64,000 nucleotides of DNA from positions 124,001-188,000 of the forward strand of contig NZ_QNRR01000012.1 of the NCBI RefSeq assembly GCF_003315205.1, written 5' to 3'. The notes under the pieces were generated by a model that was not told the origin of the DNA, ran no database searches, and worked only from the letters and a program-made list of their open reading frames with translations. The translations under genes and the position numbers were made by a program. Of this stretch, positions 1 to 64,000 are shown in pieces (the stretch's first letter is position 1; each line of letters begins with the position of its first letter). The stretch is from Roseimicrobium gellanilyticum. GTDB lineage: Bacteria; Verrucomicrobiota; Verrucomicrobiia; Verrucomicrobiales; Verrucomicrobiaceae.

Positions 1-163
1 GCTGATCCAGCAGAGCACCGAACTGGATCACCCTCTCAGAGATCTTGTCCTCAGGCGGTCGTGGCAGGTCCTCGCTTACGCGAGTGTGGGCAATCAATGA
101 GGCCAGGCTTGCATCGTCCAGGCTGTCCAGCGAAGCAAGAATGAGATCGTTTTCGTCGTGCAT
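1..163 (-). CDS. hypothetical protein, N-terminal part (runs off the window)
   Basis: An unbroken minus-strand frame begins with ATG at 163 and stays open to the window edge (54 codons). It reads MHDENDLILASLDSLDDAS at its start, an acidic, leucine-rich sequence with no signal peptide. It begins about 11 bases after the stop of the sigma-like gene, so it is probably the next gene of the kinase/sigma operon. The visible part matches no family I recognise. In Verrucomicrobia and Planctomycetes the gene after such a pair is often a further signalling or scaffold protein, but that is only context. Confidence 0.5.
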   Translation of the reverse strand, partial: MHDENDLILASLDSLDDASLASLIAHTRVSEDLPRPPEDKISERVIQFGALLDQ

Positions 164-174
164 CTTGAAAAGGG

Positions 175-1167
175 TTAGGGTGTTGCGGGGGCCGAAAAGC
201 AGCCAAAATCCGGAGAGAGAGCAGCCTCGAAAGGGTGATCCATCCAAGCGGCTTGGATGATGCCCATGGTTTCCTCGATCAGCTGTCGGGCTTTCAGTCG
301 ACGATCAAGGAACCTCGCGTCGAGGCGATTTCGCAATGCGGTGATGTCAGCTTCAATCAATTGACCCTGGCCAAGCAAATACTGGATGGCACGTCTACAC
401 AGCCAATTTTTCCAGAGAGGACGAGCCTCCTCTTCAGAGATCTCCCGGAGGTCAGCCTCAAGCCAGCGCCGGGCCTTGGCTCGCTGCACGTCGATGCTGT
501 TGGGAGTGGATCGCATCTCACTTGCCAGTTCCTCCGAGCTTGTGTTGATGCTTCGGGCATGGAGGAGTCGCATGTCAACGCGCAGGCCATTATGGTTTTG
601 TTGCGCCTGTTTTTCCTTCCCTCCTTTGAGTGTCCCCGGGGCGCCAGTGGCGCGTCTGATGATGACGGCGCATAACCTCAGGCGCAGCACCTCCTTCCGC
701 TCGGTGTCTTCCCGAGGATCGTCCCAAGGCGTCACATCAAGCAAAGTAAGTGACTTGTCCGGAGCAAATGGAGCGTCCAGGGGGAGATTCCTGTGGGCAT
801 CCTCAAGCCGACGCTTCACAAAATCGCGAGCCTTGTTGGAAATGTAGCCGCTCAGGTAAGGAGCAAAGCGACGTCGGTTGCCCTGTTCGTCGCACGGACA
901 GAAGTCCGTTACCACCTTGCGCATCAGCTCGTCCTGCTTTTTGTCGTGGTAGAGAAGCTGTACCAGCATCCACTGGGCGAAATCTTCCACCCAATCTGGC
1001 TGCATTCCCGTCGTGCCGCTCCCCACCACGACGATCAGGGGCCGGTAGAGGGCGCAGAAAGTCGCCCGAGCGTTCTTGATGCGCTCTTCCTTGGGCAGGT
1101 CAGTACCGTCGTCCGGCACTGCGGTGCCGAGGGCGCGCAACATGGTATAGCTGGTGACAGGCTTCAC
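175..1167 (-). CDS. sigma-70-like transcription factor (ECF/SigZ-type, divergent)
   Basis: A 330-residue cytoplasmic protein. The stretch around residues 60-125 (WVEDFAQWMLVQ, then FAPYLSGYISNKARDFVKRR) has the pattern of sigma region 2, where an F-x-x-Y-L segment leads into a basic helix. The stretch around residues 210-245 (NTSSEELASEMRSTPNSIDVQ) looks like the region 4 helix-turn-helix. It is longer than a typical ECF factor, with an extra basic C-terminal part. It lies 137 bases after the WD-repeat Ser/Thr kinase on the same strand. Kinase/sigma pairs of this kind are common in Planctomycetes and Verrucomicrobia, so the kinase may act on this factor. The start at 1167 is uncertain; a second ATG lies 24 bases inside. 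The family call is moderately sure and the promoter target is unknown. Confidence 0.6.
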   Translation of the reverse strand: MKPVTSYTMLRALGTAVPDDGTDLPKEERIKNARATFCALYRPLIVVVGSGTTGMQPDWVEDFAQWMLVQLLYHDKKQDELMRKVVTDFCPCDEQGNRRRFAPYLSGYISNKARDFVKRRLEDAHRNLPLDAPFAPDKSLTLLDVTPWDDPREDTERKEVLRLRLCAVIIRRATGAPGTLKGGKEKQAQQNHNGLRVDMRLLHARSINTSSEELASEMRSTPNSIDVQRAKARRWLEADLREISEEEARPLWKNWLCRRAIQYLLGQGQLIEADITALRNRLDARFLDRRLKARQLIEETMGIIQAAWMDHPFEAALSPDFGCFSAPATP

Positions 1168-1304
1168 GGGATGACTGGGGTAAGAGACGGGAGGGTTCAG
1201 ATGTAATTGGCACGCCTTCCGGAGACCTTAACGGATTTCTCTGTCATTCTTGAAGATCCTCCGACGTGGTAGCATGAGCGGGGAAACTTTTGAGGGTTCC
1301 ACAC

Positions 1305-4300
1305 CTAGGGTGCGCCAAGAAATGGATTCGATTTTCGCTCAGCAGGAGCCGAGAGCAGCCACTGCGCCACGCGCAGGTAAACATTGGAATCGTCATGTGT
1401 CGCCGTGAGTGCCGCCCGGGCCTGGGCAAGTGTTTCCCCTTGATCATGGAATTCCACGGCAATGTTCCCTTTCATTTTAAGCCCAAGAACTGCGTGCACT
1501 GTAGTGATGAAGGCATCGGGGACTGCCTCGGAGCCTGGCGGAGCCAGGGGCCAGGTATGGATGCTGCCATCCACACCGCCGACTGTTATCCCCTCACGGG
1601 TCACCTGCGGGGGCAGCGCCGCGATGCCGTGTTCCCTCAGCCAGACAAGGGCAAGCGGCAGGCCGGAGGCAAGGTGCGCCAGTTCCAGGTGCGCGCCTGA
1701 GTGCTCCACTGAAGAGACGGCGAGCACGAGCGTGCCATCGGCGGACACCTGAGCCTGATGCAATCCCGCATCCTGACTGGCATAGCTGGAAACCTTGTCG
1801 GGATCCTCCCAAGGCTCCGAGTTCCGCCGATAATACGCAGATTCCACGAGACTTGGAATAGCCCAGGAGCGAATCCTGGTGTCATTGGAACTCACCAGCG
1901 TCCGCTGGTCGTCGCTCACTTGAATCTTGCCCAGGTCTTCGACGGATTCGACCATGCCTCGCACCTGACCTGTCTTCACGTCCAGAAGGAGAAGACGCTG
2001 CGCTCCCTCGTCCGAGTGAATGATAACGAGAGACTCCTGGGGCACGAAAGCCACGTGGGACAGTGCAGCCCCTTTGAAGATCTGGCTCCACAGGATCTTT
2101 CCCGTGGCGCAATCGAACAATTCAGCAAGCCCATCCTCTCTCAAACGAAGCAGCGTCGAACCGTCGGGAGACAGCGCCATGTCCTGTAAATAACTTACAG
2201 ATTCTTTGAGTGGATGCCGCGTATTCTCCCATTGCTTGGCAAGAACTGGCTCGTTTTTTCCGAAACGCCAGAGTCCCACGCGAATAGGGTCCGAGTCTGG
2301 ATCCGTATTCTGCAGGTGTGCCAGAATCCAGCCGTCGGAGTTCATGCGGATAAAGTCATTCTCGCCCCATCGTAGGTCGTAGCTCTTGGGGATCGCGGGT
2401 GGAGCCACTGCATATTGTGTGCGTTCTTCGTTCAGGATATAAGTTGTTTTTCCGGCCAGCAGTCTGCTTCCGGTCAAATCCGATTGAAGCCCTCCCCTTG
2501 CTTGTGGAGGCAGGATGATTGAGGCGCGAGACAATGGATTGGCATTCCACACCGCCCACATGGCTGCTTTCTCGCTCCGGCTATCCTGCTGCAGATTTTC
2601 TGAGGCAAAGATTCTCCCGCCGTCACCACTGAATACGATGCTGGCGCCTGGGTTCAAAGACGGGGTCTTGACCAAAGGTGTCCGGCCAGGGAGGGCAGAG
2701 GCGCTCTCCTTCGTCCACACGGCTGCGTAGCCTTCCTGGCACAGGACCACGAAGTGCCTGTTGTCGGGGCAGGCCTTCACTGAAGCAATCCGCCCTCCCG
2801 GATCGAGCTTCCGTGGGGTGGGATGCCACTCCACTCCTGTGGCGCCTGTGCCAGGCCCATTTCCCGACGTTGAGCCGCTGCTGTCTTCATCCGACGGCGG
2901 TCTTTTTTTCCATCCGGCATTGATAAGTTCCTGGGGCCGGTCCCCAAAGTCCCAGAGAAAGAGCCGTCCCTGCCGGTTCCAGGTCAGTATGGATTCTTCA
3001 GGGCCGAAGGCCCATTCTGTCGAACCGGTGAGATCGAGATCGACAGTTTCCGTCTCGATCAAAGGCCTGCCCTTCAGACGCTTCCAGATCCAGAGACCGC
3101 CCGCAGTGTCCAGTGCGGCGAAACGCTGGGTAGGAGCATGATAGCGAATGTCTGCAAGCCCGTCCCTAAACACCGCTGCACTTGGAACGGCGGTAGTAGC
3201 AACAGCCTTGCCACTCTCCAGATGCAGGAGGTCGACCTGCTCACCCTGGACCGCCAGCAGATGCTGGTTGTCCGAGGCAAAGCAAAGATGGGTGGAAGGT
3301 TCGAAACTGACCCTGGGCTTCTTCTCTCCCAGTCGAAACAAGGCCCAATGCACCGGCTCCCCGGAGGTAGCGGGAGTTTCATGGCCCTTGCCAAAAATCC
3401 TCCCTAGCTTCGAGCCGAAGGTGGCAGGCTCTTCACTGTGCCAGCCCCCCTGCCTTTGCAACTGCCACGTCTGATCTGGGGAGTGGGTGTGCAGCGGGTA
3501 GACACTCACGTCCGCCATGTTCCTGTCAGCGATACCGGAGTCTTCCTGAGAGACTGTCTTCGCTAGATTCTCACTCAGGTCCAACAGCGGATATCGCCGG
3601 CTTTCGACATAGTTACCCTCATCGTAAACCAACACCAGCATGCTTCCCTGCTTTTCCTGTGGCTTCAACACGACTTGAGGTCCTACGCGAAAATCCCGGC
3701 GTCGGGCAGGTGACTTTGAAGTATCCCAATAACTGACCAAGGTGAATCCATCCGCTCCATCCCCACCACTACCGACAGAAATCAAAGTGTTATTGTCGCC
3801 TAAAAAAAACGGATGGCCGAAACCGTACTCCGTTCTCAACTCTTCCCGAGTGCTGCCATCGGGAAGCGATATCAATAGCCCGCGACTACCGTGGAAAACC
3901 AAAGCTTTCCGGCCGTTATCGGTGAAAATGATGTCGCTCTCACCAGCCGGTACAGCGACACGTGTACTCAATGGTGCGGGAGGCGTCTGATACACCAAAT
4001 GGTTGAGCAACGCCGCCCGCGCCTCCGACTGGGCAGGATCAAGACGCAATGCCTCCACGAGGGACAATACGGCGTGACGCTCCTGACCATCCAAAAACTG
4101 CCGTGCCGCATTGGCGATATGCAGGCGGACCTGTTGATGCAGCAGCTTTGTGCTTTGTTCTTTGGCTCGCCCGGCATTGGCATCGGCCTCTAATCTGGCT
4201 TTCTCAGCTGCTCTTTCTTGGGTAGACGCCTCCACAGCGTAAATTCTAGCCGTCTCTGCCGCTTTTTTGGCCCGTCGCTCAGCGGCTCGGGCTTCCATGA

Positions 4301-5741
4301 GGGCGTTTTCTTTCTCTTTGGCTTCAATCTCGAGATTATCGACTGCGGTTCGCATGGCCGCTGTGGCCTTATCTGCGTTATCCTTGGATGAAAGCGCCTT
4401 CCTTTCTGATTCCCGGGAGCTTGACAGGAAATAGAGACTGGCACCCAGACCTACAACGAGGGCCATGAGGGCTATCCCCGCGGCAATGGCCACCACACGA
4501 TGGCGCTGGGCCAGCTTCCGCAGGGGATAGAAAAGGCCCGGATGATCGGGAACCGGGCGCCCTTCCAGGAAGTCCGTGAGACTGCGTGCGAGTTGGTCTG
4601 GCCTGGCATATCGCTCGCTTTTAGAACCCGCAGTGTCTGCTTTCCCCTCTTCAGGCACGTCGCCTAGCAAGCAGCGGCGGACAATCCAATCCAGGTCACT
4701 TCTGAGCAAGCGGGCCAGTTCCTGGGGAGTCGTGCCCCGCCGTTCGGCCACCACCTTCTGCTGACTTTCTGTGAGGCGTTCAAAAAGGGCGCCCGGCCGT
4801 GGGGGGTCATTTTCCTCCAGCACCTTGCCCACGGACTTGTTATGCTTTCTTATCGCCAGCAATTCATTTTCTTCATGCGGCAGCCGCCCGATGAGCAGCG
4901 AGCAGAGTATGCACCCCAGGGCATAGACATCCGTCGCAGGCGTGGTCAGCTTCGAGAGATGTTGCTCGGGGGCCATGTGGGTGTAAGTGCCAGGACTCAC
5001 AAACTGGTCCCGGGTCAGCCCCGGTCCTTCCGTCATGCGAGCAATGCCAAAGTCGATCAGCTTTGGCTCCGGATCCTGATGCACATCGGAAACCAGAATA
5101 TTCTCGGGCTTCAAATCCCGATGGGTGATTCTGGCCACGGCATGCAGGTAGCTAACGGAGGCACAGACCTTGATGAAGAGACGAATCCTTTCCTGAACCG
5201 TGAGGCCGAACAGGTCCGCATACTCGGTGATCGTCACGCTGCGTCTGTGTGTGGGCGCATGCGCCGTTCCACTTGCGGAGGTATCCACGACTCGGCGGCA
5301 TTCAACCAATTCCATCGAGATAAAGGGGTGCCCATCTCCGCCTTTGTAGCGCTCAAAGACGCCGTGATCGTGCAGGGTGGCGATATTGGGGTGATTCAGC
5401 CGGGCGTGTTGAAGACACTCGTGCTGGAAACGCGAAATCAAATCCGGCGTCACCACCTTCATGAACTTCACGGCACGCAGCATGGTAGATTCTGCCCGGG
5501 CTTCGCCAGCTACTCCCTGTGGTAGGGCCGTACCCTCAGGCAGCTTTTCAGCACGCCACACTTCGCCCATTCCTCCGGCACCGATGAGATTGATGAGGCG
5601 GTGCCGTGCGACCACATCACCAGGGCGCCACTCCGTGGTATGCCTAGCATGGTCATGCTTGCAGTTAGGGCAAACCTGATCCGTCCATTTCTCATCGACG
5701 GGGTACTGGCAGCAGAAGCATGTGGCGAGAGCAGTACCCAT
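1305..5741 (-). CDS. membrane-anchored Ser/Thr protein kinase with C-terminal beta-propeller
   Basis: About 1478 residues. A zinc-ribbon-like N-terminus (CFCCQYPVDEKW, then CPNCKHDH) precedes a Hanks-type kinase domain: glycine loop GAGGMGEVW, invariant lysine in AVKFMK, catalytic loop ITHRDLKPENIL, LIDFGIA and MAPEQ. All key residues are present, so it should be active. Next come one transmembrane helix (AIAAGIALMALVVGLG), a charged Ala/Glu/Lys-rich coiled coil, and some 900 residues of WD40/PQQ-like repeats, probably a beta-propeller on the far side of the membrane. I place the start at 5741 (MGTALATCF), because the 35 codons upstream are Arg/Pro/His-rich and unlike protein. It is first in an operon with the sigma-like factor. 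The stimulus is unknown; the propeller probably senses or scaffolds. Confidence 0.9.
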   Translation of the reverse strand: MGTALATCFCCQYPVDEKWTDQVCPNCKHDHARHTTEWRPGDVVARHRLINLIGAGGMGEVWRAEKLPEGTALPQGVAGEARAESTMLRAVKFMKVVTPDLISRFQHECLQHARLNHPNIATLHDHGVFERYKGGDGHPFISMELVECRRVVDTSASGTAHAPTHRRSVTITEYADLFGLTVQERIRLFIKVCASVSYLHAVARITHRDLKPENILVSDVHQDPEPKLIDFGIARMTEGPGLTRDQFVSPGTYTHMAPEQHLSKLTTPATDVYALGCILCSLLIGRLPHEENELLAIRKHNKSVGKVLEENDPPRPGALFERLTESQQKVVAERRGTTPQELARLLRSDLDWIVRRCLLGDVPEEGKADTAGSKSERYARPDQLARSLTDFLEGRPVPDHPGLFYPLRKLAQRHRVVAIAAGIALMALVVGLGASLYFLSSSRESERKALSSKDNADKATAAMRTAVDNLEIEAKEKENALMEARAAERRAKKAAETARIYAVEASTQERAAEKARLEADANAGRAKEQSTKLLHQQVRLHIANAARQFLDGQERHAVLSLVEALRLDPAQSEARAALLNHLVYQTPPAPLSTRVAVPAGESDIIFTDNGRKALVFHGSRGLLISLPDGSTREELRTEYGFGHPFFLGDNNTLISVGSGGDGADGFTLVSYWDTSKSPARRRDFRVGPQVVLKPQEKQGSMLVLVYDEGNYVESRRYPLLDLSENLAKTVSQEDSGIADRNMADVSVYPLHTHSPDQTWQLQRQGGWHSEEPATFGSKLGRIFGKGHETPATSGEPVHWALFRLGEKKPRVSFEPSTHLCFASDNQHLLAVQGEQVDLLHLESGKAVATTAVPSAAVFRDGLADIRYHAPTQRFAALDTAGGLWIWKRLKGRPLIETETVDLDLTGSTEWAFGPEESILTWNRQGRLFLWDFGDRPQELINAGWKKRPPSDEDSSGSTSGNGPGTGATGVEWHPTPRKLDPGGRIASVKACPDNRHFVVLCQEGYAAVWTKESASALPGRTPLVKTPSLNPGASIVFSGDGGRIFASENLQQDSRSEKAAMWAVWNANPLSRASIILPPQARGGLQSDLTGSRLLAGKTTYILNEERTQYAVAPPAIPKSYDLRWGENDFIRMNSDGWILAHLQNTDPDSDPIRVGLWRFGKNEPVLAKQWENTRHPLKESVSYLQDMALSPDGSTLLRLREDGLAELFDCATGKILWSQIFKGAALSHVAFVPQESLVIIHSDEGAQRLLLLDVKTGQVRGMVESVEDLGKIQVSDDQRTLVSSNDTRIRSWAIPSLVESAYYRRNSEPWEDPDKVSSYASQDAGLHQAQVSADGTLVLAVSSVEHSGAHLELAHLASGLPLALVWLREHGIAALPPQVTREGITVGGVDGSIHTWPLAPPGSEAVPDAFITTVHAVLGLKMKGNIAVEFHDQGETLAQARAALTATHDDSNVYLRVAQWLLSAPAERKSNPFLGAP

Positions 5742-5867
5742 AGCAGCAGGTAGGAGGATGGGGAGGTGCAGGTGAAGCCGTCTGGCAGGAGGGGCGGCGC
5801 TGGCGTTGCCTCTTATTGCATGCCACCGTCGCCCACCACGAGTCAATCGTAAAAGTCCCTCTCTTTT

Positions 5868-6596
5868 TCACCGGCTGGTGGAGGAGCTCCACTGGGTTGA
5901 TTCGCGTTCAAAATAGCCGCTGCCATCGGGCACCTCATAGGAGCCCCTGGTGCGCGAGCCCCTGCCTCGCCCGGCGTCGAAGGACCAGTTCTCCGTCTTG
6001 AAGCCCTTTCCGGAGGAGACAGTCGGTGGAGTTTCCTGCCACTCCGGGGAGGCATCCTCCAAGCGATAGGTGGGTGGAAAAACACCCAAATCCGCCAGGG
6101 CGCCCATCTTGTAGACACGGCCTTCCACGGTCAACCGGCTGGGGAAGGACTTGGCTGGCCCCACCGGGATGAGGAATGGTCCGCGAAGTTCATAACGCCA
6201 GCCTTCAAGCACCACGGTGTTGTTTTTTGCCTGGATCTGGGGTGCGGCAGATTTGGATACCCGGGCTTTCGACTGACTAGGAGGAGTAGCAGGCGACGCT
6301 GCCGCAGGAGGAATGGATGGGACCACGTTCACCTGTGGCACAGTTGCTGGAACGTCCGTCGCCGGGACCTCGGGGGGTGCCGGGGGAACCGTGTGCTGGT
6401 CGGGTGTGGGCGTGGCTTGGGGAGCGGTGACGCTGGCGGGCGCCACGGAGGATGCCGGTGCCGGTGCCGGTGCCGGTGCCGGTGCCGGTGCTGGAGGGGG
6501 CACGGGCGCCGCGGTGCCGGCGGCGCCATATACCACAAGGGAGGCGACACAAAGTGTGGCAAAGATGGAGGCTTTGAAGGCAAAGGTGGTTTGCAT
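5868..6596 (-). CDS. exported proline/alanine-rich hypothetical protein
   Basis: A 242-residue protein with a clear N-terminal signal sequence (MQTTFAFKASIFATLCVASL, then an AAG-rich region). A long Pro/Ala low-complexity linker (residues about 30-110) follows, carrying an Ala-Pro dipeptide run encoded by a hexanucleotide repeat. The conserved-looking domain is C-terminal, from about residue 120, with NTVVLEGWRYELRGPFLIP and later GYFERESTQW. I do not recognise the domain. The architecture suggests a periplasmic or surface domain on a flexible stalk. It lies 126 bases upstream of the kinase gene on the same strand, so it may be co-transcribed, but no link is proven. Confidence 0.65.
   Translation of the reverse strand: MQTTFAFKASIFATLCVASLVVYGAAGTAAPVPPPAPAPAPAPAPAPASSVAPASVTAPQATPTPDQHTVPPAPPEVPATDVPATVPQVNVVPSIPPAAASPATPPSQSKARVSKSAAPQIQAKNNTVVLEGWRYELRGPFLIPVGPAKSFPSRLTVEGRVYKMGALADLGVFPPTYRLEDASPEWQETPPTVSSGKGFKTENWSFDAGRGRGSRTRGSYEVPDGSGYFERESTQWSSSTSR
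6455..6490. repeat. hexanucleotide tandem repeat, six CCGGTG units
   Basis: Six perfect copies of CCGGTG lie inside the exported Pro/Ala-rich gene and encode alternating Ala and Pro on the minus strand. Because the unit is two codons, slippage would change linker length without breaking the frame. Confidence 0.85.
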
Positions 6597-6703
6597 GGCG
6601 GGAGAAAATTCGTGTTTTGTTCAGGGCGTCGTGGTGGCGCCGATTCGCCGTGGGATGCGGCAGGGGCGGTGCCACCATGGCAGAGGACACGGGGAGATGT
6701 GGA

Positions 6704-7486
6704 TCAGCGATCGAGCTCCAGGGTGAGATTCACATCCGTCATGAGATTGAAGAGGGATCTGTGCTCGTCGTTGATCCAGCCAGAGCCTTCTTCGCGCAGG
6801 GTGCGCTCCGCACGCTCCAGACGATTGCGGAAGCTGTGATCCAGCTTCACCCCCGGCATGCGGAGATGAAGATCCAATGCCTCATCATGGAGCGAATGAA
6901 CCTCCGTGAGGGCGGAGTGCACAGCGGGGCTGAAGCGCCCGCCACGGCTCTCCAACTTTGTGACCTGCTTGTCCAGATCGCGCATCTTATGGAGGAACCC
7001 GCAACTCTGCGCCTCACCAGTCAGGTGATTGATGGACTGCATCTGGAACTCACTTCCCTGCTCTCGCATGCGGCTGAGGGACTCGCTGAAAGAGCGACCG
7101 TACGGTGTGTCCGAGCTTTCCTGCTGCAGGCTGGATGCGTCCCGCTCGAACTGGCGCCACTCCTGGAAGAAGGAACGGCTGTCCTCGGGCGAAGCGAACC
7201 CACCACACTGTTCCACGCGGGTGGCGCGGTCCCGAAGATGTTCATAGTTTTCCGTAAGACGGGAGTGGCTGCCGCCACGTCCGGAACGGTGCTCTTCCTG
7301 GCGGAAGTGGTTGTCGAACTCATGCAGGCTCTGAAAAAACTCCTGTCCGGGGGTGCGGATGGAATTTTGCTCGGTGTACTCAGAGCGCTGCTCCGAGGTG
7401 TGCATCCGGTAGGATTCCGCATGAAGCGGCGCGACCAGGGCGCTGAGGCCGACGAGAAGAATGGCAAGATGAGATGACGTATTCAT
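6704..7486 (-). CDS. exported helical hypothetical protein
   Basis: About 260 residues. ATG at 7486 gives a good signal peptide (MNTSSHLAILLVGLSALVAP, cleavage probably after LHA). An upstream TTG at 7519 would add 11 residues and spoil it. The mature part is very polar, rich in Glu, Arg, Ser and His, with heptad-like helices such as NRLERAERTLREEG and LHKMRDLDKQVTKLE. I recognise no domain. It is probably a soluble periplasmic helical protein, in a run of exported lineage-specific genes on the minus strand. Confidence 0.6.
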   Translation of the reverse strand: MNTSSHLAILLVGLSALVAPLHAESYRMHTSEQRSEYTEQNSIRTPGQEFFQSLHEFDNHFRQEEHRSGRGGSHSRLTENYEHLRDRATRVEQCGGFASPEDSRSFFQEWRQFERDASSLQQESSDTPYGRSFSESLSRMREQGSEFQMQSINHLTGEAQSCGFLHKMRDLDKQVTKLESRGGRFSPAVHSALTEVHSLHDEALDLHLRMPGVKLDHSFRNRLERAERTLREEGSGWINDEHRSLFNLMTDVNLTLELDR

Positions 7487-7625
7487 GGAGATGGCGGAGA
7501 TAATGAGTTTGGAATTCAAGAGGGATAATTAAAGGTAAGAGACAACGTTGAAGAAGGCGTTGGTGAGGCACAAGAGCCCGTGGCCGCGCATCTAAAGGCT
7601 GCGACGCGCCACAGGTGAAGTTGCT

Positions 7626-7952
7626 TTAGTAGCCAAAGTGGTTCACGCGGAGAATGTCCTCGCTTTCCTCCACCACCCTGCGTTTACGGGAAATGCGCTC
7701 CTCCGAATATTCGTGGGGCATCGTGTCGGGCCGAACGTAAATCTCTTCGTAGTACGGGAGAGGGGCGGGCCCACACGGGGGCGGAACGGGCAACCAGGGA
7801 CGAGGAGGGATCATGAACCCCGAGTGGCAGCCCCCCGGAGGGAGTACCTGAGCGTACGGAGGCGGAACGCACGGGGAAGGATGGCAGACCCACTGCGCGC
7901 TGGCGGTGGAGGCGAGGCCGAGGACGGCAACAAGGGAATAAACCAGTTTCAT
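7626..7952 (-). CDS. small exported proline-rich protein
   Basis: About 108 residues. ATG at 7952 gives the signal peptide MKLVYSLVAVLGLASTASA followed by QWVCHPSPCVPPP. The mature chain is Pro/Cys/Tyr-rich and ends in a charged segment (SEERISRKRRVVEESEDILR) before NHFGY. Upstream codons in the same frame are longer but not protein-like, so I prefer the short form. No family recognised. The two Cys in the CHPSPC segment could form a disulphide or bind metal. Confidence 0.55.
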   Translation of the reverse strand: MKLVYSLVAVLGLASTASAQWVCHPSPCVPPPYAQVLPPGGCHSGFMIPPRPWLPVPPPCGPAPLPYYEEIYVRPDTMPHEYSEERISRKRRVVEESEDILRVNHFGY

Positions 7953-8191
7953 GTTATCGAGGATGTTGTAAGACATGAGGCGCGCTTCCGAAGTGCCGCA
8001 TGCTCCAGTGCTGGTCGCCTTACGAGGGGCCTTGCGGCTCATCGCTTGGTTCAGAACCTGGGTGCGGGAGAAGGGAAATGTGTTGCTCACAACCTTTCTT
8101 GGCTCCCGTTTCTCCGACCTGAACAAGATCTCGAAAAATTCTGCAAAATACACCACCTCAGAGCGATGTCCGCTTGCACTTGAGAAGACGA

Positions 8192-9208
8192 ATGGCTTCA
8201 ACTACAGCATCCATGCGCGCCCTTATCGTGAAAACCAGCAAGTTCTTGAGCCGTGTGCTGAGACATAGACCCGAAGATATTGGCTTGGAGCTTGATGGGA
8301 CCGGCTGGGCCGACGTGGATGAATTGATCACTTGCGCATCACTTCGCGGCAACGATCTGAGCCGGGATCTTCTCGCGAGAGTGGTTGCCGAAGACGACAA
8401 GCGTCGTTTTGCCCTGAGTGACGACGGATCGAAAATCCGGGCTGTGCAGGGGCACTCGGTTGCCATTGATTTGGGTTTGAGCCACACTCAGCCACCGAAC
8501 TTGCTGTATCATGGAACAGCCACGCATAGAATCGCCTCGATTCGTGCGGAAGGATTGCGCCCTGGTTCACGCCGGCATGTGCACCTTTCCAACGATGAGG
8601 CGGCAGCTGTGGAAGTAGGAAAGCGGCATGGAGAGCCGGTCGCGCTGACTGTCCGCTCAGCAGAAATGGCAGCCAAGGGTCATTTGTTCTTCCGGTCTGA
8701 CAATGGCGTGTGGTTGACTGACGCGGTCCCGCCTGGATTCATCGAGATTCCCACAGCAGCTACTGAGTCGATAGACGTGATTCCAGAATTGCAATCCTGT
8801 GGCTTTCTCGTTTTCCGCCGGACGCCCCAGCTTGCCTTCTTGCTCATGCGACATGCAGATCGTTACGATTTACCCAAAGGCCACCGCGTTGATGGGGAGT
8901 CTGAACTGCAATGCGCCCTGCGCGAACTCAGAGAAGAAACAGGACTGACACCGAATTGTGTGGAACTTTTGGAAGGGTTCCGGCACGACTCGACATATTA
9001 CCCTCGGTATCGTAGGCTGGGCGGCAAACGAGTTAAGAAGACCGTTTCCATCTTTCTGGGGTGGCTCGCGGATGATCCCGCAATTTCGATCACCGAACAT
9101 GCTGGTTACGAATGGATTCCTTGGCATCCGCCCCACAAGACAAGTAGTGAAACCATTGATTCCCTCCTAGTGGAAGTGGAACATTTGTTTCGATCGATGA
9201 ATGTGTAA
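8192..9208 (+). CDS. RNA 2'-phosphotransferase (Tpt1/KptA) fused to a Nudix hydrolase
   Basis: About 338 residues in two domains. Residues 12-185 are Tpt1/KptA-like: SKFLSRVLRHRPEDIGL, LLYHGTATHRIASIRAEGL and KGHLFFRSDNGVWL carry the conserved Arg, His and Arg residues of the NAD-dependent 2'-phosphotransferase, which moves an internal RNA 2'-phosphate onto NAD. Residues about 200-335 are a Nudix hydrolase with a perfect Nudix box, G-x5-E-x7-REL-x-EE-x-GL, starting at GHRVDGE. The start at 8192 has GAGAAG upstream; a TTG six codons earlier is less likely. The gene stands alone between oppositely oriented and hypothetical genes. The Nudix half might act on the nucleotide product (ADP-ribose 1'',2''-cyclic phosphate in the known reaction) or on an RNA cap, but this is inference. 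Confidence 0.85.
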   Translation: MASTTASMRALIVKTSKFLSRVLRHRPEDIGLELDGTGWADVDELITCASLRGNDLSRDLLARVVAEDDKRRFALSDDGSKIRAVQGHSVAIDLGLSHTQPPNLLYHGTATHRIASIRAEGLRPGSRRHVHLSNDEAAAVEVGKRHGEPVALTVRSAEMAAKGHLFFRSDNGVWLTDAVPPGFIEIPTAATESIDVIPELQSCGFLVFRRTPQLAFLLMRHADRYDLPKGHRVDGESELQCALRELREETGLTPNCVELLEGFRHDSTYYPRYRRLGGKRVKKTVSIFLGWLADDPAISITEHAGYEWIPWHPPHKTSSETIDSLLVEVEHLFRSMNV

Positions 9209-9223
9209 TGAATCCGATGTCGC

Positions 9224-9721
9224 ATGTTCGGAAAAAATACGATTGTTTTACCTCGCCCACTGCGCCGGAGCTTCATTCCCATCTGGCTGTTGCTATGCAC
9301 CCTCAACTGTCTCAGTGACACACCTGCCGCCAGGGATAGTATAGGGAGCAATCAGAAGGAAACCTTCACCCGAGAAGTGCTCAACCTCCAAGGAGTCTGG
9401 GCTCTAGCCGATCCCAATGGAGGCCCCGCGATGGCTCGGCTGGTAGTTCACGGCAGATACTTCCTTCTCATCTACCAGTGGCCCGGCAAAGACGCCAAGG
9501 TCTACGAAATCCACAGCTTTCAAGCCGATGGCGGCCAGATCCGCGATAAGAGTGGTCAACTGGTCCTGAACTACATCGTCAACTCCGAGCGGAGCGTGAA
9601 CTTTGAGGTGCTTGATGAGAGCCCGCACCCCACCTCAAAGTATTGTGAATTCGGGCTCATTCGCACAGGCAGGCTTCCCGACCTCCAGTTGCCTCGACAG
9701 CTTCAACGAACACCCAAATGA
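9224..9721 (+). CDS. exported hypothetical protein
   Basis: 165 residues, starting 15 bases after the KptA-Nudix gene on the same strand. The N-terminus (RRSFIPIWLLLCTLNCLS) is a signal sequence and could be a lipoprotein signal with Cys near residue 30. The mature part has LQGVWALADPNGGPAMARLVV and FLLIYQWPGKDAKVYEIHSF, an alternating pattern suggesting a small beta-barrel, as in lipocalin-like domains that open with L-x-G-x-W. That resemblance is weak. Close spacing suggests co-transcription with the upstream gene. Confidence 0.55.
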   Translation: MFGKNTIVLPRPLRRSFIPIWLLLCTLNCLSDTPAARDSIGSNQKETFTREVLNLQGVWALADPNGGPAMARLVVHGRYFLLIYQWPGKDAKVYEIHSFQADGGQIRDKSGQLVLNYIVNSERSVNFEVLDESPHPTSKYCEFGLIRTGRLPDLQLPRQLQRTPK

Positions 9722-9812
9722 TTGCCTATCACCAACTTTGTGCAGCAAGCGGTCGCGGGCTGGTTGCCCGGCTTAGGATTGCAAGCGCCGAGGATAGGCG
9801 ACAGGCATGAGG

Positions 9813-10565
9813 TCACGGATGAAAGTTTGGGCCGCCTTGTGGCAATCGCGCCCGCCATGCCGCTGCTGCCGCTGCAGTACGGGTTTCCACACTGAGTTTA
9901 TGCAGAATGGCCCGCACATGTTGCTTCACAGTGCGCTCCTTCGCTTGGACGATTGCGGCAATCTCAGCATCCCGCTTGCCTTCCGCCAGCCAATGCAACA
10001 CTTCCCTTTCGCGAGGGGTCAGCGGCGGGTCAGCCGGAAGCTTCAAGTACTGACGCGCCCGGTTCAATATATTCTGAAAGTGAGGTTGGAGCAGTTCAAG
10101 CAACAAGATATCCTCCGCCGAAAACGGGCACTCATGCGACATGCAAAATCCCAGCCGCCCCCCGGGTACCTTCACGACGAGCGCTGCTTGATCGCGAAGA
10201 GAGGGCGAGGACCCGAAAAAATCGCTGAAGTAAGCGGTTTGCCGAAATTCCCTCAGGGTGCAAAGGTCTGACAATTTGACTGCTGGCAGGAAACCCACAG
10301 CAATGAGTGGGTTGGTGTGAGCCACCGCCGTGAGAACCTCGGCGTGATCCTTGGGCCACCAGATTGCGCGATTGTGCTCGGCGCGATGGCTCGCAATTCC
10401 ATTCCTGGATATCTCATCCACACTCATCCAAGCATGCGGGACAATCTGAAGCAAGACGTTCATCAGTGCCTTGACCGGATCCTGGTCGTGAGGCTCGTGA
10501 TAAAGCGAGAGCAAGGCCTCGTTAAAGTTTTGCAGGCGGATAGCAGGCAGGCGAGTTAGGCTCAT
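9813..10565 (-). CDS. LuxR-family transcriptional regulator
   Basis: About 250 residues from ATG 10565 (MSLTRLPAIRLQNFNEALLS); an ATG at 10598 is also possible. The C-terminal 60 residues are a LuxR/FixJ helix-turn-helix: LTPREREVLHWLAEGK, then EIAAIVQAKERTVKQHV and ILHKLSVETR. The N-terminal 180 residues resemble a GAF/autoinducer-binding-like sensor. There is no receiver domain, so activity is probably controlled by a ligand or by level rather than by phosphorylation. It converges with the gene to its left and stands alone. Target unknown. Confidence 0.8.
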   Translation of the reverse strand: MSLTRLPAIRLQNFNEALLSLYHEPHDQDPVKALMNVLLQIVPHAWMSVDEISRNGIASHRAEHNRAIWWPKDHAEVLTAVAHTNPLIAVGFLPAVKLSDLCTLREFRQTAYFSDFFGSSPSLRDQAALVVKVPGGRLGFCMSHECPFSAEDILLLELLQPHFQNILNRARQYLKLPADPPLTPREREVLHWLAEGKRDAEIAAIVQAKERTVKQHVRAILHKLSVETRTAAAAAAWRARLPQGGPNFHP

Positions 10566-10740
10566 ACCGGGGTCAGAACCAACTTGCTGAGGGTGCATAA
10601 AACCCAGTGCAACTGCAAGCAAAATCTTTTTGTCTATGCGTCTTTCGACGTATGGCAGCTCGCTGCGTATTTGCGTAGATCCCCCCCATTCGCGATCTTG
10701 ATCGTCCACTTGAAAAAACGGCGCCCAACGAGCTCTGCAG

Positions 10741-11097
10741 ATGAAGTCCAACTCGAAACCTACTTTGTTTTTTCCTTCTCTTGTTGCCTGGCTATTGTTG
10801 CCTTCTTGCGAAGCGTGCGATCACGCTGACTCCTTTCAGCCCATCGAAACTCAGGCGTTGGATCAGTATGGCGGCCGACTTGATACTCCCTGCCGCTCCC
10901 TTCGGAGCACAGGTAGGATCTCCGATTTTTTCGCGCTCGCCGTATCCTGGCAGCTCGCCACCCGTGACAGGTTACACGCCCAGCAAACGCTTCGCAATAC
11001 GAGCACCGAAATCCAGGCACTGGGACATCACTCGTTTTCCTGCAAAAAGGACAAAGTGCGAAGGCCAAGGACCTCAAACCGAACCCGCAACCAATGA
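10741..11097 (+). CDS. possible lipoprotein, frame doubtful
   Basis: ATG at 10741 gives a convincing lipoprotein signal (KPTLFFPSLVAWLLLPSCEA, with Cys in LPSC). After about residue 45 this frame becomes Arg/Ser-rich and less protein-like, while the next frame reads a Pro/Tyr-rich stretch (RSPYPGSSPPVTGYTP) that vaguely recalls short exported Verrucomicrobial proteins with SPY and GYxPG motifs. The gene may therefore be frameshifted near 10880-10905, or may not exist. Low confidence. Confidence 0.3.
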   Translation: MKSNSKPTLFFPSLVAWLLLPSCEACDHADSFQPIETQALDQYGGRLDTPCRSLRSTGRISDFFALAVSWQLATRDRLHAQQTLRNTSTEIQALGHHSFSCKKDKVRRPRTSNRTRNQ

Positions 11098-11120
11098 GCA
11101 CGACATCAACATCAACCCAC

Positions 11121-11483
11121 ATGAAACTCAATCCTACACAGAACATCGCGATCACCCTGATGCTTTGCATAGCTATGCTGGTGACATCTCAAAAATCTCA
11201 AGCCGCGCCACGCCATCTCAACGCCGCCGAGAAGCATGACTACGCGGAACGAACAGAGACTTTGCCTGCAGGATTCGCGAACGAAGAAGGTGAGTTTACT
11301 GCTGAAGCACTGATGATCGTCTTGGTCGTGCTACTGGTCATTGGATGTTTATACGCAGGAAGCAACACAAGCACCTTCGAAAATCGCGCATCGGAAAACT
11401 TCAACCAGAATTTCGGAACGGGAGTCGGAACGGAGATGACCACCGAGGATATGCGTGGTTATAGCACACCCAGTTCGAATTGA
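11121..11483 (+). CDS. small exported/membrane hypothetical protein
   Basis: About 120 residues from ATG 11121 (MKLNPTQNIAITLMLCIAML), a typical signal peptide with cleavage probably after SQA. An in-frame ATG nine codons upstream gives a Thr/Ser-rich extension and is less likely. One transmembrane helix lies near residue 70 (ALMIVLVVLLVIGCLYAG), followed by a polar tail with Asn and Thr. No family recognised. It is followed by the C39-like peptidase gene, suggesting that the two may be processed or secreted together; that is conjecture. Confidence 0.5.
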   Translation: MKLNPTQNIAITLMLCIAMLVTSQKSQAAPRHLNAAEKHDYAERTETLPAGFANEEGEFTAEALMIVLVVLLVIGCLYAGSNTSTFENRASENFNQNFGTGVGTEMTTEDMRGYSTPSSN

Positions 11484-11554
11484 TTGTCTTCACCTATCAA
11501 TTTCTCCGTCAGCCTCGAACCTTCGGAACTGACGGAGAATTTCTCACAATACAG

Positions 11555-12223
11555 ATGAGACGTGGAGTGCGTGTCAATTCTCTAGCTCTTGCGGTGTCGT
11601 TGTTTGCTTTCACCCAGTGCGCTCAAAAGAGCCTCGGACATGCCAATGTGAAGATTCCCGAGGTTTCACGTGCTACGCAAACCTCACCACTGGCCTTTGA
11701 CAAGCCCACGCCAATAGAGCAGCAAACCCGTCACGATTGCGGAATCGCCGCTTTGGAGCATGCCGCCAAGCTCTGGGGCGTCGACCTTTCCGCGAAATTA
11801 CCACTGGAACTCCGCGTACAGCCATCGAGCCTGGCTTCGCTCGCAACCCTGGCAAAACGGCACGGATTTGAAGCCTACGTCATGCAAGCCGGCTCTGAGG
11901 GATTGGATCCTTACAAAGAGGTCAACCTGCAACTCGCTGATGAACGCCCTCTCATCCTTCTGCTACGTTTCCCACCCAGCATCGGTGGGATGTGGAGTTA
12001 CATACGTGCCGTGCAGAAATCGCCGGACTTCCACGCCAACCCAAGCCAGTGGCAGCGGCACTTCGTCGTACTCACCGCGTCTTCAGGTTCTCACACGAAT
12101 GGCATTGCACAGAAATATACCCTCATGGACCCCGCCAGTGGTAGATACCGAAACGTCGGAATGTGGTGGCTTGACTTGTTCTGGCGGCGGCAGGACGCGA
12201 AGTACCTCCTCATAGGCAAGTGA
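11555..12223 (+). CDS. C39-like cysteine peptidase, exported
   Basis: About 222 residues from ATG 11555. After a hydrophobic leader (SLALAVSLFAFTQC) comes a papain-like C39 fold. The nucleophile Cys is in TRHDCGIAALEHAAKLWG, the catalytic His in WQRHFVVLTA and the third residue, Asp, in LMDPASGRY. This order and spacing match the double-glycine peptidase family that trims leader peptides inside ABC exporters, but there is no transporter domain. A free-standing exported enzyme of this type may cut small secreted proteins or peptides. The Cys at the end of the leader could be lipidated, although FTQC is a poor lipobox. Confidence 0.65.
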   Translation: MRRGVRVNSLALAVSLFAFTQCAQKSLGHANVKIPEVSRATQTSPLAFDKPTPIEQQTRHDCGIAALEHAAKLWGVDLSAKLPLELRVQPSSLASLATLAKRHGFEAYVMQAGSEGLDPYKEVNLQLADERPLILLLRFPPSIGGMWSYIRAVQKSPDFHANPSQWQRHFVVLTASSGSHTNGIAQKYTLMDPASGRYRNVGMWWLDLFWRRQDAKYLLIGK

Positions 12224-12422
12224 GTCAGCCCCCAAGACCCATTCGGCGCATCGTGGCCACCATTTGGCCTCACTTAGGTTCTTTACCGCTCGACATGCGC
12301 CTTCGCTGTTTCCAAAAAAGCGACAAATCTGACTAAGGTCGTAGGGATATGACGCCAAGAATACGTGCAACACCTCGCTGAAATAAGTTCAGGTTTCACC
12401 ACACCCATCTTGATGAGCCAAC

Positions 12423-13640
12423 ATGTGTCTTCCTTACTGTATTCGAGTTCGTTTTCCTGCGGTCCATTGGTGCATGGCGGTGGCATGGAGTGTTCTCACG
12501 TGCGGTGCCTCAGTCGCCGATGACAGACCCCAAAAATCGTGGCGGGTTATTCCCCTTCCCATCCAAAGGGCTGCGATCCTCACACCTGATGGCTGGGTGG
12601 GCGGTCGATTCTGGGACGCAGTTGGTCCCTTACAGGACGGCGTAGCGGTTGTCAGGGAAACTGTACATGAGAAGGCGGGAGCCACACGCCGCGGAGGTCT
12701 AATCGATGCGAGCGGGAAATCCCTGACTGCATCAGCGTCGAAGTTTGAAGACATTCTTCCATTCACGGAGGGACTGGCCCTGGTGAAAGTCGCCGGAAAG
12801 TATGGCTTTATCGACGGCAAAGCACGGATGGTCATCCTTGCTCAATGGGACAATGCGCTAGGATTTCAGGCCGGACTATGCCCTGTCGAATCCGACGAGA
12901 AATGGGGGTATATCGACCGAACCGGGAAAGTGGTGATCCAACCCTCCTGGGATGAAGCCAGGGCGTTCCCAGACTCTGATAGCCTGGCTCGCGTTCGAAA
13001 TCGCGATAAGTGGGGCTACATCAATCGCCAAGGCGAAATGATTGTTCCCATGCAATATGGTGTGGCGTGGCCCTTTGAAGGACCGGTTGCTTTCGTTCAA
13101 AAGGACTCTACATCAAACTCGTGGATGTTGCTCGGTAAGAATGGCACCGTGATACTCCGGGAACAGTGGAAGCTCGTGCGGGGATTTTCGGTTCCTGAGA
13201 ACCTTGCTGGAGTTCAGACACCGTCTGGGCTGTGGGGATACATTCGCCCCGACGGCACCTACGCGCTCTCCCCACAGTGGGAGAACACTTGGAACTTTAA
13301 CAATGGTTTCGCCATCATCAATAAGAATGGGAAACTTGGCGTCATCGACACGGAGGGGCATGAGACCGTTCCCCCAATTTGGGATCACCTCCGCGAAATG
13401 GCCGAAGGCTATGCCATTGCAGTCAGGAGCGAGAAGGAAGGCTACGTCGAAATGGCCACCGGTCGCACTATTGAGCCTCAATGGGATCATGCCTACCCAG
13501 TTCAGGATGGATTTGGCTTGGTAAGTCACGAGGGGCGGATCGCCTTTGTCGACCTGAAAAGCGGACAGGCAATTCGATGGTTTGAAATTCCTTCGCCGCT
13601 AGATGAAGCCCCGCCGCAGACAGACCGAGCAACCCCATGA
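12423..13640 (+). CDS. exported WG-repeat protein
   Basis: 405 residues with an N-terminal hydrophobic leader (AVAWSVLTCGASVADD) and at least seven WG/KWG beta repeats, for example GKYGFIDGKARMVI, DEKWGYIDRTGKVVI, RDKWGYINRQGEMIV and SGLWGYIRPDGTYAL. WG repeats are about 35 residues long and probably form a solenoid or propeller surface for protein binding. The start may be ATG 12474 (MAVAWSVLTCG), which gives a neater signal peptide. No enzyme domain is attached. The gap before it (12224-12422) holds nothing I can name. Confidence 0.75.
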   Translation: MCLPYCIRVRFPAVHWCMAVAWSVLTCGASVADDRPQKSWRVIPLPIQRAAILTPDGWVGGRFWDAVGPLQDGVAVVRETVHEKAGATRRGGLIDASGKSLTASASKFEDILPFTEGLALVKVAGKYGFIDGKARMVILAQWDNALGFQAGLCPVESDEKWGYIDRTGKVVIQPSWDEARAFPDSDSLARVRNRDKWGYINRQGEMIVPMQYGVAWPFEGPVAFVQKDSTSNSWMLLGKNGTVILREQWKLVRGFSVPENLAGVQTPSGLWGYIRPDGTYALSPQWENTWNFNNGFAIINKNGKLGVIDTEGHETVPPIWDHLREMAEGYAIAVRSEKEGYVEMATGRTIEPQWDHAYPVQDGFGLVSHEGRIAFVDLKSGQAIRWFEIPSPLDEAPPQTDRATP

Positions 13641-13784
13641 TCGTAGGGCAGCCTCATCCAGGTTCCGGCTCGATGTGAACTGCCATACAGCCAACTGACA
13701 CCGCTCCTCATGTAGCACTCAGCCTTACAATCTTGCTTGCCTAAAGCCCACTCATCCAATATTTCAAAATCATTCAACCCGGTG

Positions 13785-14093
13785 ATGAAAAAAGCGTTTG
13801 GCCTTACTCTCGTCATAGCCAGCCTTTCGGCTGCGACACTCTACTATCTGTTCCAAACGAAAGAGCTTCCTGCTCGGCCAGAATTGCCCTCGAAACCCGA
13901 CATTGCGAATTCCTCCTCGTTTGATGAATTGCGGAATCACTTGGGCCAAAAAGATAGAATCATGGACGACTATCTGGTCACGAGTGACAAAATTGTAGAG
14001 CACAACTACGGCGTCTTCAAAACTGCACTCGTCATTGGCCTGGGAGGTACAATATTGGGTTTGGCTTTCATGCTTTTCGGAAGGAAACGTTGA
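13785..14093 (+). CDS. small membrane protein, two transmembrane segments
   Basis: About 102 residues from ATG 13785. Hydrophobic helices lie at residues about 4-24 (FGLTLVIASLSAATLYYLF) and 78-97 (ALVIGLGGTILGLAFMLFG), ending in GRKR. A polar segment of some 50 residues lies between them, in a hairpin arrangement. No family recognised. It is one of a run of short plus-strand envelope proteins with spacers of 100-200 bases. Confidence 0.5.
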   Translation: MKKAFGLTLVIASLSAATLYYLFQTKELPARPELPSKPDIANSSSFDELRNHLGQKDRIMDDYLVTSDKIVEHNYGVFKTALVIGLGGTILGLAFMLFGRKR

Positions 14094-14268
14094 ATGCCAC
14101 GTTTAACTCTGGTCAACCTGACACAGGAACTCGAACCCGCCACCGCCAGTGAATGAAGCTGTTGCAGTTCAGAGGCGCTCTGGATTTTTCGTGCGCAACT
14201 GATTTACACGCTGCGCGGCTTGACTGGTGCGCAGTCGAATCGACAACTGACTACTCCAATATTCGACC

Positions 14269-14946
14269 ATGATCTTCTTGGATGGCATTTTCTTCCTCCT
14301 CCCAGTGGGATTGATTATTGTAGCCGTAGACTACAGCCTTTGGTTCCTGCCCATTGGGCTAGTAATCTCGTGGCTGGGAGCGCGAGGTTGGCTTTTGATG
14401 ATTGGCGGCTGGCCCTACCGTCCCGGTGAACCGGGCTGGGGTGTTTCCAAGGCGGTACTCTCTCAACGGCGGGATGGCGAGACTCTTGCCACGATCTGGT
14501 TGTCTTTTTTGGGTATCCCCTGGCTGCCCGTGCGCACCTGGTCTCGATCACGGCTCCAATGGACGTCCCTGCATTGGCCCGCTGTGGTATGGGGTGCGTT
14601 GTTAACCGCAGTCGCCCTTGGGACGGGACTGCTGGTGTTCTGGGTGGCTATTTCGTTGATTCCTTCTCCTGTAGCGTCGGTAAACGCAGCCGGATTGGTC
14701 GCGTGGATTCTCGGGCAATGCCTTCCTTGGGAAGTGAAGGCGCAACCTTTCTGCGATTCGCGTCACACCACACGGAAGGAAGCGTCAACCTTTGCAGCAT
14801 CCGGCCCCTCACAGATAGCAGGAACGACCTGCAGCCGTTGCGGTCAAAAATTAATAACGCAATTTGACGGTGAGTTCACTGCGCGCGGAAAAGTCGTCTG
14901 CCAGGCGTGCCTGACCAGACAAAGAGGGATCAAGAAGAGAAAATAG
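14269..14946 (+). CDS. membrane protein with C-terminal zinc ribbon
   Basis: 225 residues with about four hydrophobic segments (FFLLPVGLIIVAVDYSLWFL, GLVISWLGARGWLLMIGGW, VVWGALLTAVALGTGLLVFW, GLVAWILGQCLPW). The C-terminal cytoplasmic-type tail carries C-x2-C (TCSRCGQK) and a second C-x2-C (VVCQACLT) 24 residues on, a small zinc ribbon. The tail ends RGIKKRK. I do not recognise the family. The zinc ribbon suggests nucleic-acid or protein contact at the membrane surface. Confidence 0.55.
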   Translation: MIFLDGIFFLLPVGLIIVAVDYSLWFLPIGLVISWLGARGWLLMIGGWPYRPGEPGWGVSKAVLSQRRDGETLATIWLSFLGIPWLPVRTWSRSRLQWTSLHWPAVVWGALLTAVALGTGLLVFWVAISLIPSPVASVNAAGLVAWILGQCLPWEVKAQPFCDSRHTTRKEASTFAASGPSQIAGTTCSRCGQKLITQFDGEFTARGKVVCQACLTRQRGIKKRK

Positions 14947-15343
14947 AGCGCAAAGATGTCAGAGCCCTCGGGCCATTCACGGCTCAGTCAACATGAGAGA
15001 CGCGGCTCGTCTGAAGCGGGATCTGCATGGGCAGGAATCCACGCTGGATATGTGGCAATGCCATTGCGGATCGACTGCCTTGAAATGGATGTACCTGCTG
15101 GAAGGATCGCGTTGACCGGGAAGCGATCCCACTTCTACTGCTCCCACTACGTCGAGCTGCAGGATTTCCGTGGAGGCAGCCTGTGCTCGCTCGCAAAAGC
15201 CGTCACCAATGGGGCGCTTCGCCGCGGTGCAGAGTACGTCCCGGAAAAGGGCTCACCGTAGGTGGCAATCTTGAAGAGAAGCGTCTGGGCCGGGCGTGGA
15301 GAGTCCCGCCTTGTCAACACACCCCACACCACCAAGGCCACTG
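14947..15343. other. non-coding stretch before the CRISPR array (trailer side)
   Basis: About 400 bases with no convincing gene. Short frames exist on both strands, but their sequence is Ser/Arg-rich with no family pattern. The last part is the trailer end of the array: 15294-15303 keeps ten bases identical to one end of the CRISPR repeat, and 15304-15343 is a spacer-sized 40-nt segment before the first intact repeat. I read this as a decayed terminal repeat-spacer unit. Confidence 0.6.
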
Positions 15344-16839
15344 GCTTCAACGGAGCCACGCTCCTTCGAGCGTGGAGAGGGTGAGCTTTTTCGGACCCCT
15401 CCAGCTCGTGGACCACCAGCTTCAACGGAGCCACGCTCCTTCGAGCGTGGAGAGGGCGACATGGCGTGGGTGCTGGCCCGCGATGAAGAAACGCTTCAAC
15501 GGAGCCACGCTCCTTCGAGCGTGGAGAGCCTATTGTTTTCGATGCCCACTCACCTAAGCTACCCAGCTTCAACGGAGCCACGCTCCTTCGAGCGTGGAGA
15601 GCCAATCTCATCTGGCTGCTTCTCACAAAGCGCCCTCAGCTTCAACGGAGCCACGCTCCTTCGAGCGTGGAGAGTACACGGCGGTCGCCTGACTCACCGA
15701 CCCTCCATCGGGCTTCAACGGAGCCACGCTCCTTCGAGCGTGGAGAGGAAAAAATGGGTGGAGGTGGTTGCAGGCAGATGAAGGTGCTTCAACGGAGCCA
15801 CGCTCCTTCGAGCGTGGAGAGAGTCACATTGACATGAAAAACCCCGCTTCTGCAAGTACAGCTTCAACGGAGCCACGCTCCTTCGAGCGTGGAGAGCTCC
15901 AAGTGTCATGTCCAATTTCCGCGAATGCACGTCGCTTCAACGGAGCCACGCTCCTTCGAGCGTGGAGAGAGACTGGAAGGCACAGAACTGGAGTCATACC
16001 GACCCCGCTTCAACGGAGCCACGCTCCTTCGAGCGTGGAGAGCAAGCACCAGAGCGGCAAGGAACTGACCCACTCCGGCGCTTCAACGGAGCCACGCTCC
16101 TTCGAGCGTGGAGAGCGATCTGTTTCCAAGCCGACCAAAGGCGGAAGCGGTGGCTTCAACGGAGCCACGCTCCTTCGAGCGTGGAGAGTCATGATGTTTG
16201 TTTTGTTGAATGTGTCGTGAAAATGCTTCAACGGAGCCACGCTCCTTCGAGCGTGGAGAGAGAGCATGAGGGGGAAATGGTTCATCTGCCCGGCTAGCTT
16301 CAACGGAGCCACGCTCCTTCGAGCGTGGAGAGGCATCCGTTCGACATCAAGCCGGGCAGCACCCAGGCGCTTCAACGGAGCCACGCTCCTTCGAGCGTGG
16401 AGAGAAGGCGATTGACGCTATTTGCGAGGCCCTTGGGCTTGCTTCAACGGAGCCACGCTCCTTCGAGCGTGGAGAGCAGTACCAGGAGAAGAAGTCCGAC
16501 AAGGCACCCACGGCTTCAACGGAGCCACGCTCCTTCGAGCGTGGAGAGCCGGTCTTGGCGGTCCGGGTGGGAATGGTGGGAGTATGGCTTCAACGGAGCC
16601 ACGCTCCTTCGAGCGTGGAGAGAGTGCTGATGGTATTCCATGGTCGCGAAGAGCAGATGCTTCAACGGAGCCACGCTCCTTCGAGCGTGGAGAGGGAGTT
16701 GTTTTGAATATGAGCACTACACCGACAGAAGCTTCAACGGAGCCACGCTCCTTCGAGCGTGGAGAGATGGCGAACCCCTTAAGGCTGGGATTCGGGAGAG
16801 GAAGCTTCAACGGAGCCACGCTCCTTCGAGCGTGGAGAG
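15344..16839 (-). CRISPR. CRISPR array, 21 repeats and 20 spacers (type I-G)
   Basis: Twenty-one identical 36-nt repeats, starting GCTTCAAC and ending GAGCGTGGAGAG on the plus strand, are separated by 20 different spacers of 36-39 nt. The repeat contains an 8-bp stem (CCACGCTC with GAGCGTGG) around a CTTC loop. Read on the minus strand the repeat ends in GTTGAAGC, like the 3' handles of other class 1 repeats. The cas operon also reads leftward into the array, so I infer minus-strand transcription with the leader on the right (16840-17068). Spacers nearest the leader are mostly 36-37 nt, while the oldest reach 39. A decayed extra repeat lies at 15294-15303. All repeats are perfect, so the array looks recently maintained. 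Confidence 0.97.
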
Positions 16840-17068
16840 TCACCTCACCCCACCCGCTGTCCCTGAACGACGCTGCGAAGCCTTCGCGAGACGTCTGCGG
16901 AGGCAGCGGACAAAGAAAGGTGTAGAAATGCATATGCGGAACCTAACAGGTTGGGTATCAGCACGCGAGCGGGTGCCAGGGGTAAGCACGGCACCACACC
17001 GCTCGCGTGACTGATTTTGGATTGTCATCGAAATGTCAAAGATCACCCGGTCACCCCTGGCCGATGAT
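16840..17068 (-). promoter_or_regulatory. CRISPR leader with an inverted repeat
   Basis: A 229-bp non-coding stretch between cas2 and the leader-proximal repeat. It contains an inverted repeat at 16962-17009: arms CACGCGAGCGG and CCGCTCGCGTG match perfectly over 11 bp, extended by TGCC/GGCA after a bulge. This could be a site for adaptation proteins or an accessory DNA-bending factor, or a hairpin ending the cas2 transcript; no T tract follows on the minus strand. The array promoter should also lie here, but I cannot assign boxes. Confidence 0.6.
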
Positions 17069-17386
17069 TTACACCACATAGCAGGGGGCGTCAAAGCGCG
17101 CGTACGGCAGGCCCAGCGAAGCGATGACGCGGTCGCCCCGGCCACCCACGGGCCCAAGCGAGACAAATAGCACCTGATCCTCATCTTCCTTGATAAGAGC
17201 CTTCAGTTCCCGCTCCAGCTTCGTACGTTCACGAGGATTCAGATCGCACTCGAACACAGAATACTGCAGGTGGGTGCCATAGTTCCGGCACACCTTGAAC
17301 ACCTTCCTCAGGCGCTTGTCATTGGCAATGTCGTAGCACACCAGATACGTGATCCGTGTTGAGAAGGCTTGCCCTCGGGACGACAT
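17069..17386 (-). CDS. cas2: CRISPR-associated endonuclease Cas2
   Basis: 105 residues. The ferredoxin-like core starts with ITYLVCYDIANDKRLRKVF, the Cas2 signature with its conserved Asp, and continues with YGTHLQYSVFECDLNPRE. The C-terminal strand is DRVIASLGLPYARFD. Cas2 dimers bridge Cas1 dimers in the spacer-integration complex. It lies 22 bases after the cas4/cas1 gene and immediately before the leader, as expected for the adaptation end of the operon. The first twelve residues before ITYLV may be trimmed if a later start is used, but no better ATG is visible. Confidence 0.93.
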   Translation of the reverse strand: MSSRGQAFSTRITYLVCYDIANDKRLRKVFKVCRNYGTHLQYSVFECDLNPRERTKLERELKALIKEDEDQVLFVSLGPVGGRGDRVIASLGLPYARFDAPCYVV

Positions 17387-17408
17387 GGCTAGAGAAGTGC
17401 GAACATAC

Positions 17409-19169
17409 TCAACGGGTCACCATCGGCACATACTCCGGAATCTCACCCGTAAGATGCCGCGCCAGCAGACGAGATTGCAGTTCCAAAACCCGCCGGTAGC
17501 TCACACGATAGTCAAAAATTGGATGGGTGATGAGCGTGTTCATCCGCTGCTCATACGCTTGGAAGAAAATTTTCCTCCCCGCCGGCGTCAGATTCACCGC
17601 GTCCCCAGCGCGCACGAAATGGCGCGGCGTGATCATCCGGTTATTGAGCGCCGTCAGCACGGTGCTCTCCGCCACCAACGGGCGGAATTCCTCCATAAGA
17701 TCCAACGCCAGCGCAGGGCGGCCGAATCTCGGCTGATGATAGAAGCCCACATACGGATCAAACCCCACGGCATGCGCCGCAATCGTGCAGTCCTTCGCCA
17801 GCAGGCTGTATGCGAGTGAGAGCAGCGCATTCACCGGGTCCGTAGAGGGACGTCGGGAGCGCTTGGTGAAATCGAAGGCAAACTCCGGCTCCTTCTCCGG
17901 TTCCGGCTCGGCACTTCCCAGTCCTGGCAGCTCATCGTCATCACGCTCCACTTTGATCATCCCACCGAAGTGCTGGAAATACAGCGCCGCAGCAGCGCCC
18001 TCAATCCCAAGCAAAGCCTCAATACTACGCGCCGCGAGCGCATCCAGCGCCGCCTGTTTCAGCCTCAACAGCACCGCTGGCGCAGCCTCCACGTGCAGCC
18101 GCATCAACAGCGTGCGTTGATTGCGAATCTTCCCGTTCACGAACCGGCTCGCAAGCGCCAGGCACCGTCTTCCATCTTCCGCCGCTCGGAATTGCTCGAT
18201 GCGCGTGAGCACATTCTTCATCCCATGTCCCCGCGTCAGCCCGTAGAACCACCCCCCCATGGAGAAATAGGCAATCGGCACCTCCAGCTCGCACAGCATC
18301 TGCAACGCCTGCGTGGAGAGCTGAATATTGCCAAAGAGCGCCACATGCGTGACATCCCGCGCCCGCACCTCATCCAGCACGGCCTCGCCATCCTTCATTA
18401 CCAGCACCTCATTTTTGCGGCCCACACGTATACCTGGTGTATTCAGGTAAAGGGCACGCTCATCATCGCGCGCCGCGATAAGCCGGCGGATGAAAACCGT
18501 TTCGCCATTGTCCCGCCCGTTACTTTCAGCAAGATTCAAGGGCGCAGGCTCTGGACCACTCTGCACATCACGCGTTGCCAGCATGCGCGTCTCATCTGGA
18601 AGGCAAACAGGCGCCAGCGAGCAGCGCACGCATTTTGGTGACCCCACCAGGGGCGGCGGCAGGCTACCCAAAGCCGTGGCACGCGCCTGCTGGATGCGCT
18701 CTTGGATCCATTCCTCGATTTCTGGCGTCATTGGCAGACGCACCCTCTGCCGCGTGGCCCGGTAATAGATCACGCCTTCATCACAAGTGTAACCATTGTC
18801 CCTGAGGATGAGAATCTGCAGACCCAGCTGCATCTTGTCTGTATCCCACAGCTCATTGGCATCCGCACCCGGGCGCGGCGCCCCAGCCTTGTAGTCCACC
18901 GGCGTGACGGAGAGCGGTGCGACAGCCTCATCCCCATGGCTCGTGCTCACACCCATCGTCACCTCAATGAGGTCCATCTTCGCCACCACCCCCAATCGCT
19001 CTGAGCTCAGCATCGCCGAGCGTGAATGGATCGTCTCCGTCGTTGTTTCCGCCCCCACTCCCCCCATCTGCTGTCTGTCCATCATCCGCAAGGGGTGTAT
19101 CACCCACCTCCAGCGCACCGGGACGCTCACCGTCACTACCCACCTCCTCCTGCAACGCAAGTTCCGCAA
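17409..19169 (-). CDS. cas1: Cas4-Cas1 fusion, C-terminal part: end of Cas4 plus Cas1
   Basis: Real coding sequence in this frame begins near TIHSRSAMLSSERLGVVAKM. Before that the frame is Arg/Trp-rich shadow. It holds the second half of Cas4 (VTPVDYKAG, the RecB-type Asp and Lys; CVRCSLAPVCLPDE, three iron-sulfur Cys) and then all of Cas1. Cas1 active residues are visible in LGIEGAAAALYF (Glu), AAHAVGFDPYVGFYH (His) and ALALDLMEEFRP (acidic). Cas1 integrates spacers and Cas4 trims and selects prespacers. Type I-G systems typically carry this fusion. The N-terminal half of Cas4 is in another frame (18964-19596). Removing one G from the six-G tract at 19060-19065 joins the two into a 728-residue protein. 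Confidence 0.9.
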   Translation of the reverse strand: MRNLRCRRRWVVTVSVPVRWRWVIHPLRMMDRQQMGGVGAETTTETIHSRSAMLSSERLGVVAKMDLIEVTMGVSTSHGDEAVAPLSVTPVDYKAGAPRPGADANELWDTDKMQLGLQILILRDNGYTCDEGVIYYRATRQRVRLPMTPEIEEWIQERIQQARATALGSLPPPLVGSPKCVRCSLAPVCLPDETRMLATRDVQSGPEPAPLNLAESNGRDNGETVFIRRLIAARDDERALYLNTPGIRVGRKNEVLVMKDGEAVLDEVRARDVTHVALFGNIQLSTQALQMLCELEVPIAYFSMGGWFYGLTRGHGMKNVLTRIEQFRAAEDGRRCLALASRFVNGKIRNQRTLLMRLHVEAAPAVLLRLKQAALDALAARSIEALLGIEGAAAALYFQHFGGMIKVERDDDELPGLGSAEPEPEKEPEFAFDFTKRSRRPSTDPVNALLSLAYSLLAKDCTIAAHAVGFDPYVGFYHQPRFGRPALALDLMEEFRPLVAESTVLTALNNRMITPRHFVRAGDAVNLTPAGRKIFFQAYEQRMNTLITHPIFDYRVSYRRVLELQSRLLARHLTGEIPEYVPMVTR

Positions 19170-19596
19170 CCTCTTCCCCCTCCCCCTTCTTCTTGCGCTT
19201 CCCCTTCTTCACTTTGGGCAGTTCCCCCCTGCCCCGGTCTACCTTCTCATGAATCGCGCTTCCCCGTTCCGTGTCCGCATTCTCTACGAATACACCTTCA
19301 ACAAACTCGTAGTAAAACAGCCGCGGACAATACACGAACTCATTGAGCATGCGCGCCGGCATCGGCTCATCCAGGCGCGTCGCAGGGAAAGGCAACCGTT
19401 CACGACGCTCCGCCTCAGGAATCGTGTCACCACTCGCCTGGCGTCCTCCAGGGCCAGACTCCCCATCCGGGAAAAGCGGCAGCTCAGGATGATCCGCCGG
19501 CACCGGGAGCGGCTCATAGAGATAGTCCAACTCCCACCCCGGCGGTCGCCACGGGTAGAGAGCTCGCGCCGTGCGGATGTCGGGTAGCACATTCAT
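18964..19596 (-). CDS. cas4: Cas4-Cas1 fusion, N-terminal Cas4 part (frameshifted)
   Basis: This frame gives the expected N-terminus of the fusion: an extension, then ARMLNEFVYCPRLFYYEFV, with the first iron-sulfur Cys of Cas4, and ERGSAIHEKVDRGRGELP. A Lys/Glu- and Gly/Asp-rich insert (KKGKRKKKGEGEE, later GGSGGGNNDGDD) follows. After the G6 tract at 19060-19065 the natural continuation is in the neighbouring frame. Here the reading ends as GEDGPH and a stop. As written, this would make a 210-residue Cas4 fragment lacking the nuclease centre. I regard it as the 5' part of one gene, broken by mutation or by a sequencing indel. The start at 19596 has no strong ribosome site. Confidence 0.8.
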   Translation of the reverse strand: MNVLPDIRTARALYPWRPPGWELDYLYEPLPVPADHPELPLFPDGESGPGGRQASGDTIPEAERRERLPFPATRLDEPMPARMLNEFVYCPRLFYYEFVEGVFVENADTERGSAIHEKVDRGRGELPKVKKGKRKKKGEGEEVAELALQEEVGSDGERPGALEVGDTPLADDGQTADGGSGGGNNDGDDPFTLGDAELRAIGGGGEDGPH

Positions 19597-19727
19597 CTCT
19601 TCATCAACGTGAAGAATAACTTTGCCAGATACTCCGTTAGTCGTAAAGAGAAACCATCTTCACAAAGACGACCGCCCGCGCTAACCCCGGCGTCTCTTCA
19701 AGGTAGGAATAGGTGTCAGGAAGGCAG

Positions 19728-19747
19728 AAGGCTTCGCCAGAAGCCTT
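19728..19747 (-). terminator. hairpin after the pRiA4b-like gene
   Basis: A perfect 8-bp stem (AAGGCTTC / GAAGCCTT) with a 4-nt GCCA loop, 25 bases past the stop of the pRiA4b ORF3-like gene. On the minus strand it is followed by a pyrimidine-rich run but no true T tract. It may be a weak terminator, or an RNA processing site separating interference from adaptation genes. Confidence 0.4.
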
Positions 19748-19772
19748 GCTCAGTATCCGGAGTATCCACGCA

Positions 19773-20186
19773 TCATTCGTCATAGTCCGGATACTGCACC
19801 GGCGGCCTCCCACTCTTGGCCACCACCTTTCTGAAACGCCTCTTCCCCTTCGACTCCTTCACCGCTGTGCAGGTGATCAGAAAGAACCAATCGTCCCCGA
19901 AGTCGAAGTGGAAGACCATCTTCTTCCTGGAACGGAACACCGCCGACACCAGCGTCTCATGCACCCCCGCTTCCCCCTCCCCCTCTCCTATATCGGCGAA
20001 GAGAGTATAGCGCTCCTTGCTCGCATAGGGATTTTTCAGGTTGTTACAAAACTCAAACGCATGGTCGAGGTCAAACTTCACCGTCTTGATGATGAACTCC
20101 GCGAATTCATACAACGACCAATCCCCTCCCAGGACCAGTTCCGCTTTGAAGGTGTCGTATTGAAGGGTGAAGTGATGTTCGGTCAT
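19773..20186 (-). CDS. plasmid pRiA4b ORF-3-like family protein
   Basis: About 137 residues from ATG 20186 (MTEHHFTLQYD). The pattern HHFTLQYDTFKAELVLGGDWSLYEFAEFI, then FDLDHAFEF, and VFHFDFGDDWFFLITC is that of the pRiA4b ORF3 / IS1096 passenger family, small proteins of unknown function whose hallmark is the F-D-F/Y-G-D-x-W motif. It sits inside the cas operon, 33 bases after the large-subunit gene and 176 before cas4/cas1, on the same strand. This family is not a standard type I-G component. It may be a hitchhiker from a mobile element or an accessory factor. Confidence 0.7.
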   Translation of the reverse strand: MTEHHFTLQYDTFKAELVLGGDWSLYEFAEFIIKTVKFDLDHAFEFCNNLKNPYASKERYTLFADIGEGEGEAGVHETLVSAVFRSRKKMVFHFDFGDDWFFLITCTAVKESKGKRRFRKVVAKSGRPPVQYPDYDE

Positions 20187-20219
20187 GCAGAAGAGCCTCT
20201 GTACCGCCAACGACCTTTC

Positions 20220-21146
20220 CTAAATTGGCTTTGCTGGTGTAAAATTCCGATACTTGCCCAAAGTGATTCGTTGGCTGCGGAAGGCTGCGCAAATTCCGCG
20301 AGCGGAGAGTTCGGATGTAGAAGGCTCGGATTTTTGCAATTCGCTCAGGACCAGAGTTGACCTGACTGCATCCATTGACAGCCATCCAGTCCAGATGGGC
20401 CAAGTAACGAACGTATTGTTGCTCTTGTTCCCCTTGAATCCTACAGTCGCCAGACCTCCTCCAGCGGTAGGCACTGTTGGAAAGAGAGGAAGTGCAGCAA
20501 TTGCGAGTCTGTTTGCACCCCGGACTGTGCGAACAGGATCTTTAGAGGGTTCGTCCCATCGAAGGGCATAACGGCGGTCATCGGCATCGTCCCATCGCAT
20601 AATCGGGCTCGGATCACGATAGCGCCACGGGCCGTACAACGCCTCACGAAGGTGGTCAATGTTGGTTTCCTTTGCAAGTTCATTCATGAAGCTAAGGAAA
20701 TGCTGATGTCCAGCCCCACTCATGGTGCGGAAAGCGGTGTCTTCGATCATGCCCTCTTCATTGACAGCGCCATCGCTTCCGAACGCAGCTGCCATCTCAC
20801 TTCCAAATGAATCCTTCTGCTCCAAGAAGGATTCTGCCATCTCCCTTGAGAGGTTTCGAAAGATTGCTTGTGACACCTTCAAATCCTTCTCGAACGTGAT
20901 GACGCGATGTCCTTCAGCTGCGGAGAGATGCTCGTGAAGGCATGTGAGCAGCGCATCCGCATCCTGGATTCCAGGGGTTTGAAACACGGGACAATAGGAG
21001 CTACCTTGCGGAACCCATCGCATCCGGCTTGCCGCATACTCCGGTCTTCTGCCAAGAGTGAAAAAGGCTCCAAGTGACGCCATGAATCCCAGCAGACTCG
21101 ATGCTTGCAAGGCGAGGAGGGTATGTTCAGTGATGCGAGTGCTCAT
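20220..21146 (-). CDS. type I-G/I-U large-subunit-like protein
   Basis: 308 residues. The ATG overlaps the cas3 stop as ATGA, so the two are translationally coupled. The C-terminal half carries motifs I associate with type I-U/I-G loci: GPWRYRDPSPIMRWDDADDR, then YALRWDEPSKDPVRT, GANRLAIAALPLFPT, and a terminal KYRNFTPAKPI. The position, next to cas3 and before the adaptation genes, is that of the Csx17/Cas8-type subunit, which in a Cascade complex recognises the PAM and holds the target. It is much shorter than classical Csx17 (about 600-700 residues), so this is a short variant. No separate small subunit gene is seen. The role is from context; the family is recalled by pattern only. Confidence 0.7.
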   Translation of the reverse strand: MSTRITEHTLLALQASSLLGFMASLGAFFTLGRRPEYAASRMRWVPQGSSYCPVFQTPGIQDADALLTCLHEHLSAAEGHRVITFEKDLKVSQAIFRNLSREMAESFLEQKDSFGSEMAAAFGSDGAVNEEGMIEDTAFRTMSGAGHQHFLSFMNELAKETNIDHLREALYGPWRYRDPSPIMRWDDADDRRYALRWDEPSKDPVRTVRGANRLAIAALPLFPTVPTAGGGLATVGFKGNKSNNTFVTWPIWTGWLSMDAVRSTLVLSELQKSEPSTSELSARGICAAFRSQRITLGKYRNFTPAKPI

Positions 21147-24100
21147 GGCTCAGAGGCTAATTCTGGTGAGGCACTGGCGGTTTGGTCGGCAAGGCGAAGG
21201 ACCGCTTCGAGGAAAGCAAGGCCCCACCATCCGTAGTGACGGGTAAGTGCCCAGAAGCGTTCAGCGACGCCTGAGTCCAGCGCATGAGCAGGATCGGCGA
21301 GGCGTTCTTCAGTACCAAGGGTTAGACCGAAATCCTCAAGTTGAATCGCCGGTGGGTCTTCATCGGATACCACCGGGGCTAGGGGGCGGGCAAATCCATG
21401 ATGACTTGCAATGAGATGAAGTACCAGCGCAGCATGCAGGCTGCTCGGCGGCAGCACGTCTTTTGCCGCTGGTCGAGACACGAGCTGAACGGAGAGCATT
21501 TCGTGACGGAATCCCTTGGGAAGGCCAGCACGCTGGCGGGCCTGTTCCCTGCCCCAGGCCGAGTTGGGTATGGAGTCGGACTTCGCCAACAACGCAGGCA
21601 AAGCATACGCAGCGCTCACGGAACTTTGGATCAGCATTGCTTGAAAGCGTGGGTCTGCCTTGCCTAAATCGTGCAGTCTAGCCGCGTAGGTAATGGGCTC
21701 TTTTTGATCAACCAAGCCCAAGGCATCTGCATATTCCAGAGTCAACCCGGTCACCTGATTGGTGTGAGAAACAAGAGACTGCCTCTTTGACCCTTGAAGC
21801 AAGGGATCCCCATGGGCGTCGTCCGCAGGAAGAGCTTCAGCATCTGACTCGGATGGATTATAACCGAAAGCCCAAAGAACAATCCCAGAACCATCCGGGT
21901 AGGGTTCGGCCTTTAGTTTTCGGACGCTAGTGAGGAAATCGAGTCTCTTGGAAAGGGAGACGTTTTCACGAGTCGCCGCCGCGATCGCTTGGAGGCTCTC
22001 TCTGGCCTCCTGTGATTGCCATTCGAAGTCAGACTCTCTGACCCATTGCTTCAATTTTGCGGCGGGACTCTCACCTTCTCCCTGAGGCCACCAGGCGCTC
22101 GGATGCAGTCGAATCACTGCACGTCTGCGAATGCTCGCCTGGCCCTCTTCGGCCTGATCTATTGTGGCGGCGGTGGCCCAGGGGACGTGACCGATCTCAT
22201 GCCAGCCTTCATCAGTGGCTCGCAGCACAATGGTTTGTCCTGGTCGCAGATCAGAGGGTGATTCAAGGGGCTTGCTATCTTCACCCCGCCAAAGAAGGGC
22301 TTGCACCGCCTCTTCTGGGGCAACCTTACGGCCACCTCTAGCGTCTGCCTCATCCTTAGTCATTGACGGCGCGTCGCCGCTGGCATCGTTGAAGCTGCTC
22401 TTCCTTTCCAGCCACTGGCGCATCAGGTGCAGTGGCACAGGCAGGCATTCGATGATGGTAGGAACGCAGAGAGCAAGGGTTTCTGCCCACAGGTCCACGC
22501 GCTCAGGCAGGTCAGCACGCCAACAAACCTGCACCTCCGCCATGTCACGCTTGGGACCGTGCAGGAAAAGTGACACATCTGGCTCGACTGCGGGTGCGGG
22601 GTTCGTCTGTGCCCAACAGTCGAGATGGGCGGGCAACAGCACAGGAGCATTCTCACGAGGCGTGAGGAGAAGGGAGAAGGCGTTCTCATCCTCCTCGCGA
22701 GCCATCGTGACAGCCTCCGTCATGACATCGAGGCCAAAGTTAATGACGCCGTCATTGGCGCGATGCTCCAGCCACCGCCAGGTACGAGGAATGGCATTGC
22801 CGTAGATCGGATCTATAAGTGCGTTTTTGTCGAGTTTGCTTTCCTCGATACACTGGTCCTCGGGTACAACTACAACTCCTTCGGCGAGGATGTCTCTACC
22901 AGCACGGTTCAGCCGACCGAAGCGCTGTCTCAAGGCGTCGAGACTCGCGCACTCAGTCACGAGTGCATCGAAATCGAGATCCGCACCGACTTCGAGGCAC
23001 TGAGTGGAGACCACTATTTGCAATGGAGAAGTGGCACTGGATTGGACTCCGGTTTTGAGCAGCGACTGCAATGCCTGAGTGACTTGATCCCGGTCAAGAG
23101 GTCGCATCCTGCCGATCACGAGAGTAACTTGGGCGGAACTGTGCTTTTTGGTAAGCACTCTCTCGAGTTCTCGTGCCGTGGCGACTCGATTGACCATGAT
23201 CGCGATGGACCTTAGCGTTGGGTGCCTGGTAATGATGGCCGACGTTTCAGCCTCAAGAACTTTTACCAGTTCGTCGCCGGCATTCTTGCCCTTTGCTTTC
23301 GCCGCCCGAACGAGCCGCACAGGCTTGGCGGCATGAAGTCGCTTTTTGAGGAGAGGGTGCTCACGGTCTTTCCGGCCAAGCTCCAGCAAGGTAATCTTGT
23401 CACCTTTCGGCGGGGTGGCAGTCATCCCTACAGCAGAGAATGCCAGCCGCACTGTCTGGGCATCCCCGGACTGGTGGATACGGTAGCGCCTCACCCATCC
23501 AAGAGTTTGAAGAAAAGGCTGGCTGACATGTGCTTCATCGACCAGCAAAAGACTGTCCTGCGAAACCAGAGCGGCGTGGATTGGCCTCGCCTCATCACTC
23601 ACGCCGTAACCCCGGAACAAGAGTCGCGAACCTGCCTGGTCAACGGTACTGCACAAGATCATGGGCTGGAGAATGGACTGTGCCCAGGCTCGATCCCGAT
23701 AGATACCGCCTCGCAGTTCGCCACAGGTGAGAGCCTTTTCTCCACCGAGGCTCATCAAGGCATCTGCTATCCGCCGCAAGGTGGCGGATGCCTTCGCCAG
23801 TTCCTCTGGTGACTTGCGTTTGTCCGGCTCCTCTCCTGCCTCGCGCCGAGCCAGATATGTTTCAGGATCTGCGAGAGCGGGCTCCAAATGTCTTTTTGCC
23901 CGGTCAAAGGCTTCATCCACGATGATACGACGATTTACGATGAAGAATATGCGGCGCCCTACGGTACGTTCCGAAACAGGCCGGGAGGCCTGGACAGCAA
24001 GCGCGAATACTGCCGCATCCAAGCAGGCTGTCTTTCCGCTGCCTGTGGGGACGGTAACATAGTATTCGGGAGGCAGGCCCGCGCAAAGCTGGCCCGCAAA

Positions 24101-24190
24101 CTCTTCCTGCCATGGAAATGGCTCGTAACCCCATAGGGCTCGGAAGAACTCACCAAACGATTCAGGCGAAATGGATGGCAGGGAACTCAT
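21143..24190 (-). CDS. cas3: CRISPR-associated helicase-nuclease Cas3 (C-terminal HD)
   Basis: About 1015 residues. ATG at 24190 overlaps the csb2 stop (ATGA). The N-terminal superfamily 2 helicase has Walker A TVPTGSGKTA, DEAH in LLLVDEAHVS, motif III FSAVGMTATP, and motifs V-VI in VSTQCLEVGADLDFDALVTE and RQRFGRLNRAG. The HD nuclease is at the C-terminus, not the N-terminus: SHTNQVTGL, AARLHDLGKADPRFQ, GFRHEMLSV and IASHHGFARP supply the metal-binding His and Asp residues. This helicase-then-HD order is typical of type I-G/I-U. Cascade recruits Cas3 to unwind and degrade target DNA. All motifs appear intact. Confidence 0.95.
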   Translation of the reverse strand: MSSLPSISPESFGEFFRALWGYEPFPWQEEFAGQLCAGLPPEYYVTVPTGSGKTACLDAAVFALAVQASRPVSERTVGRRIFFIVNRRIIVDEAFDRAKRHLEPALADPETYLARREAGEEPDKRKSPEELAKASATLRRIADALMSLGGEKALTCGELRGGIYRDRAWAQSILQPMILCSTVDQAGSRLLFRGYGVSDEARPIHAALVSQDSLLLVDEAHVSQPFLQTLGWVRRYRIHQSGDAQTVRLAFSAVGMTATPPKGDKITLLELGRKDREHPLLKKRLHAAKPVRLVRAAKAKGKNAGDELVKVLEAETSAIITRHPTLRSIAIMVNRVATARELERVLTKKHSSAQVTLVIGRMRPLDRDQVTQALQSLLKTGVQSSATSPLQIVVSTQCLEVGADLDFDALVTECASLDALRQRFGRLNRAGRDILAEGVVVVPEDQCIEESKLDKNALIDPIYGNAIPRTWRWLEHRANDGVINFGLDVMTEAVTMAREEDENAFSLLLTPRENAPVLLPAHLDCWAQTNPAPAVEPDVSLFLHGPKRDMAEVQVCWRADLPERVDLWAETLALCVPTIIECLPVPLHLMRQWLERKSSFNDASGDAPSMTKDEADARGGRKVAPEEAVQALLWRGEDSKPLESPSDLRPGQTIVLRATDEGWHEIGHVPWATAATIDQAEEGQASIRRRAVIRLHPSAWWPQGEGESPAAKLKQWVRESDFEWQSQEARESLQAIAAATRENVSLSKRLDFLTSVRKLKAEPYPDGSGIVLWAFGYNPSESDAEALPADDAHGDPLLQGSKRQSLVSHTNQVTGLTLEYADALGLVDQKEPITYAARLHDLGKADPRFQAMLIQSSVSAAYALPALLAKSDSIPNSAWGREQARQRAGLPKGFRHEMLSVQLVSRPAAKDVLPPSSLHAALVLHLIASHHGFARPLAPVVSDEDPPAIQLEDFGLTLGTEERLADPAHALDSGVAERFWALTRHYGWWGLAFLEAVLRLADQTASASPELASEP

Positions 24191-25875
24191 GACGGTGGCA
24201 GACCAAGAGGCTTGCAAACGCCGTAACCGCGGTATCGACCTGCACCGATGAGGACGGGCCCCTCCACCTCACTATCAAAGTGCAGGAGCACGTGCACCTG
24301 TTGCCGCGAATTCCCTGTCTTGCTGCTCAGCCACGGCATTCCGTTGGGACCGGGCCGTGCTCGAGGAGCACCGCGATGCCATGATGTCCTGTCGAGGTCA
24401 ATAGATGCCGGACAAGGCAGACCGATATTGGCGCAACTGGTTCTGATTATTTCGGTAACCTCCCGCCGCCAAGCTTCACGCTCTTTAGGATCCGCAGGGT
24501 CGAACTTCGGATGGCGATCAAGAACCACCGGTGTGACGCTGGCCCAGATCGTTGACGCTTCAGTCCAAGTTTCGGAACAAAGGCTCAAGGGCCGGGAGCG
24601 TGGAGCGCGATCTTCACGTTGAAGTTTCCAAGTACCATGGCGGCCAAGTTTCAAAATGACATCCTTGTCCGCGCCATCTGCATCAAATAGTACACGTTTA
24701 AGTTGCCCAGCACGCTCCTTCGAACTCACGGCTTTTGGGAAAGCGAGTGCCATGCCGAGAACGTGCCCGTCTGCATATTCTCCGCCCACAAAAGCCAGCG
24801 GTAGAACAGCGAGATGTGGCGCGGCAGCAGGCTCGCCGTGCTCACGATGACCGGTGAACCAGGGTGGCGCGGTTTCACTTCCGGTGAGCAACGTGCCGCG
24901 CAAGGCTTCAACAAGCATGTTGGTGGACTCCAGGCCCAGCACCCGTCCGTCGAGCTTTGTTAGCACGAGGAGTTCAGGATCGAAGACAGATGAGGCACAA
25001 GGGAGGGCATCGTCTACTGGCGGTGTATAGGTCTGACTGGTGCCAACAGAGGGCAGACGGCGCACGGGCGCAGACAGTGTGGCTGCCCAGTCCTCGTTAA
25101 AGCGTTCTTTGAATGCTGCCTTGGCCGTTTTTTTGGCCGCTGCACCTGTCGCTGTCTGAATTTTTTGGGAGAGTTCAAAGAACGCGTCAATGTCACTAGC
25201 ATTGAATCGCTGGTCCAGATCTGCCAGAAAGCCTGGGGCGATGCTGCGCAGCTTCATTCCTCCTCGAGAACCTTTGGACGGCTCAGAGGGGAACAGTGCC
25301 ATCTGTGGCAGGGGAGATTGCTCCGCCACCCAAACTGAAGTCAGTGAAGAGGAATGGCCGATCCTGACGACCTTGGCGGCCAGTCTCTTGAAGGCTGGCT
25401 GCAACACTGGAGGCAGTTCGGCATTATTCCACACGAGATGAACACAGTTACGTTGGTTCTCGAGGCCGAGCCCCACCGCCGGGAAAGTGCGCTCCTGCCT
25501 GCTACGAAAGGCTGGCATCACACCCAAAGCATAGCGCATCTCAGAAGCCTTTACACTGGCGGGTCTTGAGGACAGTCCGGTGTCGTTCACCGGTACATAT
25601 ACTTTTACCACAGTGCGTCGATGCTCCTTGGGAACTTCGGAGTACGCCAATGCTGGGGCACTCTGCTCTTCCAGCCATTCAAGGCAGAGACGTTCCTCTG
25701 ACCACTCGGCAAAAGCCTCTCTGCCATCGTCGATGACAGGGTGCGTTTCATAGTGGGCCGCTACGAGTGCCATGAAGACACGCGCAGGGTGCGGCGGCCA
25801 TTCTGCCGTATCACGGGTATCTGCGGAGGTCATCACAGCCGTGCCAGTGAGGAACTCGATGCCTAGAGCGAACAT
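24187..25875 (-). CDS. csb2: Csb2 (GSU0054 family), Cas5-Cas6-like subunit
   Basis: 562 residues. The N-terminus (MFALGIEFLTGTAVMTS, then AEWPPHPARVFMALVAAH) is the GSU0054 signature, a RAMP fold corresponding to Cas5. The C-terminal RAMP ends VEGPVLIGAGRYRGYGVCKP, the glycine-rich loop of the Cas6-like half. In type I-G this protein probably both cuts the crRNA precursor and caps the crRNA handle; no separate cas6 is present in the window, which fits. A catalytic His is likely but I cannot assign it. The start is 11 bases after csb1; the stop overlaps the cas3 start. Confidence 0.92.
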   Translation of the reverse strand: MFALGIEFLTGTAVMTSADTRDTAEWPPHPARVFMALVAAHYETHPVIDDGREAFAEWSEERLCLEWLEEQSAPALAYSEVPKEHRRTVVKVYVPVNDTGLSSRPASVKASEMRYALGVMPAFRSRQERTFPAVGLGLENQRNCVHLVWNNAELPPVLQPAFKRLAAKVVRIGHSSSLTSVWVAEQSPLPQMALFPSEPSKGSRGGMKLRSIAPGFLADLDQRFNASDIDAFFELSQKIQTATGAAAKKTAKAAFKERFNEDWAATLSAPVRRLPSVGTSQTYTPPVDDALPCASSVFDPELLVLTKLDGRVLGLESTNMLVEALRGTLLTGSETAPPWFTGHREHGEPAAAPHLAVLPLAFVGGEYADGHVLGMALAFPKAVSSKERAGQLKRVLFDADGADKDVILKLGRHGTWKLQREDRAPRSRPLSLCSETWTEASTIWASVTPVVLDRHPKFDPADPKEREAWRREVTEIIRTSCANIGLPCPASIDLDRTSWHRGAPRARPGPNGMPWLSSKTGNSRQQVHVLLHFDSEVEGPVLIGAGRYRGYGVCKPLGLPPS

Positions 25876-25886
25876 GGGAAAAAGTA

Positions 25887-27080
25887 CTAGGTTCCGCTCG
25901 GCTCGGTAGTGCTGGCCGCGATCTCCTGAGAACGTTTAAGCAGAGCGATCAGATTTGGCGCTGGCTTCAGAGTGATCGGGTCGCCATGCCATTTCAGACC
26001 GAGCTTCTCTGCCTGACCCACGGCCTCGTTCAGAAGCGCGATGGCCACCTCAGAAGTGATGACATGTTTCTCAGGCTCCTGGCCAGGGGTTTTCAGCAAC
26101 TCCCATGTCAGTGGTCCAGTGGGCCAGAGCAGGCAGCGTGAGCGCAGGTCAAAACCACTCTCCGCGGCCAGGGCGGCCGAAGTCAGTGCGAGGGCCACAA
26201 GCACCGTCCGGGCGGCGGTATCGCGTTCCGCCGTCACTTTACCATCCACAGGGAAGCGAAGGCGTCGCAGAGCAGGAAGCGAGAGCACGATGATTTGATC
26301 GGCGTAATCGATGGTGGCTCCACCATTACTTATGTCAGGCGGGATATTGCCGTGGTTGACTTCTGATGGTGAAACCGCGCCCGGCGCCTTATCACTGGCG
26401 AGTTCATACGTACCGTCCTTCTTGATGACCTTGGCGGCCGCTCGCATACCCAAGGGATCGATCCTGCTGCTGGTCTTCTTCCCTACTTGGGCATTGACCC
26501 CAATGATTTCAGAGGTCAGCGCCCGCTGGAACTTGGCGCCCAAACCGCCTTTCGGCCCTGTGGAATCCCAAATCCCGAACACGAGAGCGGTGGGACAAAG
26601 TTGATAGAGCGGCGTAGCATTCTGAAGGCTTGCGGCATCAAGTTGCTTGCCTAGATCGCTTTTCCGAAAGGCAATACCCTCGTGAAGACTGTCACGAAGA
26701 ATCGCATCCGCGACCCGGTGAGGTGCCTCAAGACTCGTCACACGCCCGACCTCATCCAACAATCCCAGCCCTGTGAAGTCCACGCTAAGTACTGGCACTT
26801 TGATCTTGCCCGCATCCAAGGCCGCTTGAAGTGCCTCTTCCATCCGGTTTGCCTGGGCTTGAACAGAATCGAGGACAACGCAGGTTTTCGTCTGGGGATT
26901 CTTGCCATCAACATCAAAAATTTGACGCTGCTCAATGGCATAAACTGCTCCAGCGCAGGTAGGAGGGAAGACCTTATCTCCGACTCCACCAGCAGGCTGG
27001 AGTGTGACGCGACAACGGAAGGCAGCTGCGCTTGAATTGACAGCATCAGCCAAGTAGGTGAGAGGAAATTTTGAGGACAT
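25887..27080 (-). CDS. csb1: Csb1 (GSU0053 family), Cas7 backbone subunit
   Basis: 397 residues and the first gene of the cas operon. Family motifs include FPPTCAGAVYAIEQR, VVLDSVQAQANRMEEAL, LVFGIWDSTGPKGGLGAKF, and the basic LPALRRLRFP stretch. This is the type I-G/I-U Cas7 equivalent, which polymerises along the crRNA spacer. C-terminal to it the protein ends in TTEPSGT, short for the family but apparently complete. Operon order from here is csb1-csb2-cas3-large subunit, with overlapping stops and starts. Confidence 0.93.
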   Translation of the reverse strand: MSSKFPLTYLADAVNSSAAAFRCRVTLQPAGGVGDKVFPPTCAGAVYAIEQRQIFDVDGKNPQTKTCVVLDSVQAQANRMEEALQAALDAGKIKVPVLSVDFTGLGLLDEVGRVTSLEAPHRVADAILRDSLHEGIAFRKSDLGKQLDAASLQNATPLYQLCPTALVFGIWDSTGPKGGLGAKFQRALTSEIIGVNAQVGKKTSSRIDPLGMRAAAKVIKKDGTYELASDKAPGAVSPSEVNHGNIPPDISNGGATIDYADQIIVLSLPALRRLRFPVDGKVTAERDTAARTVLVALALTSAALAAESGFDLRSRCLLWPTGPLTWELLKTPGQEPEKHVITSEVAIALLNEAVGQAEKLGLKWHGDPITLKPAPNLIALLKRSQEIAASTTEPSGT

Positions 27081-27440
27081 CGGGTTGCTCGGTTAGAATT
27101 GTTCTCTGGCCGTAGAAAGTTGAACTCGAGAGGATGACGGTCGCCCCTCATCGGACATGCCTTTGACTGCAATAATGTGGCAAAACATTAGCAACTTAGT
27201 CAACACAAACTCGTCAGATTAGTGTGTACCAAAAGCGTGAGTTATCATATTTTGCCCTCCTCCTTCACAATTCATCCATGGGCTTGGCCTCATCATGCAT
27301 GGCATGGGTATCCATCTTGCCTCTGATTTTCATCCGCAGGACTCAAGCTCCTCAACAAGATGGAGATTCATGGCAGCAAACGGGAGTCAAAGAGTTTTGC
27401 AATTGGATCCGCTCGGGCTTAAATGAGAGCACCTTGTGCC
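27081..27440. other. upstream region of the cas operon
   Basis: About 360 bases between csb1 and a small upstream gene, AT-richer than its surroundings at 27165-27260. On the minus strand TTGACT (27198-27203) could be a -35 box, but the best -10 candidate (CATTAT, 27172-27177) is 20 bases away, longer than usual. No clear operator repeat is visible. The cas promoter must lie here or farther up if the small gene is co-transcribed. Confidence 0.35.
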
Positions 27441-27752
27441 TCACCAGCCACGTCCTTTGCATATCCCGAGCTTGGCCAGATCTGCACGCTCAAGGCGGTA
27501 TTTCTCCCTGGACTCAAGATGGTTCGCGATGAAGGCCATCTCGCCGGCTTCGTCCAGGTGGTGGTCCAGTTGGGATTGGAGATTCCGCACAGGATCTCCG
27601 TTGGTAAGCTGCGACGCTTCGATCTGGTTCTCTTTCATTCCTCGAATCTGTTCCTCATAGACCTTCGCGCGCTTGCGGTGATGGGCAGCACGCGCCTTGC
27701 ACAGTTTCTGCAATTCCGCGCCCTGGATGCTTACGACAAGTCCCGTGATCAT
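27441..27752 (-). CDS. small coiled-coil hypothetical protein upstream of cas genes
   Basis: 103 residues, same strand as the cas operon and 360 bases upstream of csb1. After MITGLVVSIQGAELQKL come two long charged helices: CKARAAHHRKRAKVYEEQI, and NGDPVRNLQSQLDHHLDEAG leading into MAFIANHLESREKYRLE, ending LAKLGICKG. The sequence is regular and His/Glu-rich, and resembles short conserved hypothetical proteins with an NGDP...HH...FIAEHL pattern. No function is known. It sits between the cas operon and the divergent WYL regulator, so it may be an accessory or regulatory part of the locus. Confidence 0.6.
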   Translation of the reverse strand: MITGLVVSIQGAELQKLCKARAAHHRKRAKVYEEQIRGMKENQIEASQLTNGDPVRNLQSQLDHHLDEAGEMAFIANHLESREKYRLERADLAKLGICKGRGW

Positions 27753-27870
27753 GCGTCAGTTCCTCGATGATGTTTGATGGAGAAACAATTTGTCAGTTCT
27801 CTTCGCACATCCTAGAAGAGAGGGTAGGACATAGGCAGGGTGAGGCCCGAACTTTTTTTCGTTAACATCC

Positions 27871-28791
27871 ATGAACCAGTTCCGTTCCCGTTCCTCTGCC
27901 GCCACCTCGCGCCGCGTGGGGCGCACGCGACGCCCCATCCAACGCATCCTCCAGATCCACGGCCTGCTGATTGCGAAGCGCTTCCCGAACTGCAGCACAC
28001 TGGCCCGTGAGATTGAGGTGACGCCCAAGACGATTCAGAGAGACCTGAATTTCATGCGGGATGAGATGAGCCTCCCTCTGGAATATCACGAGCGTGAGCA
28101 CGGCTACTTCTACACAACGCCGGTGACCGAGTTTCCCCTGCTACAGCTCTCACGACGCGACATGCTGGCACTCTTCCTGGCGCGCCGGGCACTGGAGCCA
28201 CTCCACGGTACGCGGCTGGAGAAGCTCCTCGCGGAGAGTTTTGAGAAGATCGCGGAGGCGGCGACTGGGACGGTCTCCTTTCGCTGGACGGAACTCGATG
28301 CCGCCTTTTCCGTGAAGACCACCGGAGTAGTCGCCGCTGACCTGGAGTTCTTCAGCACGCTCCTGGACGCTGTGCTGGAGCGGCGAGAAGTGACCTTCGA
28401 CTACCTGAAGCTAGGTGCTACACGCCCTGAACAGCGGAAGGTACGGCCTTATCACATTGGCCGGGTGGAGCAGGGCTGGTACCTCACTGCTTATGATCTG
28501 GCTCGCCGTGCGGAGCGCACCTTCGCCCTCCCGCGCATGCGGCACCTCACCCTGCTCAAGACGCGGTTCGCCCCACCTGCAGACTTCGATGCAGCGAAGC
28601 ATCTCGCGGGAGGCTTCGGTGTCTGGTCGTATGAACTCGAAGGTCGCAAACAAGAAATGGTCAGGCTGCTTTTCACGGGATACGCGGCGCGTGTGGTGGC
28701 TGAAAGGCAATGGCACCCCAGCCAAGAGATCGTTGCCAAAAAGGATGGCAGCATTGAGTTCCGCCTGCAGGATCTGGCTGGGAAGAATTGA
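27871..28791 (+). CDS. WYL-domain transcriptional regulator (3' end frameshifted)
   Basis: As read, 306 residues. The N-terminal winged helix is RILQIHGLLIAKRFPNCSTL and EIEVTPKTIQRDLNFMRDE. The WYL core is EVTFDYLKLGATRPEQRKVRP, then YHIGRVEQGWYLTAYD. The frame stops after LQDLAGKN, but in another frame from 28782 the expected WYL C-terminus continues (EELTRWILSWGQHVQVMEP, then VELRERIQNEVQ) to a stop at 28938-28940. One extra base near GGG at 28780-28782 would restore a protein of about 356 residues. WYL regulators bind nucleic-acid or nucleotide ligands and often control defence genes. This one diverges from the small gene and cas operon and may repress or activate them. Confidence 0.85.
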   Translation: MNQFRSRSSAATSRRVGRTRRPIQRILQIHGLLIAKRFPNCSTLAREIEVTPKTIQRDLNFMRDEMSLPLEYHEREHGYFYTTPVTEFPLLQLSRRDMLALFLARRALEPLHGTRLEKLLAESFEKIAEAATGTVSFRWTELDAAFSVKTTGVVAADLEFFSTLLDAVLERREVTFDYLKLGATRPEQRKVRPYHIGRVEQGWYLTAYDLARRAERTFALPRMRHLTLLKTRFAPPADFDAAKHLAGGFGVWSYELEGRKQEMVRLLFTGYAARVVAERQWHPSQEIVAKKDGSIEFRLQDLAGKN

Positions 28792-29019
28792 CGCGCTGGA
28801 TCCTGAGCTGGGGCCAACATGTCCAAGTAATGGAGCCTGTAGAGCTGCGAGAACGAATTCAAAACGAGGTCCAGCTCATGGCTCAGAGACACTCGGTGCA
28901 GCCTCACGCTCTCGCAATGGACCTCTCCCCAAGTAGCTGAGGCATGGAGCTGATGATGCCAGAGGGTGCTTGGGGCTGGACTCTGATTGCAGGTAGTTGG
29001 AGGCAACATGAACGAGAAG

Positions 29020-29255
29020 AAGCCAGAAGGTCACTCGTTGTGCCGCTTGTAAGGTCCCTTGTCGCACTCTCATGGGTTGAGCCGATCAGATTTCGGCGGC
29101 ACAACAGGCTCCAGTTTGAGTTCAAGAACCAACTGGCGTGTCTCGTTGCCTGCATAGGCCTTGTCCATTGCGACAGACTTGATTTTCCGTCGGCCGTCCG
29201 TTCATTTGCGATAACCATATGAATCTTGGTTTTTCGTTCTTTCCGAGACGAGGAC
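29020..29255 (-). pseudogene. IS5-type transposase remnant
   Basis: On the minus strand short pieces match an IS5-family DDE transposase in order: KTKIHMVIANERTADG, then (other frame, from ATG 29168) MDKAYAGNETRQLVLELKL and EPVVPPKSDRLNP, followed by an in-frame stop and CDKGPYKRHNE. In an intact enzyme these belong around the second catalytic Asp and the path to the final Glu. A large part between the first two pieces is missing and stops interrupt the rest, so it cannot be active. I see no clear terminal inverted repeats. Confidence 0.6.
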
Positions 29256-29453
29256 ATTACCGTGGCGAAGCTGACTGTTCGCGTGGGGCAACTCCTATGC
29301 ATCATGGGGGAACGGCGTTGTGAGGAGATTCTTTGTAAGCGCCTTTCGTTGGTCGGCCTCTGTATTGCAATCGGAGCACCCGGAGACAACCTTCCTCCGC
29401 TCGGCGCGGCGAGAGGGTACTTTGCTGACGACGAGTGGCAGGCCGAATTTTGA
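29226..29453 (+). pseudogene. fragment of a second copy of the AIGxPG...LPPLGA membrane-protein family
   Basis: This frame reads FRSFRDEDITVAK, then EEILCKRLSLVGLCIAIGAP, GDNLPPLGAARGYF, ADDEWQ, and a stop. It aligns with the middle of the membrane protein at 31515-32828 (YLRSFSHDSKR, VVLAIGQPGEHLPPLGAVRL, YVSNAQW). It lacks any N-terminal membrane part and everything after the W, so it is a truncated relic. Its 5' end abuts the IS5-type remnant, a plausible cause of the break. The intact relative lies 2 kb away on the other side of the patatin gene. Confidence 0.65.
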
Positions 29454-29484
29454 AAGGAGACCAAAATCGCACAATCTCGGAGTA

Positions 29485-30633
29485 CTACGGAAAATGCTCG
29501 ATTCGAACGTGCTTGTCCGCATATTTTTCGCCTTCGCTCTCGAGCCAAGGTGCAAGCTTGACGGAGCTCAATGCAAACTTGCATCCGCTGACCGCGCAAG
29601 CTCGGTCGATTTCATCAGTGGTCCATTCCGTATTGTAGCGGCAATACAAGAAATCACTTCCTACTGCCTCTTTGCCCGATAGATGTCCAAGTTCCGAGTC
29701 CAGCACACCTCCTTGGATACAACGTCCCCAGCTTCGCATTGTGAGGTCTTGCGCCAACGAGGTGGACTCTATGAGAGCCGCGGGAACATGATCCAAGAAT
29801 CGCAGTCTCCCCAGCCGCCCGCGTTCGAACGCACCAAGTTTGGCCCGGATCCTGCCAGTACCAACTGAAACAACCTGGATGTTATTCACCCCCTTCTTCC
29901 ACTGAAGCGGGAAACAGGGCAAGGTCGCCATGAGGTAGGATATGACACTCGGGTTGTTATGGGGGGTGATTCCACCGTCTACAAACTCCATCGTCTGGCC
30001 GGCCGCAACCGTCACACGTTCAGGTGGAAAAAACCAAGGGGCAGCCGTGCTAGCTCTCACAACTTGCCACAGGGGAATCTTGAGGTTTGAACTACCATCT
30101 TCCTGGAGCTTTGCAAACTTGCCTTCGGGATGATTCAGCAGCGGCCAGGCTGCCCCAGTCGACATGTTTCGCAACACTACCAGTAGCCACGTTTTTAACC
30201 GCCTTGTGCCGAATAGCGCTTGGCCCCCATTCGGCTCGACAAAATGCTTTTGAAGCATTTCTCTGAGGGGACCTCTCCTGTAAGCTGCTCCATGCAATTT
30301 CCACCATTGCGCCCGCGCAAATATGATGGGGAGAGACTCTTTGAACAATTTCAACATCTCCCCGACTGGCCAGCCATACGACAAGTAGGTGCCAATGATT
30401 GCGCCGACGCTCGTACCCGAGATGAGATGGAAGTGATCTGCCAGGACCATTGAATCCTTCCCGTGTTTCCTCCGTAAGAGTTCCTCCATCCTCAACAAGA
30501 TTCGCAGTGAGAAAACTCCTCGAACACCTCCCCCTTCAATGCTAAGGATGCGTTTCGGTCCAATGGAGGGCGCAGACAACATGCTTTCTTCAAGCCCTAA
30601 CTCTTGCCCTGTCGGAGGAAGTTGAGAAGACAT
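29485..30633 (-). CDS. patatin-like phospholipase
   Basis: 382 residues, no signal peptide. All patatin motifs are visible: oxyanion loop SIEGGGVRGVFSLRIL near residue 32, nucleophile Ser in ISGTSVGAIIGTYL near residue 75, and the catalytic Asp in EFVDGGITPHNNP near residue 220. The enzyme should cleave acyl chains from membrane lipids. Related cytoplasmic patatins act as abortive effectors (for example CapV in CBASS systems), and this one faces a divergent SLOG-domain gene only 122 bases away. No cyclase gene is seen in the window, so a CBASS assignment is not supported. A role in phage defence is inference from the neighbours. It could also be an ordinary lipase. Confidence 0.85.
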   Translation of the reverse strand: MSSQLPPTGQELGLEESMLSAPSIGPKRILSIEGGGVRGVFSLRILLRMEELLRRKHGKDSMVLADHFHLISGTSVGAIIGTYLSYGWPVGEMLKLFKESLPIIFARAQWWKLHGAAYRRGPLREMLQKHFVEPNGGQALFGTRRLKTWLLVVLRNMSTGAAWPLLNHPEGKFAKLQEDGSSNLKIPLWQVVRASTAAPWFFPPERVTVAAGQTMEFVDGGITPHNNPSVISYLMATLPCFPLQWKKGVNNIQVVSVGTGRIRAKLGAFERGRLGRLRFLDHVPAALIESTSLAQDLTMRSWGRCIQGGVLDSELGHLSGKEAVGSDFLYCRYNTEWTTDEIDRACAVSGCKFALSSVKLAPWLESEGEKYADKHVRIEHFP

Positions 30634-30755
30634 CGGAGGACCGTGTAAATGGGAGGGGGTGCGCGATTTGCCCTCCTAAACACTTTCAATCGCCGCCGTC
30701 AACTTCGCCGCCAACAAACACTGGAGTTAAACTCAAGGAGCTTCATAGTCCATGG

Positions 30756-31331
30756 ATGCGCTCATCTCCAGTTGTGATTGGATTCTCCGGTCACCGTAAC
30801 CTCGACCACCACGAGCTTGTCGGCACCCGCATCGAACAGCTTCTTTGCGAACTTCGTGACTGTGCGTCGTGCGCCGAACACTCGGTGGTGGTGCTCACAG
30901 GTGTTGCCGAGGGTGCCGACATGCTGTGTGTGGAGGCGGCAATGACACTGTCTATTCCAACTCGAGTACTGTTACCGCTCCCTGAAGAGCAGTTCTCACA
31001 GGACTTTTCCTCACCCGACCTATGGAACAGGGCACAGCTACTGATCGCGAAAGCACAATCTCAATCCATCGCAAATCCGGTTTGTCTGATTGAGGGGCCA
31101 CCTGTGAGGCCCCATTGTTACGCAAGATTGGCCGACAACATGGTTGAATCCGCCCGCATACTTATAGCGGTGTGGAATGGCGAGCCAGCCAGCGGACCCG
31201 GAGGCACCGCCGAGGTGGTGGAATTAGCACGCAAAAGACTCTTGCCGCTCGTCCTTATCAATCCCGTTGATTGTACGATTTCGTTTGAAGGCGACGTGAA
31301 ACTGGCTCTGCAATCCAAACTGCAATGCTGA
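30756..31331 (+). CDS. SLOG-domain protein
   Basis: 191 residues, a single Rossmann-like domain. The pattern is that of SLOG (SMF/DprA-LOG) proteins: VIGFSGHRNLDHHELVG at the N-terminus, VVLTGVAEGADMLCVEAAM near residue 50, RVLLPLPEEQFSQDF, and ARILIAVWNGEPASGPGG followed by TAEVVELAR. SLOG domains bind nucleotide-derived ligands or second messengers and occur in several antiviral systems, often feeding an effector. The patatin gene diverges from it, and the membrane protein gene follows 183 bases downstream on the same strand. Which neighbour it partners is unknown. The start at 30756 puts the first strand at the very N-terminus, as in relatives. Confidence 0.75.
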   Translation: MRSSPVVIGFSGHRNLDHHELVGTRIEQLLCELRDCASCAEHSVVVLTGVAEGADMLCVEAAMTLSIPTRVLLPLPEEQFSQDFSSPDLWNRAQLLIAKAQSQSIANPVCLIEGPPVRPHCYARLADNMVESARILIAVWNGEPASGPGGTAEVVELARKRLLPLVLINPVDCTISFEGDVKLALQSKLQC

Positions 31332-31514
31332 GCGGAGCGGGCTTACACCCCTGCTCGCCACGCTCACTTTTTACCTCCAATCACGAGGCGGTCCCGGCAG
31401 GAGAGAGTCCACCTCTCAATTTAATTGGCTACGCGACCTGGAATGCTTCCGGTGAAATATTGGACATGGCGTAGGTGCCAGTTCAATGGTACGGAAAGCT
31501 AACTTTACTTCGAC

Positions 31515-32828
31515 GTGGCTACCTATGCCCCCATCCAAAATCGGTTCATGGCGATCTTTTGCTATGTGGTCGCAGCGACTCTAGCGGTTCTCTACGGATG
31601 GTCTTTTCTCCTGACGCCAAACTCGGGCCAAAACAAAGAGATCTGGATTGAGTCCAGAGAGTCCATGGAGCGGTCTCGTCACATTGCATCAGTGAGAGGT
31701 GATCAGAAGCTCGCCGCGTTCTACGCGGACCAAGTTGCCCAAATCGACGTTCAATTGGCAAAGATGCAGAGAAACAAGTCATGGTCAAAGCTGGGAAACT
31801 ATGCATGGCGCTGGGCGGTTCTTCCCGTTGTTTGGGGATTTGTGTTCCTTGGAATGCGGATTAGTGCGCGAAGCGCGACGAGCGCACTGAAGAAAGACCC
31901 GCGGTCACCAGTTCTCTATCTCCGTTCGTTTTCGCACGATAGTAAACGTCTCATTCACAACGAGCTGCCAGCATTTGTGACCGAGGAGACTGAAGCCGTG
32001 GGAATGTTCAGCAAGCTTGGTGTAGTTCTGGCTATCGGCCAGCCAGGCGAACATCTTCCCCCGCTAGGTGCCGTTCGACTGTATGTCAGCAACGCTCAAT
32101 GGGAGGCCGTTGTACGCAGGATTGCAAGTGAAGCCAAGCTGCTCGTCGTGCGGGCCGGGACGAGTCCCGGCGTATTGTGGGAGATGCGCCACATTAAAGC
32201 CACCGTGCCCCCGGAAAAGTTCCTACTGTATATCCCTACCGGGATGACCGGACGCGTACCAGAGGACATTCGTCTTGAAAACAACAACGCATTGTCAGTT
32301 GAGTTACCTAATAAGCTTAAGGGACGCAAGTTTGTCGCTTTCGATCCAGACTGGAGGCCAAAGCCAGTTAACCCATCTCCCCAGGAGCCATGTTCCTTCG
32401 AGACAAAGGGAACATCCGATGAGCGCGAGGTCATTGAACGACTCTTTTCGAAAGAGTCCACGAAGGTCTCGCAAGAGCTTCAGCACTTAATTGCTGGCCT
32501 GGATGCATCTTTGGAGGCACGCCCATTTGAGCTGAAGGCGTACGCTGTGGTTCTGGCCGCTGTCGCAGTCGCCGCCGCGTACTTCTTTCCCTCCCCAATA
32601 GGGGCATTCGTGGCAAAATGGACCGGACTCGAGATCCTGGCCGATCATCTGACGGACAGGTTGCATAGGGTTGTAGAGGCTATCTCGTGGGGGACGATTT
32701 TTGTTCTATCGACGTTCGGGATGTATTACCTTGACCCCAGCCGTCGGGAGGTCCCAAGCCAGCTTTTGGCTTTCCTAGCAGGTGGTTTCATTTTTGTCAC
32801 CGGAATTCGAGCTCTCGCTGAGCTATGA
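31515..32828 (+). CDS. membrane protein with an uncharacterised nucleotide-binding-like domain
   Basis: 437 residues. Helices lie at about 12-32 (IFCYVVAATLAVLYGWSF) and 98-115 (AVLPVVWGFVFLGMRIS), with two or three more near the C-terminus (YAVVLAAVAVAAAYFFPSP, TIFVLSTFGMYYL, LLAFLAGGFIFVTG). Between them is a soluble domain with VLYLRSFSHDSKR, LGVVLAIGQPGEHLPPLGAV, LLVVRAGTSPGVLWEM, an alpha/beta pattern resembling TIR/SLOG-like folds. I do not recognise a named family. The same domain occurs as a truncated relic at 29226-29453. The position after a SLOG gene and near a patatin suggests a membrane-acting defence component; this is inference. Confidence 0.65.
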   Translation: MATYAPIQNRFMAIFCYVVAATLAVLYGWSFLLTPNSGQNKEIWIESRESMERSRHIASVRGDQKLAAFYADQVAQIDVQLAKMQRNKSWSKLGNYAWRWAVLPVVWGFVFLGMRISARSATSALKKDPRSPVLYLRSFSHDSKRLIHNELPAFVTEETEAVGMFSKLGVVLAIGQPGEHLPPLGAVRLYVSNAQWEAVVRRIASEAKLLVVRAGTSPGVLWEMRHIKATVPPEKFLLYIPTGMTGRVPEDIRLENNNALSVELPNKLKGRKFVAFDPDWRPKPVNPSPQEPCSFETKGTSDEREVIERLFSKESTKVSQELQHLIAGLDASLEARPFELKAYAVVLAAVAVAAAYFFPSPIGAFVAKWTGLEILADHLTDRLHRVVEAISWGTIFVLSTFGMYYLDPSRREVPSQLLAFLAGGFIFVTGIRALAEL

Positions 32829-33034
32829 CCAACTATCGGATGCAACTTCGCGCCCATGTTCAAAGACGATCCTGCTTCGGCGGATCGATGTGCTACAAAT
32901 AGTCCCAGGCGACCCTAACAAATTGAGCAGTCGATGGAGACAAACTTCAGCTCGACACACTCGTTGTTGGCTTGGCAGCGATACCATTGCACGTTTTCAC
33001 TAGCAAGCCTCCAACAAACTATAGCAGATGGTGA

Positions 33035-33380
33035 ACGGATTCCATCAAAGAAACGGAGTCCGTCAATGCTCCTGACTTAAAAACTCTTTTCCAGAGCTTC
33101 GCTGCTGAGCAAGGGGTAATGGCCCAGCAGCCTGCTGCCTTCAACCCTGAAGAGAAGAGGGACACTACCGTCGCGGGCACGCTGCACCATGGGGGGGATC
33201 AACCTGAAAGGGGTGCTCACCGCTGGAGACGACCGGGCCATCCGCGAAGGGTGCGAGCGCGGCGAAGACCATACACAGAAGGTATTCCGCGAGGAACTCG
33301 ATGACACCGTCCCCGTAGCTGACATGCCCATCATTGAGTCCATCGTGTCGAGGATTCAAGCGGTCCACGATACAGTGTAA
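33035..33380 (+). pseudogene. DUF2383 (PA2169-type four-helix) gene remnant
   Basis: An open frame from 33035 reads SVNAPDLKTLFQSFAAEQG, then KRDTTVAGTLHHGG. At the seven-G tract 33191-33197 the match jumps to the next frame, INLKGVLTAGDDRAIREG, CERGEDHTQKVFREELDD, ending IQAVHDTV. These are helices 2-4 of the DUF2383 domain, a ferritin-like bundle often linked to stress. The N-terminal helix and any start codon are absent. It is thus truncated as well as frameshifted. Confidence 0.65.
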
Positions 33381-33420
33381 CAATTCCGAGATGATGCCTA
33401 GTGTAGTGCGTGTTAAATAA

Positions 33421-34057
33421 TATAACAATATAGTTGCGGGCGATGTGTTAGGGTGCTGGCTGCGGCACAGCGGCAGGACCAATGAGCAAATTGCAGACCA
33501 ATTGGGCATCACACGACAGAAGGCCGGGCGGTGGCGTGATCGTTTCGCTGCCCATGGTCTGGCAGGCATCCTTGAGGACCAGCCCGGTCTGGGACGCAAA
33601 GCCACTATCACCCCATCCCAAAGGGCGGTAGTCGTGCGCAAGACCAACCCAGAAGACTCATGTGGCACAAACACACTGGAGCACGCGCACCATGGCCAAA
33701 GCCACCGGTCTTGGCGCTACGACCATCCGTGAGATATGGCGTGAGCATGGGCTCAAGCCTCATCTGGCCCGCACTTTCAAGGTGTCCAACAACCCTCACT
33801 TTGCCCAGAAACTTGAAGACATCGTGGGGCTCTACCTCAATGCTTCCGAACATGCTCTGGTGTTGAGCTGTGATGAGAAGAGCCAGGTTCAGGCTCTGGA
33901 TCGCACACAGCCCGGGTTGCCTCTCAAGAAGGGACGAGCGGCCACTTACACCCATGACTACGCCACGCACAAGCACGCGAGAGTGCAGGCGTGGCTCAAA
34001 CGACACCCCCGCTTGCAGGTGTACTTCACTCCAACCAGCGCATCATGGCTCAACTAG
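33421..34057 (+). pseudogene. IS630-family transposase remnant
   Basis: The N-terminal helix-turn-helix is present (GRTNEQIADQLGITRQKAGR, WRDRFAAHGLAGILED). After about 33650 the match moves to the frame of 33662: [40 protein letters not shown] with the first catalytic Asp, then [12 protein letters not shown] joined directly to [16 protein letters not shown] and [10 protein letters not shown]. About 60 residues with the second Asp are deleted, and the end with the final Glu is lost after SWLN, where an integrase fragment begins. A frameshift, a deletion and a truncation make it inactive. Confidence 0.8.
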
Positions 34058-34488
34058 CAGGTGGCCACATCTGGATTCGCACCACTGCGTATTCCCGTCC
34101 CAAAGCGCGCAATTCGGAAAGCCGCATCGACATTGCTCCCGAAGTCGTGCACCTCCTCAAAGCCCACCGACATTCGTGGGAAGCCGGACCATTCGTCATC
34201 CCTGGTTCCCTCCATCTCAAGGTCCAGGTACGATGCATGCCCACATTTGCCAAAGCCCTTCAATGGCTCAGAAATCATGGCGTTAGAAGTGTCACTGCGC
34301 TCCATACCCTTCGGAAGGAGGCTCGTTCGCTGATTTTCAGTCAAGCTGGCCCCGTCGACGTAGCTGCAGACTTTCTGCGCAATGACGTGAAAGTCGCCCG
34401 TGAGCACTACATTGGCCGGAAGAAGCGGTTAGAACTCCATTTCTCCGAACTCGCCGTTGCGACGTCCTCGTCCCCCACCCCCGCGTGA
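33991..34488 (+). pseudogene. tyrosine recombinase/integrase, C-terminal fragment
   Basis: Similarity begins after the IS630 relic, near 34050: GGHIWIRTTAYSRPKARN, then ESRIDIAPEVVHLLKAHR, VTALHTLRKEARSLIFSQAG and VAREHYIGRKKR. HTLRKE is the conserved His-x-x-Arg box and the Tyr of REHY the likely nucleophile. The N-terminal binding domain and the first catalytic Arg region are missing. It is the tail of an integrase whose 5' end was replaced by the transposase remnant, marking an old integration site. Confidence 0.65.
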
Positions 34489-35204
34489 TGCTGGTGGTCA
34501 GCTTCCGCCTCTGGACCTTCCCTCTGCCATGAGCCCACAAATACCGGATGCCATGCCAGCGTTTCCACCCACAGGACGTGGAGGGCGTAACCGCGAAGGC
34601 GTCATCTCAGTTGCGATGATCCGGATTGGCATTCCAATTGTCGTTCGCAGGGCATCAAAAGTTCGAAGAACGCGATGTTTCGCATGATGCCCCAGCGTTC
34701 GTGAACGGACGCATAAGATGCAGGTACTGAGATGGAAATGGAAGCGTGAAACTCCTGGCACGGAAGGCGAGTGGAAGGAGATCTCAACCGCCGACACCAC
34801 GAGAACGATGTCCATTCACGACTACAAGCTGTGCTATCCGTCCACCACGGCATTCCCCACGATCACGTAGAGTAAAAATCTCGGACCCGTATTGGCTCAC
34901 GTGCACAAAAGGGCTCTCCAGCGGATGGGTCGCAGGTGAGGTGGAGGCGCGCGCTTGCAGGCTCGGGTTGTCGCTCTGGTGGCAAGCCTGCGGAGGCTCC
35001 ACACAGCGACTTCCCGTGTTGCCGTGTTGCCGTGTTGCCGTGTTGCCGTGTTGCCGTGTTGCCGTGTTGCCGTGTTGCCGTGTTGCCGTGTTGCCGTGTT
35101 GCCGTGTTGCCGGACACGGCACACGCGCCACTTCAAAGGGAGTCATTGCCATGATGCGATTCCACCTTCACTTCGCGGTGGCAGGACGGATTCTGGTCCT
35201 GCGG
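34489..35204. other. gene-poor stretch with tandem repeats
   Basis: Some 700 bases without a convincing gene. A 50-codon frame starts at ATG 34718 (MQVLRWKWKRETPGTEGEW) and ends at 34870; it could be a short protein, but nothing supports it beyond its plausible sequence. The right half contains the 8-bp repeat array at 35015-35110. Longer frames through the repeat are artefacts, since an 8-bp unit reads as a 24-base, 8-residue repeat in every frame. Confidence 0.5.
35015..35110. repeat. 8-bp tandem repeat, twelve CGTGTTGC units
   Basis: Twelve perfect copies of CGTGTTGC without a spacer, followed by CGGACACGG. The unit is not a multiple of three. Perfect identity implies recent expansion by slippage. 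It lies between mobile-element relics and a truncated efflux gene. Confidence 0.95.
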
Positions 35205-35572
35205 GTCCGCCTTCTCCGGATATCATTGTGGTCACTGTCTTAAAAAAAGATCTGCCCATCTACGTAGAGCATGTGGCGCAAACGGAGGCTTTTTCTGCAG
35301 TGGAGATTCGCGCGCGTGCAGGGGTCCCTCACCCAGGCTCCCTTCAAGGAGGGGGCCACGTGAAGCAGGGTGATCTTCTTTTCCAAACCGACCCGAAGCC
35401 CTACCAGCCCCTCGTGGAGCAGGCGAGCGCAAGTGTGAAGAAAGCTGAAGCCTCGCTCGCCCGCGCGGATGCGGATGTGAAGCGACTCCGTCCGCTGGTG
35501 AATGCCATGCCAAAAGATCCAGCAGAGAAGCATCCTGCCGCCACCCACTCGGATGTCCCCAAGGTGGACTAA
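35205..35572 (+). pseudogene. RND efflux periplasmic adaptor (AcrA/MexA-like) fragment
   Basis: The frame reads IIVVTVLKKDLPIYVEHVAQ, then TEAFSAVEIRARAG, GGGHVKQGDLLFQTDPKPYQ and LVEQASASVKKAEASLARAD. These are the first beta strands, lipoyl-like domain and start of the alpha hairpin of an HlyD/AcrA adaptor. Around residue 30 the reading (GVPHPGSLQGG) differs from the family's V-x-G-x-L-x-x-x-x-F-x-E-G, but a neighbouring frame supplies it, suggesting a pair of compensating shifts. There is no signal peptide and the protein stops after the first hairpin helix, so it is a fragment. Confidence 0.6.
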
Positions 35573-35638
35573 CCTCCAGACTGCCGCGCCCCTGGCACGT
35601 CGATGCCGTATGGAGATAGCGAGCCTTCGCGCATCAGC

Positions 35639-35755
35639 GGCAATATTTCGTAGCCCGCGAAATTCCGCATCGATCCCAGCAGCGAGTTCATTGCCACGAC
35701 ACCGCTCACACTCAGCACATAAGGCGGGTGGTAGGTAGCTGGCATGAAATCTGAG
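35639..35755 (+). promoter_or_regulatory. sigma-54-like promoter with upstream dyad (site A)
   Basis: An upstream element at 35639-35667 contains ATTTCG-N7-CGAAAT, a perfect 6-bp dyad, preceded by GGCAAT. Exactly 101 nt after its first base, at 35740, begins TGGCATGAAATCTGAG, with GG-N10-GA spacing like a -24/-12 promoter (canonical is GG-N10-GC). A third shared block, CTCACACTCAGC, begins at 35705. The DJ-1/ABM gene starts 75 bases downstream. The same arrangement occurs at three other promoters in the window. Confidence 0.6.
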
Positions 35756-35830
35756 TACTTCTCACAAACGAAACAAGCAGCGCTCGCGTAACGCGCTCAT
35801 CCCCCACCACACCAGACCACGACACAACGC

Positions 35831-36982
35831 ATGAAGGCTTCCACCGAGAAAAACTCAAGCACACTGACTGCGGGTCCCAGACGCTGGACGGTGAGCACGC
35901 TCGCAATTCTTTTGGTCATGACGAACTTCGCATCCACGCAGGCGCAACCATCGGAGCAGCAGAAGGGCAAAGTGTTGTTTGCCGTCACCAGCCATGACAA
36001 AAAGGGGGACACGGGAGAACCCACAGGCTTCTACCTGTCGGAAGTCGCACACCCTTGGGACGTGCTGGTGAATGCCGGCTATGAAATCGACTTTGTGAGC
36101 CCGAAGGGCGGGAAAGCACCGGTGGACGGCTTCGACCTTGCAGACCCCATCAACAAGAAATTCTGGGAGGACAAAGTGTACCGGGAAAAGATCGAACACA
36201 CGAAGAAGCCCTCGGAGGTCGCCCCCACGGAGTATGTCGCCATCCATTTCGCCGGCGGCCACGGCACCATGTGGGACTTCCCAGACAATGTCGCCCTCGC
36301 GAAGATTGCGGCCACCATCTACGAGAACAACGGCATCGTGAGTGCGGTTTGTCATGGTCCGGCCGGACTGGTGAACATCAAGCTCTCCAACGGCAAGTAC
36401 CTGGTACATGGCAAAAGGATCAACGCATTCACCAATGAAGAAGAGGTGGCAGTGAAACTCGACAAGGTGGTTCCGTTCCTGCTGGAGTCGAAGTTGATTG
36501 AGCGTGGCGCCACCTTCGAAAAGTCTGCTCCCTTTCACCCTCATGTCGTCGCCGACCAGCGCGTGGTCACGGGACAAAATCCCCAGTCGGCGACGGCGGT
36601 GGGGAATGCGGTGCTTGAGGAGTTGAAGCACATCACCGCGGTGGGAAAGCTCACCCGCTATTCCGTAAAGCCGGAGTCTCGCGAAACCTTCCGCAAAGCG
36701 ATGACGGACTACGTGACACAAGCAAGAGATGAGAAGGGCAATATTCAGGCAGAAGCATTTTCGGAGCAGGACAAGGACTCCGTGTTCTGGCTGATCGAAC
36801 GATGGAAAGACAGGAGTGAGCTCCAGCGATTCGGCGACAGTGTACCGGCAAAAGCCGTTGATGCGCTGAAGCCCGACGCGCTGGATGCCAAGGAGGAGAC
36901 CTACATCGTCAAAGACTGGAGCCGCTCTCGAAGGAGCAGTGGCGCCGGGCACCACGAGCAGAAGACCAACCGCTCACCGTGA
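35831..36982 (+). CDS. exported DJ-1/PfpI protein with ABM domain (3' end frameshifted)
   Basis: As read, 383 residues. A signal peptide (STLAILLVMTNFASTQAQ) precedes a DJ-1/PfpI domain of the Hsp31/glyoxalase III type, with FAVTSHDKKGDTGEPTGFYL, SEVAHPWDVL, and nucleophile Cys in IVSAVCHGPAGLVNIK. Next is an ABM-like ferredoxin fold (VGKLTRYSVKPESRETF to about VDALKPDALD). The last residues after VKDW are unnatural. Adding one G at the GG of 36918-36919 continues as EPLSKEQWRRAPRAEDQPL into the ABM domain of the next frame (36982-37281), giving 483 residues. Members can detoxify glyoxals or act as protein deglycases or chaperones; the exact activity is not shown. Confidence 0.85.
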   Translation: MKASTEKNSSTLTAGPRRWTVSTLAILLVMTNFASTQAQPSEQQKGKVLFAVTSHDKKGDTGEPTGFYLSEVAHPWDVLVNAGYEIDFVSPKGGKAPVDGFDLADPINKKFWEDKVYREKIEHTKKPSEVAPTEYVAIHFAGGHGTMWDFPDNVALAKIAATIYENNGIVSAVCHGPAGLVNIKLSNGKYLVHGKRINAFTNEEEVAVKLDKVVPFLLESKLIERGATFEKSAPFHPHVVADQRVVTGQNPQSATAVGNAVLEELKHITAVGKLTRYSVKPESRETFRKAMTDYVTQARDEKGNIQAEAFSEQDKDSVFWLIERWKDRSELQRFGDSVPAKAVDALKPDALDAKEETYIVKDWSRSRRSSGAGHHEQKTNRSP

Positions 36983-37281
36983 TGCTCTTCGTCGATGCCA
37001 AACCGGGAACGCAGCAGACCTTCATGGACACCTATCAAGTGGCCATGCCACCGTTCCGCAGCCAGCCCGGCGTGGTCACCTATCAATTGTCACGCGTGGA
37101 AGGTGAGGACACAAAGTTTGTCACCTTTGAGAAGTTCCGGAGCAAGGACGCTTTCCAGCGCCATCTGGACTTTCCTCCGATCAAGCCGGTGCTCGAATAC
37201 TTGCAGACGAGCATTCAAAAACAACCCTTCCAGGCAGGGCTTCACCTCCTTGTCGAGTTTGCATCGGCACCGCGCGAGTGA
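36982..37281 (+). CDS. ABM-domain protein, probably the C-terminus of the preceding gene
   Basis: About 100 residues starting MLFVDAKPGTQQTFMDTYQV. It has the antibiotic biosynthesis monooxygenase (ABM) fold pattern: FRSQPGVVTYQLSRVEGED, then FVTFEKFRSKDAFQRHLD and a C-terminal strand AGLHLLVEFAS. The ATG overlaps the upstream stop (TGATG), so it could be a separate coupled gene. However, good coding sequence (EPLSKEQWRRAP) continues upstream of the ATG in this frame, so I favour one gene split by a lost G at 36918-36919. ABM domains bind small aromatic or quinone-like compounds or haem. Confidence 0.75.
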   Translation: MLFVDAKPGTQQTFMDTYQVAMPPFRSQPGVVTYQLSRVEGEDTKFVTFEKFRSKDAFQRHLDFPPIKPVLEYLQTSIQKQPFQAGLHLLVEFASAPRE

Positions 37282-37401
37282 GCCTGGCAGACTCTCGTTT
37301 CAGGGGATGCAGCACGTCGCATCGACCGCTGCCCACGAAGTTTCGCCACACTGGTCGTTGGATGGTTGCTTTGAATCGTGTAGAGGACTGTCCACGCGCC
37401 C

Positions 37402-39234
37402 ATGCTCCCTGTAGCCCGACCCTGTATCGACCGTTGGTATCACTCGCTCTTATGGCAACTCTGCTGTGTGATTACTCTCGCGGGCTTGGTGCTGACGCAG
37501 CAGGTCCGGGCGCAGTCGATTCCCCTGTCGTTGCCGTCCCAGCCCGGTTCAGAGATCATTGAGGTCGCGATTGATGGGGAAATCTTTCCCACCCTCGGGA
37601 TGCCATCCCTGTCATTGCCACCTGCCATTCGCCGGTTCGCCGTCTACATGAATCCGGGGCAGCCGCGGCGGCGAAAGTACATACTGGAGGGGATCGATAC
37701 GCAGTGGAGGGAAAACACCTGCCAGATGGGTATCCGTGTTCGCTTCTTCAATGACAAGGGCGAGCCGGTGGAGCAAGAAATCGAGAGTGTCATTGGTGAA
37801 ACGCAGGACTGGAATGGCAGCCTGGAAAAGCCCGTGTTTGTACCCCGCAAGGCGACGGTCACCGCTCCTCCGGGTGCCCGGAGTCTCTGGCTCATCATTA
37901 CCTCGGGAGGAGGGCCACCGGATACTCTGGGCACGCTGCTGGTAAAGGGCCTGAAAATCACACGCACCCGTGACGGAGGGACACCGGAGGTGGTCATGCG
38001 CGCCCCGGTGGGAAATGATGCGCGTTTCTCACCTGTGCTGCCTGCGCCAAATGGGTTCGTCGCCGACGGGATCCGCCCGAAAATGGCCCGGCTCCTTACC
38101 CTCGCGCCAGCTTCGGGTGATGCACAAGGCGAGCAGTGCTTTGCCCTCATCGATGATGACGTGGGTGCACATGCCGAATGGCGCACGGTGAAGGAGGATG
38201 CTCTCGCAGTCATCGAAGGTGACCAACTGGAAATCGAGTGGAGCCAGGCTCACAGCGTTGGTGGAGGAACGCTTTCCGTTCAGGACTACAACAATCCCGC
38301 ACCCGGGAACTATAAGCTGCGTGTTCAGCCGGTGGATCTTCAAGGGCTGCCCAATGGCGAGGAGACCACGCTCATGATCTCCGTACTCCCACCGTGGTGG
38401 AAGCAGAGGTGGGTGTGGACTCTGACGGCCCTGATCGTGGGCGTGCTGGCCTTTGCGTTGAGCCGTTACATCGCGCATCAACGACTGCGTGAAGAGCTCA
38501 ACCGGATGAAGGAGGCCGCGCTGCGCAAGGCGGAGGTGGAAATGAACCGCATGGCGCGCGCGACGACTCTCGGTGAGTTTACAGCGTCCATCGCCCACGA
38601 GATCAGCCAGCCTCTCACGGCAATGACGACCAACGCGAGCACCTGTCTGCGCTGGCTCAGTCCGGAGCGTTGTGACATTGACGAGGCGCGCGCCGCGGCC
38701 CAGCGCATCATTGGCGACGGAGATCGCGCGGTGCAGATCATCATGCGCATCCGGGCCCTGCTCGCGAAAGACAAGCCGATCCGTGAGTCATCCAGCATCA
38801 ATGCGGTTATCGAAGAGATTCTACCTCTGCTCACCACGGATATCCGGAAACGGGGTGTGAAATTGGAATGCGACCTCAGCGCTGATCTTCCTGAGGTCGC
38901 GATTGATCGTGTGCAGATCCAACAGGTGGTTATGAACTTGGTGCGAAATGGCCTCGACGCCATGAACGGCATCGCGGATCGCCCCCGGGTGCTGCGGATC
39001 CATACCGGGCGCGAGGCGGAAGCCGTCTCCGTACAGGTGGAAGACACTGGAGTAGGGCTGAGCTCCGCCACGATCGAGCGCCTCTTTGACCGGTTCTTCA
39101 CCACGAAGCCGGAGGGGCTGGGCATGGGTCTCGCCATCTGCCAGTCGATTGTCGCGTCCCATGGAGGACGCCTCGTTGCCAGACCTGCCGAAGGCAACGG
39201 AGCGATATTCCTATTCACGTTGCCGATCGAGTAG
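37402..39234 (+). CDS. membrane sensor histidine kinase (paralogue 1)
   Basis: 610 residues. A signal anchor (LLWQLCCVITLAGLVLTQQV) and a periplasmic beta-rich domain of about 300 residues follow, with FAVYMNPGQPRRRKYILEGI and later PAPGNYKLRVQPVDLQGLPN, a Y_Y_Y-type beta sandwich before the membrane. The second helix is near residue 337 (WVWTLTALIVGVLAFALS). The cytoplasmic part has an H box FTASIAHEISQPLTAMTTNA, N box VVMNLVRNGLDAMN, G1 VEDTGVGLSS, F box DRFFTTKPEG and G2 GLGMGLAICQS. This is the FixL/DctB-like class. No receiver is attached; likely partners are the regulators at 40.5-43.0 kb. Closely similar to the kinase at 45162-47045. Confidence 0.93.
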   Translation: MLPVARPCIDRWYHSLLWQLCCVITLAGLVLTQQVRAQSIPLSLPSQPGSEIIEVAIDGEIFPTLGMPSLSLPPAIRRFAVYMNPGQPRRRKYILEGIDTQWRENTCQMGIRVRFFNDKGEPVEQEIESVIGETQDWNGSLEKPVFVPRKATVTAPPGARSLWLIITSGGGPPDTLGTLLVKGLKITRTRDGGTPEVVMRAPVGNDARFSPVLPAPNGFVADGIRPKMARLLTLAPASGDAQGEQCFALIDDDVGAHAEWRTVKEDALAVIEGDQLEIEWSQAHSVGGGTLSVQDYNNPAPGNYKLRVQPVDLQGLPNGEETTLMISVLPPWWKQRWVWTLTALIVGVLAFALSRYIAHQRLREELNRMKEAALRKAEVEMNRMARATTLGEFTASIAHEISQPLTAMTTNASTCLRWLSPERCDIDEARAAAQRIIGDGDRAVQIIMRIRALLAKDKPIRESSSINAVIEEILPLLTTDIRKRGVKLECDLSADLPEVAIDRVQIQQVVMNLVRNGLDAMNGIADRPRVLRIHTGREAEAVSVQVEDTGVGLSSATIERLFDRFFTTKPEGLGMGLAICQSIVASHGGRLVARPAEGNGAIFLFTLPIE

Positions 39235-39320
39235 TGGTTATGAGCGGAGATCGCGGTTTCCACGTGCTGCATTCCTCCCACATGCTCCCTCCGCCAAAGC
39301 ACGAATCGTTGCACTGAGGC

Positions 39321-39437
39321 AGCGAACTTTCGTTCACCGCCAAAATATCGACACTGATTGCGAAGTCAGCAGGGGGACCTTAACGCACTACCTCACAGGT
39401 GGTTATGCAGAATAGCATAAATGGCATCCGCTTTGCT
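39321..39437 (+). promoter_or_regulatory. sigma-54-like promoter with upstream dyad (site D)
   Basis: TGGCATCCGCTTTGCTT at 39422 fits a sigma-54 promoter well: GG-N10-GC with TTGC at -12. Exactly 101 nt upstream, 39321-39350 holds CTTTCGTTCACCGCCAAAA, the same TTTCGT-N-CGC-x-AA core as sites A-C but with a weaker dyad. The exported DJ-1 gene begins 110 bases downstream at 39548. The rest of the 39235-39547 gap holds nothing else I can identify. Confidence 0.65.
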
Positions 39438-39547
39438 TAAAAGGATGGCGGGACATTCGTCCTCACAAACCATGCGTGGGGCTGCCGCCATTCCAGCCGT
39501 GGTTCTTCGCTTCGTCATAACCCCAAAAACACAGACCGACTGAATTC

Positions 39548-40345
39548 ATGAAAACCGTGAACACCATCCTTGTCGCCGGCGCTCTCAGTGCGCTTGCCGT
39601 ATTCGACGCCGCAGCTCAGGGGAACAGCTCCTACGAACTGGATGTCATCAATCAACTCGCCACCAAGACCGCCGTCTCCACGATGCCCGTCTCCCAACTG
39701 CTCAATGCTCCGGGCAATGAAGCCCTGAAAGCCTTCTTCTTTACTCCAATCAAGGACAAGGAGGTGCTGAAGGGAAAACGCGTCGCCGTGCTGGCCGCCG
39801 ATGGCTTCGAGGAGATCGAGTTGACAGGGCCCGTGTGGTATCTCAAGGCCTTGGGCGCGAAAGTCGATATCGTGGCGCCGAAGTTCAATCCAGCACCGGC
39901 AAGATACGGCCTTACCACGCCGGACATGGCAAAGGATCACATCATGGCTATTCAGTATCTCAACCCTGTTGGCTGGATCAAGGTCGACCGCAGTGCTGAC
40001 CAGATCAAGGTGGACGAATACGATGCCATCTTCATTCCCGGCGGCGCATGGAATCCCGATAACCTGCGCTACGACAAGGACGTGATCCGCTTCGTACAGG
40101 AGTTCAACAAATCCGGAAAGCTCATCGCCGCCATCTGCCATGCGCCGGTCGTGCTGGCATCCGCGGATATCCTCAAGGGCAGGAAACTCACAGGCTATTG
40201 GAACATACAGAGCGATCTCACCAACGCAGGTGGGCAGGTACTGGAGCAACCCGTGGTGGTCGATGGCAATCTGATCACCAGCCGGCACCCCATCGACGTG
40301 GCTGATTTCTCCATCGCCCTGAAGGACTGGCTGATCAAAAAATAG
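39548..40345 (+). CDS. exported DJ-1/PfpI family protein
   Basis: 265 residues with signal peptide MKTVNTILVAGALSALAVFD, cleaved near AAA. After a linker (LLNAPGNEALKAFFFTPI) comes a PfpI-like domain: VAVLAADGFEEIELTGPVWY with the conserved Glu, DAIFIPGGAWNPDNLRYD, and nucleophile Cys in KLIAAICHAPVVLASAD, then LKGRKLTGYWN. The domain resembles YhbO/PfpI general stress proteins more than Hsp31. It stands alone under its own sigma-54-like promoter, between a histidine kinase and the convergent NtrC-type regulator. A periplasmic role in carbonyl stress is inference. Confidence 0.9.
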   Translation: MKTVNTILVAGALSALAVFDAAAQGNSSYELDVINQLATKTAVSTMPVSQLLNAPGNEALKAFFFTPIKDKEVLKGKRVAVLAADGFEEIELTGPVWYLKALGAKVDIVAPKFNPAPARYGLTTPDMAKDHIMAIQYLNPVGWIKVDRSADQIKVDEYDAIFIPGGAWNPDNLRYDKDVIRFVQEFNKSGKLIAAICHAPVVLASADILKGRKLTGYWNIQSDLTNAGGQVLEQPVVVDGNLITSRHPIDVADFSIALKDWLIKK

Positions 40346-40483
40346 AGAAACTCCAAAACCAGGCTCCGGGATACACGTCCCGGGGCCTTGGCCACGCGGC
40401 GCAACTGAGAGCCACGACCGCGACCACATCGCCATCACTGCAAGGCCCGGAGACCATTCACTCCGTCGGTAGGTGAACCGGTC

Positions 40484-41881
40484 CTACTGCGTTGCCTCGT
40501 TGCGGCTCAACCCCATCTTCTTGATCCGTGAAATCAAAGTTGTGGGTTTCACTCCCAAAAGCTCCGCCGCCCCGCTGGGGCCTCCGACTTTCCATCCGGT
40601 CTTATTCAGCACGATGCGCAGATTCTCGCGCTCACGACGTTGAATTTCCGGCTCCGTCATGAATTCTGGTTCCGCCTTCTCCTGGTTCATGGAACGCGGC
40701 GCAGGCAAAGCCGGAGCCTCGGCCGTCGTGGTTGGAAGGTCGAACTCAAGCACCTTGCCTCGCGCCAGAATGGTGGCGCGTTCGATGACATTGCGCAGTT
40801 CACGAATGTTGCCCGGCCAGTGGTATTCCTGCAATCGGATCACACCCGCTTCGGTGAGCCGGGGCTTCGTGCACTTCATTTCCTTGGCGAGCAGTTCCAC
40901 GAAATATTTGGCCAGCATGGGGATGTCCTCCCGCCGATCGCGAAGCGGACTGACCCGCACTGGAAAGACATCCAGTCGATAGTAGAGGTCTTCGCGAAAC
41001 CGGCCTCCCGCCACCTCGGCTTTCAGGTCGCGGTTCGTCGCCACGACCACCCGCACATCCACCCGTCGCGTTCGTTCCTCCCCTACCCGCTCGAACTGCT
41101 TCTCCTGCAAGGCACGCAGAAGTTTGCTTTGGAGTTCGAGGGGAATTTCGCCGATTTCGTCCAGAAAGAGAGTCCCACCATGGGCCGCTTCAAAACGTCC
41201 CATGCGATCCTTGATGGCCCCGGTGAATGCACCACGTGCGTGCCCGAAGAATTCGCTCTCATACAACTCCTTTGGAATGGACGCGCAATTCACGCGCACG
41301 AGGGCGTGCTCTTTGCGACGGCTTAGCTTGTGAATCTCGCGCGCCACCAGTTCCTTCCCCGTGCCCGTTTCCCCCTGAATCAGGACGGTAGAATCGGTCG
41401 GTGCGACCATGGAGATTTGTTTGATCAAGGTCCGGTGCGCACCCCCGATTCCGACAATCTCATTGGATTGTGCCGATGCCTGGTCTTTCGAGCGATGGCC
41501 GCCGTATTCGCGGGTGAGCAGACTCTCTTGGACAGCATCGAGCAGCTCCTCAGGATCGAAGGGCTTCGTCAGAAATTCAAATGCGCCCGCCTTGATGGCA
41601 CGTACCGACATGGAGATATCGCCATGGCCTGTCAGGAATACGATGGGGATATGGGGCTCACTCCGGAACAGCTCGCGCTGCAACTGCAGACCGCTCAGCC
41701 CAGGCAACTCCACATCGAGAACAAGGCAGCCAGGAGGCTCGCCACGGGAGCGCGCCAGGAAGTCATCCGCGGAGCCATAGGTCTCCACGCGCAATCCTTC
41801 CGCTCGCAGCAATCCCCGGACGGATTCCCGGATGGAGACATCATCATCAACTACACAGACGAGAGCGTCGACATTTTTCAT
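40484..41881 (-). CDS. NtrC-family sigma-54-dependent response regulator
   Basis: 465 residues, full length. The receiver domain (residues 1-125) has the acidic pair VVDDDVS, phospho-Asp in LVLDVELPGLSG and Lys in FLTKPFD. The AAA+ domain (about 150-380) has Walker A GETGTGKE, the sigma-54 contact loop GAFTGA, and Walker B GGTLFLDEIGE. The C-terminal Fis-type helix-turn-helix is AAELLGVKPTTLISRIKKMG. All activator motifs are intact, so it should open sigma-54 promoters. It lies in the middle of a cluster containing four promoters with GG-N10-G[AC] elements and a fixed upstream dyad, the obvious candidate targets. Upstream genes on the same strand are a receiver-only protein and a FixJ-type regulator. 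Confidence 0.94.
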   Translation of the reverse strand: MKNVDALVCVVDDDVSIRESVRGLLRAEGLRVETYGSADDFLARSRGEPPGCLVLDVELPGLSGLQLQRELFRSEPHIPIVFLTGHGDISMSVRAIKAGAFEFLTKPFDPEELLDAVQESLLTREYGGHRSKDQASAQSNEIVGIGGAHRTLIKQISMVAPTDSTVLIQGETGTGKELVAREIHKLSRRKEHALVRVNCASIPKELYESEFFGHARGAFTGAIKDRMGRFEAAHGGTLFLDEIGEIPLELQSKLLRALQEKQFERVGEERTRRVDVRVVVATNRDLKAEVAGGRFREDLYYRLDVFPVRVSPLRDRREDIPMLAKYFVELLAKEMKCTKPRLTEAGVIRLQEYHWPGNIRELRNVIERATILARGKVLEFDLPTTTAEAPALPAPRSMNQEKAEPEFMTEPEIQRRERENLRIVLNKTGWKVGGPSGAAELLGVKPTTLISRIKKMGLSRNEATQ

Positions 41882-41920
41882 GACACGTATCGGGTCGGGT
41901 TGATTTCCATGGCGTATCGA

Positions 41921-42286
41921 CTAGCCAGACAGGGCGCGATCGATCGCCTTCAACAAGGATTCCTCACTGAAAGGCTTGAGCAGGCAGTCCACGGCTCCGG
42001 CGGCCATCATGCGCGCGGCGTTTTCATCTCCGTGCGCCGTGATGAAGATGATGGGAATCTTCTCCCCACGCGCGATGAGTTCCCTCTGCAGCTCAGGTCC
42101 ACTCATCCCCGGCATGCAGACATCAAGGATCAGGCAGTCCGCCGTCGCCAGCGCATCCGACCCCAGGAAACTCTCAGCGGAGGAGAACACCGCATGCCCG
42201 TAACCGAGTGATCTCAGCAGGCCCTTGAGCGACTCGCGGAGAGATTCATCGTCATCTACCACGGAAATGAGGGGCACCTTGGTCAT
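41921..42286 (-). CDS. stand-alone receiver-domain protein (FixJ-type)
   Basis: 121 residues, a single receiver domain: ISVVDDDESLRESLKGLL, phospho-Asp in CLILDVCMPGMSG, Thr in IIFITAHGD and Lys in CLLKPFSEE. It ends at RALSG with no output domain, so it probably acts as a phosphate shuttle or sink between the kinases and the other two regulators, or by protein contact. It lies 39 bases upstream of the NtrC-type gene and 100 bases after the FixJ-type gene on the same strand. I find no DNA-binding remnant after its stop, so it is not an obvious truncation. Confidence 0.88.
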   Translation of the reverse strand: MTKVPLISVVDDDESLRESLKGLLRSLGYGHAVFSSAESFLGSDALATADCLILDVCMPGMSGPELQRELIARGEKIPIIFITAHGDENAARMMAAGAVDCLLKPFSEESLLKAIDRALSG

Positions 42287-42386
42287 CGGATCGTCTTCCC
42301 CCCACGGTGCCTCTTTTCGCGGTTAGACGCTATTATACCTAGGTCTCACAAATGGAGATGCCGACAGCTTCCATTGCCCCGGGCCG

Positions 42387-43016
42387 TCACATTCCTCGTT
42401 CCAGCTTTTCTGCCATCCGCACCAGGTCCGCGAGTGATTCCGCCATCATCTTGCGCATGACTCGACCGCGATGGGTTTTTACAGTGATCTCCTGCGTGCC
42501 CAGTTCCGCCGCCACCTGCTTGTTCATCAACCCCTGGACCACGAGTGCCATCACCTCGCGCTCGCGAGCAGTCAGCGTTTCGTAGCGAGCGCGGAGGTTG
42601 CTTGATTCAGCGCGAGTCGCGAGAGCTTCCCGGTCACGGGCGAGCGCCTGGTGGATTGAATCCAGCAGGACATCCTCACGAAAGGGCTTCGTCAGAAACT
42701 CCACAGCGCCCGCCTTCATCGCCTGGACCGTCATCGGAATATCACCATGGCCGGTGATGAAGATGATGGGAATGACGCGCTGAGCATCGAGAAGCACGCG
42801 CTGAAGTTCGATACCACTGAGATCCGGCAAGCCTACGTCGAGCACCAGACACGACGGCTCCTCTGGCAGTGGTCGCCGGAGAAACTCAGCAGCGGCAGAA
42901 AACGTCTCGACTCGCAACCCGACAGATCGAACCAAGCCGCTCAGCGACTCGCGTATGGACGGATCATCGTCCACCACGAAGACCGTAGGCGATTTCTCAA
43001 GCTTGCTGTTCGCCAT
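42387..43016 (-). CDS. FixJ-family response regulator (receiver plus LuxR HTH)
   Basis: 209 residues. The receiver has [17 protein letters not shown], phospho-Asp in [12 protein letters not shown] and Lys in FLTKPFRED. The C-terminal LuxR-type helix-turn-helix is [20 protein letters not shown], then [19 protein letters not shown]. It is the first gene of the leftward regulator set. The divergent interval to its right (43017-43268) contains site B of the shared promoter architecture. FixJ-type regulators pair with FixL-like kinases such as the two in this cluster. Confidence 0.92.
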
Positions 43017-43122
43017 CGAAGATTTGAGGGATGTGCATCAGGATTCTCTACACCAGAGACTGGCTTGTCACCACCGCATCCATGAATGCTTTGGTTTGTG
43101 TGCGAGTCAACGTGCGACAGAC

Positions 43123-43240
43123 GGCGACATTTCGTAGGCGGCGAACTTTCGAAGCAGTTCAGCGTGCAGGCATCAAGTTCTCAACAACCTCGCCATGAGT
43201 GAGTAGCTGCTGACAATCACTGATGGCACGAAACGTGAAC
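43123..43240 (+). promoter_or_regulatory. sigma-54-like promoter with upstream dyad (site B)
   Basis: The upstream element at 43123-43152 contains ATTTCGTAGGCGGCGAACTT. The promoter-like element TGGCACGAAACGTGAA begins at 43224, exactly 101 nt after the element's first base, with GG-N10-GA spacing. The third block, CTCGCCATGAGTG, starts at 43189, 66 nt into the array of elements as in site C. A short gene begins at 43269 and the alcohol dehydrogenase at 43595. The FixJ-type gene diverges to the left, so the dyad could also affect it. Confidence 0.62.
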
Positions 43241-43268
43241 CCCATGATGCAGACCACCCATCTGTACC

Positions 43269-43469
43269 ATGAATGCCAGGCGTCTCTCCTTTGCCGAACT
43301 CCATCAGGAGGTTCTTGAGGCTCTCCGCAGCCAAAATCCGAATTGGGTGCAACCCGACGGCGCCTCGCCCATCTACGACAACTACGAGGCGCGACTCACC
43401 GAACTCCTCGGTCTGGGTTCCCCATCGGAAAACGGAGAGTCGCAAGTGAGCGAAAGGAACTCTGGCTGA
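43269..43469 (+). CDS. small hypothetical protein
   Basis: 66 residues: MNARRLSFAELHQEVLEALR, then NPNWVQPDGASPIYDNYEAR and LTELLGLGSP. The sequence is regular and acidic, with no hydrophobic segment. The ATG lies 30 bases after the site B promoter element, the expected distance for a first gene, which supports it being real. No family recognised. It is followed after 125 bases by the alcohol dehydrogenase. Confidence 0.55.
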   Translation: MNARRLSFAELHQEVLEALRSQNPNWVQPDGASPIYDNYEARLTELLGLGSPSENGESQVSERNSG

Positions 43470-43594
43470 CCAAGCCTCCCATCACCGCCTCCCACTTCCC
43501 GCAGGCAGCCGCTTACCCCACCGCCATGCCAGCGCGCCATCCAGGTCACACAACATTTCAGTGCCAACCCCACAACCGTAGAAAGCAAAACACC

Positions 43595-44650
43595 ATGAAA
43601 GCAGCCCGCATACACGAATATGGCAAGCCTCTCGTCCTTGAAGACATCCCTGTGCCGGATATCCAGCCCGACGAGATTCTCGTCAACGTCAAGGCCTGCG
43701 GCATGTGCCGCAGTGATGTGCTCCTTGTGGACAAGTTTTTCCAGGGATATGGAGACATCAAGCCTCCCGTTACCCCGGGCCATGAAATCACGGGCATTGT
43801 CAGCAAGATCGGCGGAGCCGTGTCGAAGTCGGTGGGATTCGAGGAAGGCGACCATGTGGTCGTCGCACCCGGATGGGGTGATGGCACCTGCCGCCACTGC
43901 CTGGTTGGGAACACGCAGATCTGCACTCACGTGCGCTGGCCCGGGTTTGGACTCCATGGCGGGTTCGCAGAATATCTTCCCGTCCCGGCTCGCTATGCCA
44001 TCAAGGTGGAGCGTCGTCTGAAATTCGAGGAGCTGGCGCCGCTCACCGATGCGGGATTGACCCCATATCGTGGTGTGAAGAAGCTCCGCGATGCCGGTGC
44101 ACTGGGCCCCGGCAGGGTGATCGGAGTTTTTGGGGTCGGTGGACTTGGCGTATACGCGGTTCAGTATGCCAAGCTCCTCGGAGGAGGAGCACTGGTCGTT
44201 GCCTTCGCACGCAACCCCGACAAACTCGCTGTCGCGAAGGACTACGGAGCGGACCACGTCATCAGCATCAAGAACAAGACCCCGAAGGAGGTCGCTGCGG
44301 AACTCAACAAGGCCACAGGCCAGGGTGACCTTGATGCCATCATCGATTCAGTGGGTGCTCCGGAGATGATGCAACTGGGATTCAGCCTGCTAGGCATCGC
44401 CGGTCACTATGTTGATGTAGGCTTTGTCGGAGACCGCATCGACATTCCGCTCTTCCCCCGCGTCTCCCGCGAGCAGACCTTCCATGGTTCCTTCTGGGGA
44501 AACAACGCCGACTTGACCGAGGTCATGGCCCTGGCCGCACAGGACAAGATTCGCCACACCATCAAGACCATCGCGTTCGAGCAGGTCAATGAGTACCTCG
44601 ACCTGCTGAGAACGAACGAAGTCGTTGGAAGGGCGGTGATCAAGTTCTGA
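43595..44650 (+). CDS. zinc-dependent alcohol dehydrogenase (MDR superfamily)
   Basis: 351 residues from ATG 43595 ([20 protein letters not shown]). The catalytic zinc site is CGMCRSDV and TPGHEITG. The structural zinc lobe [16 protein letters not shown] keeps three Cys, with Asp in place of the first. The Rossmann fold is [19 protein letters not shown] for NAD(P). It should interconvert an alcohol and an aldehyde or ketone; substrate unknown. Upstream codons in the same frame are not protein-like. It precedes the GlcG/HbpS-like gene by 49 bases. Confidence 0.92.
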
Positions 44651-44699
44651 TCACAGCACTCGCTCGTCATCAATAGTTCCTCCGAAAGCGACGCTCGCC

Positions 44700-45128
44700 A
44701 TGACGCACTCCTCCCCTGCTGAACTGTCTCTCGACCTGGCCACTCTCATCCTCAAGGCGGCAACTGAGAAGGCCGGCAGCCTGGGAGTCCAGGTGAATAT
44801 TGCCGTAGTCGATGCCGGTCCCAACTTGAAGGGCTTCATCCGCATGGATGAAGCCCTTCTGGGTGCCATTGATGTCGCGCTGAAAAAGGCCCGCACCGCC
44901 TGTCTCTTCGAGATGGAGACAGGCGGTATCGGTGACCTTTCCCAACCTGGAGGCCCGCTGTACAATATCGAGCATTCCAATGGAGGTCTGATTTCCTTTC
45001 CCGGAGGAGTGCCTCTCAGGTCAGCGGATGGAGCGATAGTTGGTGCGATTGGAGTCTCAGGCTCCACCGTGGAAATGGATCGTGCTGTGGCTCTGGCAGG
45101 AGCGGCGGCGAGTGCTCCTGGTCCTTGA
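44700..45128 (+). CDS. GlcG/HbpS-like protein
   Basis: 142 residues: [38 protein letters not shown], then [19 protein letters not shown] and [31 protein letters not shown]. This is the GlcG/HbpS family, a small octamer-forming fold. Some members bind haem or cobalamin and one (HbpS) signals redox stress to a histidine kinase. A histidine kinase gene begins 33 bases downstream, so a sensory link like HbpS-SenS is conceivable. No signal peptide is seen, so it is probably cytoplasmic. Confidence 0.88.
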
Positions 45129-45161
45129 CGCAACACACGGTCTCATCGACTACGCACGTCT

Positions 45162-47045
45162 GTGTCGTTTGCAAAACGTCTCATGAGTTGCCTCCCGCCT
45201 CCTGGTAGGCTCCAACGGTGCAGTCATCGCTGGCAGTGCACGATTGCCGGGATGCTTCTCTGTGGAATCGTCTCCACCAGTCCGGCGGCGGCCCAACCCC
45301 TCAAAGCATCATCCACGGCGCATCGGCTGCCGTCCTCTAACGGCAAGGAGAGCATTGAGATCGTGATGAACGGAGAGGCATTGCCCACGCTGGGTCTCCC
45401 ATCCGTCTCCTTGCCGCCGGTCTCGCAACGGTTCACCGTTTACATGACTCCGGAGCGCCCCAGGCGGCGACGGTATCAATTGGAGGGCGTCGATTCCAAA
45501 TGGAAAGAGAGTCTCTGCGGAATGTCCATCACCCTGCGTTTTCTCAACGCGGCGGGACAGCCGTTGCAACAGGACTCGGAAGCCATCATCGGCGAAACGC
45601 AGGGTTGGAATGGCAGTCTGCAAACACCCGTCTTTGTGAAGCGGAAGATGACGGCGACAGCACCTCCTGGCACAAGCAGTTGCTGGCTCGTCATCTCCTC
45701 GGCGGGCCCACCGGAAACGCTCGGCACGCTGCTGATCAAAGGTTTGAAAATCAGCAGGACGAGCACCGGTGGACTGCCAGAAGTGGTCCTACGCGCTCCG
45801 GTGGGTCATGACCCGCGAGTAAAGGGGCCCGTATTCCCGGCGCCCACGGGTTTCACAGCGGATGGCAAACGTCCGAAAATGGCCAGTCTCCTCACCCTGG
45901 CAGCAACTCTGCCCGATGGGCAACCGGAGGAGTGCTTCGCGATTATCGATGATGATGCCAACGGACACGCGGAGTGGCGGACCTTGGCAGACAACGCTCT
46001 CGCAGTGGGTGAAGGCGATCGACTGGACTTGGAGTGGGAGGAGGCAAGCAGTGTCAGCGGAGGGTTCATGTGGTTTCAGGATTACCGGCGTCCACCACCA
46101 GGGACTTATCAGTTCCGCGTCCATCCGATCGACCTGCAGGGACAGCCTGATGGGGAGGAGACGACGCTGGCAATCGTCATCTTGGCCCCCTGGTGGCAAC
46201 AGGGATGGGTCTGGGCACTGGCGGTGGCGGGAGCGGGCGCGCTTTTGTTCGCCTTGAGCCGCTACATCGCGCATCAACGCCTGCGCAATGAACTGACCCG
46301 CATGAAGGAAGCCGCCCTGCGCAAAGCAGAAAACGAGCTCACCCGCATGGCGCGCGCAACCGCGCTCGGGGAGTTCACCGCATCGATCGCGCATGAGATC
46401 AGTCAACCCCTCGCAGGTATCACGACCAATGCCAGCGCCAGCCTGCGATGGTTGAGTCCCGATCGATGCGATATCGAGGAGGCGCGCGCCGCGACGCAGC
46501 GAATCATTGGCGACGCGGACCGCATGATTCAGATCGTGGCGCGCATCCGTGCGCTGCTTGCGAAGGAAAAGCTCATCCGCGAATCCTCCAACATCAACGC
46601 GGTCATTGAAGAGCTGCTACCCCTGCTCTCGACAGATATTCGTCGGCGAGGCGTGGAGCTGCAGTGCTGCTTGAGTCCCGACCTTCCAACAGTGGCCATT
46701 GATCGCGTGCAGATTCAGCAGGTCATCATGAATCTGGTCATCAATGGTCTTGATGCAATGAATGGCATCTCAGATCGGCCCCGCGAACTGCGCATCCTTA
46801 CCGGAAGGGATGCGGAAACACTCTTGGTCAAGGTGGAGGACTCTGGGACGGGGCTGGACCCTGAAACCGTCGGACGCCTCTTCGAGCGCTTCTTCACCAC
46901 CAAACCGGAAGGATTGGGCATGGGCCTCGCCATCTGCCAATCCATCGTCGTCTCCCATGGTGGGCGCCTCGTGGCGATTTCCAATCCCACACAGGGTGCG
47001 ACGTTTCAGTTCACGTTGCCCATCGAAACACGGGTCATTCCCTGA
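45162..47045 (+). CDS. membrane sensor histidine kinase (paralogue 2)
   Basis: 627 residues, same architecture as the kinase at 37402-39234 and clearly its paralogue along the whole length. The signal anchor is TIAGMLLCGIVSTSPAAAQP. The periplasmic beta domain has FTVYMTPERPRRRRYQLEGV and PPPGTYQFRVHPIDLQGQPD. The transmembrane segment is VWALAVAGAGALLFALS. The kinase core has H box FTASIAHEISQPLAGITTNA, N box VIMNLVINGLDAMN, G1 VEDSGTGLDP, ERFFTTKPEG and GLGMGLAICQS. All catalytic residues are present. Having two near-identical kinases flank three regulators suggests duplication with divergence mainly in the sensor. Confidence 0.93.
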   Translation: MSFAKRLMSCLPPPGRLQRCSHRWQCTIAGMLLCGIVSTSPAAAQPLKASSTAHRLPSSNGKESIEIVMNGEALPTLGLPSVSLPPVSQRFTVYMTPERPRRRRYQLEGVDSKWKESLCGMSITLRFLNAAGQPLQQDSEAIIGETQGWNGSLQTPVFVKRKMTATAPPGTSSCWLVISSAGPPETLGTLLIKGLKISRTSTGGLPEVVLRAPVGHDPRVKGPVFPAPTGFTADGKRPKMASLLTLAATLPDGQPEECFAIIDDDANGHAEWRTLADNALAVGEGDRLDLEWEEASSVSGGFMWFQDYRRPPPGTYQFRVHPIDLQGQPDGEETTLAIVILAPWWQQGWVWALAVAGAGALLFALSRYIAHQRLRNELTRMKEAALRKAENELTRMARATALGEFTASIAHEISQPLAGITTNASASLRWLSPDRCDIEEARAATQRIIGDADRMIQIVARIRALLAKEKLIRESSNINAVIEELLPLLSTDIRRRGVELQCCLSPDLPTVAIDRVQIQQVIMNLVINGLDAMNGISDRPRELRILTGRDAETLLVKVEDSGTGLDPETVGRLFERFFTTKPEGLGMGLAICQSIVVSHGGRLVAISNPTQGATFQFTLPIETRVIP

Positions 47046-47076
47046 TGGAAGACAAGTGAAGTTTCGTTGGCCCGTC

Positions 47077-47193
47077 GGCAAAAATTCGTAGAACGCAAAG
47101 TTTTGCGAAGGACCGCATTCACCAGGCAAGCGGCGTGACATGCTCGCACTGAGTGTCTAGCGGAGCCCGTGAGTGAGTGGCACGGAACGTGAG
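47077..47193 (+). promoter_or_regulatory. sigma-54-like promoter with upstream dyad (site C)
   Basis: The upstream element at 47077-47107 contains AATTCGTAGAACGCAAAGTT, a weaker dyad than site A. TGGCACGGAACGTGAG begins at 47178, 101 nt after the element's first base, with GG-N10-GA. The third block CTCGCACTGAGTG begins at 47143. A -12 box here puts the transcript start near 47205. This rules against a gene start at 47196 and supports 47235 for the flavin oxidoreductase. Confidence 0.62.
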
Positions 47194-47234
47194 TGATGAG
47201 AGTGAAACCACCTGCGTACCCGCAGGCATCCCTT

Positions 47235-48344
47235 ATGACTCATCCTGCGCTCTTCAAGCTCCTCCAGATCGGCAATCTCGAACTGGCCAACCGCATCGTC
47301 ATTGCACCGATGTGCCAGTACTCGGCAGTAGATGGGTGCATGACAGACTGGCACTTGGTGCACCTCGGGCAGCTCATGCTCTCAGGTGCAGCCTTGCTCA
47401 CCATCGAGGCCACGGCAGTACTACCGGAAGGACGCATCAGCTACGCAGATGTCGGTCTGTGGAATGATGAGACGGAGGCCGCCATGCGCCGGGTACTGGA
47501 GGGTATTCGGAACTGTTTTGATATGCCCATCGGTATTCAATTGAGTCATGCGGGCCGGAAAGCTTCCACGGACCTGCCTTGGAATGGAGGCGCGCAGATC
47601 CCCCCCGGGGATATCCATGGCTGGCAGACAGAGGCGCCATCGGCCATTCCCTTTGAAGACAGCGAACTTCCCCCGTCCGCTCTCACCAAGGCCGACATGG
47701 TGCGGATTCGTAGTGCATTCGTGGCCGCTGCCCAGCGCGCTGATCGATTGGGCATCCAGCTGGTGCAGCTGCACGCGGCGCATGGCTATCTGCTGCACCA
47801 GTTCCTCTCGCCTCTCTCCAATCAGCGTGTTGATGAATACGGAGGCACACTCGAAAACCGCATGCGATTCCCGCTGGAGGTTTTCGATGACGTGCGCTCC
47901 GCGCTTCCCGCAGAGAAGCCAGTGAGCGTGCGGCTCTCCGCGACGGACTGGGTGGCAGGTGGCTGGGATCTGCCGCAGTCGATTGTCTTTGCAAAGGCAC
48001 TGGAAGAGCATGGCTGCAGTGCCATTCACATCTCAAGCGGTGGCCTGCACCCTGCTCAGGAAATACCCGTGGGCCCCAGCTATCAGGTGCCGCTGGCCCG
48101 TGCAATCAAAGCAGCGGTCAAAATGCCAGTCGTCGCTGTGGGATTGATCACCTCGTACGAGCAGGCAGAGGCGATCGTCGGAACGGGCGACGCCGACATG
48201 ATCGCACTGGCCCGCACGGTGTTGTACGACCCACGCTGGCCATGGCATGCAGCCGCCGCGCTGGGAGCACACGTCAAGGCGCCGAAGCAATACCTGCGCT
48301 CCCAGCCCAGGCAGTACAGCAGCTTGTTCACCACCACCGCATGA
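47235..48344 (+). CDS. old yellow enzyme-family NADH:flavin oxidoreductase
   Basis: About 369 residues from ATG 47235 (MTHPALFKLLQIGNLELANR). It is an FMN-binding TIM barrel: NRIVIAPMCQYSAVDGCMTD with the YqjM-type Cys, DMPIGIQLSHAGRKAS, the active-site pair and Tyr in VQLHAAHGYLLHQFLSPLSN, RVDEYGGTLENRMRF, and phosphate loop VVAVGLITS. It resembles YqjM/NemA-type ene reductases, which reduce alpha,beta-unsaturated aldehydes, quinones or nitro compounds with NAD(P)H. An ATG at 47196 would precede the inferred transcript start. It is first in a run of five co-directional genes under site C. The stop overlaps an ATG of the next gene. Confidence 0.93.
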   Translation: MTHPALFKLLQIGNLELANRIVIAPMCQYSAVDGCMTDWHLVHLGQLMLSGAALLTIEATAVLPEGRISYADVGLWNDETEAAMRRVLEGIRNCFDMPIGIQLSHAGRKASTDLPWNGGAQIPPGDIHGWQTEAPSAIPFEDSELPPSALTKADMVRIRSAFVAAAQRADRLGIQLVQLHAAHGYLLHQFLSPLSNQRVDEYGGTLENRMRFPLEVFDDVRSALPAEKPVSVRLSATDWVAGGWDLPQSIVFAKALEEHGCSAIHISSGGLHPAQEIPVGPSYQVPLARAIKAAVKMPVVAVGLITSYEQAEAIVGTGDADMIALARTVLYDPRWPWHAAAALGAHVKAPKQYLRSQPRQYSSLFTTTA

Positions 48345-48358
48345 GGAAGGGGGTCACC

Positions 48359-49759
48359 ATGATGGAAATCGTCCAGGCATACGATCGAGTCCTCATCACG
48401 ACGCTCAAGACCGACAACGCAGCTGTCCTTGAGAACAAGCTGTCAGCGGCACACCGTCTCTTTGCAGATCGCACCTCCTGGCTGAAGCCATTCGAAAGGC
48501 TGGCGATTCTTCGCAGGCTGGCCGTGCTCCTGGAGGGCAAGCGGAAACACTTCGGTCTCCAGATTGCCCGCGAAGGTGGGAAGCCTCTTACCGATGCGCT
48601 CATCGAAGTGGATCGCGCCATTGATGGAGTCCGCACCGCGTCCGAGATGCTTCGCGTCACTGGAGGTCAAGAGATCCCCATGGGGCTCTCGCCAGCCAGC
48701 TCGAACCATCGGGCCTTCACGATTCACGAGCCCATTGGCGTGGTGGCCGCGGTGTCTGCCTTCAACCATCCGCTGAACCTGATTGCGCATCAGGTCGCAC
48801 CGGCGATCGCCGTCGGCTGTCCCATCATCGTGAAGCCGGCTTCCGCCACTCCCCTCTCCTGCTTTGATTTTGTGGCACTCACCCATGAAGCAGGACTGCC
48901 TCCGGATTGGTGCCAGACTCTCCTGCCTGAGAGCAGAGAGCTTGGTGAGAAGTTTGCCACAGACCCGCGTGTTGCGTTCTTGAGTTTCATCGGCTCAGCA
49001 ACGGTCGGTTGGCATCTCCGCTCCAAGATTGCGCCGGGCACACGCTGCGCTTTGGAGCATGGCGGCTCAGCGCCGGTCATCATCGATCGTCATGCCGATC
49101 TTGACCAGATCATCGAGCCTCTGGTGAAGGGCGGCTACTACCACGCCGGACAGGTCTGTGTATCCGTCCAGCGCATCTATGTGCATGCAGACTTGGAGAA
49201 GGAGTTCGCGGAGCGCTTCGCCGCACGAGTAGCGCACTTGATTGTCGGCGATCCCACCAAACCTGAAACGGAAGTCGGCCCCTTGATCGCACCACGTGAG
49301 GCAGACCGTGTGGCGGAGTGGATTGACGAGGCCGGGAGCAAGGGTGCCCGACTTATTGGCGGAGGACGACTGAGTGAAACGACGCTGCGTCCGGCCATCC
49401 TCGTGGAACCTCCCCCAGACGCAAAGGTTTCGACCCACGAAGTCTTCGGACCAGTCACCTGTGTCTACCGCTATACCGAACTCGATGACGCCATCGCACG
49501 AGCGAATGCACTTCCGGTGGCATTCCAGTCGAGCATCTTCACCCAGGACCTGCAAACCGCCTTCTACGCTGCGGAACGTCTCGATGCCTCCGCTGTGATG
49601 ATCAACGAGCATACCGCATTCCGGACTGACTGGATGCCATTCGCCGGCCGCCGCCAGTCAGGCTACGGCATCGGCGGCATTCCCTGGACCATGCGGGAAA
49701 TGACGTCCGAGAAGATGATTGTCATTTCGGATTCACCCCAAGCACCAAGCCAAACTTAA
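48359..49759 (+). CDS. aldehyde dehydrogenase family protein
   Basis: About 466 residues. ATG 48359 has a strong purine run (GGAAGGGGG) at the right distance. ATG 48341, overlapping the upstream stop as ATGA, is the alternative. Motifs are AVSAFNHPLNLIAHQVAPA for the cofactor site, IIVKPASATPL, FIGSATVGWHL, general base Glu in CALEHGGSAPVII and nucleophile Cys in YYHAGQVCVSVQRIYVH. EVFGPVTCVYRY is the usual late motif. It oxidises an aldehyde to an acid with NAD(P)+. Downstream of the ene reductase, it could handle aldehydes made from unsaturated substrates. The specific substrate is unknown. Confidence 0.94.
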   Translation: MMEIVQAYDRVLITTLKTDNAAVLENKLSAAHRLFADRTSWLKPFERLAILRRLAVLLEGKRKHFGLQIAREGGKPLTDALIEVDRAIDGVRTASEMLRVTGGQEIPMGLSPASSNHRAFTIHEPIGVVAAVSAFNHPLNLIAHQVAPAIAVGCPIIVKPASATPLSCFDFVALTHEAGLPPDWCQTLLPESRELGEKFATDPRVAFLSFIGSATVGWHLRSKIAPGTRCALEHGGSAPVIIDRHADLDQIIEPLVKGGYYHAGQVCVSVQRIYVHADLEKEFAERFAARVAHLIVGDPTKPETEVGPLIAPREADRVAEWIDEAGSKGARLIGGGRLSETTLRPAILVEPPPDAKVSTHEVFGPVTCVYRYTELDDAIARANALPVAFQSSIFTQDLQTAFYAAERLDASAVMINEHTAFRTDWMPFAGRRQSGYGIGGIPWTMREMTSEKMIVISDSPQAPSQT

Positions 49760-49773
49760 CACCCCACCTGCAT

Positions 49774-50538
49774 ATGAAGCTAGCCACTGCCATCACTGTC
49801 ACCGCCTTCACCCTGCTCTCAAGCGCCCTTGGCCAAGACGAAAAACCCATGAACGCAAAACCCACCATTGTCCTCGTCCACGGTCTGTGGGCAGATGGTT
49901 CCTCCTGGAACAAAGTCATCACCCCCCTGGTAGAGGATGGATTCGAAGTCATCTCCGTGCAGAATCCCACCACCACCCTCGAGGATGATGTGGCTGCGGC
50001 CAACGCGGCGATCGAGCGTGCCAAAGGTGATGTGATTCTCGTCGGACACTCGTGGGGTGGATTTGTCATCACCGAATCCGGAGCCCATCCCAAGGTTAAA
50101 GGATTGGTCTATGTCGCGGCGTTCGCTCCGGACAAAGGGGAAACCGTGCCGACACTCAGCGCGAATGCGGCTCCGACCAAGCTCACAGATTTCCTCAAAG
50201 AAGCCAACGGCCTGCTGACTGTCTCCAAGGAAGGCGTCGCCAAGGTGTTCGCCGGTGATTTGCCGAAGAGCGAGCAGGAGGTAATCTACGTCGTTCAGCA
50301 ACCGGCTTCGCCCAAAGTCTTCGCCGGAGTCGGCCAGCATGCCGCATGGAAAACGAAGCCCTCCTGGTATGTCGTTGCATCACAGGACAAGACCATCAAT
50401 CCCCAGCTTGAAGAGTGGATGGCGAAGCGCGCCAAGTCGAAAATCACCGTTCTGGAAGCCAGCCACGTGGCGATGCTCTCCAAGCCCAAGGAAGTGCTGG
50501 AAGTCATCCTGGATGCGGTGAAGAGCACCAGCAAGTGA
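49774..50538 (+). CDS. exported alpha/beta hydrolase
   Basis: 254 residues with signal peptide MKLATAITVTAFTLLSSALG. The hydrolase fold has IVLVHGLWADGSSWNKVI (oxyanion His-Gly), nucleophile Ser in VILVGHSWGGFVITE, Asp in YVVASQDKTINP and His in LEASHVAMLSKP. The family resembles haloperoxidase/esterase-like proteins common in soil bacteria. It lies 14 bases after the aldehyde dehydrogenase, so it is surely co-transcribed. It may cleave an ester or lactone in the periplasm. Confidence 0.9.
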   Translation: MKLATAITVTAFTLLSSALGQDEKPMNAKPTIVLVHGLWADGSSWNKVITPLVEDGFEVISVQNPTTTLEDDVAAANAAIERAKGDVILVGHSWGGFVITESGAHPKVKGLVYVAAFAPDKGETVPTLSANAAPTKLTDFLKEANGLLTVSKEGVAKVFAGDLPKSEQEVIYVVQQPASPKVFAGVGQHAAWKTKPSWYVVASQDKTINPQLEEWMAKRAKSKITVLEASHVAMLSKPKEVLEVILDAVKSTSK

Positions 50539-50609
50539 CGCCCCAAACCTCGCCGGAGGCCGTGTCCATGAAACGCGTGCTCCGTCCCAACACTGAGAGG
50601 AAACGCATC

Positions 50610-50900
50610 ATGCAAAAAGAGATCATCGCCATTTGGAAAGTCAGGGCATCGGAAACAGAAAGGGTCCTCGGGCTGCTGCCAGCGTTGGCGGCGCAGACGA
50701 TGAATGAAGAGGGAAACATCTTCTACTCCGTCTACAGGTCGGAGACTGACCCCAATGAGTTCATCCTGCACGAGTGCTATGCCGACGAGCATGCAGCCGA
50801 TTCTCACCGCAAGTCGGACCACTACCAGAACATCGTTGTAGCTGAAATCATCCCTTGTCTGGAATCCCGAACCGTGACGGTCGTCAGAAAGCTTCTGTGA
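50610..50900 (+). CDS. ABM-domain monooxygenase-like protein
   Basis: 96 residues from ATG 50610, with GAGAGGAAA upstream as ribosome site. The sequence EIIAIWKVRASETERVLGLL, EGNIFYSVYRSETDPNEFIL, and HECYADEHAADSHRKSDHYQ is the ABM family pattern, as in YgiN/quinol monooxygenase-like proteins. The conserved His in the SHRKSDHY stretch is present. It probably forms a dimer and acts on quinols, or degrades an oxidised small molecule. It lies 71 bases after the hydrolase, in the same run. Confidence 0.85.
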   Translation: MQKEIIAIWKVRASETERVLGLLPALAAQTMNEEGNIFYSVYRSETDPNEFILHECYADEHAADSHRKSDHYQNIVVAEIIPCLESRTVTVVRKLL

Positions 50901-50932
50901 ATTAGTGAATCGTTCTCAACCTGCAAACCCAT

Positions 50933-51604
50933 ATGTCCAAGAAAGTCCTTATCATTGTATCGAACGCCAATGTCATCGGCCCACACAACCGGAGAACAGG
51001 CATCTTCCTTCCCGAGGTGGCGCATCCGTATGCCGAGTTCGACAAGGTCAAATATCAGGTCGACTTCGCGAGCCTTACGGGAGACACCCCGTACCTTGAC
51101 GCGCTCCATCTCGCCAATGATCCTGCGAACCTGGCATTCCTCGTGGGCGACGGATGGACCAGGATGCAGAAGGCCAAAAAGCTCTCAGACGTCGATGTTC
51201 GCCCATACGACGCGATTTTTATCCCGGGTGGTCTGGCACCCATGGTTGATATGCCCGAGCATCCGCTGTTGAAGCAAGTCGTGCGCGAGACCTATGAGCG
51301 CAAGGCCATCGTTGGAGCTGTGTGTCATGGCCCGGTGTCGCTGCTGAATGTGAAATTGAGCGACGGTTCCTACATCGTGAAAGGCAAGAACATCACCTCA
51401 TTCACGAATGAGGAGGAGGAGAACTACGCCAAGACCGATGTCCCCTTCGAACTGCAAACAGCGCTCACTGGCCAGGGCGCCATCTTCCATACGGTGAGCC
51501 CCTGGCAACCCAACAGCATCACAGACGGGCTCCTCGTCACCGGTCAGAATCCGGCGTCCGCCCAAGGAGTCGCCCAGAAGATGATCAAGCTGTTGGAAGC
51601 TTGA
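50933..51604 (+). CDS. DJ-1/PfpI family protein, Hsp31-like
   Basis: 223 residues, no signal peptide, so cytoplasmic. Motifs are KVLIIVSNANVIGPHNRRTG, FLPEVAHPYAEF with the conserved Glu, AIFIPGGLAPMVDMPEHP, and Cys nucleophile in AIVGAVCHGPVSLLNVK, then ITSFTNEEEENY. This is the Hsp31/glyoxalase III-like branch, related to the exported protein at 35831. Members convert methylglyoxal to lactate without a cofactor, or repair glycated proteins. It is the last of five co-directional genes. The 147 bases after its stop hold nothing I can identify. Confidence 0.92.
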   Translation: MSKKVLIIVSNANVIGPHNRRTGIFLPEVAHPYAEFDKVKYQVDFASLTGDTPYLDALHLANDPANLAFLVGDGWTRMQKAKKLSDVDVRPYDAIFIPGGLAPMVDMPEHPLLKQVVRETYERKAIVGAVCHGPVSLLNVKLSDGSYIVKGKNITSFTNEEEENYAKTDVPFELQTALTGQGAIFHTVSPWQPNSITDGLLVTGQNPASAQGVAQKMIKLLEA

Positions 51605-51751
51605 AGAACACTTGAAACCCGGTCGCAGGCGGACGTGGTGTGCAGTTCGATGATCACTCCCGCAAGATCGAAAGTGTTGCTGCTACCGCTAAAAGTGATG
51701 AATTGCCACTGCTTGCGCTGCTGGCGTCCCTCGATCGTGTTCGGCGGGACG

Positions 51752-52393
51752 TCAGTATTCCGCAATGGCTCCAGTGTGGGCGTTGAGCACAAGTGTGCGA
51801 AAATTCGCAGGCAATCTTCCTGGCGTACGTTCAACGTCGCCCGACAGCGCGAGAGTAACGCACCATTTGGGGGCGCTGGCAAACTTGGGAAGGGTGGTGC
51901 CTCCGTTGGGCTTGAAGGCGAAGAGCGGCGGCGTGGTATCCTCATCGTCCACATCTCCGGGATTCGCGAGTGAGGTGACGTGCAACAGGGTGGAGTAGAT
52001 ATCATGCGTCATCATCACCGTGGACGGATCGAGCCGGTATGCCTCACCGAGGGGACGCCATTTTCCGGTCGTGCGGTCGGGTGCCAAAAGCTGCCAGGCG
52101 CGGTACTCCTCCGCTGCGCCTGGATCGGATTCATCCGGAAGCTTGAGAAAGCGGATGCCGACGAGGCGGTTCTCCCTTGCTGCAAGCTGGGCAGCGTAGG
52201 CAAGGTCATTGCTGAAGCGCATCGTGGAGGACGATAACTGCTGGGCGGCTATCACATGGCTCACGGAGGTTGTCGCAAGCGTCAGGAGTATCGCCATGAT
52301 CGAGACCACGAGCAGCAGCTCGATCAGCGTAAAGGCGCGGGCAACTCGGCACGCGTGTCCGTCTGGGCAAGGGACTGGAGGTCTAGTCTTCAA
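51752..52393 (-). CDS. Verru_Chthon cassette protein D (pseudopilin-like)
   Basis: 213 residues with a prepilin-type N-terminus (ARAFTLIELLLVVSIMAILL) preceded by a 20-residue leader. The only start in frame is TTG 52393, overlapping the stop of protein C. After the hydrophobic helix comes a soluble part with SSSTMRFSNDLAYAAQLAAR and a GTTLPKFASAPKWCVT stretch. Family D of the cassette is known only by its association with A, B and C in Verrucomicrobia and related bacteria. A role in a type II-secretion or pilus-like assembly is inferred from the prepilin motif. Confidence 0.85.
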   Translation of the reverse strand: MKTRPPVPCPDGHACRVARAFTLIELLLVVSIMAILLTLATTSVSHVIAAQQLSSSTMRFSNDLAYAAQLAARENRLVGIRFLKLPDESDPGAAEEYRAWQLLAPDRTTGKWRPLGEAYRLDPSTVMMTHDIYSTLLHVTSLANPGDVDDEDTTPPLFAFKPNGGTTLPKFASAPKWCVTLALSGDVERTPGRLPANFRTLVLNAHTGAIAEY

Positions 52394-53495
52394 GGCTGGA
52401 GGTGAGCTTGGCCGCCGGTATCTGGACGGCAGTGGAAAATACGCGGAAGCTGAGCTTGCGCTGGCCCAGCTCGGCTTCTAGTCGTTGAAGGTCCTGCTCA
52501 TAATCTGCAGACTTCTGAAAGAGCGTGTTGTTTACCAGCCCAGTGAGTTCCAGGGCGAGCGCGTCCGCTTTCGCGGTGTCGAATGCGCTCCATTCACGTT
52601 CATCCAGGGCGATGAGGGTGAGCCGCAACACCGGAGGAAGCTGGTGACGGGAGTGGATGGCTTCGGTGGAAGTCTCCGGCCACTGGTAGCGGCGGGTGTC
52701 GTAGAGGTAGTTGGCTGCGGCATCGATGCTCGCTCCAGTCTTTCCGGTGGTGGCAGGCCATACGGGCTGGATGAGGACGGCGAGGACATTTTCCGCCACC
52801 GGCTGGGAGTCGACTTCGAGAGAGTCACGAAACCACTGGTACAAGGCGTCCCTGCCGGTCTGCGCTTCCACCCACGGCACGGGCATGCTGCCGCCCTTGG
52901 GATCGGGGACCACACCATAAAGAGCAAGCTTTTCCGTCGGCTGGCGAAACTCCATGAGACGGAAACGCTTCTTCTCCGGGTGGGCGACGTCGGGCCCGAG
53001 AAAGTCGGGGCGGCGTGGCAGGTCGCTCTCATATTGCGCATACCAGCCCCAGCCATTCAGAAGGTTCTCCAGCGAGGATGAGGAGGCAGTGGCGCTGGTA
53101 TCGAGCGTTTCCCCGAGCGGTGCCTGGAAAAAGACGGCATGTCCCGCAGTGTGCTGGGCATCGGGAAGGAGGGCGGCTGCGGGCCCGCTTACGTAGTGCA
53201 GCTCAGACTGGCGGTGATAGAGAGTGGGGGTGCCATTGCTGTCCAGCTTGTACCCCCAGTAGGAGTTCAGTGTCACCTGTGAAAGACGGCGGGCAATGGC
53301 CTCAAAGGCCGCGCGCGACTCGCGGAACTCGCCGACACGCGCCCTGGCCTGGCCCCAAGTGCGCTGCGTGTCAGACAGCACTTGCGCGAGGAAGATCATG
53401 AGCACGGACAGTACGGTCATGGAAACCAGCAGTTCCACCAGGGTGAAGCCACGCATTGTCACCACTCGCCTCGATGATCCGGGGGGCGCATTCAT
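52383..53495 (-). CDS. Verru_Chthon cassette protein C (pseudopilin-like)
   Basis: 370 residues. The prepilin motif is MRGFTLVELLVSMTVLSVLM, then a helical region RTWGQARARVGEFRESRAAF and a large soluble domain. ENVLAVLIQPVWPAT and a C-terminal FRVFSTAVQIPAAKLTSS resemble minor pseudopilins of GspJ/GspK type. It follows protein B by 7 bases, and its stop overlaps the start of protein D. It probably forms part of a pseudopilus tip with its neighbours; the exported substrate is unknown, though the giant repeat protein upstream is an obvious candidate. Confidence 0.87.
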   Translation of the reverse strand: MNAPPGSSRRVVTMRGFTLVELLVSMTVLSVLMIFLAQVLSDTQRTWGQARARVGEFRESRAAFEAIARRLSQVTLNSYWGYKLDSNGTPTLYHRQSELHYVSGPAAALLPDAQHTAGHAVFFQAPLGETLDTSATASSSSLENLLNGWGWYAQYESDLPRRPDFLGPDVAHPEKKRFRLMEFRQPTEKLALYGVVPDPKGGSMPVPWVEAQTGRDALYQWFRDSLEVDSQPVAENVLAVLIQPVWPATTGKTGASIDAAANYLYDTRRYQWPETSTEAIHSRHQLPPVLRLTLIALDEREWSAFDTAKADALALELTGLVNNTLFQKSADYEQDLQRLEAELGQRKLSFRVFSTAVQIPAAKLTSSLED

Positions 53496-53502
53496 AGCAG
53501 GG

Positions 53503-54021
53503 TTAGTTAGACGCCACCGGCTGGTTCACCGCGTATTTGTCCATCTGCGCTACGAGGGTCTGCGCCTTGCGACAGGATTCCGGTTTGGCCAGGGCCGCAG
53601 CAGGGTTCGGACTTTCCGTCATGAGCATCTGCACGGACTTCAGCCGCGGATTGGTCTGCTGCATGCCCGGCAGCGTCGGCGCGTCGCTCACGGTGACTCG
53701 CACGGTGAAGATGGCACTGGTGTCGCCGTCTTTGACGCGGGTCCCCTGGCCGTCAAAGATGTAGTCCTTGCTTCCACCGCTATTCTGCTGTTGCAGCACC
53801 TCGCTCCACTCCCGCATACGATAGTCTGCGGCGATCGCCTGCACAATGCGAGCCTCAGCGGCCACGTTGGAGGACTGGCGGAGCGCATCCAGAGAAAGAG
53901 GAATCATTCCCACGAGGGTGACGATCACAGAGGCGGCGATACCCACGGCAACCGCTGTTTCCGCGAGTGAGAATCCCGCCTGGTATTTTTTTGAGGCAGG
54001 TGATTGGGGTTTCGTATTCAT
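53503..54021 (-). CDS. Verru_Chthon cassette protein B (pseudopilin-like)
   Basis: 172 residues. A short basic leader (PASKKYQ) precedes AGFSLAETAVAVGIAASVIV, a prepilin-like helix with the +5 Glu. The soluble part contains IVQAIAADYRMREWSEVLQQ and FTVRVTVSDAPTLPGM. Its ATG overlaps the stop of protein A as ATGA, so translation is coupled. Member B of the four-gene cassette, known from Verrucomicrobia. Confidence 0.87.
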   Translation of the reverse strand: MNTKPQSPASKKYQAGFSLAETAVAVGIAASVIVTLVGMIPLSLDALRQSSNVAAEARIVQAIAADYRMREWSEVLQQQNSGGSKDYIFDGQGTRVKDGDTSAIFTVRVTVSDAPTLPGMQQTNPRLKSVQMLMTESPNPAAALAKPESCRKAQTLVAQMDKYAVNQPVASN

Positions 54022-57000
54022 GGCGCAAAAGTTTTTCTTCCGATCACGCGGAAGCGGTAGTAGTCGTCCAGCGAACCGTCCTGGTCCGGATTGGCGATAA
54101 AGTCGGGCAGGCTGGGATCATTGGGATCCAGATAGCGCTCGATGGTGGCGGATCCGCGCTGCTCGGCGGAGATGGTGTCCGTCTCTTCATCCCATTCGGC
54201 GGGCCCAGTGGAGCGCGCTTTCTTGAGCACCTGCACACGGTAGTGCACCTGGTAGATGTTGGACTTGGTGGTGAGGCGCGGGTAGAGCTGGTTATAGGGG
54301 GACTCACGTGTGTTGTCGCCCGTAAGCTCGAAGCCATCTTTCTGGGTATTGAGGTTGCCATTCCACCACTCAGTCATGTCATCGTAGCTGGGAGACTTGC
54401 TGGGTTTGCCGTCGGATCGCGGATAATAGGGCGAATCCCCAGAGCCGGTCTTGGTCTTGGGTTTGGGCACCAGAAAGATGTCGCAGATCTCCGACGCGGA
54501 GCGGAAGATGTCGCCCTGTTCGAAGCGACGTTGGAGGCCCTTCACCGTCTCCTCCGCGTTTACCTCGTAGACGGTGTCGTATTTCAGCCAGTGTTCCCAG
54601 CTCTTGTAACACTCCTCCAGTTGGGATGCGGTGACGGCCAGCGTGGTGCCGTCCTTGACCCAGGCGATTTCATAAGGAAGTGCGCTGATCCTGACGCTAC
54701 GCAAAGCAGCGTGCAATCCGGTGGCACGCTGAATGTAGGCGAAGGGCATGATCTGGCTGTTCATGTTGATCTTGCCCGCCGTGGAAAGCGGCTCGCTGAT
54801 GGCATAGGGTTCCACGACCGGCATCCAGAACAGATCCAGCATCAGGTGATCGCGTGGTGCTTTGAAGCCGTAGTGATCCGTCTGGGCCGGGTCTGCGGTC
54901 GAGGCGCGGGACCGTGAAGGTGGATTAGGACAGAAGAGAAGCGTCTGCCACGGACTCACCTTGTTTGAATTTGCCGGGATGGGATGGATTCCCGTAGGCA
55001 GGGATCCGAAGGCTACAGCGGAGCAGATCTGGCGGTTGGGAGCGTAGACTCTGCCGGAATTCTCCTCAGTGAATCCATCACGGGCGAAGTAGCCATTTCT
55101 GACACCCGTGTTTCCTGTCATGCCCGTGTCATCCGGCTTGTTGATGTAGGGGCCATCTTCGATACGTCCCATACCATTGTCCCAGTCTCCTGGGCGACCT
55201 GCACCGATGGCATTATAGGCGCCATCCAGGCGGTAAGGCGTAGCAGGCTGGCAGTCCTGCCAGTAGGGCACGTCTTTGAGGAGGCCATACGGCTTGTCGA
55301 TCTTGGTGGGTGAGGTGATCACATAGCCCGCCATCTGCCAGGTGTGCTGCCTGCCTTTCGTGTTGGGAGTGATGTAGGAAGCCGCAAAGCCCCGGCCGTA
55401 GTGACCTGACCACGACGTGCCTGAGTGGCGCAGGGATTGAGCCTCCTCCTTGGTGTCGCTGTCGTAGTCCGCGTGCTTGGTATAGTAGTCCTGGCTGATC
55501 TCGCGCATGGCACACATCACCCTGAAGTCGCCCTTGGCCGGACTGGTGGCGCTGGTCACCACAGAGCGGGCGGTGTCACCGAGCACGATCAGATAGTTCT
55601 GGGGATCATTCTTTCCGAGTCGCTGTTGCAGATCCATGTTCGCCATGGAGACGGTCCAGTCCTTGCTGGGGTCGACCCCCGAATCCACCCGGACGCGCGG
55701 GACGGGCCAGCGGCCAGTGGGGGTGGGGAAATTCAACGTCGCCGTCTGGATGAGTGTCTTGTCATCCAATTGACCGGGCGGGCCGGCGCCGAGGTGAATC
55801 TCCACCGTGATGGGACCTCCGGTGAACTGAAAATTCGGGTTATCAGACACATCCACTTCCTGGCTCACAAAGGGGAAGGAATTCGTCTCATCCGCACCTG
55901 ATCCGCCCACGGCCACGGTCTTTGCCGTCTTGTTGGCCTTGAAGAATTGGGCGTGCATGGAGGTGTACGCCGTGGAGTGTCCTCCATCGAAGGTGGATCC
56001 TGCGGGCACCCAGGAGCGGTTCACCGCGGCGGAGGGGAAACCCAGGGGTTTGCCATTGGCCTTCCAGCTTTCCAAACCCTTGATGCGGTAGCGCACATTG
56101 GGAGTGTAAGGCGGCATACCCACCACCGGGGTGAACGGCTGCAACACCAGAAAGGCCCGCATCTTCTTCGTTTTGTCCGCCCTGTTATCCTTGGGAGCCT
56201 TGTCGAGGGGCTGTGCCGGTGTCGTGGTAGTATCCATCTCCACCTCGGTGGCCATGAATACGACGGAGGCCTCGATGATCGTGGGGTAGCGGCCAAAGGC
56301 CTTGAGTTTCGTGCCGAAAGACTCGGTGCTGGTACCCGAGGCGACGACCGGCACCGCGGAAGCCTCCGCGAGAAAGGAGGCATTGAGCCCGGTGTAGGCA
56401 CGAGGAGGAATGTAGTGGTACTTCGGCGTAGTGTACGGATTGGAGGCATTCACCCCCCAGCGAACCAGATCGAACATGGAGAGCAGGATCTGATTGCGGT
56501 TCAGTGCACCATACTTCTCATCAAATGTGGCCGCGCCGAAGCCGGGCACGCCCTTCTTCGTGAGTGTCTGGAGATAACCAAACACCTTCTGGTTTTGCGA
56601 GAGCGCGAAGTCCTCCGTGGGGCTCTGGGATGAACCTTGCTTGGTCGAGTTGTTCTCCCACGTGGAGGCGCGCTGGAAGCAAGCTGTCTGCCCGGCGGCA
56701 GTGGTGCAGAAGGCCAGCAGCTTGTCCTTGGCGGTGCGTTTGGTTGTCTCTGCCTGGATGGGCCAGAGGGATACTCGCGGACGGTTGAAGACATTCACCT
56801 CCGGCGAGCGGCTGTGTGCGGTGAGAAAGAAGCGGCTCATCTGCAGATCCGCTGCATCTACCGCACCGCCGGAGGGGTTCACCGCGCGCTGGGCCGTGCC
56901 GGTGTTGAAAGTGGAACCATAGAAAAACTCGTCCACCGAGGTGAAGAGCCGCTCACGCTTCACAGGAAGGCCGTCGGCATTGGTGGGCGTCTCCGTACCT

Positions 57001-58073
57001 CCGCGTGTCCCTTCGCCCGCGAGACCTGGATTGGTCCTGGGAATGAGATCGTAGATGCTCTTCAGGTAAGTCTGGTAGGCGGACTTGTTTCCGACGGTGC
57101 CATCGTTCTGCACAATCGGAAGCTGGGGTTTGTAGCGGTCGTCAAAAGCCTGGAGCACCGTGCTGAGGCACGTCATGGCCGGATGACCCGGAAAGCGCTG
57201 GAATTCATTCTGCGCGGGAATGTAGTAGGCGAAGTTCCGATCAGACCAGCCTGCGGCCCTGGGAACATCCCAAGGCGTGCCCTCGGCAGCGGTGTTGAGG
57301 TTGACCTTGCAGCTTTCATCATCCGTCCAGAAAGCAATGCGACCGACGATGGGATTGGCCCTGGTGACAACGCCTTCATCAAACGTGGCTTTGTCCCCTG
57401 CCCCGCCATTGGGAACCACCAGCCGTCCATCCTGCAAGACATAGAGCCAGCGCACCGGCATGGGCAACGGCTGCTCCGAGGTGCTTCCTGGAACGGGTAT
57501 GGTGTTTGAGAGGCCGAAGCCAGCGACCTTCCCAGTCTTGCTGCCGCCCGCAGCATCCTGGAGTGCGGATGCATCCAGAATCGGATAGACGCGCCTGGTA
57601 TTTCCCTCGCCATTGATCTGGGCCACTGGCTCATTCAGGTCCGTGAATTGCGCTCGTGTCTCCTTCCATTTGCTGAGTGTATCCGCCTCGGTTGCGGCGT
57701 TGAAACGCGTGCCTTCTTCCGACATCTTGTCAGAAGAATAGAGCCGCCATGCGGTCTCCAGTCTGGAGCGGCCGCCCGGTCCTCCTGACTCCGTGCCGAA
57801 CACGCGAATCATACCGGGCTGTGACGCCCACGACTTCGTCATCCCCAGACCGGAAGTTGCCTGCCGGATCTGCCCCATGATGATGCTCACGGGCATGTCC
57901 GAGAGGGTGCGAACCTGGGAGGACTGGCTGAACGCGGATGAGGAACGCGTCTCGGACGACCCCATCGACAGAAGCGCGAGCACCAGCACCATGAGCAGGG
58001 CCATGATGGCGAGCACCATGACAATCGCCATGCCGGATGGCCGCAAGCGCCTGGATATGAATTGCTGTTTCAT
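54018..58073 (-). CDS. Verru_Chthon cassette protein A
   Basis: About 1351 residues from ATG 58073 (MKQQFISRRLRPSGMAIVMV). The N-terminal segment SGMAIVMVLAIMALLMVLVL is a GspK-like prepilin helix without the usual Phe. The remainder is a very long soluble region with many aromatic and Gly/Asp stretches (RIAFWTDDESCKVNLNTAAE, ADLQMSRFFLTAHSRSPEVN) and a final region ending YYRFRVIGRKTFAP. The motif TDDESCKVNLNTAA is a hallmark I associate with the family. It is the first gene of the cassette, starting only 43 bases after the giant repeat gene ends. Upstream in-frame codons overlap that gene and are not used. Confidence 0.88.
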   Translation of the reverse strand: MKQQFISRRLRPSGMAIVMVLAIMALLMVLVLALLSMGSSETRSSSAFSQSSQVRTLSDMPVSIIMGQIRQATSGLGMTKSWASQPGMIRVFGTESGGPGGRSRLETAWRLYSSDKMSEEGTRFNAATEADTLSKWKETRAQFTDLNEPVAQINGEGNTRRVYPILDASALQDAAGGSKTGKVAGFGLSNTIPVPGSTSEQPLPMPVRWLYVLQDGRLVVPNGGAGDKATFDEGVVTRANPIVGRIAFWTDDESCKVNLNTAAEGTPWDVPRAAGWSDRNFAYYIPAQNEFQRFPGHPAMTCLSTVLQAFDDRYKPQLPIVQNDGTVGNKSAYQTYLKSIYDLIPRTNPGLAGEGTRGGTETPTNADGLPVKRERLFTSVDEFFYGSTFNTGTAQRAVNPSGGAVDAADLQMSRFFLTAHSRSPEVNVFNRPRVSLWPIQAETTKRTAKDKLLAFCTTAAGQTACFQRASTWENNSTKQGSSQSPTEDFALSQNQKVFGYLQTLTKKGVPGFGAATFDEKYGALNRNQILLSMFDLVRWGVNASNPYTTPKYHYIPPRAYTGLNASFLAEASAVPVVASGTSTESFGTKLKAFGRYPTIIEASVVFMATEVEMDTTTTPAQPLDKAPKDNRADKTKKMRAFLVLQPFTPVVGMPPYTPNVRYRIKGLESWKANGKPLGFPSAAVNRSWVPAGSTFDGGHSTAYTSMHAQFFKANKTAKTVAVGGSGADETNSFPFVSQEVDVSDNPNFQFTGGPITVEIHLGAGPPGQLDDKTLIQTATLNFPTPTGRWPVPRVRVDSGVDPSKDWTVSMANMDLQQRLGKNDPQNYLIVLGDTARSVVTSATSPAKGDFRVMCAMREISQDYYTKHADYDSDTKEEAQSLRHSGTSWSGHYGRGFAASYITPNTKGRQHTWQMAGYVITSPTKIDKPYGLLKDVPYWQDCQPATPYRLDGAYNAIGAGRPGDWDNGMGRIEDGPYINKPDDTGMTGNTGVRNGYFARDGFTEENSGRVYAPNRQICSAVAFGSLPTGIHPIPANSNKVSPWQTLLFCPNPPSRSRASTADPAQTDHYGFKAPRDHLMLDLFWMPVVEPYAISEPLSTAGKINMNSQIMPFAYIQRATGLHAALRSVRISALPYEIAWVKDGTTLAVTASQLEECYKSWEHWLKYDTVYEVNAEETVKGLQRRFEQGDIFRSASEICDIFLVPKPKTKTGSGDSPYYPRSDGKPSKSPSYDDMTEWWNGNLNTQKDGFELTGDNTRESPYNQLYPRLTTKSNIYQVHYRVQVLKKARSTGPAEWDEETDTISAEQRGSATIERYLDPNDPSLPDFIANPDQDGSLDDYYRFRVIGRKTFAP

Positions 58074-58116
58074 CGTGGTATACGACTTTCTAGTACAAAC
58101 TAATACTACATAGTAC

Positions 58117-61100
58117 TCACGGGCGGCGGCGACGCAGGACGAGGAGCGCGAGGCCACCCAGCAGAAGAAGAGCCCGGTCAGGCTCCGGCACGACAGCCAC
58201 CGCGATGTAAAACCCACTGGCATCTGTGGAAGTGATCCAACTGAGTCCCGAATCCAGCGAGGGAAGGTCCAGTGTGGTGAAGCCGCCCGTAAACTTTGTG
58301 GCCTCGGTGACACCAGACCAGTCGAGCAACTGCCACTTGTCCCCTGCCGCCCAGTCCGTGGCGGAGAAGGTAGTGGTATCCGTGACCTTCAGCGTGCCGC
58401 TGAGAACAATACTGGTATCGCTGAAGAGGAGAAGCTGGTCATTCGATTCTGCGGAATTCTCGCCACCGAGATTGTCGTAGATATCAAAATCCAGCGTGCC
58501 CAGGAGAGAAATGGTTCCTGCGCCGCTGGTGGCGACACTCAGGTTCTCCGCTGTGATGTCTCCCGGACTACCAACTTCGAGCACGCCACCGCTATTCACG
58601 GTGATGTTCTGCGTGCTGGTGATCAATCCCACCGTGCCCGTACCCCCGAGGCGCCCGCCGGAGACCACCACCACATTTCCCGAACCGGTCGCAGAGCCGG
58701 CAGTGTTGTTCGCCCGCAGCGTGCCTGCATTCACCGAGGTGCCTCCGGCATAAGTATTGGCACTGGTGATGGCGACGGTGCCCGACGTGGTCTTCGTCAG
58801 CGCTCCGCTGCCACCAAGGGTACCGCTCACCGTGCCGCTCTGCACTGCATAGGAGGAACCTGTCAGCACGCCAGTGGTGCCGGTGATGGTTCCGCTCATC
58901 AGCATGACCGTGCCCACAGTGTCGCTGTTAACACCCACATCCAGCGTGCCGCCGTTCACAGTGACCGCACCTGAGTCCACAAGGGTGTCCGTGACGTGGC
59001 CGAGCGCGAGTGTGCCTTCGTTTACCGTGGTGCCTCCCGTGTAGGTGCTGGTCCCGGAAAACGTCAGCACACCCGCGCCGACCTTGGTGAGACCGCCACT
59101 GGTGTTGGCGGCCAGACTGATGGTGCCGGCCATCGCGGCGGTGGTGGCACCACCGCCGTGGAGGGTTACGGTCAGCACATCACCATCCGCATAGCCGGTG
59201 CCGGGATTGGTGATCACAAAGCCGGTGACGACCCCGTTGACGACCGTCGCAATCGCCGTGGCTCCGCTGCCGGAACCGCCGCTGAGGACCACCACGGGCG
59301 TGTCGACATATCCGGAGCCACCATCGATCACAGCGATGGAACTCACACCGCTGCCGGAGGGAGCCTGCAGAGCCTGGGAGACCGTGATATCGGAGCCACC
59401 GGAGTCAATCTTCGCGCCACCGGCATGGACGTAGGCGTTCGTGAGGCCTGTCATGAAGGTGGCGTTGGTCGCGTTGGCCTTCAGGGTGCCTCCGTTGAAG
59501 TTGAAGGTCCCTGTGCCCGCACCCTTGTTCACCCGGTTGGTGGTGATGGTTCCGCCAAGAAGATTTACGGTGCCATTGCCGCTGGCCAATTGTCCCAGGG
59601 TCAATCCATTCGTGGCAAGATTGACGCTCGCCGAGCCGGACACGTTCAGGGTCCCCAGCCCATTCTCACCCACGTGCATGCCTCCGCTGCCACTCGTCGC
59701 AGTAAAGGTTCCCGTGCCACTGGCATTGTACACGCCGATAGAGCCGGAACCGCCTGCACCGATGGTCATGCGGTTCGAGTTGAGCAGGATGTTTCCGCCG
59801 CTCTGATTCAGGATGGCGCGATCGTTGTTGAAGCCCACGACAAACCAGCTCGCGCTCGTCACACTGCCGTCGATCAGCGACATGGCGGCAAAGGCTCCAG
59901 TGCCGCGGCCCAGATGAAACTCGCTGCCAGTGGTGATGGTGCCGGAGGTCATCTTCACGAAGCCACGGCTGTTGGCGACCGAGCCGACGGCAATGCTGGG
60001 GCTCGTGTTCTTGGAGGCATTCAGCGTGCCGCCCTCGATCGAAAGCACCGCGTTGACGTTTGCGGTATTCCCGACAGTGGCCTGCCCAACATTGGCAGTG
60101 TTTGCGGCATTGATGGCTCCCGTCAACAGCAGCGTGCCCGCGCTTACCGTGGTGGTGCCGGTGTAGGTGTTCAGGCCCGAGAGCGTGAGCATGCCTCCCC
60201 CGGTTTTGATCAAGGCGCCGGTTCCGCTGATGATGCTGGAGAAGGAGATCGCATCGCTGCGGTTGAAGGTAAGCGTACCGTTGTTGGTCACATTCCCGGT
60301 GCCAAGCGTTCCGGTTGTACCGCCCGTGCCAACTTGCAGCGTGCCGGCGCTGATGGTGGTAGTGCCTGTGTAGGTGTTGCTGCCGGTGAGAGTCTGCACA
60401 CCCGTGCCGAGTTTGGTGAGAGACAGGGCGCCTCCGCCCGAGTTCTGAATGATCCCGGCGAAGGTGGTGGTGGCGTTGTTGGCTCCAATGGCCAGCGTCG
60501 CCGCGATCGCGGCGGTATTGTCCACCAGCGCGGTGGCTGTGGTGGCAGCCAGTCCATCAAAAGTTTCTTCGTTGCCATTCAAATCAAAAATCCCGCTCGA
60601 AGCGATGGTCACATCCGTGGTATCGACAATCTGATTGGCGGCGAGCAGCTGGACGGTATCCGCGCTGCCGACTCCATCCCCGATGGTCAGGGTGGTGCTG
60701 GCAATCGCATTCACACCCGCTGTCTTGCCCAGTCGCAGGATGCCGTCATTCACGGTGGTTGCACCCGTGTAGGTGTTGGCCGCCGTGCCGCTGAAAACAA
60801 GCGTACCCGCGCCTGTCTTGGTGATGCCAAAGGCCCCGCCGCCAGCCCGGATGTCGCCACCCACAGTGAGCGTGCTGGCCGTGATGGTGAGGATGCGATT
60901 GCCCCCCAGATTGACCGTGCCGGTGCCCAGGTTCAGGGCATTGCTACCGGTGAAGGTGAAGTCTCCATTCCACTCCTGCACGTTATTCGTCGCGAGTGTC
61001 AGTGCGCTGCCGCTGGTGTTGTCAATCGTGCCGCCATTGATCAAAAAGGTGCCGGTACCGATGGCGGAATTGCTGGAGGAGGTTCCTCCATTATTGAGAT

Positions 61101-64000
61101 TGAGCGTCGTGCCGGCGACCAGGGTGGTGCCGCCGCTGTAGGTGCTGTTGCCGGAGAGTGTCACGGCACCTCCGGTCTTGTTTGCCACGAGAGCGACATT
61201 GCCTCCGCCCGAACCATTCGCGATGACACCGCTAAGGTTTGTCGAACCACTGCCAGATCCGCCGAGGGTCAGGGTGAATGTTCCGGATGCCGCGAGTCCA
61301 GTCACGTTGCTGCCCACGGTCAGGGCGTTGCTGGAGTTGTTGTTCCAGGGCTGGCTGGCTCCCAGCATGACGGTCGTCGCGGTGATGGAAAGAGCACCCG
61401 CGCCGGACTGCTGGTTGATGCCGCCAGCACCCGCAAGGGTCAGGCTGTTGCCGCCGGCGATTCCCACACTGCTGGTGGATGAAACCGTCAGGCTCTTGAT
61501 GCTTGTGTCCGCACCGAGAGCAGTGTTCAGGTTCGCAGCGCCATTCGCGGCAAAGAAGACATCCGTTGCCGCCTGCGGAAGTGCGCCGGCGTCCGTTCCG
61601 CCGGATTGAGAGGAGTCCCAGTTGGTGTTGCCGGAGTTGTTTGTATTCCACAGAGCGTTCACATCCCCCTTCCAGTAGGCACTCAGCGGAGCCGAGGTCG
61701 AGAGAGTTACCGCGAGCGTGTCCCCCGTGAGAATGGAGAGACTCAAGTTGAATCCGCCCAAGGTGGAGACGGACGAGGTGAAGTTGCTGAGGCTGATGCC
61801 CGCCGCACCGGTAATCAAATTGTAGGTGCCTGCCACGGCGCCGATATCCGCAAAGTTCAGCGTGGTGACGCCGCTCACGTTCAATACGCCACTTGTCAGG
61901 GCGAGAAGATCCGCCGCACTGCCAAGATCAAAGCCCAAGGTAGATGCTCCATTGATGGTCAGTCCCGAAGCCAGCGTCAGGGTGCCCGCTGCGCCATTCT
62001 GCATGTTGAGAAATGAGCCGCTGTCGAGTGTGAGCAATCCAGCGATGGTGCCGGTGCCAGCCATCGTCGCCCCGGAGGAAACAGTGGCTGTTCCCGCCAG
62101 TCCAGAGATTGAGAGCGTGCCGCCGCTTACGTTGGTGCCGCCTGTGTAGAGTGTGGGCGCGCCGAGAGCCAGCGTGCCGGTGCCGGACTTAATCAGGCCA
62201 CCGGTGTTGCTAGCGGCGAGTGCTGCGGCATAGGACACACTCTGGCCATTGGTGTCGATCCTGATGGCACTCGTGCTGTTGATGATCTTCGCGGAGTAGT
62301 CGACGGCGTTGTTGATGCCATGCTGCAGTGTGCCTCCCGTGAAGGTGATGTTACCACCTCCTCCAAGTGCTCCGGCACTATCCAGATGGAGCGTGCCCGC
62401 ATTGATGGTGGTGACGCCTGTGTAGGTATTCACTCCAGAAAGCGACATGGTGCCCGCCCCTGTCTTGGTGATGCCGACTGCGGCGTTCTGCGTGATGGCG
62501 GCATAAACGAGCAGGTCGGTGGCCGCCGCGCCGTCCTCCACAGTAAAGACGACGCTGGTGTTTCCGTTGTCGTTACGGAGATGCAGGCGACCCGCAATGG
62601 TCGATGTGGCAGCGCTGGCGAAGGAATTCACCGCATCAGACTGCCCAGCCATCTTACCCAGCACCCAATAGCTGGTGGCGGCGGCGCTGCTGAGGCCTCC
62701 GTTGGATGTCATAGTAGCGCCGGTCAGGTTGTACGTGGTGTTGAATCCCTGGTCACCCGCAGCCGTGGTTTCGAGCGTGCCGCCGAGGTTATTGACTGTC
62801 GTAATGCCAAGGCCGATGTTGTATCCAAAGGCATTCACTGTGGTGGCTTGCACCAGGGCTCCTGAATTGATGGTGAGTGCTCCGCGAACCGTTCCAGTCC
62901 CGTTGTTTGCTCCCGCCAACACCAGGGTTCCGGCGTTGACGATCGTACCACCGGTGTAGGTGCTCTGGCCGGTGAGCGTCAGGGAACCAGCGCCGTTTTT
63001 CGCAAGGCCACCGCTCGTGTTTGCCGCGGTGGTGATGGCGTCGGTGCTGACAGAGGTGGTGGCATAGCCTCCGCCGCTGAGCGTGACTGTCGTGGGCGCT
63101 ACGGTGTAAACACCAGGGTTGGTAATGGTGATACCCGCGAGATTGCCGCTGGCATCAATGGTAGCTACCGCCGTGGCACCGGAGCCGGTGCCGCCGCTGA
63201 TGGTCACCAGCGGAGCGGTGGTGTATCCAGTCGTGGTGAAGCCGGTTCCAGCCAGAGAAATGGACGAGACACCGGAATCCGTGGGCGCGAGTAGTGCCTG
63301 CCCGATGGTGATCGTCTGGCCGTTGGTATCAATGTTCGCGCCTTCACTGTACACATAGGCGTTGGTGAGGCCAGTCATGAAGGCGGTGGCAGCTCCGGTG
63401 CTCGCCTTCAGGATACCTCCGTGGAAATTGAAAGTAGCGGTGCCAGATCCTTTACGTACCCGCATCGCATCAATGGTGCCTCCACCCGCTCCTATCGCTC
63501 CCAGGTTGACGATGCCGGTGCCTGCCGCAGTGCCAAGGTTTCCACCAATGGTCAGGCCGGCGGAACTTGCACTCCCCCCCAGAGTGGCCAGGCCCGTGCC
63601 GGAGACGTTCAGGATGCCGAGGCCGTTTTCACCGACGAAGATGCCGCTGGCAGTGCCAACGGTCTGCGTGTTCGTGAAGCTGCCCGCCGTGATGTTCATC
63701 ACACCGGTGGTGTTGGCCGTGGCACCCAAGGTGGCTCCGAAGTTGCCAATGGTGCCGATGGAAACCGCACCGCCGTTGATGTTCCAGATGCCGGTGGCGC
63801 CGACGGTGGTGATGCCGCTCACAAGGTATCCGCCAATCGTGACGGTCCCGCCGCTGATATTCGCCACCCCGAAGCCAGCCCGCCCAACCCAGATCTCCCG
63901 AAGTGTGGCGGTGCCCCCCGTGGTGATGGAGCCGGACGTCATGTCCAGGATGGCCGTGCCCCCCGTGGTGTTGCCCACCACGAACGCCGCATTTCCCGTG
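58117..64000 (-). CDS. giant autotransporter-type beta-strand repeat protein with PEP-CTERM (5' end outside window)
   Basis: At least 1960 residues; the frame is still open at the right edge, so the N-terminus and signal peptide are missing. It is Gly/Thr/Asn/Ala-rich with many copies of the autotransporter-associated beta-strand repeat, for example NTYTGTTTISAGTLQVGTGG, STYTGGTIVNAGTLVLAG, AANTYTGATTVNDGILRLGK, typically 30-60 residues apart, forming a long beta-helix. The C-terminus VVPEPDRALLLLGGLALLVL followed by RRRRP is a PEP-CTERM signal: PEP, transmembrane helix, basic tail. Such tails are cut by exosortase. It is an adhesin-like or matrix protein for the surface, directly upstream of the Verru_Chthon cassette, which may export it. 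Confidence 0.92.
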   Translation of the reverse strand, partial: TGNAAFVVGNTTGGTAILDMTSGSITTGGTATLREIWVGRAGFGVANISGGTVTIGGYLVSGITTVGATGIWNINGGAVSIGTIGNFGATLGATANTTGVMNITAGSFTNTQTVGTASGIFVGENGLGILNVSGTGLATLGGSASSAGLTIGGNLGTAAGTGIVNLGAIGAGGGTIDAMRVRKGSGTATFNFHGGILKASTGAATAFMTGLTNAYVYSEGANIDTNGQTITIGQALLAPTDSGVSSISLAGTGFTTTGYTTAPLVTISGGTGSGATAVATIDASGNLAGITITNPGVYTVAPTTVTLSGGGYATTSVSTDAITTAANTSGGLAKNGAGSLTLTGQSTYTGGTIVNAGTLVLAGANNGTGTVRGALTINSGALVQATTVNAFGYNIGLGITTVNNLGGTLETTAAGDQGFNTTYNLTGATMTSNGGLSSAAATSYWVLGKMAGQSDAVNSFASAATSTIAGRLHLRNDNGNTSVVFTVEDGAAATDLLVYAAITQNAAVGITKTGAGTMSLSGVNTYTGVTTINAGTLHLDSAGALGGGGNITFTGGTLQHGINNAVDYSAKIINSTSAIRIDTNGQSVSYAAALAASNTGGLIKSGTGTLALGAPTLYTGGTNVSGGTLSISGLAGTATVSSGATMAGTGTIAGLLTLDSGSFLNMQNGAAGTLTLASGLTINGASTLGFDLGSAADLLALTSGVLNVSGVTTLNFADIGAVAGTYNLITGAAGISLSNFTSSVSTLGGFNLSLSILTGDTLAVTLSTSAPLSAYWKGDVNALWNTNNSGNTNWDSSQSGGTDAGALPQAATDVFFAANGAANLNTALGADTSIKSLTVSSTSSVGIAGGNSLTLAGAGGINQQSGAGALSITATTVMLGASQPWNNNSSNALTVGSNVTGLAASGTFTLTLGGSGSGSTNLSGVIANGSGGGNVALVANKTGGAVTLSGNSTYSGGTTLVAGTTLNLNNGGTSSSNSAIGTGTFLINGGTIDNTSGSALTLATNNVQEWNGDFTFTGSNALNLGTGTVNLGGNRILTITASTLTVGGDIRAGGGAFGITKTGAGTLVFSGTAANTYTGATTVNDGILRLGKTAGVNAIASTTLTIGDGVGSADTVQLLAANQIVDTTDVTIASSGIFDLNGNEETFDGLAATTATALVDNTAAIAATLAIGANNATTTFAGIIQNSGGGALSLTKLGTGVQTLTGSNTYTGTTTISAGTLQVGTGGTTGTLGTGNVTNNGTLTFNRSDAISFSSIISGTGALIKTGGGMLTLSGLNTYTGTTTVSAGTLLLTGAINAANTANVGQATVGNTANVNAVLSIEGGTLNASKNTSPSIAVGSVANSRGFVKMTSGTITTGSEFHLGRGTGAFAAMSLIDGSVTSASWFVVGFNNDRAILNQSGGNILLNSNRMTIGAGGSGSIGVYNASGTGTFTATSGSGGMHVGENGLGTLNVSGSASVNLATNGLTLGQLASGNGTVNLLGGTITTNRVNKGAGTGTFNFNGGTLKANATNATFMTGLTNAYVHAGGAKIDSGGSDITVSQALQAPSGSGVSSIAVIDGGSGYVDTPVVVLSGGSGSGATAIATVVNGVVTGFVITNPGTGYADGDVLTVTLHGGGATTAAMAGTISLAANTSGGLTKVGAGVLTFSGTSTYTGGTTVNEGTLALGHVTDTLVDSGAVTVNGGTLDVGVNSDTVGTVMLMSGTITGTTGVLTGSSYAVQSGTVSGTLGGSGALTKTTSGTVAITSANTYAGGTSVNAGTLRANNTAGSATGSGNVVVVSGGRLGGTGTVGLITSTQNITVNSGGVLEVGSPGDITAENLSVATSGAGTISLLGTLDFDIYDNLGGENSAESNDQLLLFSDTSIVLSGTLKVTDTTTFSATDWAAGDKWQLLDWSGVTEATKFTGGFTTLDLPSLDSGLSWITSTDASGFYIAVAVVPEPDRALLLLGGLALLVLRRRRP

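Follow-up and report, generated by a model that had tools for sequence, protein, structure and literature searches.

The CRISPR-Cas locus in the analysed window, a stretch of 64,000 nucleotides from Roseimicrobium gellanilyticum, is very probably a type I-G (former I-U) system of the short-Cas8g kind, in which a 308-residue protein serves as the large subunit of the predicted effector. Apart from a broken spacer-acquisition frame the locus is ordinary. Its gene families, the full-length family membership and head-domain fold of the 308-residue protein, the array and the frame split are all seen here. The biochemical steps proposed below are carried over from published Thioalkalivibrio work and general knowledge.

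Gene content of the locus

The locus consists of csb1, csb2, cas3, the gene of the 308-residue protein, a pRiA4b-like gene, cas4/cas1 and cas2, all on the minus strand, and is flanked by an array and a divergent gene.

15344-16839, minus: CRISPR array; 21 identical 36-nt repeats, 20 spacers of 36-39 nt
16840-17068, minus: probable leader, the cas2-to-array interval, assigned from repeat orientation and position
17069-17386, minus: cas2, 105 aa; TIGR01573 51.3 bits (cut-off 24.5), Pfam PF09827 E 2.2e-24
17409-19169, minus: cas4/cas1 second frame (rest of Cas4, then Cas1); NF049935 positions 54-546, 624.3 bits (cut-off 560), Pfam Cas1 E 2.9e-86
18964-19596, minus: cas4/cas1 first frame (Cas4 N-terminal part); NF049935 positions 2-60 at residues 79-137, 64 bits
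19773-20210, minus: pRiA4b ORF-3-like gene, 145 aa, accessory, in a variable slot; Pfam PF07929 E 3.5e-8
20220-21146, minus: short cas8g, 308 aa, type I-G large subunit (probable), predicted head domain only; NF049934 256.4 bits, PADLOC Cas8g 287.6 bits, model aligned to 8b2x
21143-24190, minus: cas3 (Cas3g; helicase then HD); TIGR02621 695.3 bits (cut-off 400), 1-854 of 854
24187-25875, minus: csb2 (Cas5-Cas6 fusion), 562 aa, predicted crRNA-processing subunit; TIGR02165 279.5 bits (cut-off 45), 1-491 of 492
25887-27080, minus: csb1 (Cas7g), 397 aa, predicted crRNA-backbone subunit; NCBIfam TIGR02570 73.9 bits (cut-off 38), Pfam PF09617 E 2.2e-52
27871-28791, plus: divergent gene for a WYL-domain regulator; Pfam WYL E 3e-17, PADLOC CRISPR-associated WYL E 2.4e-36

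The csb2 gene is described as a hallmark of type I-G in the available part of PMC9638904. Here csb2, csb1/Cas7g and Cas3g are all present together with the usual companion Cas4g/Cas1g, judged by the curated NCBIfam cut-offs, and the curated profiles of these genes and of cas2 all score above their cut-offs, bearing out the subtype assigned in the earlier note. The coupling of csb2, cas3 and the large-subunit gene by ATGA overlaps also holds, as the ORF coordinates and translations place one overlap between csb2 and cas3 at 24187-24190 and another, of 4 nt, between cas3 and the 308-residue gene at 21143-21146. Cas3 has 1015 residues if it starts at the ATG overlapping the stop codon of csb2, and 1024 if the TTG at 24217 that opens the ORF is taken instead. 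A complete set from csb1 through cas2 to the array had been described within 17069-27080. The genes lie where they were placed; the array, at 15344-16839, falls outside that span, and cas4/cas1 is not unbroken. The product of the WYL gene, which has tblastn matches in 5 of the 28 loci searched, is a possible regulator of the cas operon.

By analogy with Thioalkalivibrio, Csb2 would process the precursor RNA with a cut close to the hairpin of the repeat, and several copies of Csb1 would coat the spacer. The 308-residue Cas8g, as a head domain alone, would cap the complex, tie Cas3 to it and aid target recognition, and Cas3 would then unwind and cut the DNA. Cas4/Cas1 and Cas2 would have built the array.

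The 308-residue protein

By its profile matches, the 308-residue protein belongs at full length to a known short Cas8g family and is not a cut-down Csx17. It matches NF049934 ("type I-G, Cas3-extension family") with 256.4 bits against a cut-off of 65, over positions 1-299 of 299, its sole NCBIfam match up to E 1, and it matches the PADLOC Cas8g profile PDLC01514, labelled effector large subunit, with 287.6 bits. As in other members of this family, the gene directly follows cas3, and nothing essential differs. Because that family is itself short and the match spans all of it, the length of the large subunit is unremarkable. The earlier note had called for a profile search and named this very outcome as speaking against its reading that the shortness is unusual or requires a partner; that reading is not supported.

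The length of 308 residues was given correctly, but "about half" of Csx17 becomes under half, as Csx17 measures 711-925 residues in seven long-type loci. As for the C-terminal motifs mentioned in the note, the motif, KYRNFTP, belongs to the NF049934 family itself. It is invariant across our 16-row alignment A1, all 16 members of which match NF049934 (two of them partially) and in which the five nearest Verrucomicrobiota members are 59-63% identical to the 308-residue protein. TIGR04113 (Csx17/Cas8g1; 718 positions, cut-off 150 bits) has no match in the whole genome of the window. A truncated Csx17 was rejected, given the full-length match of the protein to its own family. Csx17/Cas8g1 is more than twice as long, has another gene order and stands apart in the Csb2 tree, yet its N-terminal domain is related to the 308-residue protein in fold and weakly in sequence: NF049934 is matched by 3 of the 7 Csx17 proteins (best E 3e-7, profile positions 12-87), and when the profiles of the short and the long Cas8g were compared, only 74 columns could be aligned, with a probability of 33%.

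The confidently predicted structure (pLDDT 86.9) can be aligned over its whole length to residues 9-380 of 8b2x, the solved type I-G large subunit, with Z 17.5, rmsd 3.6 and 251 aligned residues, an alignment that comes from a second-look aligner and not from Foldseek. Foldseek alone gave no match at E 0.001, the best being 8ip0 (type I-B Cascade) at E 3.9e-3. The next structural match is 7tr6_C from the type I-A Cascade (Z 9.8, rmsd 5.8, 217 aligned). Among solved chains, a single-sequence search found none at E 1, and the A1 profile found two unrelated weak matches only (E 0.46 and 0.95).

According to the available part of PMC9638904, the domains of Thioalkalivibrio Cas8g span residues 1-381, 382-479 and 480-720, the C-terminal one being termed Cas11-like, in a map of about 8 Å built from an AF2 starting model. 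Read against these limits, the 8b2x alignment indicates what is absent: according to our model, the 308-residue protein is a Cas8 head without the bridge and the Cas11-like C-terminal domain. The Thioalkalivibrio sulfidiphilus effector (8ANE, 8B2X) shares Csb1/Cas7, Csb2, Cas8g, Cas3, Cas4/1 and the Cas8 head fold with our locus, but it has the largest of the three Cas8g variants, with both the bridge and the Cas11-like domain (PMC9638904, in part). The same source states that type I-G large subunits occur in three size variants. The "minimal Cascade" of the earlier note comes close to this statement. The question of a half-size subunit is thus closed: it belongs to a known family, which can now be read precisely as a predicted Cas8 head without its Cas11-like tail. 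Among the open-licence papers searched, none was found that deals with how the short subunit works; in the parts available, cas8u2 is named once each in PMC7284854 and PMC6079278, and a table in PMC11127173 gives type I-G no Cas11.

It is very unlikely that the protein instead assists Cas3, as an extension split off from it, in an effector without any Cas8. The cautious NCBIfam name "Cas3-extension", which does not mention a large subunit, and the 4-nt overlap with cas3 would fit such a role, and Cas3 in Thioalkalivibrio is held by Cas8g, so the two roles overlap (PMC9638904, in part). Against it stand the end-to-end alignment to the Cas8 head of 8b2x followed by the type I-A Cascade chain, the match to the Csx17 N-terminus and the PADLOC label. 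That the pRiA4b-like protein supplies the missing part of the large subunit, as the note had suggested, is hardly credible. Its gene directly follows cas8g in the same direction, and in one related locus (L039, genome G375) a relative with 54% identity likewise lies between cas8g and cas4/cas1. However, only 3 of 35 loci have a pRiA4b-like gene adjoining cas4/cas1: two among the 26 short-type and one among the 7 long-type loci, against none of the remaining 2 (some loci end before cas4/cas1). The long-type one (L096) has a 711-residue Csx17, and other loci carry unrelated genes in the same slot. As a general helper subunit the pRiA4b-like protein was rejected by this distribution. The favoured reading remains the short Cas8g as large subunit.

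Related loci and the enlarged Cas3

The gene set is a recurrent one: among 387 genomes of the phylum, our own included, matches above the cut-off were found for NF049934 in 10, for Csx17 in 7 and for csb2 in 20. The profiles of the locus survey were iterated on their own matches, so that their bit scores are not independent evidence; L034 and L038 (G234) are one contig and were counted once. Two loci, L099 and L100, have csb2 and match neither large-subunit family. The order csb1-csb2-cas3-cas8g is that of the related loci reaching that far, and all seven long-type loci have cas3-cas8g-csb1-csb2. Short and long types separate in the Csb2 tree; in the Cas3 tree, L024 (a fragment with a very long branch) and L031 are out of place. 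The trees indicate a re-pairing of effector and adaptation modules: within the same bacterial families, short-type and long-type effectors are found next to Cas1 lineages that are sisters.

The stretch between helicase and HD in Cas3 spans 348-427 residues in 16 short-type loci versus 229-269 in 7 long-type loci, about 150 residues longer in the short type; the start codons were the first possible ones, so that total lengths are upper bounds. The comparison covers 16 of the 23 short-type loci; excluded in advance were L021, L024, L025, L031, L032, L043 and L044, for cut or split ORFs or an unsure start or, in the case of L031, for its different cas3. A model of Cas3 440-830, made to look for a Cas11-like helical bundle in the extra stretch, is poor (mean pLDDT 60.2, pTM 0.55) and shows that stretch as mixed helix and strand. 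A fold search with this model gave two rows with Z of at least 2, CasDinG (4.0) and the DinG chain of the type IV-A effector (3.7), and no Cas11 row, which proves nothing. By sequence, Cas3 has four weak matches among solved chains, and Csb1 and Csb2 have none at E 0.1.

We consider it unlikely that in short-type I-G a Cas11-like function has moved to the enlarged Cas3 stretch, perhaps together with a somewhat longer Csb1, which would support the R-loop and make Cas3 a structural part of the effector from the start. The point for specialists is that I-G effectors with and without a Cas11-like tail would both work, with the enlarged Cas3 as a possible compensation.

The split cas4/cas1 and the array

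The cas4 and cas1 parts share one frame in all 15 related loci where both halves were found; here they span two reading frames (18964-19596 and 17409-19169), a point that the earlier note had missed. Normal spacer acquisition may be stopped by this split, and Cas4 may be impaired. The locus could be losing function, with a real frame split and adaptation lost but the stored spacers still working, which would be compatible with the type I-G reading. The single frame of the related loci and the lack of another NF049935 match in the genome agree with such a loss. We nevertheless find it fairly improbable: the effector reading frames are uninterrupted and follow their profiles almost from end to end, the identity of all 21 repeats speaks against long disuse, and the split could stem from a base error, the draft assembly being G-rich at this point.

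The whole array had no match in 50,697 phage records, and its own genome gave, besides the array itself, nothing more than weak matches (best E 0.12). Parts of 3 of the 20 spacers had no exact match in viral contigs, and no PAM was derivable from these searches.

The Bifidobacterium type I-G system, used for editing and hence functional there, has the same Cas4-Cas1 fusion, Csb1, Csb2 and Cas3 (PMC12915315, in part). Its third subunit is named Csb3. On the minus strand, the repeat is predicted to fold as 4 nt, an 8-bp stem with a GAAG loop and a 12-nt tail (-15.2 kcal/mol); the Bifidobacterium type I-G repeat has the same 36-nt length, 8-bp stem and 12-nt 3' part (PMC7284854, in part).

Identity and predicted fold of the short large subunit

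The genes of the type I-G locus are found on the minus strand, and the surrounding features are as follows.

27080 down to 17069, minus strand: csb1, csb2, cas3, the 308-residue ORF (short cas8g, 20220-21146), the pRiA4b-like ORF (19773-20210), cas4/cas1 and cas2, in this order
18964-19596, minus strand: ORF with the N-terminal part of Cas4 (positions 2-60 of profile NF049935)
17409-19169, minus strand: ORF with the remainder of cas4/cas1 (NF049935 positions 54-546), in a different frame
15344-16839: CRISPR array, 21 identical 36-nt repeats and 20 spacers of 36-39 nt
27871-28791: divergent WYL-domain regulator adjoining csb1
29485-30633: patatin-like phospholipase (PADLOC phospholipase effectors, E 2.1e-39; Pfam, E 2.1e-24)

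Curated profiles name Csb1/Cas7g, Csb2, Cas3g, Cas4g/Cas1g and Cas2, all over their own cut-offs, and the pRiA4b-like label comes from a Pfam match. The gene set and order proposed in the earlier note hold; the array lies outside the span in which it had been placed. The proposed coupling of csb2, cas3 and the large-subunit gene is borne out by the ORF coordinates, with an ATGA overlap at both the csb2/cas3 and the cas3/308-residue junctions. The genome carrying the locus is 7.93 Mb in 32 contigs.

The large subunit had been regarded as unusually short. Judged by its profile matches, it belongs to a known family of short proteins and is full length for it, the outcome that the earlier note had named as refuting its reading. 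It scores 256.4 bits against NF049934 (cut-off 65; "type I-G CRISPR-associated protein, Cas3-extension family"), covering all profile positions from 1 to 299, and it matches PADLOC Cas8g over 2-286 of 287. A Pfam search up to E 1 matched no family. Seventeen related loci came from a scan of the species genome collection; the labels of their records include Verrucomicrobiota with its subgroups, Acidobacteria, Bacillota and Proteobacteria, among others. Fifteen of these (L024 and L033 excluded) were aligned with the window's protein; all 16 rows, two of them partial, match NF049934, and KYRNFTP near the C-terminus is invariant. By sequence, NF049934 is also matched by three of seven Csx17 proteins (best E 3e-7, profile 12-87). 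Counting matches above the profile cut-off in 387 genomes of the phylum gave 10 with NF049934 (own included), 7 with Csx17 and 20 with csb2.

The predicted model (pLDDT 86.9, pTM 0.89) aligns over residues 7-308 with residues 9-380 of the type I-G effector 8b2x, where 251 residues superpose at an rmsd of 3.6 Å (Z 17.5); a type I-A Cascade chain ranks second (Z 9.8). Plain Foldseek gave no match reaching E 0.001, its top one being a type I-B Cascade (E 3.9e-3). PMC9638904 splits its Cas8g into three parts, namely residues 1-381, the bridge (382-479) and the Cas11-like domain (480-720); it also describes considerable size differences among I-G large subunits, with three variants of which the one studied there is the largest. 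On the model, therefore, the short protein corresponds to the entire Cas8 head, without bridge and tail. How an I-G effector functions without the Cas11-like tail is a question for the whole family rather than for this locus.

Candidates for compensation

The earlier note suggested that another protein, perhaps the pRiA4b-like one, takes over part of the large subunit's role, or that this is a minimal Cascade. As a rule, the former is excluded by the distribution, as relatives adjoin cas4/cas1 in only 3 of 35 loci (some ending before cas4/cas1), namely the window, L039 and L096, the last being long-type, i.e. with Csx17. Elsewhere the slot before cas4/cas1 holds Fic (L020), a Phd/PIN toxin-antitoxin (L034), DUF6429 (L023) or a HEAT-repeat protein (L043), and in the locus of PMC9638904 the interval from csb2 to cas4-1 carries two toxin-antitoxin systems. 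Together with the Phd/PIN or Fic genes, the cas8g-cas4/cas1 slots L034:10070-12189 and L020:10077-11517 contain a 225-residue protein, of which both copies lack a Pfam match and the L020 copy also a PADLOC match; a similar partial ORF is located in L034 at 10728-11381.

By sequence comparison, the more plausible candidate is Cas3. Between the helicase end and the HD domain it has 348-427 residues in 16 short-type loci versus 229-269 in 7 long-type loci; whole Cas3 lengths overlap (948-1106 versus 780-972), as do those of Csb1 (391-472 versus 312-419).

21857-22168: extra, short-type-specific Cas3 stretch, residues about 684-787 of the 1024-residue ORF

In the Csb2 tree (30 rows), 21 short-type rows form one group and 7 long-type rows another (support 96/96 and 100/100), so the enlargement may have been one event, and a length difference by itself is no sign of function. 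The model of the helicase-HD stretch is poor, with the extra part as mixed helix and strand, and fold comparison on it gave only CasDinG-type rows, a weak resemblance (Z 4.0 and 3.7).

Effector and adaptation modules

The modularity of effector and adaptation modules is generally known for CRISPR-Cas. Short and long types separate in the Csb2 tree but are intermixed in the one built from the last 340 residues of Cas1 (22 rows), with six label changes, at least four forced by well-supported branches, and labels no more clustered than shuffled ones (194 of 500 shuffles as low). There, short L040 pairs with long L098 of the same genus (100/100), and short L039 with long L097 of the same family (100/98). 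By these trees, effector and adaptation modules have therefore changed partners inside single bacterial families or genera. The I-G loci of L035 and L036 are almost identical (end branches 0 to 0.037), though their records are labelled Myxococcaceae and Planctomycetaceae; this is either a recent transfer or a binning error.

The two cas4/cas1 halves share one frame in all 15 related short-type loci where both were found, including L033, which has a gap in the second half and its own cas8g split. By eye, the frame change in the window sits in a G-rich, variable linker within Cas4; either a genuine mutation or an error in the assembly could account for it. The rest of the genome has no NF049935 match. 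In type I-G it is the Cas4 part that cuts new spacers at their PAM end (PMC10504553), so the expected effect of a real break is on acquisition rather than on interference.

Array and neighbouring genes

The minus-strand repeat folds as 4 nt, an 8-bp stem with a GAAG loop and a 12-nt tail, much like the Bifidobacterium I-G repeats described in PMC7284854, which are 36 nt long with 8-9 paired nt and a 3' handle of 12 nt. Both strands fold almost equally well (minus -15.2, plus -14.7 kcal/mol), so the orientation was taken from the 3' tail and the gene direction. In Thioalkalivibrio the repeat is cut 4 nt past the stem (PMC9638904), and a similar cut here would leave an 8-nt handle. No spacer targets were found, one of the searches covering 3 of the 20 spacers. 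We infer the leader to be 16840-17068.

The WYL regulator has tblastn matches in 5 of 28 loci: L034 (48%), L020 (42%, truncated where the contig ends), long-type L094 (60%), and weakly L028 and L035. The patatin-like phospholipase, judged by its matches, is possibly another defence gene next to the CRISPR locus.
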